Source: Clostridiales bacterium
GTDB taxonomy: Bacteria > Bacillota > Clostridia > Lachnospirales > Lachnospiraceae
NCBI GenBank assembly: GCA_021204025.1
Contig: JAJQAC010000071.1
Location: 1-47,563, forward strand
Direction: 5' to 3'
Length of the DNA: 47,563 bases
The notes below the pieces were generated by a model. It saw only the letters and a list, made by a program, of their open reading frames with translations. It searched no databases and was not told the origin of the DNA. The position numbers and the translations under genes were made by a program. Positions 1 through 47,563 of this stretch are shown in pieces (within the stretch, counting starts at the first letter, position 1; every line of letters starts with the position of its first letter).

Positions 1-249
1 AAATGCGTATCAGGAGCTTTCTTTTATTTTAGGGGGCTTTTTTTCACAGCCCCTTTACACACCATTATCCCAGATTTTGGAGGTAGACGGAAGTTGACGG
101 GTTATTTACCATTTACCCTTGATTCGCTACGCAGCTATCGCTGCTACGCTCATCCACGGCATTCGCCGTATACATCCCTTCGCATAAAGATGCTCGTGAA
201 AGCAATCTTCCCTCGCACTTTATGCTCGGTCTGTGCATGGCTCATTGCT
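1..249. other. Left-edge intergenic DNA, no gene seen
   Basis: No credible reading frame is visible. The stretch is rich in small hairpins. One GC-rich stem lies at 32-53 (GGGGGCT paired with AGCCCC), one at about 182-225 (GCATAAAG paired with CTTTATGC) and one at about 155-166 (ACGGC with GCCGT). It lies outside the repeat-bounded element, so it is probably the DNA that followed rlmD before integration. On the minus strand the rlmD-like tail at 250-284 would continue into this stretch for about a dozen codons before a stop. Confidence 0.5.
32..53. terminator. GC-rich hairpin, possible original rlmD terminator
   Basis: A six to seven bp GC stem encloses a T-rich loop. On neither strand is it followed by a long clean U-tract, so it may be a terminator or only a stable hairpin. 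Its place downstream of the displaced rlmD tail fits a terminator of the uninterrupted gene. Confidence 0.3.
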
Positions 250-284
250 AACGCGTGACATCAATACTACCGTCTCGACGTGTA
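250..284. repeat. Distal direct repeat of integrated element (att-like)
   Basis: This copies the 3' end of rlmD. Positions 254-284 match 4785-4815 at 30 of 31 bases (G277 versus A4808), and the match extends weakly to 250 and 4781. Read on the minus strand it encodes the RlmD tail VHVETVVLMSR and then continues in frame with different residues to a TAA near 220. A duplicated gene 3' end flanking foreign DNA is the usual sign of site-specific integration. Confidence 0.8.
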
Positions 285-401
285 ATACTTAGGCTATATC
301 CAAACAAATCCACAAAATCAGCCATCTGTTGATTTTACAATATTTTCAACTATATTGTCTTCACATCATAATTTCTTTTAATTAGGCTATTTTTGAAAAA
401 A

Positions 402-2618
402 CTATATACATTGATCCAATCTCTCACTTTCATACGGCAATAAATATTTTTTCATGTTTCCACGATTTTCCTTAATGAAATTGATTACTTCATCCTCTGA
501 CAAATGGGCGGGTATAATTCCTTCCAATCTTCTTACAGCATTACTTGGTATGCCAAATTCAACTAAAATAGACAAATTCTCACGTATAAAATCATTTTCT
601 AATTGTTGCACAAAAAAACTATATGACCCTGGTTTAATGTTTCGTCTTTCACATATCAGACGTTGAATACTATCTACTACTCTAAACGCTTTTGGCACAG
701 TAAATTGGAACCAATGTCTATAGATATGGAATGCTCTTTCTACTGCTTCATCGTAATATCTTGCTTTTCTCTCATCTGTCAGCGTCTTTACACTTTCTAT
801 CTTGCTATTATAAATATCGTCAACAATATCAATAATGTTCTTTTTGGTCCTATACATATTTAAATATCTTGCAAGTTGCTTTACAGAAAATACGCTTCTT
901 TTGTCATCAAAATTGAACAAATTATTTTCTGCCACTTCCAAAACATAATACATTTGATCCCATGTAGGCAATTGACTCCACTGAATATTATGTATTATAC
1001 CATTTGATTTTAAATCGGCTATCAATTTGTTGTAAATCCTAATCTGTCCATTTACTGAAACACCATTTTGCTTAATAATACTCAATAAATCCATGGGAAG
1101 TACATTAATTTGATTATAACGATTTCTAACTTCTTGCTTTACGTCATCGTCCTTTATATTTATAAGAATTTCATTTGTTAATACTTCTGGATCTTGTTCG
1201 TAAAACGGAATATCTATTACAATAGGCTTATGCTCCGGAATATGACAAAAATTAAATATTCTTCCTACATAATGTTCCATCATCCTTCCGGATCGTCCTT
1301 TAATATTACTGTAGTCAAAAAAATCTATTCCATTTCCTCCCTTTTTCTCATCAAATAAAATTACGTTCTTAGCGCTAGTATTAACACCCTCAATTATCGT
1401 CGATGTACAAAAAATACAATTCAATTTTCCTTCATTGAAGTATTTAATAATTGAAGCACCTATATGCTTTTGTAAAGATCCATCATGAATTGCCACACCA
1501 TATTGCAATTCTTTTGCCAAACTCCATTCTGGTGATATATTTTTATTAATCCATTCTATTAAAGGAAGTTGATTTTCCTTCTTTGGTTCTATTCTCTGTA
1601 AATATTCTAAATATATTTTTGCTATACGTCTTGCCCGTGCAGGAGTAGAGCAATAAATAAGCGTTTGCTCATTTCGCAATTCGCTTAATAAATCACTCAA
1701 AATTTTAATTTTTTCTTTATCTATCTGCTTATCACTCTTATTCCAGTCAATCAAATAACTCTTATCTACAACATCACAATCTACTAAAGAGAAATCCGAT
1801 TTATAAAATACTCCATTATATTTTTCAGCAAACCCATCTGTTATTCCATCAATATTTGGACCCAAGAAATAAAATCTCGGATGAAATTTATTTACCACCT
1901 TCAAAAAGGCATTATTTAAAGTGTCTGCTCGACCATCTTTTCTTCTAAGGCTCAATTTGTAGAATTCATCTATAATTAAAAAATCTATTTTAGGTAAAGG
2001 CTCATATTCCATTACTCTTTCCGCAGTTAACAGAAAAAGATTTCTCTTTTCTTCCGAATATGCTTGCGACGTTCTCACTATAATCTTGTAATCATCCGCA
2101 TATTTCTTCAGTTTTAATCGAGTTTCATCTAATAGTGCTAAAGTTGGCTGTATGATAACTATATTTTTATACTTCTTTGAAGCAACTATTTCTTCTATAA
2201 GTAAACTTTTCCCAAAGCTTGTTGGCGCACTAGCAATTATATTCTTTCCCGACAAAAGATAATTAGATAACTTTTTTTGCTCCTTATGCAAATATGTATG
2301 ATCCAAAAAATCCGATTGAAAATAACTCATTCGTACATCATCCGCAAACGACGTCATCTTTAAATCAGAACTATTCTTTTGAAGATATGGATAAAATCCT
2401 AGTGTTTCAATTAAATCTGTCCATACCTCATATAAATTGTGATTAACTTTTTTCCAATTATCCAAAACATGTATCACTATCTTTCTAGCAGCTAATTCTG
2501 CTTCCGAAGAATGTTGAGATAGCAATTGTGTGCAATATGATACGATTTTAAAACTTTGTTCAAAAGAAATAATTTCAGCATTTTCAATTTCCAATATAAA
2601 TTCTGTTGTCTTATCCAT
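402..2618 (-). CDS. hamB: HamB, Hachiman superfamily 2 helicase
   Basis: This is a 738 aa SF2 helicase from the ATG at 2618, which has a GAGGTGG ribosome site. An earlier in-frame ATG at 2648 has no such site and would overlap hamA by 22 nt. Visible motifs are Walker A (APTSFGKS, about residues 131-138), motif II as IIDEFY (about 215-220), and Ski2-like motifs V and VI (CTSTIIEGVN and IKGRSGRM). In Hachiman systems, HamB is the ATP-dependent DNA-sensing helicase that partners the HamA nuclease. Its direct position behind a DUF1837 gene makes the assignment strong. The gene is AT-rich like the rest of the element. The stop is TAG at 402-404. Confidence 0.88.
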   Translation of the reverse strand: MDKTTEFILEIENAEIISFEQSFKIVSYCTQLLSQHSSEAELAARKIVIHVLDNWKKVNHNLYEVWTDLIETLGFYPYLQKNSSDLKMTSFADDVRMSYFQSDFLDHTYLHKEQKKLSNYLLSGKNIIASAPTSFGKSLLIEEIVASKKYKNIVIIQPTLALLDETRLKLKKYADDYKIIVRTSQAYSEEKRNLFLLTAERVMEYEPLPKIDFLIIDEFYKLSLRRKDGRADTLNNAFLKVVNKFHPRFYFLGPNIDGITDGFAEKYNGVFYKSDFSLVDCDVVDKSYLIDWNKSDKQIDKEKIKILSDLLSELRNEQTLIYCSTPARARRIAKIYLEYLQRIEPKKENQLPLIEWINKNISPEWSLAKELQYGVAIHDGSLQKHIGASIIKYFNEGKLNCIFCTSTIIEGVNTSAKNVILFDEKKGGNGIDFFDYSNIKGRSGRMMEHYVGRIFNFCHIPEHKPIVIDIPFYEQDPEVLTNEILINIKDDDVKQEVRNRYNQINVLPMDLLSIIKQNGVSVNGQIRIYNKLIADLKSNGIIHNIQWSQLPTWDQMYYVLEVAENNLFNFDDKRSVFSVKQLARYLNMYRTKKNIIDIVDDIYNSKIESVKTLTDERKARYYDEAVERAFHIYRHWFQFTVPKAFRVVDSIQRLICERRNIKPGSYSFFVQQLENDFIRENLSILVEFGIPSNAVRRLEGIIPAHLSEDEVINFIKENRGNMKKYLLPYESERLDQCI

Positions 2619-2626
2619 ATCCCACC

Positions 2627-3565
2627 TCAAATATTCTGCATATGCCAAAGACGCTTATGTAAGTGTATAACTAATTCGTCCTTCTCATTTATTGGGAATA
2701 ACATCAATATTATATTGACTTTCTCTTTTAATGGCATTTTATTCTGCTTGTCAAAATATTCCTTTAATTCTCTGATGTTTAACTCATGGTAAACTATCGC
2801 AGCCGGATCATTCATATCAGAAAACCTCTTATAAATATCATGCGAATAAGTACATAACATTGGTATGTTAATAATCTTAATCTTATCGCTTAATTTTGTA
2901 CAATTCGTTATCGTATCAATCCATTCCTCCCTGCCAGGTATAGAATTGTTTTCCAAATTCTTTTTTATTATCACAAACTGGTCATTAAGATAGTCTGTAT
3001 TTATATGTTCGTTCAAATCTTTAACTAATGCGTTTATTCCCTTCTTACTATCATCGTAGAGTTTACTTTCCCCAAGCCATAGTATTTTTTCATTTTCAGA
3101 AATATGTACCGCATCAAATCCATGGGCAGGTACACTCACACTATCCTTAAAATAAACTTTTGAAATTAGTGGTATTGTATGTTTGAATTCTCTTAAAATC
3201 AAATGGAGTAACAGTTCACCAAATTCTCCTCTTTTAGCTGTACTGGATTTTTTCAACTCATAATATGCGTTAATATCTTTATCCACACACCACCGTTTCA
3301 TTAATTGGAAATCCTTAATTTTATAAATGCAATGAGCAGCTTCTCTCAACTTTTCAACAATATCATTTTGAGGAATATTAGGGTCTTCATATTGGGCAAA
3401 AACATATTCCGGAATGGCATTACATATAGCTCTTGTAAAATCATCCAAACAATATTTCGGTTTACCCATATCGTCGATATCCATATCCACTAAAAAGCTA
3501 TTTAAATCCTCCTCATTCACCCTGAGTAAGATTACATTCTTTTTATCAAAGATTCTTTTACTCAT
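2627..3565 (-). CDS. hamA: HamA, Hachiman DUF1837 nuclease subunit
   Basis: A 312 aa DUF1837 protein. The likely active site is of PD-(D/E)XK type: RGEFGELLLHLIL (around residue 115), then HGFDAVHI (D near 151), then LWLGESKLY (E and K near 166-168). HamA proteins are DNA nucleases held in check by HamB until invading DNA is sensed. The ATG at 3565 follows an AAGGGGA ribosome site; a TTG two codons upstream is also open. hamA is first in the pair, and hamB begins 8 bp after its stop, so the two should be co-translated. All expected acidic and lysine residues are present, so the nuclease looks intact. Confidence 0.88.
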   Translation of the reverse strand: MSKRIFDKKNVILLRVNEEDLNSFLVDMDIDDMGKPKYCLDDFTRAICNAIPEYVFAQYEDPNIPQNDIVEKLREAAHCIYKIKDFQLMKRWCVDKDINAYYELKKSSTAKRGEFGELLLHLILREFKHTIPLISKVYFKDSVSVPAHGFDAVHISENEKILWLGESKLYDDSKKGINALVKDLNEHINTDYLNDQFVIIKKNLENNSIPGREEWIDTITNCTKLSDKIKIINIPMLCTYSHDIYKRFSDMNDPAAIVYHELNIRELKEYFDKQNKMPLKEKVNIILMLFPINEKDELVIHLHKRLWHMQNI

Positions 3566-3638
3566 TTGCAAATCCCCTTCTCCAACAGAATTTGAGCAAT
3601 CTGTATACCATTATATATTATTCCTCAACAACTTTTAA

Positions 3639-4565
3639 TCATTTTTTCTTTTTTGAACTATATTTCTCGTTTTTTCTCTGACATCCATTCCCATCTTTTG
3701 CCATGTTACTTCTCCGTTTCTTTTCAATCTGCACAGCCTCAAACGCTTCTTTTGAAATTATCGCAGGATTATTATCCGAAGACAAATATTGAACATCGCT
3801 TTTACCAGATTTCAGAAGCCGGACATCTCCAGTATACTTCTCATTACTAAGCATCACATCAATCGTTCTCTTACACCATTTCTCTTTTCCAGTAGGTGAA
3901 AGAATTTTCCGTTTTTCCAACTCTTTGATAATTCCTATAACGCTTTGACCGCTAAGATACAAATCAAATATCAGTTTGACATTTTCAGCTTTTTATTCAT
4001 CAATGATTAACTTGCCATCCTTATCATGTTTATAGCCATAGCACTTCCTGTCATACAATTTTGAAGTCCCAGTTGCTGCTCGTTGCTTAATGCCCCATTT
4101 TATATTTTCACTTCGTGATTCATTTTCCGCCTACGCAAGAGATTCAATAATTGAAATCATCAAATCGCTATCCGTATTTGCAGTATCCAGTTCTTCCTGA
4201 TCAAATATTACACGAACCCCTCATGCTCTTAACTGATTCAACGCATCCAAAATTTCTACAGTATCTCTTCCAAATCTACTGATATTTTTCGTAATTACTA
4301 TCTCAATCTTTCTCGAATTGCAATCTTCCAGCAAACGATAGAATTCTTTCCCTGATGAACCTATCTTGCTGGCAGCAATGTCCATATACACATCCACCAA
4401 TACCCATTGAAACATAGCAGCCGTCAATCTTGCCAAATGAGATACTTGAGCGGTCAGGCTTTGCAACTGCTCCTTGCTGTTTGTACTGACACGGCAATAA
4501 ATGCCAACACGTTGTTCTCTTTTCAGTGTCGGAGGTATAAAATGTACCTTTGAACTTTTCTGCAT
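3639..4565 (-). pseudogene. Serine recombinase with three in-frame stop codons
   Basis: A single uninterrupted frame of 308 codons encodes a serine recombinase, broken by TGA at 4221-4223 (codon 115), TAG at 4131-4133 (codon 145) and TAA at 3993-3995 (codon 191). The catalytic domain begins YCRVST (Ser27) and includes ISRFGRDT. The recombinase domain follows, with LYLSGQSV and SNEKYTGD. No frameshift is needed, and translation through the stops reads as normal family sequence, for example SLA(stop)AENESRSENIKWG. The start at 4565 has a GGAGG ribosome site. The TAG, and probably the TGA, are one C-to-T change from CAG and CGA. It was presumably the element's integrase and is now inactive unless stops are suppressed. 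Confidence 0.85.
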
Positions 4566-4590
4566 TTCTTATCCTCCTCCCATCTGCCGC

Positions 4591-4628
4591 CTAATTACTA
4601 TAAACCAATAATAACATATAGTAATTAG
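4591..4628. promoter_or_regulatory. Perfect 11-bp inverted repeat upstream of recombinase
   Basis: CTAATTACTAT at 4591-4601 is the exact reverse complement of ATAGTAATTAG at 4618-4628, with a 16 bp spacer. It lies just upstream of the recombinase start and within 200 bp of the rlmD-side repeat. It could be a recombinase binding site, an operator or a hairpin in the leader. The function is not shown by sequence alone. Confidence 0.5.
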
Positions 4629-4771
4629 CCAATTCAACCATTCTGTCAACTCAACTCTTCGGCTGGATATGTTCCCACATATTGATTTTACAAGGATTTT
4701 CGCCAACTTAAAACAGCCAAAATTGCACCTCATTTTTGAAAATCCCTTGTTTTCTATACTTTTTCGTCCAC

Positions 4772-6460
4772 TTATTTCTCAACCCGTGACATCAATACTA
4801 CCGTCTCAACGTGTACAGTCAGGCAAAAATTATCCACCACCTGCACTTTCCTCACCTCATACCCCTCCCCACACAAATACTTCAGATCTCTCGCCAACGT
4901 CGCCGAATCGCAACTGATATACACCACCCGTTCCGGCCGCATCTTTACAATGGTCTCTAGGCAGATCGAATCGCAGCCCTTGCGCGGCGGGTCAACGACG
5001 ATAACATCAGCGTAAACATGATTCTTTTCGTATTGCTCCGGAAGGACTTCCTCAGCTTTACCGACAAAGAACTCAACATTATCGATCCCATTAAGGACAG
5101 CATTTGCACGCGCATCATCAATTGCCTGTGGAATAATCTCCACGCCATAAACTTTTTTCGCTTTCTGCGCGAGGAAGAGCGAGATCGTCCCGATACCGCA
5201 GTACAGATCCCACACGACTTCATTGCCGGTTAATCCGGCAAAGGAGAGCGCCGTGCTGTAAAGCCGTTCTGTCTGAGCCGGATTCACCTGATAGAAAGAA
5301 AGCGGAGAGATACGATAACTGACCGTTCCGATCATATCCGTAATATAACCCGGTCCCAACAGATTGACGGTTTCTTTTCCCATGATAACATTTGTGCGTT
5401 CCCGGTTGATGTTACAACAGATACTGACGACCCTCGCCTGTCGCACCTCCTGCCCGACCTTCCCTGTCTGATCCTCCGAGACACCTGTATCCCCCTCTGA
5501 TTCATGAATATTTCTATCGGAGACGAAATTGGCGACAGGATCAAGAACACAGCCTGAGACAGAATCAGAAACCTGGTTCGGGGCAAAATCAGAAATACGG
5601 CTCGAGACAGAATCAGAAACTTGGCCTGGGACAAAATCAGGAACACGGTTTGAGGCAGAATCAGAAACACGATCAGAAACATAGTCTGGGATAAAATCAC
5701 ACGCACAGCCGGAGATAAAATCAGACACAAAAAGCTCTTTCAGTCTCGTCACCAAAACGTCCTTCCGCTTCAGCTCCTTTACCCCGCCATTAATCACCAG
5801 GCACACCATCAGCTCGCCAGTCCGAAATCCCTTGCGGATCAGCACATGCCGGACCAGACCGGTATGCGTTATCTCATCATATGGCTCAATCCCATATTCT
5901 TCCATATATTCACGGATCGTCCGCAAAATTGCCTGATTTTCTCTGGTTCCAACCAGGCAATCTTCATTTTCGATGATCGAGTGAGTATGTCCGGCATAAA
6001 ATCCGGCAACGATCCGCCCTTCTTTATTGTTTCCAAACGGGAACTGAGCCTTATTGCGATATCTCCAGGGATTCTCCATACCGATAATCGGCATAAACAC
6101 ATCCTCCGCAAGTTCCAGACCGCCGATTCTGCGCAGATGATTGCGGACCTTATTTTCCTTATAAACCAGCTGGCTCTCATAACTCATCGCCTGCAGCTGG
6201 CAGCCTCCGCACTGGCGCGCCACCGGACACTCCGGGGCGACCCGATGCGCAGAAGGCGTGAGTACGCGAATCAGCTTCGCGAAGCCATAAGTCTTTTTCA
6301 CTTTCATTACTTTGGCTTCTATCGTATCTCCGATCACGGTATCCTTCACAAACCAGGTAAAGCCATCCGCCTTGCCAATCCCGTCCCCGGTATCGCTCAT
6401 ATCTTCAATCGTCAATTGAATCAAATCATTTTTCTTCTGTTCCATAGATAACTGTCTCAT
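4772..6460 (-). CDS. rlmD: 23S rRNA (uracil-5-)-methyltransferase RlmD/RlmCD family
   Basis: A 562 aa SAM-dependent tRNA/rRNA m5U methyltransferase. It has an N-terminal TRAM domain, an iron-sulfur cysteine cluster (CPVARQCGGCQ, about residues 78-88), a central domain with WRYRNKAQFP, a Rossmann SAM motif (VWDLYCGIGT), VDPPRKGCD and the catalytic cysteine in VYISCDSATLARDL. The protein is longer than usual because about 95 residues (about 5433-5728) are inserted between the central and methyltransferase domains, made largely of octapeptide repeats. The 3' end is the attachment site of the left element, so the last residues (VEK) come from element DNA. The ATG at 6460 has a GAGGAGA ribosome site. 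Confidence 0.93.
   Translation of the reverse strand: MRQLSMEQKKNDLIQLTIEDMSDTGDGIGKADGFTWFVKDTVIGDTIEAKVMKVKKTYGFAKLIRVLTPSAHRVAPECPVARQCGGCQLQAMSYESQLVYKENKVRNHLRRIGGLELAEDVFMPIIGMENPWRYRNKAQFPFGNNKEGRIVAGFYAGHTHSIIENEDCLVGTRENQAILRTIREYMEEYGIEPYDEITHTGLVRHVLIRKGFRTGELMVCLVINGGVKELKRKDVLVTRLKELFVSDFISGCACDFIPDYVSDRVSDSASNRVPDFVPGQVSDSVSSRISDFAPNQVSDSVSGCVLDPVANFVSDRNIHESEGDTGVSEDQTGKVGQEVRQARVVSICCNINRERTNVIMGKETVNLLGPGYITDMIGTVSYRISPLSFYQVNPAQTERLYSTALSFAGLTGNEVVWDLYCGIGTISLFLAQKAKKVYGVEIIPQAIDDARANAVLNGIDNVEFFVGKAEEVLPEQYEKNHVYADVIVVDPPRKGCDSICLETIVKMRPERVVYISCDSATLARDLKYLCGEGYEVRKVQVVDNFCLTVHVETVVLMSRVEK
4781..4815. repeat. rlmD-side direct repeat of integrated element (att-like)
   Basis: This pairs with 250-284: 30 of 31 bases match over 4785-4815, with a weaker extension to 4781. 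It lies inside the last codons of rlmD, so integration kept the reading frame and changed only the extreme C-terminus. Confidence 0.8.
5535..5728. repeat. Degenerate 24-bp tandem repeat inside rlmD
   Basis: About eight imperfect copies of a 24 bp unit around the core GAATCAGAAAC or AAAATCAG encode octapeptides such as SDSVSSRI, SDFAPNQV, SDSVSGCV and PDFVPGQV. One unit near 5680 is half length (SDRV), still in frame. The repeat sits in a linker between domains, which would tolerate expansion. The other frames of this stretch are also open, as expected for a 24 bp repeat. Confidence 0.85.
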
Positions 6461-6648
6461 AAATATGTCTCCTCTGAAATCTTCCGAAAAATGTCAGCAA
6501 GATTTCATAATCACTTTTTAAATCCTTTAGAAATTGCTCAAACTTTGGTCACATTTGTCCGGTATCATAAAAACACGATGAAGGTGAGAGCTTCTTAAGG
6601 AACTTCTCCCTGAGAAGTTTTACCACGGTCGATACAAGGATTCTTGAA

Positions 6649-6768
6649 TCACAACATTCCAGAGCCCGGCAGCACAGCGCGCAACCCGCTGTCGGGGTCG
6701 TCTAACAGAGATTCGTCCTGCCGGCTCTCCTCTTTTCCGGCTTGACGATTTACATATATTGTTAACAC
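6649..6768 (-). CDS. Possible 39-aa small protein or leader peptide
   Basis: A GTG at 6768 is preceded at ideal spacing by GGAGGTGG and opens 39 codons, beginning MLTIYVNRQAGKEESRQDES and ending at TGA 6649-6651. No family is recognised. It follows the yhaM terminator and precedes a perfect 8-bp-stem hairpin (6601-6619) and rlmD. It could be a small protein, an upstream leader, or a chance frame across a structured RNA. The ribosome site is the main support. Confidence 0.35.
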   Translation of the reverse strand: MLTIYVNRQAGKEESRQDESLLDDPDSGLRAVLPGSGML

Positions 6769-6781
6769 AAAACCACCTCCT

Positions 6782-6826
6782 ATAGAAAAATCAGATACTC
6801 GGCAACGCAGTATCTGATTTTTCTAT
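6782..6826. terminator. Strong bidirectional terminator after yhaM
   Basis: AGAAAAATCAGATACT pairs exactly with AGTATCTGATTTTTCT around a 9-nt loop, and the outer A/T tracts give a U-run on either strand. It should end yhaM transcripts on the minus strand. Confidence 0.85.
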
Positions 6827-7076
6827 GTCTGTTTTTACACCGATTTTCTTATATTAATCTTTCCGTATCGATCTTTCTATATCGATTTTTCTCTTTCACC
6901 AGCGATATCCTGATCGCACCTTCCATTCATTTTTACCGCATATTTCTCTCACGTTGTATCGAAACAAGTCTATGATGGAATGTCGAATTATTCATCACCT
7001 ATCGCCCTGCATCATCCCGAAAATCTTAATGTTTTCCTCACTTACCGTTCTTTATTTTACTCCGTTGATTCCCATA

Positions 7077-8024
7077 CTACATTTCCGTCGTCCTGCGGAT
7101 ATTTGTCTCCAGCAGCCGGTTATACCCCAGCCATCCCTTATTCTCTCCGCCGGCGCCAAGCGCCTCAATCATCGTTTCCATCTTCGCGTCGGTATTATCC
7201 GCGAAGTTAAGAGCCATGGCCTCCAGGAGCGCCGGTTTCTTCGGCGAACCGTATTCCAGTTCTCCATGATGCGACAGGATACAGTGCTTCAGCTCCGCCG
7301 CCAGTCGATCCGGGAATCCGGGAATCGTTTTGATCCGGTCGCTGACCATCTCCGTGCCGATAATGATATGGCCGATCAGCTGTCCATCGTCTGTATAATC
7401 ATTTTGCGGAAAACGGGAAAGTTCTACGACCTTGCCAATATCATGAAACATCGCAGCTGCAAGGAGCAGATCCCGGTTGATCATCGGATACGCCGATGCA
7501 AAATAATTGCACATCTTGGTCACGCTCAGTGTATGTTCCAGAAGTCCGCCGACAAATCCATGGTGAACGCTCTTCGCGGCGCTGTGAAAGCGAAACGCAT
7601 CGATAAATTCCAGATCCTCAACAAAAAAGCTGTCCGTCAGCTGACGCAGATAAATATTTTTAATCTTATCATTATATGACAACAGTTCCCGGTACATCTG
7701 CTCATTATCTTTCGATGACACCGGCAGATAATCTTCTTCTTTATACTCTCCCTTATCTGCTTTGCGGATCCGCCGTACATTGAACTGATTCGCGTTCATG
7801 AATACGGTCACATCGGCATCTACACGTACGTAATCCAGTGCCTCAAATGCCCCGATACCCGGATTACCAAGATCCCATATTTTCGCGTCTATGGTTCCTG
7901 TCTTATCCTGCAGCACCAGATTCCCGTATTCTTTCCCGCTCTTTGTCAACGCAATCTGCTTTGACTTGCACAGATAGATTTCGGAAATGTGCATGCCTTC
8001 CCGCAATGTCGTAATATATTTCAT
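7077..8024 (-). CDS. yhaM: 3'-5' exoribonuclease YhaM family (OB fold + HD)
   Basis: A 315 aa protein starting MKYITTLREG. The ATG at 8024 has AGGGAG/AAGG upstream; the frame is open to 8108, but that extension is a basic unlikely leader. An N-terminal OB-fold nucleic-acid-binding region (GNLVLQDKTGTIDAKIWD) is followed by an HD domain with HGFVGGLLEHTLSV, MFHDIGKV and the CILSHHGELEYGSP pair. HD-metal YhaM enzymes degrade RNA, and in vitro DNA, from the 3' end. Length matches the family. It is downstream of the HtrA-like gene, probably co-transcribed, and ends at the strong terminator. Confidence 0.92.
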   Translation of the reverse strand: MKYITTLREGMHISEIYLCKSKQIALTKSGKEYGNLVLQDKTGTIDAKIWDLGNPGIGAFEALDYVRVDADVTVFMNANQFNVRRIRKADKGEYKEEDYLPVSSKDNEQMYRELLSYNDKIKNIYLRQLTDSFFVEDLEFIDAFRFHSAAKSVHHGFVGGLLEHTLSVTKMCNYFASAYPMINRDLLLAAAMFHDIGKVVELSRFPQNDYTDDGQLIGHIIIGTEMVSDRIKTIPGFPDRLAAELKHCILSHHGELEYGSPKKPALLEAMALNFADNTDAKMETMIEALGAGGENKGWLGYNRLLETNIRRTTEM

Positions 8025-8117
8025 AACCTTAACTCCCTGTTTCTTTATTTTATCCGGAACCACCTTATATCGTTTTCGATTGTGCCGGTTGCGTAAGCAT
8101 CCGGTCAACAGCAGAAC

Positions 8118-9446
8118 TCATCTTGCGCCCACCGTCACCTGGAACTCCAGCTCCGTATAACCGTCACGGCCGTTTCTCTGCACGGTCACATGAATCAGCT
8201 GCCCACAGATCAGACCGTCTATCACATTACGAAATTCATTCGTACTGATCGTCTCATGACCGTTGATCTGGGTGATAATATCCCCATTCTGAATCCCCGC
8301 CACGTAAATCGGGCGGTCGCTGACCGCATTCACAACGTAAATACCCGACGGCATCCCATTCTCACGCATCACATCTGACACCACCTGCCCCTGAATGCCC
8401 AGACAGGGAGCTGCCAGACCATTAATCAGATTTTCCAGAATTGACTTATAATCTGAGATTCCCATAATCTCCGTCATCTCGACGGTCGATCCCGTTTCTT
8501 CGCCCGACATAACCGCCCAGCCAATCATTTCGCCCGACAGATTCAGCAAAAATGTACCTTTTCCGGCATCCGCATCAATCGCCAAGTACAAAATCCGTGC
8601 TGTACGGTCAATCATCTGCATATTTGTCTGAATTGCGGAGACAAAACCATAGTTGCTCGAATGGACAATCCCCGCGGTGCCTCCCACCGCAATCAGCATG
8701 TCTCCCTCTTTTACCAGATAAGAATTGCCCAGCGCAAGCGGAACTGCGCTTTCCAAAGTATCCTCAGACAACCCTTCTTTTTCCACACTGACAATCGCAA
8801 TGCCCGATATCGTATCCTGTTGCTTCATACGGGCATCGGCTTCTTCACTGTTCGCAAAAATAATACCAATCGAATCTGCGTCCTCCACAGCAGCCTGCAG
8901 AGTGATAATCAGCAGTTCCGTATCCGTCTCTGCAATCACCGCCCCGGCATAAGAATCCGAAGTTTCCACCAGATTATCAAACCAGTCCACATCCTGATGA
9001 ACCGGGCGCACCGTCACAATCGACCGGTCCGCCTTCTGCGCCTGTGTGCGAAGCGCCGACACCACCGCCCCCACATCACCAACCGTATAACGATAGTTTT
9101 CCAGAGCGTCCTGCACCAGCTTCTCTACCGGTTCTGTCTCTGCCTCACTCTCATCGATCTCCTCACTCTCAGTCTCTTCCGGCAGGCTTGCTTCTGTCAT
9201 CTCGTCCTGAGGAATGGTAACCGTAGCCTCTTCCGGCTCCGGCTCCGGTCGGAGCAATTGTTCGGCAGCCGGCCGGGTAAGGACAAATGTCACCGCGGCA
9301 ATCACACCAAAGCCAACGGCAAGAAGCAGAAAAAGCAGCCCTCTCGCAATGATCTGTTTTCTGGTAAGAGGCCGTTTCACGATGTTTTCCGTAATAAATT
9401 GTCGTTCATTTCCTGACTTTTTGCGCGGATCACGAGACTCCTGCAC
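8118..9446 (-). CDS. Membrane-anchored HtrA-like PDZ pseudoprotease
   Basis: A roughly 442 aa protein from the GTG at 9446, which has an ideal GGGAGGGG site; the frame is open to 9464. A basic N-terminus and one membrane segment (GLLFLLLAVGFGVIAAVTFVL) lead into an acidic Pro/Glu linker, a trypsin-like HtrA fold and a C-terminal PDZ domain (GIQNGDIITQINGHE). The catalytic positions have changed. The usual TNxHVV reads TLQAAV, the Asp position reads TISGIAI, and the usual GNSGGPL serine loop reads GKGTFLLNL. The fold is kept but the triad is gone, so it is probably a sensor, scaffold or chaperone on the outer face of the membrane. Confidence 0.82.
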   Translation of the reverse strand: MQESRDPRKKSGNERQFITENIVKRPLTRKQIIARGLLFLLLAVGFGVIAAVTFVLTRPAAEQLLRPEPEPEEATVTIPQDEMTEASLPEETESEEIDESEAETEPVEKLVQDALENYRYTVGDVGAVVSALRTQAQKADRSIVTVRPVHQDVDWFDNLVETSDSYAGAVIAETDTELLIITLQAAVEDADSIGIIFANSEEADARMKQQDTISGIAIVSVEKEGLSEDTLESAVPLALGNSYLVKEGDMLIAVGGTAGIVHSSNYGFVSAIQTNMQMIDRTARILYLAIDADAGKGTFLLNLSGEMIGWAVMSGEETGSTVEMTEIMGISDYKSILENLINGLAAPCLGIQGQVVSDVMRENGMPSGIYVVNAVSDRPIYVAGIQNGDIITQINGHETISTNEFRNVIDGLICGQLIHVTVQRNGRDGYTELEFQVTVGAR

Positions 9447-9503
9447 AACTGCCCCTCCCTTCACCGGTAAAAATATTCATGAATAGTTACATTATATTCT
9501 CAC

Positions 9504-10487
9504 TCACACGTTTCTGCAAGAAAAACTTGTCAGTCTGGTTTTATCGTTCAGTAATCCCATGGCATTCTCTCCAAGGATCTTACTCACTTCCTCTTCGGCA
9601 AGTCCGCTCTCCCGTACGCAGCGGATCGTCTCGCCCTGATCACTCCAGGGACTGTCGCTGCCAAAGAGAATCCTGTCCGCACCGTGATTTCGCACAATCC
9701 GTTCAAACTGCTCCCGTGACAGATATGGGGTGTCCGGACGCAGACGGACGCCGTGCTCCCCCCCGCTTCTTTCTTCAGAATACCAATACCAGCCACTGTC
9801 ATCGGCTTGACAAATGGTATCGGGCTTACAGACTTGATCCGCTGCTTCCAACCTCTCATACAGATATACAGGCGCCAGCGAAAACGATAGATCAAACCAG
9901 ACGTCCTGCCCGACCAGATATTCCTCCACTTCTTCCCAGCAGCCCCATCCGCCGGTATGCGCCAATACCATCCGGTCCGGATGGATCTCATCGATCATAT
10001 GTCTTACTTTCTGCGGCAATACCTGGGTTGCTCCCGGAAAGCCAATATCATACCCGCTGTGCGTAACGACTATCAACTCATTCTCACAGGCACATTCGAT
10101 AATACGCAGAAAACGGATATCATCAATTGCCACACCCTGATAGACCGGATGAATCTTAATTCCACGTACGCCATCTTCTGCCAGCCCGCGTAAAATCTCC
10201 CGGTAATTCTCTGTATCTGGGTGAATCCCTCCAAAGGAAATCAGCCCCGTCTCTTTCGCACAGTTGTTCATCTCAACTGCCGTGCGGTTGACCGTCCGCT
10301 CCTGTCCACTTCGCGTCACCACCGGCAGATTCACCGAGTAATCCACTCCTGCCCGCCACATCGACATGCGCAGACCTTCCTTCGTACCGTCCGTCCGGTA
10401 CTGCGCATGCGAACCCTCCGCCAGCTTCGCGACCGTCCGGCTGGCAAGCGCGTCTGGGAAAACATGCGTATGAAAATCGATAATCAT
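9504..10487 (-). CDS. Amidohydrolase family (amidohydrolase 2) metal hydrolase
   Basis: A roughly 327 aa TIM-barrel amidohydrolase. MIIDFHTHVFP carries the N-terminal HxH metal ligands. GIKIHPVYQG, VVTHSGYD, VLAHTGGW and the C-terminal FGSDSPW (the metal-binding Asp) follow in the order typical of the uracil-decarboxylase/5-carboxyvanillate class. AAAGGAGA lies 9 nt before the ATG at 10487; the ATG at 10496 is too close to it. About 45 residues after WFDLSFSLAPVYLY are extra compared with short family members. The substrate is unknown. It follows the TRAP operon on the same strand but behind a terminator. Confidence 0.8.
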   Translation of the reverse strand: MIIDFHTHVFPDALASRTVAKLAEGSHAQYRTDGTKEGLRMSMWRAGVDYSVNLPVVTRSGQERTVNRTAVEMNNCAKETGLISFGGIHPDTENYREILRGLAEDGVRGIKIHPVYQGVAIDDIRFLRIIECACENELIVVTHSGYDIGFPGATQVLPQKVRHMIDEIHPDRMVLAHTGGWGCWEEVEEYLVGQDVWFDLSFSLAPVYLYERLEAADQVCKPDTICQADDSGWYWYSEERSGGEHGVRLRPDTPYLSREQFERIVRNHGADRILFGSDSPWSDQGETIRCVRESGLAEEEVSKILGENAMGLLNDKTRLTSFSCRNV

Positions 10488-10657
10488 CTCAGTCATTCTC
10501 CTTTATCATCAACATAATCCTTCTTTCCGACGGATTACGCCATTATTTCTGCAGCCGCAGACAACTGGTACAAGACAGGGATCCATCTACCGCCTCGCTC
10601 TTTACAGTTATTATAAAGATATCAACAACCAATTTCAATCTTCAAAAAATAAAATTA

Positions 10658-10693
10658 CCACTGCTTCCCATCTCTCACTTTGGAAAGCAGTGG
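10658..10693 (-). terminator. Rho-independent terminator of TRAP operon
   Basis: On the minus strand CCACTGCTT pairs with AAGCAGTGG, followed by TAATTTTATTTTTT. It lies about 10 bp past the stop of the second solute-binding protein gene. Confidence 0.8.
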
Positions 10694-10703
10694 CATCCTT
10701 ATT

Positions 10704-11789
10704 TCATTCGGTTTCCCCAACCGCCACAATCGCCTCGATCAGGTCCATATATTCCAGATAATACTTTTCATACAGAGGCATAACGGCATTTCGGAAACGT
10801 TGCTTTTCCTCAGCGGATAGCTCCACCACCTGGCAGTCTTTCGCGACTACTTTTCTCATCGCCGTCTTTTCCCGCCTGGCCCAGAGATCTCTCTCGTAAA
10901 TCGCCGACTCCTTCGCACATTCCCGGATGATCTGCTGGTACTCCGGCGTCAGCTGATCCCAGGTTGACCGGGACACAAGCTGCACCTCCGGTACCCGGGT
11001 ATGTTCATCCACCGTGTAGTATTTTGCGACTTCATAATGCCCCATCGATTCATAGGACGGCCAGTTATTCTCCGCTCCGTCAATCTCTCCGGTCTGAAGC
11101 GCTGAATATACCAGCGTATAGGTCATTGGCACTGCTTCCGCACCCAGAGCTTCCACCATGTCGGCCATCACTTCTGCCTCCTGAACACGGATCTTCATGC
11201 CCTGAAAGTCTTCCAGTTTTTCAATCGGCTTTGTGGATGTATAAAAATTCCTCGCTCCCGCGTCGTACCAGGACAGCGCAACCAGGCCAAGACTCTCTAC
11301 CTCCGCAAAGAACTCATCGCCGATCTCTCCATCCAGAACTTTCCACATATGCTCCTGTCCCGTATAGAGGTATGGCAGCTGCAGCACGTTCATTTTGGGG
11401 AGTACATCTCCAAGAGACGAGATGGAAGCCCTCGTAAAATCAATCCCGCCGAAACGAAGCTGATCTACCACAGACTTCTCATCCCCCAGGACAGCACCTG
11501 CACTGATCAGAATCTCGATCTTCCCGCCAGTGCGTTCCCTCACCAGCTCTGCGAATTTATAGCCGCCCTGCGTCGTTGGATAATCCTCCGCCTGATTTTC
11601 GGCATACGTGAACACATATTCCGGCACCGTGGCCGTCTCTTCCCTGCTATCTGCTTTTCCGCACGCCATAAGAAGCGACAGCAGGAAAAATCCCGTCGCA
11701 ATCATACCCCTTCTGGCAGCCTTCCCTTTCCTGTTATGCTTCAACCAGGAACCCTTCTCATCCATTCTTTGCCTTTTCACCGCTTTCAT
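10704..11789 (-). CDS. TRAP transporter solute-binding protein DctP (second copy)
   Basis: The ATG at 11789 has AAAGGA five bases upstream and is preferred, giving about 361 aa; the frame is open to 11915. A basic N-region and the hydrophobic segment GMIATGFFLLSLLMAC end in a lipobox cysteine, so it is a lipoprotein. The TRAP periplasmic domain follows, with PYLYTGQEHMW, WYDAGARNFYT, KIRVQEAEVMADM and ALQTGEIDGAENNWPSY, including the arginine that normally binds the substrate carboxylate. It is fourth in the operon after dctM, and the operon has its own dctP at the front, so two binding proteins may feed one permease. The ligand is probably a sugar acid or other carboxylate. Confidence 0.85.
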   Translation of the reverse strand: MKAVKRQRMDEKGSWLKHNRKGKAARRGMIATGFFLLSLLMACGKADSREETATVPEYVFTYAENQAEDYPTTQGGYKFAELVRERTGGKIEILISAGAVLGDEKSVVDQLRFGGIDFTRASISSLGDVLPKMNVLQLPYLYTGQEHMWKVLDGEIGDEFFAEVESLGLVALSWYDAGARNFYTSTKPIEKLEDFQGMKIRVQEAEVMADMVEALGAEAVPMTYTLVYSALQTGEIDGAENNWPSYESMGHYEVAKYYTVDEHTRVPEVQLVSRSTWDQLTPEYQQIIRECAKESAIYERDLWARREKTAMRKVVAKDCQVVELSAEEKQRFRNAVMPLYEKYYLEYMDLIEAIVAVGETE

Positions 11790-11988
11790 GCTATTCCTTT
11801 GCGCGATTAAAACCGATCTATCTGTTGCAGACATACAATCATAAATACGCTTCGGGTTACCATTCTGCATACCCTTTAACCACACAGGGAGCGTCATCAG
11901 CCGCTCCCCGTACAATTTAAGAATTATTGTGCAAAGCTATGATAAGGAACGACTGATATTTTGCCGTTCACGATAGCTCAGATTCCCA

Positions 11989-13281
11989 TCACGCCAATAC
12001 ACTCGGCAGCCACAGGCTGATCTGCGGAATAAACGTAATCAGCAGCAGCGTAATTACCATACAGATATAAAATGGCATCGTCGCCTTTACTACCCGCTCC
12101 ATCGGAACCTTGGCAACCGCGGAGCCGATAAAAAGCACCGCGCCAACCGGAGGCGTCAGGAGTCCGATACCGCAGTTTAAGATTACCATGATACCAAACT
12201 GAATCGGATCCAGACCGATCGACGTAGCGATCGGCAGCAAGATCGGCGTAGCGATCAGGATAATCGGCGCCATATCCATGATGCAGCCCAGAACCAGCAA
12301 TATCAGGTTCAGCAGCAGCGCCAGGATAATCGGATTTCTCGTAAGTCCGGTAATTGCATTCGCCGCCAGTTCCGGCACATGGAGCGTGGTCAGACAATAT
12401 CCGAATATATTGGAAGTCGCAATCAGGATCAGCACGATCGACAGCGTATCCACGCAGTCCTCCAGCACTCTCCACACGCCTTTCCAGTTCAGTCCCTTGT
12501 AGATAAACACACTGACAATCAGGCTGTATACAACTGCGATTGCCGCCGACTCTGTCGCTGTAAAGACGCCGCCAACTACACCGAAGACAACGATGATAAT
12601 CGCCGCCAACGCCCAGAAAGAAACGCTCAGCTGTTTAAGCAGATTCTTAATGCTGAATTTCTCGCCCTTCGGATAGTTCCGTTTTACCGAGATGATATAA
12701 GAACCGACCATCAGTGAAATCGCCAGAACCGCTCCCGGAATATATCCTGCCAGGAAAAGACTCCCCACTGAGATTCCGCCCGCCGTAGTCGCGTAGATGA
12801 CCATATTATGGCTTGGCGGAACCAGCAGACCTTCACAGGATGAGGTGATCGTAACCGCCGTTGAGAAATCATCGTCATATCCCTGATCCACCATCATCGG
12901 GATCAGGATGGAGCCCAGAGAAGCAGTATCCGCCGATGCGGAACCGGAGATCCCTCCAAAGAAATAGGAGGCAACGATATTAACCATCGCCATTCCGCCG
13001 CGCATCCAGCCCACACAGGCGTTTGCCAGCGCAATCAGCTTCTCAGAGATTCCGCCGGATCCCATCAGGCATCCCATGGTGATAAAGAAGGGAACCGCCA
13101 TCAGGCTGAAGGAACTGATGCCCTTTACCATCTGCTGGCACACCGTCGTCAGCGGCAGTCCCTGAGAGAGCAGGCAGAGTACAGACGAGATCGCTACTGC
13201 GTAAGCAATCGGAAAACGAAGAAAAACCATCACGAAAAAGCTGCCAAGCAAAACCGCAATGGCAAATGTATTAACTGCCAT
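11989..13281 (-). CDS. TRAP transporter large permease DctM
   Basis: A roughly 430 aa protein with about a dozen membrane segments. Family motifs include FFITMGCLMGSGGISEKLI, GISGSASADTASLGSI, VPPSHNMVIYA and LTPPVGAVLFIGSAV. It forms the ion-coupled channel of the TRAP system. The ATG at 13281 has AAGGAGG at good spacing, and a GTG at 13287 overlaps the end of dctQ. Coupling with dctQ is therefore tight. Confidence 0.92.
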   Translation of the reverse strand: MAVNTFAIAVLLGSFFVMVFLRFPIAYAVAISSVLCLLSQGLPLTTVCQQMVKGISSFSLMAVPFFITMGCLMGSGGISEKLIALANACVGWMRGGMAMVNIVASYFFGGISGSASADTASLGSILIPMMVDQGYDDDFSTAVTITSSCEGLLVPPSHNMVIYATTAGGISVGSLFLAGYIPGAVLAISLMVGSYIISVKRNYPKGEKFSIKNLLKQLSVSFWALAAIIIVVFGVVGGVFTATESAAIAVVYSLIVSVFIYKGLNWKGVWRVLEDCVDTLSIVLILIATSNIFGYCLTTLHVPELAANAITGLTRNPIILALLLNLILLVLGCIMDMAPIILIATPILLPIATSIGLDPIQFGIMVILNCGIGLLTPPVGAVLFIGSAVAKVPMERVVKATMPFYICMVITLLLITFIPQISLWLPSVLA

Positions 13282-13283
13282 AC

Positions 13284-13802
13284 TCACCCCTCCTTCAGGC
13301 AGATATCTTTGATATGGTTATAAATGGCTTCCAGTTCAAAAATAAACATCGCCAGTCCCGCGAGCGGTACCGGGAAATACATCCAGAACCGGGACAGCCA
13401 CGGCATACTGACATAGGTGCCCTTCGAGCCGATTCCGGTCGCGTAACTCCACCCCACCACGATCATCACCAGAGCCAACAGCAGAACAGCCACATCAGCC
13501 AGGATATCCAGTCCTTTCACCAGGGACTTGGGCAGATACCGGTCAAATGCCGTCATACGGATATGAGCTCCTCTGCGAATCGACAATGCCGCCGAAAGTA
13601 CCGCCATATAGGACATCAGCGTCAGCACGACCTCCTCACTCCAGGATGGGTCCGGCACGAAAGAAACGTACCGGCCCGTCACGGACATAGCGGTGATAGC
13701 GATATCGGCAATCAAAAGGAGCTTACAAAGAAACATCACGATCTTATAAGTAAGGTCATAAGCCGGTTTTACTTTATCAATCGTCTTAAATACAGAAGAC
13801 AC
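13284..13802 (-). CDS. TRAP transporter small permease DctQ
   Basis: A 172 aa protein with four predicted membrane helices. The second helix region has the family feature WSEEVVLTLMSYMAVLSAAL followed by RRGAHIRM. It starts at a GTG with GGAGGAGG upstream. DctQ is the small integral subunit that pairs with DctM; its stop overlaps the dctM start area. Confidence 0.9.
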   Translation of the reverse strand: MSSVFKTIDKVKPAYDLTYKIVMFLCKLLLIADIAITAMSVTGRYVSFVPDPSWSEEVVLTLMSYMAVLSAALSIRRGAHIRMTAFDRYLPKSLVKGLDILADVAVLLLALVMIVVGWSYATGIGSKGTYVSMPWLSRFWMYFPVPLAGLAMFIFELEAIYNHIKDICLKEG

Positions 13803-13840
13803 CGAAAACCTCCTCCTCTCTCAACACCGCGCCTTTTGGC

Positions 13841-14959
13841 TTACTGAAGATCCAGCAGCTGCTGATACAGATCCTCGTAACCCTTTGTATTATCCTCGAT
13901 TACCTTTGCAGTTGCTTCCTGCCACGGGGTCACATCATCAACCTCGATCACATGAACGCCGTCTGCCTTGAGTTCTTCCAGAACCGCAGCCTCTTTATCA
14001 CCCGAATTCTTCTGGTTTTCCGAAGACGCGTAGGCGCCTGCTTCCATCAGGATTGCCTGCTGATCTTCCGTCAGCTTATCCCATGACGCGTCGGTGATGA
14101 TAACCTGAACTGCGCCCAGGGTATGTCCGTCCAGGATCAGATACGGAGCAACTTCCGGAAATGCGTTGGACTTGTAGTTCGCGATCGGCTGCTCTGCGCC
14201 GTCAACAACACCCGTCTGCAGTGCGGAATACAGCTCGCCAAAAGATACAACCGTCGGAGACGCGCCAAGACCCTCTACCAGTCCGTTCATAACCGGGTCG
14301 TTGGACACTCTCAGCTTCATACCCTTCAGAGAATTGATATCGCTGATCTCATTAACCGTAAAGAAATGACGGAAACCCTCTTCCCCATAGAATAAGCCGC
14401 GCACGCCCGAACCATTCTCCTGAGACTCCATCAGAAATTCCTGCGCCAGATCGCTGTTCGCGAAATTCCAGAAATGCTCTCTGCTTACAAAAGTATAAGG
14501 AAGAGACAGCAGCATGGACTTCTGTCCGCCGTAGCTCGTCAACGCGAACGCGGAGATACGGGAGATATCAATCGTTCCGCCGCCGCCAAGCATCGTATCC
14601 AGCACATCGTTTTCCGAACCGAGCACACCGCTCGCCTGCACGTCAATCTTCATCTTTCCATCGGACAGTTCTTCTACTTTTGTCTTAAAATCTGTCGCGA
14701 TCTGTCCTACGATCGTATCCAGCGGATTTACTTCCGCGTAAACCAGCGTTACCTCCGGCATCGATGCGGTGTCATACTTACCTGATGATTCGCTTCCTGC
14801 TGCCTCAGTTTCAGCTGCTCCTTCTGCTGCAGCTTCCGTAGCCGCCGCTGTCGATGCCGCTGCTGTTGTCGGCTCATCCGGGGACTTCAGCCCGCATCCG
14901 GACAGAACACCTGCAACCATCGCCGCGCACAGCACCATGCTTACCATTGTTTTCTTCAT
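13841..14959 (-). CDS. TRAP transporter solute-binding lipoprotein DctP
   Basis: A 372 aa lipoprotein with signal peptide and lipobox ending LSGCG (Cys22), then an Ala/Glu-rich linker. The TRAP binding domain carries LPYTFVSREHFW, LRVSNDPVMNGLVEGLGA and ALQTGVVDGAEQP. The conserved Arg of LRVSNDP is the usual carboxylate contact. It is first in the operon P-Q-M-P. The upstream gap carries a promoter and direct repeats suited to the adjacent YesN-like regulator, which is therefore the likely controller. Confidence 0.92.
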   Translation of the reverse strand: MKKTMVSMVLCAAMVAGVLSGCGLKSPDEPTTAAASTAAATEAAAEGAAETEAAGSESSGKYDTASMPEVTLVYAEVNPLDTIVGQIATDFKTKVEELSDGKMKIDVQASGVLGSENDVLDTMLGGGGTIDISRISAFALTSYGGQKSMLLSLPYTFVSREHFWNFANSDLAQEFLMESQENGSGVRGLFYGEEGFRHFFTVNEISDINSLKGMKLRVSNDPVMNGLVEGLGASPTVVSFGELYSALQTGVVDGAEQPIANYKSNAFPEVAPYLILDGHTLGAVQVIITDASWDKLTEDQQAILMEAGAYASSENQKNSGDKEAAVLEELKADGVHVIEVDDVTPWQEATAKVIEDNTKGYEDLYQQLLDLQ

Positions 14960-15012
14960 TACACGTTCCTCCTTTTATTATTTGGCCATTTGATTCTTCT
15001 GACCCATATACT

Positions 15013-15073
15013 ATTATAGAGGAACATTTTTCTTCCAGAAATCGTAAATTTTTGTTAATCCTAGTAAAATTTT
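15013..15073 (-). promoter_or_regulatory. Promoter and direct-repeat operator for TRAP operon
   Basis: On the minus strand, TATAAT at 15018-15013 is preceded by a weak -35 (TTCTGG). Upstream lie two near-identical direct copies, AAAATTTTAC (15073-15064) and AAAAATTTAC (15053-15044), one every 20 bp. Paired direct repeats about two helical turns apart are the usual target of AraC-type DNA-binding domains such as the YesN-like regulator encoded next door. Confidence 0.5.
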
Positions 15074-15138
15074 AACTACTTTTCTCTCGATACTTATGCA
15101 CTTTCAACAATATTTCTCCCTGCGTCCTGCTTTCCCAA

Positions 15139-15927
15139 TCAGTCTTTTTGCTGATAGGTCCGGTTGCGATACTCTGTCGGGCTCTGCCCGGTAATCCGCT
15201 TAAATACTTTCGTAAAATAATTCGAATCACTGTATCCGACAGCTTTCCCGACCTCTTTCACTTTGATGGTCGGCTGTGTCAGCAGTTTCTTAGCCTCATT
15301 TACCCGATATTCCGTCAGATACGCCGTAAAATTTTTGCCAAAGTTCTGTTTAAACAATCTGCTGAAATACGCCTCCGAATAATTCATAACCCGCGCGACA
15401 TCCTGCATGGACAGATCTTTCTGATAATTTTTGCGAATATATGCATAGATTTCCTCCGTGACCTTAGAAGTACGGGCATTTTCGATATCCTCGCGAGCCT
15501 CTCGTCCCTCCTCCAGTTCCATCCTCTCCCACTGTTTTTTGCGCCATTCCCGCTCATCGATCTGACGCATCGCTTCTTCCAGAACCAGAAGCAGCTCCTG
15601 TTCGTCAAATGGCTTCAGCAGATAATCCAGAGCCCTGACGGAAATCGCCCCTTTCGCATACGAAAACTCATCAAAAGCGGTCAGAAAAATAATGCAGCAC
15701 TCTTTATCTGCAGCCCGGATAGCCGCCGCCGCGTCAATTCCGGTAATTCCCGGCATTTCGATGTCCAGGATCGCAATCTGGATCTTCTCCCTCTCGTAAA
15801 TCTCAAGTGCTTCTCTTCCATTTTCCGCTTCAAAAACGACACACTGATCCCCCAGATTCTCCTCCAGCGTCCGGCGCAGTATTTTCAACTCGATCATTTC
15901 ATCATCCGCAATTAATAAACGGTACAT
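15139..15927 (-). CDS. YesN-like response regulator with AraC output domain
   Basis: A 262 aa protein. The N-terminal receiver domain has the acidic pair IADDE, phospho-acceptor Asp55 (ILDIEMPG) and Lys in YLLKPFD. The C-terminal AraC-type double helix-turn-helix ends GKAVGYSDSNYFTKVFKRIT and SPTEYR. It should be phosphorylated by the histidine kinase encoded immediately upstream and then activate nearby transporter genes. The start is ATG with GGAAGGGG upstream. The TRAP operon begins 180 bp downstream on the same strand. Confidence 0.93.
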   Translation of the reverse strand: MYRLLIADDEMIELKILRRTLEENLGDQCVVFEAENGREALEIYEREKIQIAILDIEMPGITGIDAAAAIRAADKECCIIFLTAFDEFSYAKGAISVRALDYLLKPFDEQELLLVLEEAMRQIDEREWRKKQWERMELEEGREAREDIENARTSKVTEEIYAYIRKNYQKDLSMQDVARVMNYSEAYFSRLFKQNFGKNFTAYLTEYRVNEAKKLLTQPTIKVKEVGKAVGYSDSNYFTKVFKRITGQSPTEYRNRTYQQKD

Positions 15928-15966
15928 AATCCCCTTCCTCCTGCTTTGCTCCTGTTCAAAAGAATT

Positions 15967-17478
15967 TTAAAGAACTTCCTCCTCTTGTCCTCCCGCTGCC
16001 TGCGGGATCACCATCTGAATCACAGTTCCCCGGTTTTCCCTGCTGTAAATATGCACCTCTCCCTGCCGGTACATGGCACGCACCCTCTTGCAGATATTTC
16101 CCAGGCCGATGCCTACCCTGGCGGTTCTGCCTCCTTTTTCTTCCACAGTGCTGCGAATCTGTGTCAGCCGTTCTGCCGACATGCCAACCCCGGTATCGGT
16201 CACCGACACCATGACCCGTCCCTCTCTCTGCCAGATCCTCACGCGGATCCGCCCACCTTCCTCTTTTCTGCCAATCCCATGAACAATCGCGTTTTCCACC
16301 AGTTGCTGTAACGTAAAGGACGGGATCCGTACCTCCCTCTCATCGACCAGAATCTTCCGCTCGTATCGGATGCGTCTGCCGAAACGCATCTGCTGGATAT
16401 ACATATAGTCGTCTACTACCTTCAGTTCCTGTGACAGGAAAACGATCTGTTCCGACATCTTCAGATTATAACGGAACAGATTTCCCAGGCTGGTGATCAT
16501 CCGCTCCGTATCGTCCGCCTTTTCCAGTTTCGCGGTACAGGAAATCATATTTAACGTATTAAACAGGAAATGCGGATTAATCTGACTTTTTAAAAATTCA
16601 AGCTGTGCCGCTTCCAGCTGCTTTTCTGTTTCAACCCGCTCCATCTCTTCCTGATGAAGCATCTCCAGCATCTCCTGATTTTTCTTCAGGGTATTGATAT
16701 ATCCTTCCGTGGAATGTTTCATCATATTAAACGCCGAAACCAGTTCTCCCATTTCATCCCGGTTACTGATCAGCAGATCTTCTCCGCTAAAATCATTTTT
16801 TGCGATTTTCCTGCTGCTGTGCGCCATCTTTACCAACGGACTCACCAATGCATTGGACAAAAGTCTTGTCAGAATCAGGATCACAACAACGATCGCCGCC
16901 GAAAAACACAGAATCATTCCCGGGATCCGATGCAGCCACTGTACACGCTGCTGATAGGTCACATTTCCCTCTGTCAGCGTTACCTGCACCAGCCGCCGGG
17001 CGTAAACCGACAGATAACTCTGAAGCTCATAGATATGATACAGGGCAGGAATATAATCTCCGTCTTCCGGATCTTTCTTTAACAGTTCATCCCGTTCCGT
17101 CTGATAATTCCGATAACTGTTCTTAATATTCCATGTTCTCGCGTATCGCTCAGAACCGATCAGACTATAATCAAACGGGAGCAGTTCGATACACTCTTCC
17201 GTACGCTCCACACAGGAGGTGTAGTCTTCCCTGTTTTCCTGCGAACGGTTTCTTACATATTGCTCGAACGACCGGATCTCCTGCTCCACTGCCTCCTGAA
17301 AATCATAACAAATCGAATTATCATACAGAATATCATTAAAGCTGTTCAGACCAAAATTTGCCAGCTGAATGCTGAACATGACCAAAAGGCTGATGACCAG
17401 AATCACCATCATCGCGTAGGAACTGATTTTTTTCCTGATCGATATCCCCAGCCATAAATCATGAATTTTATTTAACAT
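15967..17478 (-). CDS. YesM-like sensor histidine kinase
   Basis: A 503 aa protein with two membrane segments (VILVISLLVMFSIQL and a second near residue 195) around an extracytoplasmic sensor region of about 150 residues. A HAMP domain (ISNRDEMGELVSAFN), a His_kinase domain with acceptor His near residue 302 (INPHFLFNTLNMI) and an ATPase domain (LQQLVENAIVHG, VTDTGVGM, GIGLGNICKR) follow. It is the usual partner of YesN-type regulators for sugar or oligosaccharide signals. It overlaps the end of the upstream AraC gene by 11 nt and precedes the response regulator by 39 bp. Confidence 0.93.
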   Translation of the reverse strand: MLNKIHDLWLGISIRKKISSYAMMVILVISLLVMFSIQLANFGLNSFNDILYDNSICYDFQEAVEQEIRSFEQYVRNRSQENREDYTSCVERTEECIELLPFDYSLIGSERYARTWNIKNSYRNYQTERDELLKKDPEDGDYIPALYHIYELQSYLSVYARRLVQVTLTEGNVTYQQRVQWLHRIPGMILCFSAAIVVVILILTRLLSNALVSPLVKMAHSSRKIAKNDFSGEDLLISNRDEMGELVSAFNMMKHSTEGYINTLKKNQEMLEMLHQEEMERVETEKQLEAAQLEFLKSQINPHFLFNTLNMISCTAKLEKADDTERMITSLGNLFRYNLKMSEQIVFLSQELKVVDDYMYIQQMRFGRRIRYERKILVDEREVRIPSFTLQQLVENAIVHGIGRKEEGGRIRVRIWQREGRVMVSVTDTGVGMSAERLTQIRSTVEEKGGRTARVGIGLGNICKRVRAMYRQGEVHIYSRENRGTVIQMVIPQAAGGQEEEVL

Positions 17479-18388
17479 ATTGCCCCTCTGAATTTTTTGT
17501 TTCTCTATCTTTCATTTTGAATACGGATTCCGCATACTCCTTCGGCGAGATCTCAAATGCGCCTTTAAACACCCGGTAGAAACTGGAATAATCACGAAAA
17601 CCATACCACTCCGCCGCCTCACTGATCGGAACACCCTTTTTCAACGCCTCCTGGCAGCCGGTCAGCCGCAATGCGAGGATATACTGATGCACGGAGATCC
17701 CCATATTCTCCCGGAAAATCCGGGAGATATAACCCTTACTGACATAAAAACGGGTCGACAGCTCCGCTAACGACAGTTCCTCCGCCAGATGGATATGAAT
17801 ATAATATATAATATTGTTAAACAGATTCGTCGCCGTCGTATACCTCTCGAAATTTCCCGCGTTATGCGCAGTGCGGTTGATCATAATAAACAGTTCCAGC
17901 AATGCCGCCATCTCCATCGCCCTTGATAAAAATCCTTTCTCACGCCCGATGTCCAGCAACTGAATACACAGATTATGCAGGTTCTGGGAAGTAACCGCTG
18001 AAGGACGAATCTGATAAGAGGAGTTCTGGATCACACTCTTCCACATATAATCCAGATCCGGATCAAGCGCCACAAACTTCTCGAAGAAATCCGTCGCACA
18101 CCAGAGAACCATCCGGGTATACTGATTTTCCTCTTTTGCATTCATTTTCGATGGATAATGCATAAATCCCGGCGGCAGCAGGATCAGATCCCCTTTGTTT
18201 AAATGATATACCTGTTTTCCAATCACATACTCCAGCTCGTCGCAATGGCAAAAATAAATCTCATAATAATCATGCCGATGAGGAAATACTTTTGGCAGCG
18301 TTGCGTCAGAATAATTATAAATCTCATATTCCGGCGAGTCCATATACTGCTTTTCTGCCAGAAACGGGTCGATCTGCCGCTTCTTCAT
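17468..18388 (-). CDS. AraC-family regulator with N-terminal cupin
   Basis: A 306 aa protein. An N-terminal cupin-type ligand domain (FPHRHDYYEIYF, KGDLILLPPGFMHYP) precedes two helix-turn-helix motifs (STRFYVSKGYISRIFREN and AAEWYGFRDYSSFYRVFKGAF). It is divergent from uxuA across 239 bp and first in a likely AraC-kinase-regulator operon. A role in controlling uxu genes, the TRAP operon or both is inferred from position only. The ligand is unknown. Confidence 0.9.
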   Translation of the reverse strand: MKKRQIDPFLAEKQYMDSPEYEIYNYSDATLPKVFPHRHDYYEIYFCHCDELEYVIGKQVYHLNKGDLILLPPGFMHYPSKMNAKEENQYTRMVLWCATDFFEKFVALDPDLDYMWKSVIQNSSYQIRPSAVTSQNLHNLCIQLLDIGREKGFLSRAMEMAALLELFIMINRTAHNAGNFERYTTATNLFNNIIYYIHIHLAEELSLAELSTRFYVSKGYISRIFRENMGISVHQYILALRLTGCQEALKKGVPISEAAEWYGFRDYSSFYRVFKGAFEISPKEYAESVFKMKDRETKNSEGQYVK

Positions 18389-18494
18389 TCTTTATCTGCC
18401 TCCTCGTCTTTCTCCTTCAGAATCGCTCTCAAACAGTGTCGTTTTTGCAATGTATTGGATTCATCGTACAATGGTAATTTCTTATCGATCTGGC

Positions 18495-18500
18495 TATAAT
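18495..18500 (+). promoter_or_regulatory. Likely -10 box of the uxu operon
   Basis: A perfect TATAAT lies 128 bp before uxuA in the divergent gap. There is no good -35 at 17 bp (the position reads TGGTAA), which is typical of an activator-dependent promoter and fits the divergently encoded AraC regulator. Confidence 0.45.
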
Positions 18501-18627
18501 ATAGCATACAAGGATAAAAAACGCCACACGAAACCAGGAAAAGGAGGGGCATTGAAAAACGAATCATAATGAGGCGTGCCGTGGCAAAACGCAATCTTGG
18601 CAAAACTAATGTAAGGAGGACAATGTT

Positions 18628-19701
18628 ATGCAAATGACTTTTCGCTGGTATGGCGAAGGCAATGACAGCATCACACCGGCTATGATCAAACAGATCCCCG
18701 GCGTGACCGGGCTTGTATGGGCGCTGCACCAGAAACAGGCCGGAGAAGTATGGGAAATCGATGAGATCAAAGAAGCACAGAGACAGATCGAGGGAGCGGG
18801 CTTCAACATGGATGTCGTAGAGAGTGTCAACGTCCATGACGATATCAAGATCGGCCTTCCCACCAGAGACCAGTATATTGAAAATTATAAACAGACTCTG
18901 CGCAATCTCGCGCAGTTCGGAGTCAAGGTCGTCACCTATAACTTCATGCCGATCTTTGACTGGACCCGCACCGACCTCTTCCATCCGCTGGAAGACGGTT
19001 CTACCGCTCTCTTTTATGAGACGAGCAAGATTCAGGACGACTATAAGGAGATGGCGAATTACATCTTAAATAACCTGCACGGGATGACTTTCCCCGGCTG
19101 GGAGCCGGAGCGCATGGCAAAGCTGGACGAACTCTTCGCCGCGTACAAGCCGGTCACCAAAGAGAAACTCTGGGAGAACCTGAAATATTTCCTGGAAGCG
19201 ATCATGCCTGTCTGCCACGAGACGGATATCAAGATGGCAATCCATCAGGATGATCCGCCGTGGGATATCTTCGGCCTGCCGCGTCTGCTGGTTGATAAAG
19301 AATCCATCGGAAGATTCCTGTCCATGGTAGATGATCCCTACAACGATCTCTGCCTTTGCTCGGGATCTCTGGGAGCCAACGCCGATAATGACATTCCGAA
19401 CATCATCCGCACCTACTGCGACCGTATCGCCTTCGCACATGTCCGCAATGTCCGCCACTATCCGAACGGCGACTTCACCGAGGCGTCTCACCGCGACTGC
19501 GACGGCGATACCCACATCGTTGAGATCATGAAGGCTTATCACGACTGTGGCTATAAGGGCTACATGCGTCCGGATCACGGACGCCATCTCTGGGGTGAGC
19601 AGTGCCGTCCGGGATATGGCCTCTATGACCGTGCCCTTGGTATCATGTACCTGTGGGGCTGCTGGGATATGCTTGAGAGAGTGGACGGCAAGATCGAGTA
19701 G
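18628..19701 (+). CDS. uxuA: Mannonate dehydratase UxuA
   Basis: A 357 aa enzyme that dehydrates D-mannonate to 2-keto-3-deoxygluconate in the glucuronate branch of hexuronate breakdown. The start MQMTFRWYGEGNDSI, the metal-site regions MAIHQDDPPW and FAHVRNVRHYPNG, and the C-terminal MRPDHGRHLWGE are characteristic. Length matches the family. AAGGAGG precedes the ATG at 18628. It is first in the operon uxuA-uxuB-TRAP and divergent from an AraC regulator. Confidence 0.96.
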   Translation: MQMTFRWYGEGNDSITPAMIKQIPGVTGLVWALHQKQAGEVWEIDEIKEAQRQIEGAGFNMDVVESVNVHDDIKIGLPTRDQYIENYKQTLRNLAQFGVKVVTYNFMPIFDWTRTDLFHPLEDGSTALFYETSKIQDDYKEMANYILNNLHGMTFPGWEPERMAKLDELFAAYKPVTKEKLWENLKYFLEAIMPVCHETDIKMAIHQDDPPWDIFGLPRLLVDKESIGRFLSMVDDPYNDLCLCSGSLGANADNDIPNIIRTYCDRIAFAHVRNVRHYPNGDFTEASHRDCDGDTHIVEIMKAYHDCGYKGYMRPDHGRHLWGEQCRPGYGLYDRALGIMYLWGCWDMLERVDGKIE

Positions 19702-19816
19702 ACAGATGCAGCACTTTGAAAAGCAGAGCCTGATGACTATTTACTCCACAAGAAATATATACCCGCGCTCTTGCTAAGTATCGCTTATCGGAAGTTGTAA
19801 TATATGCGAAGAGTCC

Positions 19817-19960
19817 GTCTCTGCGGGGGAAGAATATCCTCCGAGGACCGCTCTCGCTTAGGTTTTCACGTAGCGGTACTAAGTTCGCAGGAAAAGCACC
19901 CTGCTCACTAAGTGCCGACGTGAAAAATGTCCTCTGCGGATATTCTTCCCCCGCAGAGAC
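19817..19960. repeat. 144-nt nested hairpin with perfect 21-bp outer arms
   Basis: The 21 nt at 19817-19837 are the exact reverse complement of 19940-19960. The stem continues inward with two mismatches (19838-19848 with 19929-19939). It then resumes with TTTTCACGT (19863-19871) against ACGTGAAAA (19918-19926), then CGGTACT with AGTGCCG, and ends in a GCAGG/CCTGC tip. This amount of nested pairing is not expected by chance. Confidence 0.85.
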
Positions 19961-19985
19961 TACTTTCTTGGCATATAAACAACAG

Positions 19986-20176
19986 CTTATCAGAAGCCAC
20001 GTCAGCAACTGACAAAAAAAGGCATTCGCACCGTCCATCTGATTATGAGGTTCTGCGTAGCAGGTTCTCATAATATAACTTATCGGAAGTTCCGTCAGGA
20101 ACTGCCGATAAAAGGCGCATGCCTTTGCGCCGTAAATCTGATTATAGGGTTCCGCGAAGCGGGTTCCTATAATATA
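19986..20176. repeat. Two tandem copies of a ~93-bp structured repeat
   Basis: The copies begin at CTTATC, positions 19986 and 20079. A truncated third is near 19784. Each ends in a hairpin whose arms differ between copies but still pair: ATTATGAG with CTCATAAT (20042-20049, 20067-20074) versus ATTATAGG with CCTATAAT (20141-20148, 20166-20173). The inner stem also covaries: CTGC/GCAG versus CCGC/GCGG. Copy two begins with a further long stem, TTATCGG with CCGATAA. Confidence 0.8.
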
Positions 20177-20230
20177 TGAACACCGCGGGGTCTGTCATAA
20201 CCGACAGCCCCCGCCAGAAAGGAGATTATC

Positions 20231-21817
20231 ATGAAACTTTCTCTCGAATCTATTAAAGATAAAGAAGCCTGGAAGGGCTATCATCTCCCAGAGTATAATC
20301 CATCCGAAATCGCAGAAAATACAAAGAAAAACCCTACCTGGCTCCACTTCGGGCCAGGTAATATCTTCCGCATCTTTCCGGCTGTCCTCTGCCAGCGCCT
20401 GATCGAGCAGGGCAAGATGGACACCGGTATCATCTGCTGTGACAGCTATGATGAGGAAAACATTATCCGTGGTTTCCGGCCCAATGATAACCTGACAATC
20501 GCCGTTACGCTCAACGCAGACGGAAGCATCGAAAAAGAAATCGTCGCCTCTATCTCTGAGAGTCTGACCATGCTCTATGACAGCGAGCGTGTCGCAGAGA
20601 TCATCAAAAATCCGAGTCTGCAGATGGTATCCTTCACCATCACGGAGAAGGGCTATTCTCTGCGCAACGCAAAGCATGAGCTCGTACCGGCTGTCGTCGA
20701 CGATATGGCAAACGGCCCGCAGGGCTGCAAGGCATTTCTCTCCCAGCTCACTGCCATGTGTCTGGCCAGACGTACCGCCTGCGGCGCTCCGCTTGCTCTG
20801 GTCAGCATGGATAACTGCTCTCACAATGGCGAGAAGTTTCAGTCCGCCATCATGGAGATCGCCAAAGCCTGGCTGGATAACCAGAAGATCACCCAGGAAG
20901 AGTATGATTATCTGCAAAACGACATTGCCTTCCCCTGGAGTATGATCGACAAGATCACTCCCAGACCCAATCCGGTGGTCGAGGCAGAATTAATCAAAGA
21001 CGGCGTGGAGGACGTCAGTCCCTTCGTCACCGCCAAACACACTTATGTAGCGCCGTTTGTCAACGCGGAAAAGCCGCAATATCTGGTGATCGAAGACCAG
21101 TTCCCGAACGGCCGTCCGCCGCTCGATGAGGCCGGAGTCATCATCACCGACCGCGACACGGTCAATAAGACCGAGAAGATGAAGGTCTGCACCTGCTTAA
21201 ATCCGCTGCACACCTGTCTCGCGATTTACGGATGTCTCCTTGGCAAAGAGACGATTGCGGAGGAAATGAACGATCCCGAACTCCGTGCTTTCATCGATCA
21301 GATGAGCCACAAAGAGGGGATGCCTTTCGTCATCAATCCCGGCGTTATCGACCCGCAGAAGTTTCTGGACGAAGTCCTCACGGTACGTCTGCCCAATCCC
21401 TTTATGCCGGATACGCCTCAGCGTATCGCCACCGACACCTCTCAGAAGCTCTCCATCCGCTTTGGCGAGACGATCAAGGCCTACGAGGCTTCGCCTGACC
21501 ACAAGGCATCTGACCTTACACTCATCCCGCTGGTACAGGCCGGCTGGCTCCGCTATCTGATCGGCGTTGACGATCAGGGCAACGTGATCGAATGCAGTCC
21601 GGATCCGCTCCTTGCCTCCATGCAGGAAAAGCTCGCGGGGATGACCCTCGGCGGAACGATCAACGAAGAACAGCTTCGCCCGATTCTCTCCGATACCGTA
21701 ATCTTCGGCGTAGACCTGTACGAATGCGGTCTCGCTGACAAAGTCATCGGCTACTTCAGAGAACTGATGGCCGGTCCGGGAGCCGTGCGCGCGACACTGA
21801 AAAAGTACATCAAATAA
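20231..21817 (+). CDS. uxuB: Fructuronate reductase (mannitol dehydrogenase family) UxuB
   Basis: A 528 aa NAD-dependent polyol dehydrogenase family enzyme, expected to reduce D-fructuronate to D-mannonate, the substrate of UxuA. The nucleotide-binding start LHFGPGNIFRIFP, VSMDNCSHNGEKF, the catalytic-region lysine context AFPWSMIDKITPRPNP, and CLNPLHTCLAIYGCLLG are diagnostic of the family. Family members also use mannitol or altronate, but the adjacent uxuA favours fructuronate. AAAGGAG lies before the ATG at 20231. It is followed 15 bp later by the TRAP binding-protein gene. Confidence 0.92.
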   Translation: MKLSLESIKDKEAWKGYHLPEYNPSEIAENTKKNPTWLHFGPGNIFRIFPAVLCQRLIEQGKMDTGIICCDSYDEENIIRGFRPNDNLTIAVTLNADGSIEKEIVASISESLTMLYDSERVAEIIKNPSLQMVSFTITEKGYSLRNAKHELVPAVVDDMANGPQGCKAFLSQLTAMCLARRTACGAPLALVSMDNCSHNGEKFQSAIMEIAKAWLDNQKITQEEYDYLQNDIAFPWSMIDKITPRPNPVVEAELIKDGVEDVSPFVTAKHTYVAPFVNAEKPQYLVIEDQFPNGRPPLDEAGVIITDRDTVNKTEKMKVCTCLNPLHTCLAIYGCLLGKETIAEEMNDPELRAFIDQMSHKEGMPFVINPGVIDPQKFLDEVLTVRLPNPFMPDTPQRIATDTSQKLSIRFGETIKAYEASPDHKASDLTLIPLVQAGWLRYLIGVDDQGNVIECSPDPLLASMQEKLAGMTLGGTINEEQLRPILSDTVIFGVDLYECGLADKVIGYFRELMAGPGAVRATLKKYIK

Positions 21818-21832
21818 TCAGGAGGGATATCC

Positions 21833-22861
21833 ATGATAAAAAACAAACGACGGATGCTGCTCCTTCTCTGTCTGGCCGCGATCGCCCTGTTCGGAATGAC
21901 AGGGTGCGGCAGCTCAGACGGCAAACGCATCGTCCGCATCGGACATAACCAGTCCACGAACCATCCGAGCCACATCGCTCTGACCGCGTTCGCGGATTAT
22001 ATCAATGAAGAACTCGGCGATAAGTACGAAGTCCAGGTATATCCGAGCGAGCTGCTTGGCTCCCAGACCGACATGGTCCAGCTGACGCAGACCGGAGCCA
22101 TCGACTTCTGTATCGCCAGCAACGCGATTCTGGAAACTTTCAGTAAGAACTACGAAATTTTCAACCTGCCGTTCCTCTTTGCCAGCGAAGACGCCTATCA
22201 TAACGCCATGGATGATCCCGCTGTCACCAGCCCGATCTTTGACTCAACCATCGGTGCCGGCTTCACCGCGGTCACCTGGCTCGACGCAGGCACGAGAAAT
22301 TTTTACACGATCGACACACCGATCTATACACCCGCAGACTTAAAGGGCTTTAAGATCCGTGTCCAGCAGTCTCCGACCAATATCGAGATGATGCGCCTGC
22401 TCGGCGGTTCCGCCACTCCGATGGGATTTGGCGACGTTTATACGGCCTTACAGTCCCACATCATCGACGGAGCGGAGAATAACGAACTCGCGCTGACCGA
22501 CAACGGCCACGGCGACGTCTGCAAATATTATTCTTACGATATGCACCAGATGGTTCCCGATATCGTCATCGGAAACAACGCATTTCTGGAGGGCTTAAGC
22601 GAAGAAGACCGCGCCATATATGAAGAAGGCTTCGTCCTCATCAACACCGTACAGCGCGAAGCGTGGACTTCCGGCGTTGAAGCAGCCAAGGAGTACGCGC
22701 AGAATACTCAGCACGTAAACTTCATTTACCCGGATCAGACTCCTTTCAAAGAAGCCTGCATGCCGCTTCATGACTCCGTGCTGGCAGGCAATCCGGCTCT
22801 GCAGCCCATCTACGACCTGATCCAGAAATACAATGAAAAGTATCCCTCGGTGGCAGAATAG
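21833..22861 (+). CDS. Hexuronate-type TRAP solute-binding lipoprotein
   Basis: A 342 aa lipoprotein (lipobox GMTGC, Cys25) of the DctP family, with IGHNQSTNHPSHIALTAFA, NLPFLFASEDAYHNAM, WLDAGTRNFYTIDTPI, IRVQQSPTNIEMMRLLGG and ALQSHIIDGAENN. The Arg of IRVQQS is the expected carboxylate contact. Position inside a uxuA-uxuB operon makes glucuronate, galacturonate or fructuronate the likely ligand. It is 13 bp from the small permease gene. Confidence 0.93.
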   Translation: MIKNKRRMLLLLCLAAIALFGMTGCGSSDGKRIVRIGHNQSTNHPSHIALTAFADYINEELGDKYEVQVYPSELLGSQTDMVQLTQTGAIDFCIASNAILETFSKNYEIFNLPFLFASEDAYHNAMDDPAVTSPIFDSTIGAGFTAVTWLDAGTRNFYTIDTPIYTPADLKGFKIRVQQSPTNIEMMRLLGGSATPMGFGDVYTALQSHIIDGAENNELALTDNGHGDVCKYYSYDMHQMVPDIVIGNNAFLEGLSEEDRAIYEEGFVLINTVQREAWTSGVEAAKEYAQNTQHVNFIYPDQTPFKEACMPLHDSVLAGNPALQPIYDLIQKYNEKYPSVAE

Positions 22862-22873
22862 GAGGACAAGCAT

Positions 22874-23383
22874 ATGAATCAACTGAGAAACCTTCTGAAT
22901 AAAATCCTCGAAGTACTGGCCGGCGTGAGCTTCCTCGCCATGGTAATCTTAACCTGCTGGCAGGTATTCACCCGTTACGTCCTCGGCAACGCTTCCTCCT
23001 GGTCCGAAGAACTGGTCTCATACCTCTTCGCCTGGATGGCGCTCTTTGGAGCTTCCATCGTTGTCGGCGAGCGCGGACATATGAATATCCCGATCGTCAT
23101 TGACATGATGCCCGCGGCCATGAAGAAACTTTTCATGATTTTCGCGGAAGTGATCGCCTGCATCTTCGCGCTGGTCATCCTGATCTTCGGCGGTGTGCAG
23201 ATCACAAACCTTGCGATGGGACAGATGACGTCGTCGCTGGGCGTACCGATCGGTATCTTCTACGTCGTCATGCCGATCAGCGGCGCGCTGAACATCGTTT
23301 ACACGATCCTGAATATTATCGGCATTCTCAATGGCACGATTGGCTCAGGCAACACGGCTGCGGAAGCCGGAAAGGAGGCATAA
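22874..23383 (+). CDS. TRAP transporter small permease (DctQ/UxuQ type)
   Basis: A 169 aa protein with four membrane helices and the family signature ASSWSEELVSYLFAWMALFGA followed by GERGHMNIPI. It joins the large permease encoded 3 bp downstream to form the membrane part of the uronate importer. The ribosome site AGGAGG lies just before the ATG, within the end of the preceding gene's spacer. Confidence 0.93.
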   Translation: MNQLRNLLNKILEVLAGVSFLAMVILTCWQVFTRYVLGNASSWSEELVSYLFAWMALFGASIVVGERGHMNIPIVIDMMPAAMKKLFMIFAEVIACIFALVILIFGGVQITNLAMGQMTSSLGVPIGIFYVVMPISGALNIVYTILNIIGILNGTIGSGNTAAEAGKEA

Positions 23384-23386
23384 CAC

Positions 23387-24688
23387 ATGGCAATACAGGC
23401 ATTATTAATCATCCTTGCCGTAATGGCGATTCTGCTGGTGGTCGGCGTCCCGATTTCCTACGCGATCGGTATCTCCGCCCTGGCCGCCATCATACAGGTC
23501 ATGCCGATGGATGTCTCGGTACTGACCGCGGCTCAGCGCACCTTCGTCGGCATGAGCAAATTCAGCCTTACGGCTATTCCGTTTTTCATTCTCGCAGGAA
23601 ACCTGATGAACCAGGGCGGCATCGCAAAGAGACTGGTAGACTTCGTGCTGGCGATCCTCGGCAAACTCCCGGGATCTCTGATGGTGACAAATATCGGCGC
23701 AAACGCACTCTTTGGAGCGATCTCCGGCTCCGCATCCGCAGCGGCAGCCGCAGTCGGCAGCATGGTGCGCGACGGCGAACAGGAACAGGGCTATGACCCT
23801 GCGGCCTGCGCGGCGACCAACGGCGCCTCCGCCCCGTCCGGACTGCTGATTCCTCCGTCCAACGCACTGATTACTTACTCTCTGTCCGCGGGCGGCACTT
23901 CCGTAGCGGCGCTCTTTATGGCAGGCTATGTTCCCGGCATCATCTGGGCACTGTGCTGCGGCGTCATCGCTGTTATCATCGCAAAACAGAAGGGTTACAC
24001 CGGCACACCAGGCAAATATGACTGGGGCAACCTCGGCAGAGCGACTCTGCGCGCCATCCCGTCCCTGTCCCTGATCATCGTCGTCATCGGCGGTATCATC
24101 TGCGGTGTCTTTACCGCGACAGAAGGTTCCGCGATCGCCGTAGTATACGCACTGATCCTTGGCATCTGCTACCGCAACATCACGCTCAAATCCTTCTGGA
24201 ATATCGTTGTCGACAGCGCGAAGATGAGCGGCATGATCGTATTCCTGATCGGCGTTTCCAATATCCTTGGCTGGGTTATGGCATTCACACAGATCCCGCA
24301 GGCAATCTCCGCCGCACTGCTCGGACTGACCGATAACTTCTACGTAATCCTGCTGATCATGAACGTGATCCTGCTGGTTGCCGGTACCTTTATGGACGTT
24401 ACCCCTGCGATCCTGATCTTCACCCCGCTCTTCCTGCCGATCGTAAAGACCTTCGGCATGAACCCGGTGCAGTTCGGTCTGATCCTGGTCTATAACCTTT
24501 GCATCGGCAATATCACACCGCCGGTCGGCAATACCCTGTTTGTCGCGATCAAGGTCGGCAAGACCACGCTGGCAAAAGTCCTGCCTTATATGCTGATGTA
24601 TTACATCGCTATCCTCATCGGACTGATGCTGGTCACCTATGTACCGTTTATTTCTCTGGGGCTTCTGACGATGGCCGGACTGATCTGA
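23387..24688 (+). CDS. TRAP transporter large permease (DctM/UxuM type)
   Basis: A 433 aa, roughly twelve-helix permease with PFFILAGNLMNQGGIAKRLV, AISGSASAAAAAVGSM, GLLIPPSNALITYS and NITPPVGNTLFVAIKVG. It completes the three-part uronate TRAP importer. A large palindrome begins 2 bp after the stop, and the decayed uxaC follows. Confidence 0.94.
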   Translation: MAIQALLIILAVMAILLVVGVPISYAIGISALAAIIQVMPMDVSVLTAAQRTFVGMSKFSLTAIPFFILAGNLMNQGGIAKRLVDFVLAILGKLPGSLMVTNIGANALFGAISGSASAAAAAVGSMVRDGEQEQGYDPAACAATNGASAPSGLLIPPSNALITYSLSAGGTSVAALFMAGYVPGIIWALCCGVIAVIIAKQKGYTGTPGKYDWGNLGRATLRAIPSLSLIIVVIGGIICGVFTATEGSAIAVVYALILGICYRNITLKSFWNIVVDSAKMSGMIVFLIGVSNILGWVMAFTQIPQAISAALLGLTDNFYVILLIMNVILLVAGTFMDVTPAILIFTPLFLPIVKTFGMNPVQFGLILVYNLCIGNITPPVGNTLFVAIKVGKTTLAKVLPYMLMYYIAILIGLMLVTYVPFISLGLLTMAGLI

Positions 24689-24689
24689 T

Positions 24690-24783
24690 GATACCAGGGT
24701 CCAAAAAGTCATGAATGGACCGCTTGCGACGCAAAGCGAGTCCTTTATGGCGGGCCAATTCATGACTTTGGGACCGTGGTATC
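24690..24783. repeat. Large palindrome after TRAP permease gene
   Basis: 24690-24716 and 24758-24783 are near-perfect inverted arms of 26-27 nt (GATACCA with TGGTATC at the base and AAGTCATGAAT with ATTCATGACTT at the tip). Within the loop a second stem forms from GGACCGCTT and AAGCGAGTCC. There is no U-tract, so it is not a simple terminator. It may stabilise the upstream mRNA or be a mobile palindrome. Confidence 0.85.
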
Positions 24784-24808
24784 ATACTGTTTTATAAGGT
24801 AAATGCTT

Positions 24809-25194
24809 ATGAAATCATTTATAGATGAAGATTTTCTGCTTTCCACGGAGACCGCGAGAAGGCTGTACCACGAATATGCGGAGAAGATGCCGATCGTCGA
24901 CTACCACTGCCACATCAACCCTCAGGAAATCTATGAAGACCGCAAATTTGACAATATCACCCAGGTCTGGCTCGGCGGCGACCATTATAAATGGCGCCAG
25001 ATCCGCTCCAACGGCGTCGAGGAAAAAATACATAACCGGCGACGCCTCCGACCGCGACAAATTTCAGAAATGGGCCGAGACCCTCGAGACGGCGATCGGA
25101 AATCCGCTGTATCACTGGAGCCATCTGGAATTAAACAGATGACCTCCCTCGCTCTTATAACAACGCGGTACGGTATTTTAAATTTGACATTTGA
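24809..25194 (+). pseudogene. uxaC: uxaC (glucuronate isomerase) with internal deletion
   Basis: The intact start of UxaC is present ([12 protein letters not shown], the metal motif YHCHINPQE, and [19 protein letters not shown]). An extra A in the A6 run at 25023-25028 then shifts the frame. The second frame continues family sequence ([32 protein letters not shown]) to a TGA at 25140-25142. In a third frame 25156-25194 encodes [12 protein letters not shown] and a stop, which resembles the normal UxaC C-terminus. Roughly 340 codons are therefore missing between about 25139 and 25155 out of an enzyme of about 465 aa. The isomerase that makes fructuronate or tagaturonate must be encoded elsewhere if the pathway works. 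Confidence 0.85.
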
Positions 25195-25261
25195 GTTTTC
25201 TTTCTGACTGCGAAAGCCGCGTTCTATATTCCATCATCAGACGATCCGCGGCTTCGCGCCG

Positions 25262-25296
25262 GCCGGGAGGCGGTGACCGCCTCCCGGCTTTTTTTA
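25262..25296 (+). terminator. Terminator of the uxu operon
   Basis: A perfect stem formed by GCCGGGAGGCGGT and ACCGCCTCCCGGC (25262-25288) is followed immediately by TTTTTTT. Confidence 0.93.
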
Positions 25297-25308
25297 CTGT
25301 GACACAAC

Positions 25309-25337
25309 AAAAAAGACACCTTTCGCTGGTGCCTTTT
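25309..25337 (+). terminator. Second hairpin terminator
   Basis: AAAAGACACC pairs with GGTGCCTTTT apart from one A-C mismatch, and runs into TTTTT. It may act as a backup on the plus strand or as a terminator for either strand. Confidence 0.6.
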
Positions 25338-25689
25338 TGCGTTGCTTTGGGAATGGTAGGTATTCAAATAAAAGAAAATGGTTTAGAGGAGTAAAGCTTT
25401 CTTTGCTTTACGATTATCATTATGCCCTAAAAATGTGATTAAAATATGGACGGTTTCTAAAATAATCATAAAGTTTCTAAAGAAAATCGAAGATTTTCTG
25501 AAACTTAAATGTCGCTTTCGGGCAAGATTTTTGATTCTCTCTATGAGCCTGATGGCAAACATCAAAACCCCGAAAAACCATTGCGGCCGGAAACCAAAAG
25601 ACAATAATTATCAGGAATAAATGCCATCTCTGCATTTTCTGTGTTATAATTCATCTTATTACGATACGAATTTTAATCTCGCCGGAATC

Positions 25690-25718
25690 TTGATTATTCC
25701 TCTCCGCTTCATTATACT
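25690..25718 (+). promoter_or_regulatory. Promoter of the TerB-BrxD-helicase operon
   Basis: TTGATT (25690-25695) and TATACT (25713-25718) are separated by exactly 17 bp. Just downstream of the expected start of transcription is TGACACCTGTCA (25742-25753), a dyad that could be an operator. Confidence 0.7.
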
Positions 25719-25787
25719 TATAGGAAACGGCAAACAAATTTGACACCTGTCACCCGGAACCATCCGCAATGCGGTACCTGTTATATT

Positions 25788-27509
25788 ATGAAACGACTGA
25801 CTAACTTTTTAAAAGGCACACGCGGCCTCTTCGAAGATCTATTCGACGACAGCTTTCAAAACGACGATGTTGAGAATGATGATTTCGAATATGACGACCC
25901 GGAGCCGTTCTACGAGGATGAGCCCATCTTCTTTCCCCCGGAGCGCAGAAACAATCTGACGCCAAAGGAATACCGCCATATGCGGGAACTGGCTTTCCAG
26001 ACACCGTTTAACCGTAACAATGACGCGAAGATCTTTTACCTGCAGGCCAGATACATGGAACAATTTGAGGATGACTGCCCTTATAACGGCGAAGTCCTTC
26101 ATTATTATCCCACTTACCAGGATCTGTCCACGGCCGAACTCCGGGGATATTTTACATGGCGCACCCGGCTGCGCCATGGACGTCTCGAGAAGACCTCTCT
26201 GTCCTATGCCTATCTCTATATCTATGAACTTTTGCATCAGATTGGCGTAAAAGACAAAGAAGAAGGGCTGAGAAAATTCATCTCGTTTTACGAACAGTAC
26301 GGTGCTCTGGACTCCCAGATCCAGCGCCATGCCGGACAATGGATCGTTGATTATGCCATCTATTATAATCTGCCGCCGGAACGTGTCCGGGCTTACACAA
26401 ATGCGGACTTTGACGAGGCTATGGACGCCATGCGGCACTGCGACACCGTCAGCAATGAGGTGCTGTTTCCGGCAATCATGCGGCTCTCTTCGTATCGCCT
26501 GGACAAGTCCCGGGCATATAAGCTGCATCCGGCAGAACTGGTACAGGTCATCTGTGAAGCCTACCGCAAACTGAACGCCCGTTACACAAAGCGCTACCAG
26601 CGTCCCTACACGGAAAAACTTTACGGGCGCAAGGTAAAGACCTGGTACCGCCCTTTCCGTTCAGCGGTATTTTTCGATCCTGCTCACCGGAGCATCTATG
26701 AATATTGGCTCAGTCCCATGCAATGTTACCGGTGTGAACAGAATCAATGGAGCATGGAGCGCGCCTATCTCTCTCCGCAGCGAAACCGGGATCTCGGCGT
26801 CTTTGTCCGCGCGGCTGACCGGCTGGTAAGAGAATCTTACAGCATACGTCCGGCTCTCAAAGCCGGCAATGAAACCAAAACCATGATACGGTTCATCGAG
26901 GAGACCATAGAGACGCAGAAAAAAGCAGCCGTACCGGTAATCAAATTCGATCTGCGCCAGCTGAACCGGATCCGCAAAAGTTCAGAAATCATTGGCAGGA
27001 AGCTGATGACAGAAGAAGAACGTGATCCGGACCCAATTCCGTCCCGGACGGCGACAGATGCCACAGCACCTCCCGCCGGCCGGCAGAAGATCCCGGTTGC
27101 TGATTCTGCCGTTCCCGCGCACCTGATAACCGGAACCGGAGGTTCGTTGACTGGCTCCCTATCTCCAGCTAACGCGGCTCTGACTCCCCGAACTCAGCAT
27201 CCCGATCCGCCCACCAGTTTAACCGGGTCGGTGAAGCCCCCTCTTAACTCCACGGTTTCGCCAGTCGAATCTGCTTCCGGCAACTGCCCTCTCTCCGGTG
27301 ATGAACTGCGTTTCATGCAGATCCTTCTATACGGCGGAGACCTGCCGGATTTTCTGTCGGAAAAACACCTCATGGCCTCCGTACTGGCCGAGACTGTCAA
27401 CGAGCGGCTCTATGATGAATTTGCCGATACCGTGATCGAATTTAACGAAAATACACCTGTAATCGTAGAAGATTACCGGGACGACCTGAAAGGAATGATA
27501 CCAAGTTGA
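25788..27509 (+). CDS. TerB_N/TerB_C domain protein
   Basis: About 573 aa from the ATG at 25788. A TTG at 25740 extends the frame, but it lies almost at the expected transcript start. Neither start has a strong ribosome site. An acidic N-terminus (DDSFQNDDVENDDFEYDD) precedes a TerB_N domain recognised by LSTAELRGYFTWRTRLRHG and TSLSYAYLYIYELLHQIG. After a Pro/Ser/Thr-rich linker of about 90 residues comes a TerB_C-type end (LSGDELRFMQILLYG, VNERLYDEFADTVIEF, VIVEDYRDDLKGMI). Such proteins occur with ATPases and helicases in stress or DNA-processing gene sets. The stop overlaps the next start by 4 nt (TTGA). Confidence 0.85.
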   Translation: MKRLTNFLKGTRGLFEDLFDDSFQNDDVENDDFEYDDPEPFYEDEPIFFPPERRNNLTPKEYRHMRELAFQTPFNRNNDAKIFYLQARYMEQFEDDCPYNGEVLHYYPTYQDLSTAELRGYFTWRTRLRHGRLEKTSLSYAYLYIYELLHQIGVKDKEEGLRKFISFYEQYGALDSQIQRHAGQWIVDYAIYYNLPPERVRAYTNADFDEAMDAMRHCDTVSNEVLFPAIMRLSSYRLDKSRAYKLHPAELVQVICEAYRKLNARYTKRYQRPYTEKLYGRKVKTWYRPFRSAVFFDPAHRSIYEYWLSPMQCYRCEQNQWSMERAYLSPQRNRDLGVFVRAADRLVRESYSIRPALKAGNETKTMIRFIEETIETQKKAAVPVIKFDLRQLNRIRKSSEIIGRKLMTEEERDPDPIPSRTATDATAPPAGRQKIPVADSAVPAHLITGTGGSLTGSLSPANAALTPRTQHPDPPTSLTGSVKPPLNSTVSPVESASGNCPLSGDELRFMQILLYGGDLPDFLSEKHLMASVLAETVNERLYDEFADTVIEFNENTPVIVEDYRDDLKGMIPS

Positions 27510-28828
27510 AGATACCAAAACGCATCGCCGCTACTCTCATCAATGCCCTGAAGGGCGGTGTTGTACCCCGCATCGGACTACCTTATATCACAGTTGGACG
27601 GGAACAGGAGATCAATGCCCTGCTCCATGACGTGGAAATCATTGCCGACGGCGGAGCGGCATTTCGCTTCATCTCCGGCAAATACGGCAGCGGCAAGAGT
27701 TTCCTGCTGCAGACCATCCGCAACTATGTCATGGACAAAAATTTCGTGGTCGTGGACGCCGATCTGTCCCCGGAACGCCGTCTCCAGGGCACAAGAGGCC
27801 AGGGTCTGGCAACTTATAAAGAACTGATCCGCAACATGTCCACCAAAACCCGCCCCGAAGGCGGCGCTCTGCCTTTGGTCCTGGATAAATGGATCAGCGG
27901 TATCCAGAGTGCGGTGGCAATGGACACAGGACTGTCCTTTGACGATCCGGAGTTTAGCCGGCTCGTACAACAGAAAATTTTTACCGTCATCAATGATCTG
28001 AGCGGAATGGTACACGGCTTTGACTTTGCCAGACTGCTGACCCTCTATTATCAGGCGTATTTCAATAATGACGAGACAATCAAGGCCAAAATCATCCGCT
28101 GGTTCCGCGGAGAATATCTGACGAAGACCGAAGCCCGTCAGGATCTGGGCGTTAATGTCATCATCACCGACGATGACTGGTACGAATACATCAAGATATT
28201 CGCGGCTTTTTTGAAAAACGCGGGCTATGCCGGTATGCTGGTACTCATTGACGAACTGGTTAATATCTATAAGATTCCCAACAGCATTACCCGACAATAT
28301 AACTACGAAAAGATCCTTACCATGTACAATGATACTCTGCAGGGCAAAGCCAGTCATCTGGGTATCATTCTCTGTGGGACGCCCCAGTGTATCGAGGATA
28401 CCCGCAGAGGTATTTACAGCTATGAAGCTCTGCGCTCCCGGCTGGCAGAAGGACGTTTTGCCCGCGAAGATACCCGCGATCTGCTGGCTCCCATCATTAA
28501 ACTGGCTCCCCTGACCAACGAAGAAATGCTGATTCTGGTAGAAAAGCTGGCAGATATCCACGCCCAGCTCTTTGCTTATGAACGTCGCCTGACTCAGGAC
28601 GACCTGATCACCTTTATCCGCATCGAATACAGCCGTGTGGGTGCCAACTCCCATATCACCCCCAGAGAGATTATCCGGGACTTTATTGAGCTGATGGACA
28701 TCCTGTTTCAAAATCCACAACTCGACGTAACTTCCCTTATGAGCTCCGAAGATTTTTCCTATGCCAAAACTCCTCTGGAAGAACAGGAAGCAGATAATCT
28801 CGGAGAATACGCGGAATTTACACTATAA
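27506..28828 (+). CDS. BrxD-type (DUF2791) AAA ATPase
   Basis: A 440 aa P-loop ATPase of the BrxC/BrxD family (DUF2791). Visible motifs are YITVGREQEI near the start, Walker A ISGKYGSGKS (residues 56-65), the family segment FVVVDADLSPERRLQG, Walker B MLVLIDELVNIY (about 243-254), and GIILCGTPQCIEDTRRGIYSYEALRSRL. It starts at TTG 27506 overlapping the TerB gene stop, so translation is coupled. In type 2 BREX loci, BrxD is paired with the helicase BrxHI, and here too a helicase follows. No PglX, PglZ or methyltransferase is nearby, so it is not a BREX locus. Confidence 0.88.
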   Translation: MKIPKRIAATLINALKGGVVPRIGLPYITVGREQEINALLHDVEIIADGGAAFRFISGKYGSGKSFLLQTIRNYVMDKNFVVVDADLSPERRLQGTRGQGLATYKELIRNMSTKTRPEGGALPLVLDKWISGIQSAVAMDTGLSFDDPEFSRLVQQKIFTVINDLSGMVHGFDFARLLTLYYQAYFNNDETIKAKIIRWFRGEYLTKTEARQDLGVNVIITDDDWYEYIKIFAAFLKNAGYAGMLVLIDELVNIYKIPNSITRQYNYEKILTMYNDTLQGKASHLGIILCGTPQCIEDTRRGIYSYEALRSRLAEGRFAREDTRDLLAPIIKLAPLTNEEMLILVEKLADIHAQLFAYERRLTQDDLITFIRIEYSRVGANSHITPREIIRDFIELMDILFQNPQLDVTSLMSSEDFSYAKTPLEEQEADNLGEYAEFTL

Positions 28829-28830
28829 AT

Positions 28831-28872
28831 GCAGGAAACGTCATATATCTTTTCCTTATGATGTTTCCTGCA
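28831..28872 (+). promoter_or_regulatory. Intra-operon hairpin between ATPase and helicase genes
   Basis: TGCAGGAAACGTCATA pairs with TATGATGTTTCCTGCA (one G-U pair) in the 68 bp gap. There is no U-tract, and the AAGGAGAT site for the helicase follows directly. Possible roles are mRNA processing or setting helicase dose. Confidence 0.65.
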
Positions 28873-28896
28873 ACGATATAAGGAGATCGAAAATCT

Positions 28897-31275
28897 GTGA
28901 ATACCTTTCACCGCTATGCGCCTTTTATCCAGGACTATATCTACCAGAACGGCTGGGAATCGCTGCGGGCCGTCCAGGCCGCTGCTGCGGATGTGATTTT
29001 CAATACAGATCAGAATCTGCTGCTCACCGCTTCCACTGCCTCCGGCAAGACGGAAGCCGCCTTTTTCCCCATCCTCACTCTGTTTACCGAAGATATGCCT
29101 TCTTCTGTAGGCGCAATCTACATCGGTCCGTTAAAGGCTCTGATCAATGACCAGTTTGCCCGCCTCTACGATCTCTGCAAAGAAGCGGACATCCCTGTCT
29201 GGCACTGGCACGGAGATGTATCACAATCGCATAAAAATAAAATGATGAAGCACCCCTCCGGCATCCTGCAGATCACTCCGGAGAGCCTGGAAGCCATGCT
29301 CCTGCACCGACATTCCGCCATCGCGAGGCTCTTTGGCGATCTGCGGTTCATCGTCATCGATGAGGTACATTCTCTCATGCGCGGGGACAGGGGCGGACAG
29401 ACCCTCTGCCTGATCGAGCGCCTGTGCCGTCTGGCAAATGTCAATCCTCGCCGCATCGGTCTCTCTGCCACCCTCGGCGACCCCAGAGACGCGGGGGCCT
29501 TTCTCTCCGCGGGAACCGGGCGACAGACTATCGTCCCAAAGCTGCCGCAGGGCGGGATGAAATGGCGGCTCTCGATGGAACATTTTTATACCTTTCCGCC
29601 GACCAATCCCGGTGCCCCTACCCGCATCCATGGGCAGGTTCCGCCGGAAACCGTACCGGCATCCGATACTCAGACTGCTGAGAATAATCTGTATGGAGAA
29701 GATACCCAGACTGCAAAAATATCTCATGCCCCATCTTCCAGGGATATTTCCCGGGAAGAGGCCGATGATGCCCTGTCGCCCAGGACGGACATCGCCCCGA
29801 AGGAAGCCGACTCCGGCATCGGATACATCTTTGAACACACCAGAGGAAAGAAATGCCTCATCTTCGTCAATTCCAGAGAAGAATGCGAAGCAGTCACCAC
29901 CACGCTGCGCCAATACTGCGAAGCAAAGAACGAACCAGACCGTTTCCTCATCCATCACGGCAATCTGTCCCAGTCCTACCGGGAGACCGCCGAGGCGGTG
30001 ATGAAAGACGAAGAACAGTTCCAGACCACGGTTACAACCGCCACATTGGAACTGGGCATTGATATCGGCCGACTGGAGCGCGCCTTTCAGATCGACGCGC
30101 CGTTTACCGTGTCCTCTTTCCTCCAGCGCATGGGGCGTACCGGGCGCCGGGATCTGCCACCGGAGATGTGGTTTGTCATGCGGGAAGAACCGCCCGAAGC
30201 GCGGGCTCTGCTGCCGGTCACCATCCCGTGGAAACTGATCCAGGGGATCGCTCTGGTGCAGCTCTATCTCGAAGAACGCTGGGTAGAACCGCCGAAACTT
30301 GACGCTTTACCCTATAGTCTGCTCTATCACCAGACGATGAGCACACTCGCTTCCGGCGGCGAGATGACACCGGCACAGCTGGCCGCCCGGATCCTGACCC
30401 TGCGATACTTCCGGAATGTCTCCCAGGAAGATTTCCGGATCCTCCTGCGCCATCTGTTAAAAACCGATCATATCCAGCAGACCGAAGGCGGCGGTCTCAT
30501 CGTAGGTCTTGCCGGGGAACGGATTGTCAATAATTTTAAATTTTATGCCGTATTTCAGGAAAACGAAGAATACACGGTACGTGCCGGCTCCGAAGAACTC
30601 GGAACCATCGTCAAACCACCGCCAGCCGGGGAAAAGATCGCCATCGCCGGTCATGTCTGGTTAGTCAACGAGGTCGATCATAAACGCCATCTCGTCTACT
30701 GCGAGTTGGTCAAGGGCAAAGTACCCGCCTACTTTGGTGAGGTCGCGGGCGATATCAATACGAAAATTCTTGAGCGGATGCAGAAAGTTCTCTGCGAGGA
30801 GAAATCCTACCCTTATCTGATGAAAAATGCCGTCACCAGACTGGCGACGGCCCGGACCTCCGCCAGGAACTCCGACCTCGTTCACAAACCTCTGGTCTGT
30901 CTGGGCGGCAATATGTACTGCCTCTTCCCCTGGCTTGGCACCTATGCGTTTCTCGCGTTAGAACGTTTTCTCAAGATCCACTGCGGCAAACGTCTGGGAC
31001 TGAAAGGACTCGACCCATCCCGGCCCTATTTTATCCAGTTTGTCATGACTGTTTCCGAACGGGAATTCTGGAAGATTCTCCGGGAAGACCTGGCACAACC
31101 GATCGATCCGATGAGCCTGGTCTACCCACGGGAAGTGCCCATCTTTGACAAATACGATGAATATCTGCCGGAAGAGCTGGTCAAAAAAGGGTTCGCCTGC
31201 GGAGTGCTGGGGATCGATGAGATGAAGGAGAAAATGCGGAAGATGTGCGATGTTCAGATCCGATGCTTTTCCTAG
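28897..31275 (+). CDS. Lhr/BrxHI-like DEAD/DEAH-box helicase
   Basis: A 792 aa SF2 helicase starting at GTG 28897 with AAGGAGAT 9 nt upstream. Motifs: TASTASGKTEAAFFPIL (I, about 44-60), IGPLKALINDQ (Ia), VIDEVHSL (II, about 151-158), GLSATLGD (III), IFVNSREECE (IV), TATLELGIDIG (V) and QRMGRTGRRD (VI, about 409-418). A poorly conserved, polar insert of about 70 residues lies between the two RecA domains, and a long C-terminal region follows. Architecture and the BrxD-type neighbour suggest a BrxHI-like role acting on DNA. Its end is 8 bp from the convergent TRIC gene. Confidence 0.88.
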   Translation: MNTFHRYAPFIQDYIYQNGWESLRAVQAAAADVIFNTDQNLLLTASTASGKTEAAFFPILTLFTEDMPSSVGAIYIGPLKALINDQFARLYDLCKEADIPVWHWHGDVSQSHKNKMMKHPSGILQITPESLEAMLLHRHSAIARLFGDLRFIVIDEVHSLMRGDRGGQTLCLIERLCRLANVNPRRIGLSATLGDPRDAGAFLSAGTGRQTIVPKLPQGGMKWRLSMEHFYTFPPTNPGAPTRIHGQVPPETVPASDTQTAENNLYGEDTQTAKISHAPSSRDISREEADDALSPRTDIAPKEADSGIGYIFEHTRGKKCLIFVNSREECEAVTTTLRQYCEAKNEPDRFLIHHGNLSQSYRETAEAVMKDEEQFQTTVTTATLELGIDIGRLERAFQIDAPFTVSSFLQRMGRTGRRDLPPEMWFVMREEPPEARALLPVTIPWKLIQGIALVQLYLEERWVEPPKLDALPYSLLYHQTMSTLASGGEMTPAQLAARILTLRYFRNVSQEDFRILLRHLLKTDHIQQTEGGGLIVGLAGERIVNNFKFYAVFQENEEYTVRAGSEELGTIVKPPPAGEKIAIAGHVWLVNEVDHKRHLVYCELVKGKVPAYFGEVAGDINTKILERMQKVLCEEKSYPYLMKNAVTRLATARTSARNSDLVHKPLVCLGGNMYCLFPWLGTYAFLALERFLKIHCGKRLGLKGLDPSRPYFIQFVMTVSEREFWKILREDLAQPIDPMSLVYPREVPIFDKYDEYLPEELVKKGFACGVLGIDEMKEKMRKMCDVQIRCFS

Positions 31276-31283
31276 CTTCCCGT

Positions 31284-31928
31284 TTATTCTTTCATCCGCG
31301 GCAGATTCCAGTGATAATGTCTCGCCAGCACCCGGATCACGATCACCACAACCGGAGAAACCGCCAGCGCCGTCATCTCACTAATATTGCGGTATAGCAG
31401 CACATAGCACAGCGCCCCTGCAATCGACGCGCAGGCGTAGATGTGACGTACCAGGATATACGGCGGATCCTGCGCCATCATGTCGCGCAGCAGACCGCCG
31501 CCTACCCCGGTCAGCGTGCCCAGAAATACGAGCAGAAAGGTCTTATCCGCATAACCGCTGCTGATCCCGGTCGTGACGCCCACCACCGTAAACGCGCCCA
31601 GACCAATGGAATCCATGACGAACATGACCTGATCATACACCAGGCGCCGATCTCCCTGCCACATATCTCTTTTGATATACAAGATACAAAACAATGCCAG
31701 TGCGGCGGCAGCTGCGATCAACGTATAAACCGGATTGGTCAGCGCCTTTGGCACGGTACCCAGGATCACATCGCGGGTCATGCCGCCTCCCACTGCGGTC
31801 ACCACTCCCAGCACACAGATCCCAAACAGATCCATGCCTTTATGTATACCAACCATCGCGCCGGAGGCTGAAAACGCGATCGTCCCCATAATTTCCATGA
31901 TAAAGATAACTGTATTCGTATATTGCAT
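31284..31928 (-). CDS. TRIC/UPF0126 family membrane protein
   Basis: A 214 aa, seven-helix membrane protein of the UPF0126/trimeric intracellular cation channel family, built from two repeats. Each repeat has the glycine-rich motif: AVGGGMTRDVILG and GVGGGLLRDMMAQ, with AFSASGAMVGIHKGMDLFGI at the front. Bacterial members are cation channels or glycine-linked transporters; the substrate cannot be told here. It is monocistronic with its own promoter (TTGCAT at 32073-32078 and TATAGT at 32051-32056, minus strand, 16 bp spacer). Confidence 0.88.
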   Translation of the reverse strand: MQYTNTVIFIMEIMGTIAFSASGAMVGIHKGMDLFGICVLGVVTAVGGGMTRDVILGTVPKALTNPVYTLIAAAAALALFCILYIKRDMWQGDRRLVYDQVMFVMDSIGLGAFTVVGVTTGISSGYADKTFLLVFLGTLTGVGGGLLRDMMAQDPPYILVRHIYACASIAGALCYVLLYRNISEMTALAVSPVVVIVIRVLARHYHWNLPRMKE

Positions 31929-32188
31929 GGATATTCTTCTCTTTCCATAAATAATTTATCCCAAGACTGACAGACAGAAAATTCATTCTGCGATAAACAT
32001 TAAAAATCCGCCAGAAATATTTCAGACAAACCTGTTTTGTTTTCTCTCTCACTATACTCTCCTTTCCCATTTATGCAAGCATTTTTCACTTTCAATTATT
32101 TCTGAATTATCACGAAACATAACCCAAAGTAAACAACATTTTGGCAAGTGAAACATGTTCTGACATAAAAATATACAACGTGATATAA
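31929..32188 (-). promoter_or_regulatory. AT-rich gap with TRIC promoter
   Basis: On the minus strand TTGCAT (32078-32073) and TATAGT (32056-32051) lie 16 bp apart, about 120 bp before the TRIC gene start. I see no gene and no clear terminator for the upstream dehydrogenase gene. Confidence 0.5.
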
Positions 32189-33166
32189 TTAAAGCAGCGT
32201 CTGATAAGTACCCGATCCAATCACCGAGCAGATCCCCTCTACCCCGCACTGAACCATACGAAAGACTGCCGCGTCTGTATAGAAAGCCATATGCTGCGTC
32301 ATAACAACATTGGGAAACTGGCGCAGGTATGCCATGGAACGGTTGCTGATAATGTCATCACGGCGGTTCTGATGATAAATGCCTTCCTCATACTCAAAAC
32401 AGTCAAGTCCCAGACCGCCGATCTTCTTCTGTTCGATTCCCTCAATTAAATCTTCGCTATCCATCAGCGCACCACGCGCGCAGTTGATCAAAATCACTCC
32501 ATCTTTCATCCGGGCAATCGTATCACGATTTATAATATGTCGTGTCTCATCATTCAGATTCAGATGGACGGTAATAATGTCACTTTCCCGGTAAAGCATA
32601 TCAATATCCGTATAGGTAAGCCACTGCCCCGCTTTCCCCTGATGACGGTCATAACCCAGGATGCGACAGCCGAACCCAGAAAGATTTTCAGCGACCTGTG
32701 TTCCGATCCGTCCTGTCCCCAAAATTCCCACAGTCAGATTTCTCATTTCCCGTCCATAAAGCCCCTGAAGGGAATAGTCATTGACCTGTATACGCCACAA
32801 AGCCGCTTTATAATGCCGGATACACAAAAGCATCATCATAACTGTATATTCCGCCACACCATTGGGATCATAACAGGCATTGCACACGGGCAAACCGATT
32901 TTCTTCGCATAAGCCACATCAATATGATCATATCCGATGGTACGGGTAGTAAGGCATTGGACGCCCAGACGTTTATACTCATCTAAAAGCGCTGCATCGA
33001 TCTTTCCCTGCCCCAACATGGTGATTCCCGCACATCCGGCAGCCATAAAAGCATTTTCCATGGTCGGCACCTGATCCGTAAGAACCAGTTCCACCTGTAA
33101 CATTTCCGCACATCGCTGAAAATGATTTCTCTCATCCTCTCTGACTTCATAGGCCAGTATCTTCAT
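32189..33166 (-). CDS. D-2-hydroxyacid dehydrogenase (D-lactate dehydrogenase/VanH-like)
   Basis: About 325 aa from the ATG at 33166, chosen because GGAG lies 7 nt upstream; the frame stays open to 33205. NAD-binding motif GILGTGRIGTQV follows the N-terminal substrate domain. Catalytic Arg (NCARGALMD), Glu (DCFEYEEG) and His (TQHMAFYT) are all present. TRTIGYDHID and the HMAFYT end are typical of D-lactate dehydrogenases and VanH. It probably interconverts pyruvate and D-lactate. No vanA-like ligase is adjacent, so a resistance role is not supported. It is divergent from a Crp/Fnr gene. Confidence 0.88.
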   Translation of the reverse strand: MKILAYEVREDERNHFQRCAEMLQVELVLTDQVPTMENAFMAAGCAGITMLGQGKIDAALLDEYKRLGVQCLTTRTIGYDHIDVAYAKKIGLPVCNACYDPNGVAEYTVMMMLLCIRHYKAALWRIQVNDYSLQGLYGREMRNLTVGILGTGRIGTQVAENLSGFGCRILGYDRHQGKAGQWLTYTDIDMLYRESDIITVHLNLNDETRHIINRDTIARMKDGVILINCARGALMDSEDLIEGIEQKKIGGLGLDCFEYEEGIYHQNRRDDIISNRSMAYLRQFPNVVMTQHMAFYTDAAVFRMVQCGVEGICSVIGSGTYQTLL

Positions 33167-33283
33167 AATAATCTCCATTCCGCCGCCCTTCAGTTGACGG
33201 CACAAATAGTGATAAAAGAACTATCTTTCACACTAATACCTCCAGAAACAGACTTCTTGCATTATACCCCCACTTATGCTATC

Positions 33284-33309
33284 TTAAATGTAATCCAGAT
33301 GACATTTAA
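33284..33309. promoter_or_regulatory. 26-bp palindrome upstream of Crp/Fnr gene
   Basis: TTAAATGT (33284-33291) and ACATTTAA (33302-33309) are exact inverted arms, with further symmetry (AT...AT) in the 10-nt centre. It sits just before the ribosome site of the regulator and in the divergent gap to the dehydrogenase. Size and symmetry fit a Crp/Fnr dimer, suggesting autoregulation. Confidence 0.6.
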
Positions 33310-33322
33310 AGGAAAAATCGCA

Positions 33323-34015
33323 ATGGAAATCAAGTTTTCAGCTGAAGAAATGAAACAACTCGCACAGGCAGGACATCTGCGTCACTTTGCGCGAAATGAA
33401 TTTATCTATCTGGAAGGAGATGCGGCCAACACACTCTGTATCATCCAAAGCGGTCGCGTACGTGTGATGCTCAGCACTCCGGAAGGAGAAGAACTGACCC
33501 TTGAAATTATTGAAAAAGGCCGGATTTTTGGCGAATCTTCTTTTTTAAGTAAAAGCCTGCGTCCAACTACCGTCTCAGCGGTAACAGACGTAGGTCTAAT
33601 CTGCTGCAGCATCACCCAGCTGATTCCCTGTCTGTGCCAGCACCCGGATCTGCTGATCAAGATTCTGCAACATTGCTCGGAAACGATGAATCACCTGTCT
33701 TATTCGCTTCATTCCTTCCGCTTTATGAACCGCTATCAGCGGGTCGCTTCTTTTCTTCTGACAGAAACACAGGCAGACAACCCGGATAAGGAGATTACCG
33801 GACAATGCCTGCCCTACTCCCATGAGGAAATCGCCATGTGTCTGGGACTGGCCCGGCCGACAGTCAGCTTGGTATTAAAAGAATTGGAACACAAGGGCTG
33901 GATCAAATGCGCATACCGGAAAATCTATGTTCTGGACAGAGAATCCCTGGCAAATGGTTCCCTCCCGGTCCTTGCCAAATCGACTCCCGATTGGTACAAT
34001 AATGACGGACAATAA
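33323..34015 (+). CDS. Crp/Fnr family transcriptional regulator
   Basis: A 230 aa regulator from the ATG at 33323 (AAAGGA upstream). The frame is open to 33122 but that would run through the palindrome and into the divergent gene. An N-terminal cyclic-nucleotide-binding-like barrel (FIYLEGDAANTLCIIQSGRVRV, GRIFGESSFL) is followed by a winged HTH (LPYSHEEIAMCLGLARPTVSLVLKELEHKGWI). The cluster of N-terminal cysteines typical of oxygen-sensing Fnr is absent, so the signal is unknown. Likely targets are itself, the divergent dehydrogenase and perhaps the hydrolase downstream. Confidence 0.88.
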   Translation: MEIKFSAEEMKQLAQAGHLRHFARNEFIYLEGDAANTLCIIQSGRVRVMLSTPEGEELTLEIIEKGRIFGESSFLSKSLRPTTVSAVTDVGLICCSITQLIPCLCQHPDLLIKILQHCSETMNHLSYSLHSFRFMNRYQRVASFLLTETQADNPDKEITGQCLPYSHEEIAMCLGLARPTVSLVLKELEHKGWIKCAYRKIYVLDRESLANGSLPVLAKSTPDWYNNDGQ

Positions 34016-34016
34016 C

Positions 34017-34043
34017 TTCAGAACCGTATCGATTGGTTCTGAA
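34017..34043. repeat. Hairpin between Crp/Fnr and hydrolase genes
   Basis: TTCAGAACC pairs with GGTTCTGAA around an 9-nt loop. On the plus strand it is followed by A8 rather than U, so it is not a typical terminator; the hydrolase ribosome site lies directly after. Confidence 0.55.
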
Positions 34044-34066
34044 AAAAAACAGGAGGCTTAACAACT

Positions 34067-34996
34067 ATGCTGCATGAAATCAAATTTCCATCTTACAACA
34101 ATCGCGATCAGGTATATGGCTGGATCTACGTTCCCGCCGTCAAGCCAAAGGGAATCGTCCAGCTCATCCATGGCCTGGGGGAGCATTCGAGACGTTATCT
34201 GCACATGATCGTCGCATTTCTCGACGCAGGCTATATCGTAGCCGCCGATGATCATGTCGGTCATGGGAAAACCGCGGTCGAAAATCCCGGTACCTGGGGC
34301 GACTGGGGAGACGCCGGATGCCATACGATGATGGAGGATGAGCACAGCTTACGCCAGATTGCGCAGAAAATGTATCCCAACCTTCCCTACTTTCTCTTCG
34401 GGCACAGTATGGGTTCCTTTATTACGCGGGACTATATCACGAAATATGGAGAGGGTCTTGCCGGCGTAACCATCTGTGGAACCACCGCGGTATTTCCTCA
34501 TGCGGCGGAGACGGAAAAGGTGCTCGAAAAGGCAATCGCGGAAGGCAAAGGGGAAGAATCCGTCCCGAATTATTCCAAACTTCTCCTGGGATGGATGTAT
34601 GAACGCTGCGGCGAAGTCCGGCTCGGAAATGAATGGGTCTGCTCCGATCCCTACGTCCAGTATGACCACGCGTACGACCCGTTTAACGCCTACACCAAAC
34701 CAACCAAAAATAAGACTCTTCTTGATTTTACCCGCATGATGCAGGTCATCGAAGGAACCGACTGGGCTCAGAAGGTGCCAAAAGGACTTCCCATCTACAA
34801 TATCGCCGGTGATGAAGATCCGGTCGGCAACTATGGCCAGGGCGTGTACCAGGTAAGCAACTGGCTATGGGAAACCGGCCATCAGGTAAAGACAAAGCTC
34901 TACCCCGGATGCCGCCACGAGATCTTTAATTACACGGATATTAAGAACGAGGTCGAAACCGGAATTATTGCTTTTATGGATGAGCATTTATCCTAA
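34067..34996 (+). CDS. Alpha/beta hydrolase, monoacylglycerol-lipase-like
   Basis: A 309 aa serine hydrolase. The oxyanion region QLIHGLGEHSRRYLHM, the nucleophile elbow FGHSMGSFI, the acid NIAGDEDPVGNYG and the histidine YPGCRHEIFN are in the expected order and spacing for monoglyceride lipase/lysophospholipase enzymes. There is no signal peptide, so it is probably cytoplasmic. The ATG at 34067 has AGGAGG upstream. It lies 51 bp behind the Crp/Fnr gene and may share its transcript. Confidence 0.87.
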   Translation: MLHEIKFPSYNNRDQVYGWIYVPAVKPKGIVQLIHGLGEHSRRYLHMIVAFLDAGYIVAADDHVGHGKTAVENPGTWGDWGDAGCHTMMEDEHSLRQIAQKMYPNLPYFLFGHSMGSFITRDYITKYGEGLAGVTICGTTAVFPHAAETEKVLEKAIAEGKGEESVPNYSKLLLGWMYERCGEVRLGNEWVCSDPYVQYDHAYDPFNAYTKPTKNKTLLDFTRMMQVIEGTDWAQKVPKGLPIYNIAGDEDPVGNYGQGVYQVSNWLWETGHQVKTKLYPGCRHEIFNYTDIKNEVETGIIAFMDEHLS

Positions 34997-35052
34997 ACCG
35001 GATAAACCGGAATAGAAAACAAAACTGTTGAACAATTTTATGATATTTAAGA

Positions 35053-35086
35053 AAGGGAACGACAACATCAAAATTGTCGCTCCCTT
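35053..35086. terminator. Shared terminator of convergent genes
   Basis: AAGGGAACGACAA pairs with TTGTCGCTCCCTT (one mismatch). U-rich sequence flanks it weakly on both sides. It lies between the convergent hydrolase and AAA-ATPase genes. Confidence 0.65.
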
Positions 35087-35163
35087 CTCTACTGTCTGTT
35101 AAAAACAATCGTCCGAAATAATAAATCAGGAAATTAACTTTCCGCACTTCTTAATCCCGATAA

Positions 35164-36753
35164 TCAGGCTTCCTCAATCACACAGCTATGTCTCTTAACC
35201 TCTTTTCCTTTTGTATCCCTGTCATAATTGATTCCAACTAAAAGCAAATTGCCAGAATACTCCTCTAACACACCCTCATACCGATTATCATGAATCTGTT
35301 GAATCGCACTGTCGGCATCCTTATCGTATTTTAGTTCGATGATCATGGCAGGCATGCCCACTCCCCGCCTTGGAATAAACGCCAGATCCGCAAAACCCTT
35401 TCCCGCAGGAAGTTCCCGTATCATAGTATAATATCGTTTCGCCGTATAATATGCAATTGTAATGGCGCAACTCAGAGACGCTTCATTATTATATTGAAGT
35501 ACAGAAGAAACAGAACCATGAATTTCCTCCAAAGCTTCGGCCACTGCTTCTTCCTCTTTTCTCAAAGTTGCCTGAAGCAATTTTTCCGAATCCGATATCG
35601 CCTCTCCTATGATTCCCCACTTTCCGGCGCTCACCGCATCCTCAAACGCCTCTGCAACTTCCAGATTCGGGATATAAGCCTCCCGCCTCCTCGAATCATA
35701 AGCAAGATAACCCAGATGCACAAGGAGTGTCAAAACATCATTTCTGTTGTTAAAAGACGTTAAATCGTTTTGAAACGTGCTGATCTTTATGCCAACATGG
35801 CTGCCGCCAAGCATTTCGATAACCGCACCTTTCAGTCCGTCATAACCCATTCCGATATATTCTTTTAAACTTTCAAAAGACTCGGTCTGCGTCCAGTAAT
35901 TCAAAACCTCCCCTTCCCGTAATGCACTCATCACAGAATTCGGACTATACACATGTTGAATCCTGCTAAATGAATATCCATCATACCAGGTACGTAAATC
36001 ATCGAAATCCATCTGGGAATTTTCACACAAACGCTTTACCTCGTCTTCAGTAAATCCGACATATTCGGCCAGGCATCCAGGTTTTGTCATGGAGTATTCC
36101 CTGAAATCCGTCAATGCAGATTCTGTCCCGTATTTCTTAATCGGAAGGATTCCCGTCATATAGGCAGCCGCAATCGTCCCATCCGTTGTCGTTCCACCTT
36201 TGAACAGCCCACGAAGAAGCTGTATATATTCCTTTTGAAGAGATTCCCTGTTCTTTGCCTCGCGAAAAAGTGCGTCCCACTCATCAATGATAATAACAAA
36301 CTCATTTCCTGTCTTTTCCGAAATTCCGGAAAGCGCCCTGGGCAGCGACTTTTCACTTTCCGGAACCAGATTGAAAAACTTTTCTCTCAGTTCCGAAATA
36401 ACGCTGTTTTGTATATCCCTGACTATTCCATCTATATGATCTGTCGTAGAGATAAACCACGTAATATCCAGATAAATCACATCATATTGATTCAGTCCTT
36501 TTTCAAAAGATGCTTTTTTCGATATCTCTAATCCCTCGAAAAGAACACGCGAGTCACAGCTCTTATCATAATAAGCGCACAGCATCTTTGCCGCAAACGA
36601 CTTGCCAAAACGGCGGGGACGGCTAACACTTGTCAACTTCAAGGGCGTATGAATCGTACTGTTTACATAATCGATTAATCCTGTTTTATCAACATAAACA
36701 CCGTTTAAAATTGTCTGAAACCCCTTATTTCCAGGATTCAGATACATGCCCAT
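35164..36753 (-). CDS. AAA-ATPase-like / PD-(D/E)XK nuclease fusion protein
   Basis: About 529 aa from the ATG at 36753, which has AGGAGGGAGG 6-10 nt upstream; the frame is open to 36828. The N-terminal AAA-ATPase-like domain (family PF09820) has FQTILNGVYVDKTGLID, Walker A SRPRRFGKSF and Walker B VIIIDEWDALF. The C-terminal domain is PD-(D/E)XK-like: GKGFADLAFIPR followed by MIIELKYDKDADSAIQQI. This family is abundant and multi-copy in gut Clostridia and Bacteroidetes. A mobile or defence role has been suspected but its function is unknown. It is monocistronic. Confidence 0.88.
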   Translation of the reverse strand: MGMYLNPGNKGFQTILNGVYVDKTGLIDYVNSTIHTPLKLTSVSRPRRFGKSFAAKMLCAYYDKSCDSRVLFEGLEISKKASFEKGLNQYDVIYLDITWFISTTDHIDGIVRDIQNSVISELREKFFNLVPESEKSLPRALSGISEKTGNEFVIIIDEWDALFREAKNRESLQKEYIQLLRGLFKGGTTTDGTIAAAYMTGILPIKKYGTESALTDFREYSMTKPGCLAEYVGFTEDEVKRLCENSQMDFDDLRTWYDGYSFSRIQHVYSPNSVMSALREGEVLNYWTQTESFESLKEYIGMGYDGLKGAVIEMLGGSHVGIKISTFQNDLTSFNNRNDVLTLLVHLGYLAYDSRRREAYIPNLEVAEAFEDAVSAGKWGIIGEAISDSEKLLQATLRKEEEAVAEALEEIHGSVSSVLQYNNEASLSCAITIAYYTAKRYYTMIRELPAGKGFADLAFIPRRGVGMPAMIIELKYDKDADSAIQQIHDNRYEGVLEEYSGNLLLVGINYDRDTKGKEVKRHSCVIEEA

Positions 36754-36868
36754 AAATTGTCCTCCCTCCTGTCGTTGCACAGACCTCTTTGCACTTTGCA
36801 TTATAATGGATTTCATTTTACATTTCAACCCTGGCAGCCTCTCACACCAGAATCCTATGAGCAGCCGG

Positions 36869-37795
36869 TCACGCCTGAATCCCCAAAACGGTGATCAGCC
36901 CCGTGATCGCCACCAGACTGCACACAATCGACAGGCTATTAATGCAACTGGCCATTCCCTCATCGCCGCCGCACATACCGGTATAGGCTGGCGCGACCGC
37001 GCTCAGCGGCGCAAAGCACAGCAGCACCATCGTCTGTCGGATCGCCAGTTCCAGCGGAAGGAACCGATAAACCACAAACGCAAAAATCACTGCCAGAGCA
37101 TTGCGAACAACCAGAACCTTTCCCACCTTCTGTAAATATTCCGGCTTCAGTTCCAGATGAAAAAGGAGTCCCAGCATCAGCATTGCTACAAAGGAGTTGG
37201 CCTTTGCCGCCGGTTCAATCAGAGTCAGCAACGCCTCCGGCAGCCTCAGACCCATAATTGAAATCAAAAACATTGCCACATAAGTGACCAGAGGAGCGCT
37301 CCTGATCAGGCGTTTTCCAAAAGAAACCAGGTCAAAACCATGGTGTTCTTCCGAGACATATTCGGCGGCGAACGCGTAGGTAATGCCCGTACACATCACG
37401 CTGTTTCCCACATCCAGCATACACGCTGTCACTGTGCCGATCGCCGGAAGGAAGCTCTGTACAAATGGCAGGTAGAACGCCCCGATATTATAGCCCGGCA
37501 TGCACAGGATATTCATTGCCTGCTCGCCTTTCGGCAGACCTCTCGATGCGACAACACCCACAACGATCATCAGGACATTCATCACCAGCCCAACCGCCGA
37601 TACCAGCAGCATCGCCGCGCTCATATCCTCGATTCCGGCAAAATTGGTAATGATCGCACAGGGGAGCGTAATATTGATCAGGATCTTTTTAATCCCGGCT
37701 CCGGTATCCTCTCCCACTATGCCGAACGTATTCAGGCAGATTCCCACTACGATAATCAGTGCAAGCGAACCTGCCCGCAGTAAAACCTGTGACAT
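36869..37795 (-). CDS. AEC (auxin efflux carrier) family transporter
   Basis: About 308 aa from the ATG at 37795 (GGAGGAGA upstream; the frame is open to 37858). About ten membrane helices in two inverted halves, with the half-site ITLPCAIITNFAG near residue 45 and a proline-breaking LCFAPLSAVAPAYTGMCGG in the second half, are typical of AEC permeases that carry malate or other organic acids. The substrate is not assignable. It is monocistronic. Confidence 0.87.
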   Translation of the reverse strand: MSQVLLRAGSLALIIVVGICLNTFGIVGEDTGAGIKKILINITLPCAIITNFAGIEDMSAAMLLVSAVGLVMNVLMIVVGVVASRGLPKGEQAMNILCMPGYNIGAFYLPFVQSFLPAIGTVTACMLDVGNSVMCTGITYAFAAEYVSEEHHGFDLVSFGKRLIRSAPLVTYVAMFLISIMGLRLPEALLTLIEPAAKANSFVAMLMLGLLFHLELKPEYLQKVGKVLVVRNALAVIFAFVVYRFLPLELAIRQTMVLLCFAPLSAVAPAYTGMCGGDEGMASCINSLSIVCSLVAITGLITVLGIQA

Positions 37796-37913
37796 ACACG
37801 TATCTCCTCCATCTCCACAGCCACATTTTGTTACCCGGATTTTCAATTCTGGTACCATAATATCACAGAATCCGACTTTATCCTATAAATTTTCAATCAG
37901 TCGGATAAAAACA

Positions 37914-37951
37914 GACCTGCAGAGGTTCCTTAAAGAGGCGCCTTACAGGTC
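37914..37951 (-). terminator. Terminator of the tct operon
   Basis: On the minus strand GACCTG pairs with CAGGTC with further internal pairing, followed by TGTTTTTAT. It lies about 75 bp past the esterase stop codon. Confidence 0.6.
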
Positions 37952-38024
37952 GTTTTGATTTGCATCGTTTATGATAGAAACCGCCAATGGCGGATTCTGA
38001 AGTTATCGATAAGGAAGAAAACAT

Positions 38025-38936
38025 TTACAGCAGATCAAATTTTTTGCGAATGGAGTCGTATACCAGCTTACGGGCAGCTTTCCAGTCTCCGGAACAGCGG
38101 GCATAAAAACCATGAGCACTATTCATGAAACGCTGCAAAGTCACCTTAGAGCCCGAGGCTGCGATTCTGGCAGCCAGCCGCTCACCGCCTTCCCGCAGAT
38201 AATCCTGTGCGGCAGTGATAACCACCGTCTCAGGGAAATTTTTCACATGATCCTCTGTCAACAGCCCAAGATTAATATACACATTATCTGCCAGAGCGGG
38301 ATCATTGTCGGTAAACATCGCATTGTACAATATCCCCCGGTTTTCAAGCCTGGTCAGATCGGGTACATTGTCCAGCATATCCTCGCTTTCCGGTGTAATA
38401 AAGGCATCTGCCGCCGGGTAAATCAGCAGGATCATCGCCGGCATTTTACCGCCTTTTTCATTTACCTGCAGGCAGGTGGTTGCCGTCAGGGTCGCGCCCG
38501 CACTGTTACCGCCTACCACCACCTTATCCGGATCAATTCCCAGCTCCCCGGCATGAGCCATAGCCCACTGCACCACCTCATAACATTCGATCATCGGAGT
38601 CGGAAACATGGCTTCCGGACAGGTCTGGTAATCGATATCCAGGACCTTGCATCCCAGATCGACCGCATAGTAATCACACAGATATCCATCCCATAAGTTG
38701 TGAGGCTGCACAAAACCACCGCCATGAATATTGATGATAAGCAGGTCATTCTCTGCGCCACCCTTTTTTTCTATCAGGTAGCTGGTGTTTTCCCCCACCG
38801 AAGTCGGGATCTTCAGAGTCTGGATCGTTACCTGATCCGCCACTGCCGTATAGCCCTCCGGAGCCTGAAAGGGCAGATTTACCGGAGCGCGAAGTTTTAC
38901 CGCAAGCTCCATTTTCTGTTCTTTTGTCATTTTCAT
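38025..38936 (-). CDS. Alpha/beta hydrolase, hormone-sensitive-lipase-like esterase
   Basis: A 303 aa protein. The oxyanion motif NIHGGGFVQPH, nucleophile VVVGGNSAGATL and histidine region NSAHGFYAR mark the HSL-like carboxylesterase class. There is no signal peptide. It is last in the tctC-tctB-tctA-esterase operon, 26 bp after tctA, which suggests that it acts on an esterified form of the transported acid. That is inference from position. Confidence 0.87.
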   Translation of the reverse strand: MKMTKEQKMELAVKLRAPVNLPFQAPEGYTAVADQVTIQTLKIPTSVGENTSYLIEKKGGAENDLLIINIHGGGFVQPHNLWDGYLCDYYAVDLGCKVLDIDYQTCPEAMFPTPMIECYEVVQWAMAHAGELGIDPDKVVVGGNSAGATLTATTCLQVNEKGGKMPAMILLIYPAADAFITPESEDMLDNVPDLTRLENRGILYNAMFTDNDPALADNVYINLGLLTEDHVKNFPETVVITAAQDYLREGGERLAARIAASGSKVTLQRFMNSAHGFYARCSGDWKAARKLVYDSIRKKFDLL

Positions 38937-38962
38937 AATGAATCAACTTCCTTTCCGCTTTC

Positions 38963-40447
38963 TCAGCTAACCGGCTTTTTCTTCAATCCTGGTCCCAGCA
39001 GAGAGACAACCACGCATACAAGCGCGATCACCAGCAAAATCAGACTCACCGGTCGGGTAAAAAAAGCATGCCAGCCATTTTCGGCCATATTACAGCCACG
39101 GCGCAGATAAGTTTCAATATTGCCGCCCAGCACAACCGCAAGAATCAGAGGTGCCGACGGGAGCTCAAAATATTGCAGCAGAACTCCCAGCAAAATGGCA
39201 AACAGCATCATGAACACATCGAACATATTATTGGACGACATGTACGCGCCGGCAAATACCAGAATCAAGATCGCCGGGTACAGATAATGATACGGGATCT
39301 TCAGCAATGCCGGGAACAGGGGCATGCCTATAATCTCCAGCAAAAATACACCCAAAGCTGCCATAGCTGCTGCCAGGAAAATCAGGTTAAAAAGTACCGG
39401 CTCATTGGTAGAAAACAACGGACCAGGCTGCACCCCCTGCAAAGTCAGAGCTGCCATCAGCAGGGCACACGCGCCGTCACCCGGAATCCCCAATGAGACC
39501 ATCGGGATGATCGCGCCGCCGATCGAAGCATTATTAGCAACCTCTGGGGCAATGACTCCATCCACACAGCCTGTACCCAGTAACTCCGGATGTCTGGAAC
39601 TGCTCTTTTCCTGAGCATAGGCAACCATATTGGCAAGCGTACCGCCCATACCCGGCAAAAAACCAATTACCAGACCAAGAATCCAGGAACGGATCACATT
39701 GACGCGATTATCCGCAAAGTCTTTCCAGGGAAACTGGAAACGACTGATCTTCACGATATCAGCCTGGCTGCTCTTAGAATTACGCGCAAACTCCAGTAGA
39801 ATCGTAGTACCCGCAAACAGTCCTATCATCACATCTACAAAACTGATGCCGCCATACAGATAATAAGTGCCAAAGGTAAAGCGATTGGTTCCGCAGATCG
39901 GAGCATAGCCCACCGCGGCAATCAGCAAACCAAGCCCCATGGAAATCATACCTTTGGCGATATTACCCTGAGACAGGGTGATAACCAGCGTCAAAGCACA
40001 AAGCATCAGGCTGAAATACTCCCATGGTCCCAGTTTTACCGCCCAGGCGGAGATCCAGTTGGAAGCAAATAACGCGATCAGCACCGATGGCGCCGTACCG
40101 ATAAAATTCGCTGTAGTTGCCGCCGATAGTGCCCGCACAGCCTCCCCTTTTTTGGTCATTTCGTATCCATCATATACCGTAGCAATACTATTGGTCGTGC
40201 CGGGAATGCCCAACAGGATCGAACCAATATAGCCGCCGGATACACCTCCGATATAAATCCCCACCAATGTGGCAATAGCCAGGTTCGCTTCCATATGAAA
40301 AGTCAGCGGCAGCATAATAACCAGGCCAGTGCCTCCGCTGAGGCCGGGAATTGATCCCAATACCACACCTGCGAAAGCACCCAGCAACAGGTACAACAGA
40401 CAGGTGGGAGAGAGCAGTACAAATAAAGCTTCTATAAATCCCTGCAT
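38963..40447 (-). CDS. tctA: Tripartite tricarboxylate transporter permease TctA
   Basis: A 494 aa protein with about twelve helices. TctA signatures are GSIPGLSGGTGLVIMLPLTF near residue 31, YIGGVSGGYIGSILLGIPGT, GFLPGMGGTLAN and ASIGGAIIPMVSLGIPGDGA. It is the large, proton- or sodium-coupled channel subunit for citrate-like or other carboxylates. It lies 15 bp after tctB. Confidence 0.94.
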   Translation of the reverse strand: MQGFIEALFVLLSPTCLLYLLLGAFAGVVLGSIPGLSGGTGLVIMLPLTFHMEANLAIATLVGIYIGGVSGGYIGSILLGIPGTTNSIATVYDGYEMTKKGEAVRALSAATTANFIGTAPSVLIALFASNWISAWAVKLGPWEYFSLMLCALTLVITLSQGNIAKGMISMGLGLLIAAVGYAPICGTNRFTFGTYYLYGGISFVDVMIGLFAGTTILLEFARNSKSSQADIVKISRFQFPWKDFADNRVNVIRSWILGLVIGFLPGMGGTLANMVAYAQEKSSSRHPELLGTGCVDGVIAPEVANNASIGGAIIPMVSLGIPGDGACALLMAALTLQGVQPGPLFSTNEPVLFNLIFLAAAMAALGVFLLEIIGMPLFPALLKIPYHYLYPAILILVFAGAYMSSNNMFDVFMMLFAILLGVLLQYFELPSAPLILAVVLGGNIETYLRRGCNMAENGWHAFFTRPVSLILLVIALVCVVVSLLGPGLKKKPVS

Positions 40448-40462
40448 TTTGTGTTCCTCCTA

Positions 40463-40918
40463 TCAACCAAACAGCATCCCGCCAGGCAGCGTGACCTTAA
40501 AGATCTCCTGCAACACAAACCAGATACCTGTACCCAAAATACCTGCGTACAGAATGCGGACATAAATGGGAGGCATTTTCTCTCCAGCGAACAGCGTACA
40601 GCAGACAAATAACATCACGACCGAGGAAATCAGGAAACCAACCAGTACAATCGCTGCCGCATAGGCAACGAAAATAACAAATAACAGAATGGCTCGCTTC
40701 CATTCTTTCACACTGAGAAACGTCTTTTCATTATTTTCACTGTCAAATACGAGCATCAGACCAAATACAGCCAGAACTCCCGCAGTAATGCCGGGAAACA
40801 GCCAGGGACCGGGATCTCCGGTCGCAAGCTGCATGGATAACTTTAGCTGAGATGTGGCAACGAATACAATTACCGCAAGGGCAACAGACAAAATGCCTAA
40901 AATTCGATTTTTACTCAT
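40463..40918 (-). CDS. tctB: Tripartite tricarboxylate transporter small subunit TctB
   Basis: A 151 aa protein with four hydrophobic helices and the usual N-terminal topology (GILSVALAVIVFVATSQL, GPWLFPGITAGVLAVFGLMLV). TctB pairs with TctA. It is placed between the binding protein and tctA, in standard tctCBA order. Confidence 0.9.
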   Translation of the reverse strand: MSKNRILGILSVALAVIVFVATSQLKLSMQLATGDPGPWLFPGITAGVLAVFGLMLVFDSENNEKTFLSVKEWKRAILLFVIFVAYAAAIVLVGFLISSVVMLFVCCTLFAGEKMPPIYVRILYAGILGTGIWFVLQEIFKVTLPGGMLFG

Positions 40919-40955
40919 AACAAATGATCCTTCCCGTTCACAGAAAACACGATCT

Positions 40956-42035
40956 CTACTTATCGCTTACATCAAATCCCATGGCGGCGCTCATAGCCTT
41001 GGCAGTTTCCGCTTTTTCCTTATAGGATGCAGTAGCCTCTTCATGATCTTTAAATGTAAATGCGCACTTCATAGTAGACTCATAGGTTGCCATAGCTTCT
41101 TCATCGTTGGCAAATCCAGACATAACCTCATTAATCGCTTCGATCGTAGCCGGATCCATATCCTTAGGACCGAACATGTACATCTCCAGAATCCAGATAT
41201 TCTTGCCTCCCAGTTCGCCCATGGCCTAAACTCCCGGCCAGTTTACGGTATCTTCCGTCTCACTGCCGGCGACAATTGCTTTGAACTTGCCGGCCTCAAT
41301 GTACTGTTGTGCAGTGGTCGGAGTCAATAACGCCATATCAATGGTGCCGGCCATCATAGCTGTTACCCAGTCCGCCTCGTTACCGGCATCCACCAGCGTC
41401 AATTCGATCCCTACATCATCCGCAAAACACTGAACCATAGCCTGAGAGTTCCCGCCCATGGTCACTCCTACCCGAATCTTGCCCGGATTTTCCTTCGCAT
41501 AGGAAATAAATTCATCACCAGTCGTATAAGGAGCATCTGCCACAGCGCACAGAGCGCCGCCAGCCTGAATCCCACAGGCATTAATGACAGTCAGTTCCTC
41601 TGTTGGATTAAAATCCAGTTTTCCCTGATAATAGCTCATCAATGTGGATACATGGAAAAACAGGATCTCAGAACCATCATTCTTGGAACGACGGGCATTC
41701 TGAACAGCCACGATATTGCCACCGGTCGTATCATTCACCACGTTGAAAGCCTCGCCGGTTGTGCGCTGCAGATAATCTGCAAAGATACGGGCTGCCGTGT
41801 CAGTACCGCCTCCCGGAGATGCCGGGACAGTCAGCGTCACAGTTCCCTCGGGCCAGACCACGCTCTCAGCGGGAGCGCTGCTCTCAGCATTGCCGGAAGA
41901 AGTCTCGCTGCTGGCGGTGCTTTCAGAAGAAGTCCCACCGTTGCCGGCGGCACTGCCGGAAGAACTGCTGCCACCGCAGGCAACCATAGAGAGTGTCATT
42001 GTTGTTGCTAAAATGAGTGCCAGAACCTTTTTCAT
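40956..42035 (-). pseudogene. tctC: Tct solute-binding protein (TctC) with in-frame amber codon
   Basis: One continuous frame of 359 codons contains a TAG at 41226-41228 (codon 270). Upstream are signal peptide and lipobox (LSMVACGG), a Ser/Gly/Glu-rich linker and TctC domain sequence (TLTVPASPGGGTDTAARIFADY, DNGSEI-like region, GVTMGGNSQAM). Downstream the family C-terminal lobe continues normally (AMGELGGKNIWILEMYMFGP...). The break reads WPGV(stop)AMGELGG and is one base change from CAG. It could be a recent nonsense mutation, a sequence error or a site of read-through. The truncated product would lack about a quarter of the binding lobe, so transport would probably fail. Confidence 0.85.
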
Positions 42036-42095
42036 AAAAATTATCCTCCTTATTTTTCATTTGTGTGTAGTGTACCGAAATTTTAATAAAAATGT

Positions 42096-42122
42096 GTGCA
42101 AATCAGCGAGAAAATTTTGCAC
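42096..42122. promoter_or_regulatory. Inverted repeat near the tct operon start
   Basis: GTGCAAA and TTTGCAC are 7-bp arms around a 13-nt spacer, in the divergent gap on the tctC side. Possible second LysR-type site. Confidence 0.4.
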
Positions 42123-42152
42123 TTTTCATTCTTTCGATTGACACTTCCCGCG

Positions 42153-42180
42153 AAATTTGTTAACCTAATTGTACAAATTT
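42153..42180. promoter_or_regulatory. LysR-type operator between tctC and LysR genes
   Basis: AAATTTGT (42153-42160) and ACAAATTT (42173-42180) are exact arms around a 12-nt spacer, the geometry of a LysR recognition site. It lies 60-90 bp before the first LysR gene and upstream of the divergent tct operon. Confidence 0.55.
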
Positions 42181-42248
42181 TCATCGTTTTTGTGAAATGA
42201 ATAATTATATAACAATTATAACCAAATTAGAAATATGAGGTGATTGAT

Positions 42249-43169
42249 TTGAAAACAGGGATTCTACATTACGTTCTGGCTCTGAGAGAATGCGGCTATC
42301 CGGCAGCAGCAGCGGCAAAATGTGGCGTTTCTTCCTCCACCCTGATCAGTTCTCTCAAACGAATGGAGAGCGAACTGGGGATTTTGCTCTATGACCGGGA
42401 TTCCCGCAGATTGACTCTGGCCGGTAATCTATATGCGGATGCCTGTCTGGGCATTCTGGAAGAAGACGCGCGACTGCGAACCGCCATCGCCGACCTGCAG
42501 CCGAAAAATCTGACAGTCGGTCACGCCAGCTATGTTGATTCGCGATTAATCTCCCGCCTTTCCATGGAAATATTTGCTCAATCTGCCAAAAACCCGGAGC
42601 CGCGCATTCGTGCTTTCCTTTCCGATGAACCGCCGGAGTCACTGCTCACAGGTAAACTAAATCTCTTCATCGCCTGCCATGGAGCATCGCCTTCCTCCCG
42701 GCTCACTTTTCTGCCACTGCTATCCTCTCCATTGTTTCTGGTCGTTCCGCCGGGACAGAAGGTCAATGCTGCTCGTCCTATGAAAAGTATCGGCGGCCTG
42801 AAACTAATCGCCTTATTTCAGGATACCGAACTTCATCGGCAGCAGTTTCTTCTGGCTAAGCGTGCAGGAGCGGATCCGGAAACGCTGATCGAAACCAACT
42901 CACTCATTCTGGCGGAAAATCTGATCCGCAGTGGAGCCGGCTATACCCTTGCCAATGCAGGCATCACACATAGTCTGGCTCAGTGTGACATTTATCCGAT
43001 TCCCAACAGCAAATTTACTCTGGGCGTCTGGCTGTTAAAGGAAAAAAGCCACGACTCCCGGATCATGGAAATTTACCATCTGCTTTGTCATGGTGTGGAG
43101 GAGCTTTACGGCAACAGCTCCTATGTAACATTATTATATCAGGAAGGAAACAGTGATCATGTATCTTAA
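42249..43169 (+). CDS. LysR-family regulator, first of a pair
   Basis: About 306 aa. The TTG at 42249 has GAGGTGAT at ideal spacing and is preferred to the GTG at 42240. An N-terminal winged HTH (AAKCGVSSSTLISSLKRMESELGILLYDRDSRRLTLAG) leads to a periplasmic-binding-like effector domain. The HTH departs from typical LysR sequence at its start (ALRECGYPAAAAAKCG). It is divergent from the tct operon, the classical layout for a LysR activator of a transporter operon. The second LysR gene overlaps its end. Confidence 0.87.
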   Translation: MKTGILHYVLALRECGYPAAAAAKCGVSSSTLISSLKRMESELGILLYDRDSRRLTLAGNLYADACLGILEEDARLRTAIADLQPKNLTVGHASYVDSRLISRLSMEIFAQSAKNPEPRIRAFLSDEPPESLLTGKLNLFIACHGASPSSRLTFLPLLSSPLFLVVPPGQKVNAARPMKSIGGLKLIALFQDTELHRQQFLLAKRAGADPETLIETNSLILAENLIRSGAGYTLANAGITHSLAQCDIYPIPNSKFTLGVWLLKEKSHDSRIMEIYHLLCHGVEELYGNSSYVTLLYQEGNSDHVS

Positions 43170-44079
43170 TGAGCAGGAATACTTTGTCATTCTGGCGGAA
43201 GAAAAAAACTATACCCGGGCAGCGGAAAGAGCCTGCATCTCTCAACCCGCTCTGAGTAAGGCGATCAAAAAACTGGAACAGGATTACGGCTGTACCCTGA
43301 TCCTCCGGGAAGGCCGCAATCTTTCGCTTACTGCAGCCGGTCAGTTATATCTGGACAGCGCGCAGCGAATGCTGAAACTGCGCAACAACGCCTATGAGAG
43401 AATTCACGCCATGAGCCGGAGCGCTTCTCCCCGGCTGCGCATTGGTATCAACCGGCAATATTCTCAACGCCAGTTCGCTCAGGCGCTGCAGCGCAATCAT
43501 CGGGACTATCCCGGGGAATTGCCTGATGTATATGAAATCGATTCGCGCCAGGCCCTGACTATGCTGCGCAATGGTCTGCTGGACATGGCTGTCGCGTTAC
43601 AGGAGGAAGATAAATTACCGTCGGATCTTATACATTATCCCCTCTCACAGGAATTTCTGGCTGCCTTTGTCCCGGACACTCCGGAATTTTACCCTGTCAT
43701 CCGGGATTATCCCGCAGGTACAGAGGTTCCCGTCCGGGTATTCCATGGCAAAACTACTCTGCATACAGGTCTGGGCACCAACTATGACGCAATCATCCAG
43801 GCTTTTTTCAGGGCACAGGAGGTGCAGCCCAACTATGTCTGTTCCATTTCTGACGTCCCGACCGCCATCGAAGCGGTAAAAAACGGGATGGGCATGGTCT
43901 ACAATTATCTTTCCCGGGCCAGTGGATTCCGCTGCCCCTATTATTATCACATTATACCTGACCTGCCTCTGCGTCACTATATTTTCCTTAGGCCGGATAC
44001 TCCTGTCACTCCGCAGATCGATTTTCTGATCCGGCTGCTCCGGAAAGATCACCTTTCTGAAGACTCACAGAAATCATGA
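43153..44079 (+). CDS. LysR-family regulator, second of a pair
   Basis: A 308 aa protein; the start may be GTG 43153 (GGAAGG five bases upstream) or ATG 43159. Both overlap the previous gene by 11-17 nt, so translation is coupled. A canonical LysR HTH (NYTRAAERACISQPALSKAIKKLEQDYGCTLILREGRNLSLT) precedes the effector-binding domain. Two overlapping LysR genes sharing one transcript next to a single transporter operon suggest either a hetero-oligomer or two signals. Confidence 0.9.
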   Translation: MIMYLNEQEYFVILAEEKNYTRAAERACISQPALSKAIKKLEQDYGCTLILREGRNLSLTAAGQLYLDSAQRMLKLRNNAYERIHAMSRSASPRLRIGINRQYSQRQFAQALQRNHRDYPGELPDVYEIDSRQALTMLRNGLLDMAVALQEEDKLPSDLIHYPLSQEFLAAFVPDTPEFYPVIRDYPAGTEVPVRVFHGKTTLHTGLGTNYDAIIQAFFRAQEVQPNYVCSISDVPTAIEAVKNGMGMVYNYLSRASGFRCPYYYHIIPDLPLRHYIFLRPDTPVTPQIDFLIRLLRKDHLSEDSQKS

Positions 44080-44101
44080 CAGGAATAACCTCTGCAAAAC
44101 C

Positions 44102-44130
44102 TTGCAGCGAATTCAATTTTTCTCTATAAT
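44102..44130 (+). promoter_or_regulatory. Promoter of the NimA-like gene
   Basis: TTGCAG (44102-44107) and TATAAT (44125-44130) lie exactly 17 bp apart. The roughly 100-nt leader contains a small hairpin (GCGAAG with CTTCGC near 44173-44187). Confidence 0.75.
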
Positions 44131-44232
44131 ATTACCATGCAGACAGCAAAAATATTTTGTCGCCCATGGTATGCGAAGTTCTTCGCACTTCTTGCTATCA
44201 AAACATTAAAAACATGAGGAGGAAAGGTCCAA

Positions 44233-44730
44233 ATGAGACCCATAAGACGAAAAGACCGTGAAGTAAAAGATTTTGAGATCATAAAACAGATCATCGACGA
44301 ATGCGAGATCATCCGCCTCGGACTCGCCGACGGCGATTTCCCTTATATCGTACCGGTAAATTTTGCTTATCAGATCAATGGTACTGAGGTCGCGTTCTAT
44401 ATCCACGGCGCCATGGCCGGACGGAAATATGAACTGATGAAGCAAAATGGGAAATGCTCCTTTGAGATGGATATCCCTATCCAGATGGACTGTGTCTATA
44501 AGTACAAAGACGTCACCATGCGCTATAAGAGCGTAATGGGTACCGCGCGTATCGATTTCCTCGAAGGTCAGGAAAAACAGCACGCCCTTGACGATGTCAT
44601 CATGGCACGCCACGAGGAGACGAAGAACTTTGAGTATAATCACAACCTCGTCGCGCACACCGCAATCGTAAAACTGACCGTGCTGGAGATGAGCGCGAAA
44701 GCAAATCTGCCTGCCAGCGGGCCGGACTGA
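44233..44730 (+). CDS. Pyridoxamine 5'-phosphate oxidase-like flavoprotein, NimA family
   Basis: A 165 aa protein of the PNPOx-like split-barrel family, closest in pattern to NimA: MRRKDREV-type start (MRPIRRKDREVKDF), CEIIRLGLADGDFPYIVPVNFAY, FYIHGAMAGRKYELM, and a SVMGTARI strand. The conserved His of YIHGA is the NimA-type residue. Such proteins bind flavin; some reduce nitroimidazoles, but most are housekeeping, so drug resistance should not be assumed. AGGAGG precedes the ATG, with its own promoter. Confidence 0.87.
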   Translation: MRPIRRKDREVKDFEIIKQIIDECEIIRLGLADGDFPYIVPVNFAYQINGTEVAFYIHGAMAGRKYELMKQNGKCSFEMDIPIQMDCVYKYKDVTMRYKSVMGTARIDFLEGQEKQHALDDVIMARHEETKNFEYNHNLVAHTAIVKLTVLEMSAKANLPASGPD

Positions 44731-44973
44731 GTCTGAGATCAAAGGCTCAAATCCATAGCTTCCGACTTCAAAATCTGGAACTTGCCAAACTATTTTAGTT
44801 TCAGGCATCATTTGACCAAAACTTTGCTTTCAGGTCCTGAGTTCTTCTCTTTAAAAATATATCTCCGGCACAAACACAAAAATACGCTCCCGCACACTAC
44901 AACAATTCCCCGCTGCCAGAATACATGCAGCGGGGAATTCCCTTCTTTTCATTATTATTTCAGACACAAACCT
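44731..44973. other. Short convergent gap with terminator
   Basis: The gap between the NimA-like gene and the convergent cstA holds the hairpin at 44904-44939. I see nothing else. Confidence 0.6.
44904..44939 (+). terminator. Terminator between nimA-like gene and cstA
   Basis: AATTCCCCGCTG and CAGCGGGGAATT form a perfect 12-bp stem. A pyrimidine-rich CCCTTCTTTTC tract follows on the plus strand. It probably serves both convergent transcripts. Confidence 0.8.
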
Positions 44974-46680
44974 TTACTTCGCCTTCGCAGCCTGCCCCTG
45001 GAACGTATGAATACCCTCGATCACAAGGATAATCGCCAGTATTGTCATCGCCGCAGCAAAGAGGAACTGGAACCAGTCGCCCCATACAGCGCCGCCTGCT
45101 CCGATCAGAACGATCTTTTTCTGCACCATCATAATCAGATAGGTCAGTGTCGCCGCCAGCATAAAGATCATCGGGATAAAGAACATCTTATTATTCTTGC
45201 CCGCTTCTCCCAGCCAGGCAGCTACTGCCATCAGCGCGATGCCGGCAAGGAGCTGGTTTGCCGCTCCGAAGAGCGCCCAGATCTGACTCAAACTCAACGC
45301 ACCCAGGATACAGCCGATCACCACCATAACAGCTGTGCCAACAAGCGGATGCGCCAGCAGCCTGCGGATGCCGGTCGCGTCCTGATAACTCTTCTCATCC
45401 TCCTTTAAGAACAGCTCTGAGAACATAAAACGGCTCAGACGGGTACCGGTATCCAGACTCGTCAGAGCAAATACAGATACCGCCAGTGTCAGGAGCGCCT
45501 TGATCACGTTATTAATCGAGGAGCCCTCCGCGCCAAACATCAACGCAATACCACTCGCAAACGCTACGGACGGTGAACCGAAGCCGCCGCTGGTATAGGT
45601 CTGATAAACCATACCAACTGCGATCAACGAGACGATACCCAGCGCCGACTCAATCAACATGGAGCCGTAACCGATCGGCTTCGCGTCTTTTTCATTCGCC
45701 AGCTGCTTGGAAGAAGTACCGGTCGCGATCAGACTGTGGAAACCGGAGCATGCGCCGCAGGCTACCGTAATAAACAGAGTCGGGAACAGAGTTCCGATAC
45801 CGGTACTCCACCCGGTAAAGACCGGCATATCAAAGGTTGCGCTTCCTCCGCCAAAAGCCGCAAAAACGATACCGATCACCGCAATCGCCATCATCGCGTA
45901 CAGCAGGAAGCTGGAAAGATAGTCACGCGGCTGCAGCAGGATCCATACCGGTACCAGCGAAGCAATTGTAATATACACACCGATAAAGACAATCCAGCCA
46001 GTCCGTCCCATCGCAAAACCGACATTCAGGCCAAACGCAAGCATCAGGATGATCGCGATGATGCCAAAAATGGTTGCGGGAAGCGTTCCCAGCCCCATAC
46101 GGTTCGTCAGGATGCCGTAAATAATTGCCAGTACGATAAAAAGCAGCGAGATGATCGCCGTCGTCTGGTTGCCGGTCGGATTGGTAACCAGACCAAAGCC
46201 CTCGCCTGCCGCAGTGTAAAACGTGCCCGCCACAACGTTGACAAACGATGCGATTACCAGCAGCAGCACCAGAAGTGCAAAGATGGTAAACAGTTTCTGC
46301 GCCCGTTTCCCCATGGAGTCATGGATGATCTCACCAACGGATTTGCCGTCATGACGGATGGAAGCAAACAGGGAGCCGAAATCCTGAAGTCCTCCGACAA
46401 AGATACCTCCAATAATGCACCACAGAAATACCGGCAGCCAGCCAAATACTGATGCCTGAATCGGACCATTGATCGGTCCGGCTCCCGCGATGGATGAAAA
46501 ATGGTGTCCCATCAGAACCGCAGGCTTCGCCGCGCAGTAATCTACGCCGTCCTCCAGTTCAATTGCGGGTGTTTTCCTCTTCGGGTCAACCCCCCACTGC
46601 TTTGCAAGCCATGATCCATAATAAACATATCCTATAATCAGAAGGACGATGGCTGCAAGAATGATCATTAATGCTGTCAT
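44974..46680 (-). CDS. cstA: Carbon starvation protein CstA family transporter
   Basis: A 568 aa protein with about sixteen helices. N-terminal hallmarks are YYGSWLAKQWGVDPKRKTPAIE and GHHFSSIAGAGPINGPIQA (about residues 54-72). CGACSGFHSLIATGTSSKQLANE lies in the middle. CstA/BtsT family members import peptides or pyruvate during carbon limitation. This short version is the form common in anaerobic Firmicutes. AAGGAGAG precedes the ATG at 46680. An unrecognised small gene lies 68 bp upstream on the same strand. Confidence 0.95.
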   Translation of the reverse strand: MTALMIILAAIVLLIIGYVYYGSWLAKQWGVDPKRKTPAIELEDGVDYCAAKPAVLMGHHFSSIAGAGPINGPIQASVFGWLPVFLWCIIGGIFVGGLQDFGSLFASIRHDGKSVGEIIHDSMGKRAQKLFTIFALLVLLLVIASFVNVVAGTFYTAAGEGFGLVTNPTGNQTTAIISLLFIVLAIIYGILTNRMGLGTLPATIFGIIAIILMLAFGLNVGFAMGRTGWIVFIGVYITIASLVPVWILLQPRDYLSSFLLYAMMAIAVIGIVFAAFGGGSATFDMPVFTGWSTGIGTLFPTLFITVACGACSGFHSLIATGTSSKQLANEKDAKPIGYGSMLIESALGIVSLIAVGMVYQTYTSGGFGSPSVAFASGIALMFGAEGSSINNVIKALLTLAVSVFALTSLDTGTRLSRFMFSELFLKEDEKSYQDATGIRRLLAHPLVGTAVMVVIGCILGALSLSQIWALFGAANQLLAGIALMAVAAWLGEAGKNNKMFFIPMIFMLAATLTYLIMMVQKKIVLIGAGGAVWGDWFQFLFAAAMTILAIILVIEGIHTFQGQAAKAK

Positions 46681-46748
46681 ATGTTTCTCTCCTTTTTGAT
46701 TCCCCGCTGTAAGCGGGTTGTTTGTCCCGGTTCAGGTTTTTCATCCCC

Positions 46749-47252
46749 TCATCCCAAACCGTTATTTATCATGCGAACGAGCTTTTTCAGGTCCCGGCCC
46801 TGGCGGTTAGTATACGCCATGCCCGAAGAAAGCTCGACAGCAAGCAAACGATAATGTGTCCATCCATGGAAGGAAAACCGGTAGCTTTTGTAACGCCGCA
46901 GCTTCGGCGCCAATGCGGCCGCACTTTCCGTAATGGTGTCTGCCAGAATAATCAGAGTAATATCACTATTGCGATGATTCGCATGAGGCTTTACTTTTGC
47001 AAGTCCTCTCTCCCACGCGGCCTTATCCAGTTCCTGAAGAAGCTCTTCGTCCAGTTTTTGCCTCGACGCAAAATAGACATAATCATTGGATTCCGCCTCA
47101 GATATCGTCGCGCTGCGCACCAGAAAAAACTGTTCATCGTGGGAATGGAACTCTGCCTCCGCGTCAAACGGAGGCTCGATCTCCTCTCTGCGAACATTAT
47201 AATAAGCCTCAAAGGCGCGCGCAAAACGGTCAAACACCGCATCCCGATCCAT
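46749..47252 (-). CDS. Unrecognised 167-aa protein upstream of cstA
   Basis: A 167 aa soluble protein starting MDRDAVFDRFARAFEAYYNV, with a GGAGAAG ribosome site. No signal peptide or membrane segment is visible. I do not recognise a family with confidence. Notable are a central acidic region (DEELLQELDKAAWERGL), a hydrophobic strand DITLIILADTI, and a basic aromatic segment KLRRYKSYRFSFHGW. Codon use and base composition match its neighbours. Its spacing to cstA, with only a hairpin (CCCGC with GCGGG near 46703-46717) between, suggests one operon and a role linked to CstA. Confidence 0.7.
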   Translation of the reverse strand: MDRDAVFDRFARAFEAYYNVRREEIEPPFDAEAEFHSHDEQFFLVRSATISEAESNDYVYFASRQKLDEELLQELDKAAWERGLAKVKPHANHRNSDITLIILADTITESAAALAPKLRRYKSYRFSFHGWTHYRLLAVELSSGMAYTNRQGRDLKKLVRMINNGLG

Positions 47253-47301
47253 ATTACTTTCTTCTCCTGTATTACAATCGTGCAGGATAATATTTCCCTG
47301 C

Positions 47302-47469
47302 TCACCGCATGGCTGTTGTATGCCAAAGATACCTGTTTAGCAACGGCCACAGCGGAACGCGGATTACATCCGGATTCTCCGGAAAATTCCCATCGTAATC
47401 CTGCGAAAAAAATAAAACGCCGAGATACGACAAATCAGGCTGTATCAGCACCTCTTCGTCTGCCCCGGC
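47302..47469 (-). pseudogene. Gene remnant without a start (55 codons)
   Basis: A stop-to-stop frame encodes AGADEEVLIQPDLSYLGVLF, then a stretch rich in Asp/Asn/Pro, then VIRVPLWPLLNRYLWHTTAMR and TGA at 47302-47304. It has no ATG, GTG or TTG with a ribosome site, but the composition is protein-like and it runs directly into the gene at 47252. It is probably the 3' remnant of a gene whose front has been removed; the cut would lie near the palindrome at 47519-47533. The family is not recognised. Confidence 0.4.
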
Positions 47470-47518
47470 TTAATAATGAATGTCATATCTTAAATTTCAT
47501 AAAGATTCTAGGGAAACG

Positions 47519-47533
47519 CTGATTTAATCAGCA
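47519..47533. repeat. Perfect 15-bp palindrome at right edge
   Basis: GCTGATTTAATCAGC is a perfect palindrome around a central T/A, flanked by AAAC and ATTTTAGC. Beyond it, to 47563, there is no gene. It could be the end of an insertion element extending past the window, but only one end is visible. Confidence 0.4.
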
Positions 47534-47563
47534 TTTTAGCTACCCATCCAAGCACTATTTATT

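What the first reader, a model, noticed from the sequence alone, without database searches (positions are those of the whole stretch)
25690..31275. TerB + BrxD-type ATPase + Lhr/BrxHI-type helicase: stand-alone three-gene system
Seen: one promoter, a 4-nt overlap between gene 1 and gene 2, a 68-bp gap before gene 3, and clear motifs for TerB_N/TerB_C, a DUF2791 ATPase and a DEVH helicase. Known: BrxD and BrxHI are a pair in type 2 BREX phage defence, and TerB-domain proteins have been linked by comparative genomics to ATPase and helicase genes in stress-type systems. Here no BREX methyltransferase, PglZ or PglW is present. Inference: this is a self-contained DNA-surveillance or repair machine in which TerB is the sensor or scaffold. 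It is the best candidate in the window for an under-described system.
Basis: partly seen in the sequence, partly recalled or inferred. Interest (0 to 1): 0.75.

Follow-up and report, generated by a model that had tools for sequence, protein, structure and literature searches.

The report
A Shango anti-phage defence operon
This three-gene bacterial operon is a copy of Shango, an already described defence system against bacterial viruses, so it is ordinary as a find, although how Shango works is still unclear.

Summary
It is not undescribed: the proteins match the PADLOC profiles SngA (2.8e-67), SngB (3.4e-192) and SngC (3.2e-276). This is Shango, a stand-alone TerB/ATPase/helicase system reported to reduce plating of many tested phages when moved from P. 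aeruginosa PA14 into PAO1 (PMC10250203, passages). It is not BREX: no PglZ in the genome, BrxD score far below cut-off. But flanking genes show no clear excess of other defence genes. All three genes are under purifying selection; SngA changes 2.5-13 times faster (dN) than its partners and has no solved relative found. Likely mechanism (inferred): SngB, an ORC/Cdc6-like AAA+ protein, loads the SngC helicase on phage DNA; SngA provides recognition.

The parts
25621..25650 (+). promoter-like site (upstream one), inside a 61-bp block (25598-25658) conserved in relative G155
25690..25718 (+). promoter-like site directly upstream of sngA (TTGATT-17-TATACT)
25788..27509 (+). sngA: TerB_N and TerB_C protein, 573 aa, with a disordered linker at about residues 411-498
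27506..28828 (+). sngB: AAA+ ATPase of the BrxC/BrxD family, 440 aa, ORC/Cdc6-like fold
28830..28872 (.). 43-bp palindrome inserted between sngB and sngC; six further related copies in the genome
28897..31275 (+). sngC: SF2 DEVH helicase, BrxHI-like, 792 aa

Best explanation
The operon is an intact Shango anti-phage system (SngA, SngB, SngC). Shown here: identity of all three proteins, order, intact catalytic motifs, purifying selection, patchy distribution. Shown in print for another Shango: protection against phages. Inferred: SngB, an ORC/Cdc6-like AAA+ ATPase, assembles on foreign or replicating phage DNA and loads or licenses the SngC helicase, whose movement disrupts phage DNA replication or hands it to host nucleases, since no nuclease domain was found in the trio; SngA is the adaptable recognition and scaffold subunit. 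My confidence by step: identity 0.97; this copy is anti-phage 0.75; loader-helicase mechanism 0.4; SngA as recognition subunit 0.35.
For: PADLOC: SngA 2.8e-67; SngB 3.4e-192 against BrxD 2.5e-44; SngC 3.2e-276 against BrxHI 3e-121; nearly full length for B and C. Relatives keep the order A-B-C on one strand: SngA found in 96, SngB in 99, SngC in 92 of 99 loci (loci were fetched by SngB; at least two contigs are counted twice, L035/L105 and L037/L111; some SngA and SngC are fragments or cut; one SngA miss and five SngC misses lie at contig ends; in L040 and L051 no SngA, in L134 and L162 no SngC was found nearby). The GKS core of Walker A and D249-E250 of SngB are invariant in 18 of 18; helicase motifs of SngC are intact. 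Whole-gene dN/dS over 10 genus pairs each: SngA 0.15-0.21, SngB 0.03-0.08, SngC 0.04-0.07; dS exceeds 1 in many pairs. Patchy: SngB orthologue in 5 of 24 genus genomes and 16 of 150 family genomes, SngA profile in 16 of 299 phylum genomes, own genome included each time. SngB relatives in 692 plasmid records, 542 called conjugative; one of these, a Klebsiella plasmid, was checked and matches all three Sng profiles. SngB model: best PDB matches are the RdrA ring (5.1e-4) and ORC/Cdc6 chains (1.2e-3 and higher). Phage protection by PA14 Shango in PAO1 (PMC10250203, passages).
Against: No phage test of this copy. Neighbouring genes are not clearly enriched in defence families: at 1e-15, 126 flank ORFs of 18 Shango loci gave mad3 5, mad8 1, GlgB 1, DEDDh 1, and 124 control ORFs of 16 loci gave DEDDh 5, mad3 2, CARF fusion 1. 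SngA shows no sign of positive selection: whole-gene dN/dS below 0.22, highest 60-codon window 0.68, so an arms race is not demonstrated. No central TerB domain (PF05099) is detected in this SngA or in 39 relatives. In print not all phages were affected. The loader role rests on fold resemblance with modest scores (TM about 0.3-0.4 for the leading ORC/Cdc6 and RdrA matches, and other AAA+ types match too) and on analogy with BrxD (PMC12839542, passages).
Confidence: 0.75

Rival explanations
1. A housekeeping DNA repair or genome maintenance machine of the host, not a defence system.
For: Strong purifying selection on SngB and SngC; SngC also scores with repair-type helicase models, below cut-off, and with solved cellular DNA helicases; the scanned flank genes in the window are mostly metabolic; no clear excess of defence neighbours.
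Against: No orthologue in 19 of 24 genus genomes, in 134 of 150 family genomes, and no SngA profile match in 283 of 299 phylum genomes; changing neighbours; relatives on plasmids; Lhr and repair-helicase cut-offs are missed.
Confidence: 0.1
2. A degraded or partial BREX type 2 island that kept only BrxD and BrxHI.
For: BrxD and BrxHI are the next best profiles for SngB and SngC; helicases of Shango, BREX, Druantia and Dpd form a potentially distinct clade in print (PMC12278908, passages).
Against: Scores favour Shango by about 490 and 510 bits; NCBIfam BrxD 150 bits against a cut-off of 350; no PglZ in the genome; the same trio recurs in scores of loci.
Confidence: 0.02
3. Shango acts as an abortive system: SngA senses infection and the ATPase-helicase pair harms the host cell's own DNA or replication.
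For: Other defence systems pair a sensor helicase with a harmful partner, e.g. Hachiman with its effector nuclease (PMC12278908, start of abstract in the listing; that Hachiman ends in host death is recalled); nothing in the sequence argues against it.
Against: No nuclease or other toxic effector domain was found in the three proteins; [quoted passage not shown]
Confidence: 0.2

Closest known systems
Shango (SngA, SngB, SngC) as described in P. aeruginosa PA14 and reported from E. coli
   Same: The three kinds of protein and the stand-alone organisation.
   Different: This SngA (573 aa) has no recognisable central TerB domain, whereas the SngA of a Klebsiella plasmid Shango (769 aa) has TerB_N, TerB and TerB_C; SngB is 41% identical to the version on that plasmid. 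The PA14 proteins themselves were not compared.
BREX type 2 pair BrxD and BrxHI
   Same: Related AAA+ ATPase and SF2 helicase, a tight pair in print.
   Different: No PglZ in the genome; a TerB protein beside the pair; scores well below BrxD's cut-off.
Lhr and ligase-associated DEXH helicases
   Same: SF2 helicase core; the nearest solved chains are 5v9x and 7lhl, 'ATP-dependent DNA helicase' (Lhr by recall), and YprA 6znp.
   Different: Family cut-offs missed: WH_Lhr 12.1 of 27 bits, TIGR04121 196 of 850 bits.

Membership tests
Shango | SngA protein (TerB_N and TerB_C) | tested here: met
   PADLOC SngA 2.8e-67; Pfam TerB_N and TerB_C over cut-off
Shango | SngB ATPase | tested here: met
   PADLOC SngB 3.4e-192, residues 2-438 on 5-437 of 439
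Shango | SngC helicase | tested here: met
   PADLOC SngC 3.2e-276, residues 3-780 on 5-717 of 720
Shango | adjacent genes, order A-B-C, one strand | tested here: met
   same order in the annotated Klebsiella plasmid
Shango | central TerB domain PF05099 (listed for Shango in a review table; not needed for a match to the PADLOC SngA model) | tested here: inconclusive
   not detected in 40 of 40 SngA scanned; detected in the Klebsiella plasmid SngA; the PADLOC SngA profile matches from position 53 to 527 of 528 without it; review passage
Shango | protects cells from phages | not testable with these tools
   seen in print for the PA14 system, and reported there for E. coli
BREX type 2 | PglZ in the locus or genome | tested here: not met
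   0 matches of PF08665 in the own genome
BREX type 2 | BrxD above the NCBIfam cut-off | tested here: not met
   150 bits against 350
BREX type 2 | PglX methyltransferase and PglW kinase | not tested
   no search of the genome was made; none came up among the nine window proteins scanned, two of which had no family
Lhr / ligase-associated repair helicase | Lhr winged helix or TIGR04121 above cut-off | tested here: not met
   12.1 of 27 bits; 196 of 850 bits

The most novel reading that the evidence does not exclude
In Clostridia-type Shango systems SngA is a modular, fast-changing recognition subunit without the TerB core (metal binding by TerB is recalled): a fold with no solved relative found (TerB_N and a middle region, a disordered linker, TerB_C) to which different front domains are attached in different lineages (a YjbR-like one in a few, a radical SAM domain in one), while the SngB-SngC motor stays constant. 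Specificity would then lie in SngA and could be swapped between systems.
Probability: 0.25. Interest if true: 0.5.

Novelty: new member of a known kind. Interest (0 to 1): 0.18.

Why it matters
It adds a well preserved Shango of a Clostridia-type genome to a system for which I found no mechanism in the papers I could search (listings, several of them capped). The one general result of use is the contrast in rates: SngB and SngC keep a median of about 70% identity between loci where SngA keeps about 30%, which points to SngA as the part to swap in an experiment on phage specificity.

Tried and rejected
Rejected: BREX remnant; Lhr-type repair helicase as a family; phage-borne system (no SngB match at 1e-5 in the collection of 50,697 phage records). 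The neighbouring Gly_transporter-type gene (31284-31928, minus; called TRIC type by recall) as a fourth member: it follows Shango at 95-96% identity in G157 and G155, but G156 and G158, which carry Shango, have no match to it, so it is not part of the system. A defence-island test of the flanks gave no clear result: I gave 18 of the 19 family and genus loci (L037 dropped, short contig), up to four closed ORFs of 100 aa or more on each side; the control was flanks of the TRIC-type gene in 16 of the 20 genus genomes with a match (the three with adjacent Shango, and G171, dropped). tRNA genes in the fetched stretches: 2 of 18 Shango loci, 1 of 16 control loci, so no tRNA rule. Fold searches with SngA in PDB and viral models gave nothing below E 0.2; weak matches to winged-helix DNA-binding proteins (E 2 and more) are not evidence. 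No solved chain matched the SngA or SngB profile. Paper searches on TerB with helicase terms returned mainly unrelated papers.
Full report
Observation. The operon is present as described. The start of gene 1 is taken as ATG 25788, where the closest homologues begin, and not TTG 25740. Overlap and gap are exactly 4 nt and 68 bp. Pfam finds TerB_N and TerB_C in protein 1, BrxC_BrxD (PF10923) in protein 2, and DEAD plus Helicase_C in protein 3.

Identity. PADLOC names the three proteins SngA, SngB and SngC, each as the best match and, for SngB and SngC, over nearly the full length. The next profiles for proteins 2 and 3, BrxD and BrxHI, are lower by about 490 and 510 bits. Shango was described in P. 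aeruginosa PA14 as a three-gene TerB, ATPase, helicase system that lowers plating of many of the phages tested 10-100 fold in PAO1, with no effect on some, and that paper states that it was also found in E. coli, with about 10-fold effect on two phages (PMC10250203; passages seen). The E. coli paper (Millman and others, 2022) was not found in the library (one search returned one unrelated paper that cites it); I know it only by recall and from that passage. The finding is therefore a new member of a known system.

Why not BREX. The genome assembly (98.5% complete) holds no PglZ match and a single PF10923 protein, SngB itself. NCBIfam's BrxD model scores 150 bits against a cut-off of 350.

A SngB orthologue (85% identity or more) is in 5 of 24 genus genomes, own included; four more show only weak matches. 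In the family 18 of 150 genomes match: 16 at 56% identity or more, own included and G069 in two pieces, and two with weak matches only. In the phylum 16 of 299 genomes, own included, match the SngA profile at 1e-20; 0 of 14 control genomes do. Apart from the trio, no gene family of 90 aa or more is shared by more than 5 of the 20 neighbourhoods compared. Within the genus the flanks differ: G155 shares the right flank, G157 shares only the TRIC-type gene, G156 and G158 share neither. On plasmids, 692 of 72,556 records hold a SngB relative, all below 60% identity, mostly Klebsiella (449) and Salmonella (144), 542 of them called conjugative; the search does not by itself tell SngB from BrxD, and I checked one of them, a Klebsiella plasmid whose three proteins match SngA, SngB and SngC, and saw the annotated trio in a Paenibacillus plasmid. 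In the phage records there was no match. This is the pattern of a mobile accessory system. Against a defence-island reading, the near flanks are not clearly richer in known defence genes than control flanks.

Local history. The left flank of the window up to 25507 matches the uxaC region of the close relative G155 (contig C114), and from 25598 on the window matches another contig of G155 (C116), where Shango lies behind genes that read as an ABC transport operon and an ATC_hydrolase gene. The window lacks that hydrolase gene but keeps what look like its last bases. uxaC itself is broken here by a loss of about 1 kb and a shift of frame; another, open copy lies on contig C27. The junction at 25508-25597 is thus a site of rearrangement; a chimeric contig cannot be excluded.

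State of the genes. Ten genus pairs per gene give whole-gene dN/dS 0.15-0.21 for SngA, 0.03-0.08 for SngB and 0.04-0.07 for SngC; dN of SngA is 2.8-13 times that of SngB and 2.5-6.7 times that of SngC; dS is above 1 in many pairs, so these ratios are rough. All three look like functional genes under purifying selection. In 76 sets with all three proteins (the window and 75 loci of at least 60% length, some of the same contig), median pair identity is 30.2% for SngA, 70.5% for SngB and 70.4% for SngC; SngA is below SngB in 2849 of 2850 pairs, which are not independent. In the three closest pairs the windows of 60 codons in the body of SngA (61-420) give dN/dS 0.05-0.17; the highest values are in the linker, 421-480, and at the N-terminus and 481-540 in some pairs (up to 0.68).

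Structure. SngA was modelled at mean pLDDT 81 from 40 sequences: an ordered body at about 42-410, a disordered linker at about 411-498 and an ordered TerB_C end. No PDB relative was found by profile or by Foldseek. 40 of 40 SngA scanned have TerB_N and TerB_C and none the central TerB family PF05099, which the Klebsiella plasmid SngA has. SngB was modelled at mean pLDDT 77 from 31 sequences; its best matches are the RdrA ring (E 5.1e-4; RADAR by recall) and ORC/Cdc6 chains (E 1.2e-3 and higher), with other AAA+ proteins below. In print BrxD is classed as an ORC-Cdc6 AAA+ ATPase and suggested to load BrxHI (PMC12839542, passages). SngC keeps the helicase motifs.

Mechanism. I commit to: SngB assembles and loads SngC on phage DNA, SngC moves along it and disturbs its replication, and SngA recognises the infection. 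Only the parts and their conservation are shown. No nuclease family came up at E up to 1 in SngA and SngB, and in SngC only helicase families (ResIII and Cas3-like C-terminal models among them), so damage, if any, would probably be done by host enzymes. No paper on the Shango mechanism came up (28 of 28 listed; 2 of 2; 20 of 267; 40 of 88; 5 of 5; 15 of 190; 15 of 144); I read the listings and saw passages of PMC10250203, PMC12278908, PMC10952713, PMC12839542 and PMC12926258. Subscription papers are mostly not held, so this is no proof of absence. One review lists the Shango mechanism as unknown (PMC12926258, passages).

Verdict. An ordinary, intact Shango. Interest is low as a discovery; the rate contrast and the SngA variants are worth a line in a Shango study.

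Noticed in passing
28830-28872: A 43-bp palindrome with 16-base arms (RNA fold of 28820-28900: z-score -5.7) sits between sngB and sngC, flanked by what look like 9-bp near-repeats; six further related copies (84-95%) occur elsewhere in the genome, and four genus relatives lack it at this site: perhaps a small REP- or MITE-like element.
   Followed up: partly
24803-25202: uxaC pseudogene: a shift of frame and a loss of about 1 kb compared with the intact gene of G155; a second open copy lies on contig C27.
   Followed up: partly
L049:10555-13221: A SngA homologue with a radical SAM domain (PF04055, 1e-10) in front of TerB_N in one open frame, with SngB and SngC beside it.
   Followed up: partly
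L041, L042, L043, L167, L177, L180 (SngA N-terminus): Some long SngA versions carry a further N-terminal domain that looks alike by eye; 1 of the 40 SngA scanned matches YjbR PF04237 at 8.7e-5, the output does not say which.
   Followed up: partly
L040, L051, L134, L162: Loci where SngB-SngC stand without a detected SngA (L040, L051) or SngA-SngB without a detected SngC (L134, L162); in L134 an ORF that reads as a site-specific recombinase follows sngB.
   Followed up: no
35164-36828: An AAA-ATPase_like / PDDEXK_9 protein; relatives lie near Shango in L034 and L048, but PADLOC gives it no family at 1e-10.
   Followed up: no
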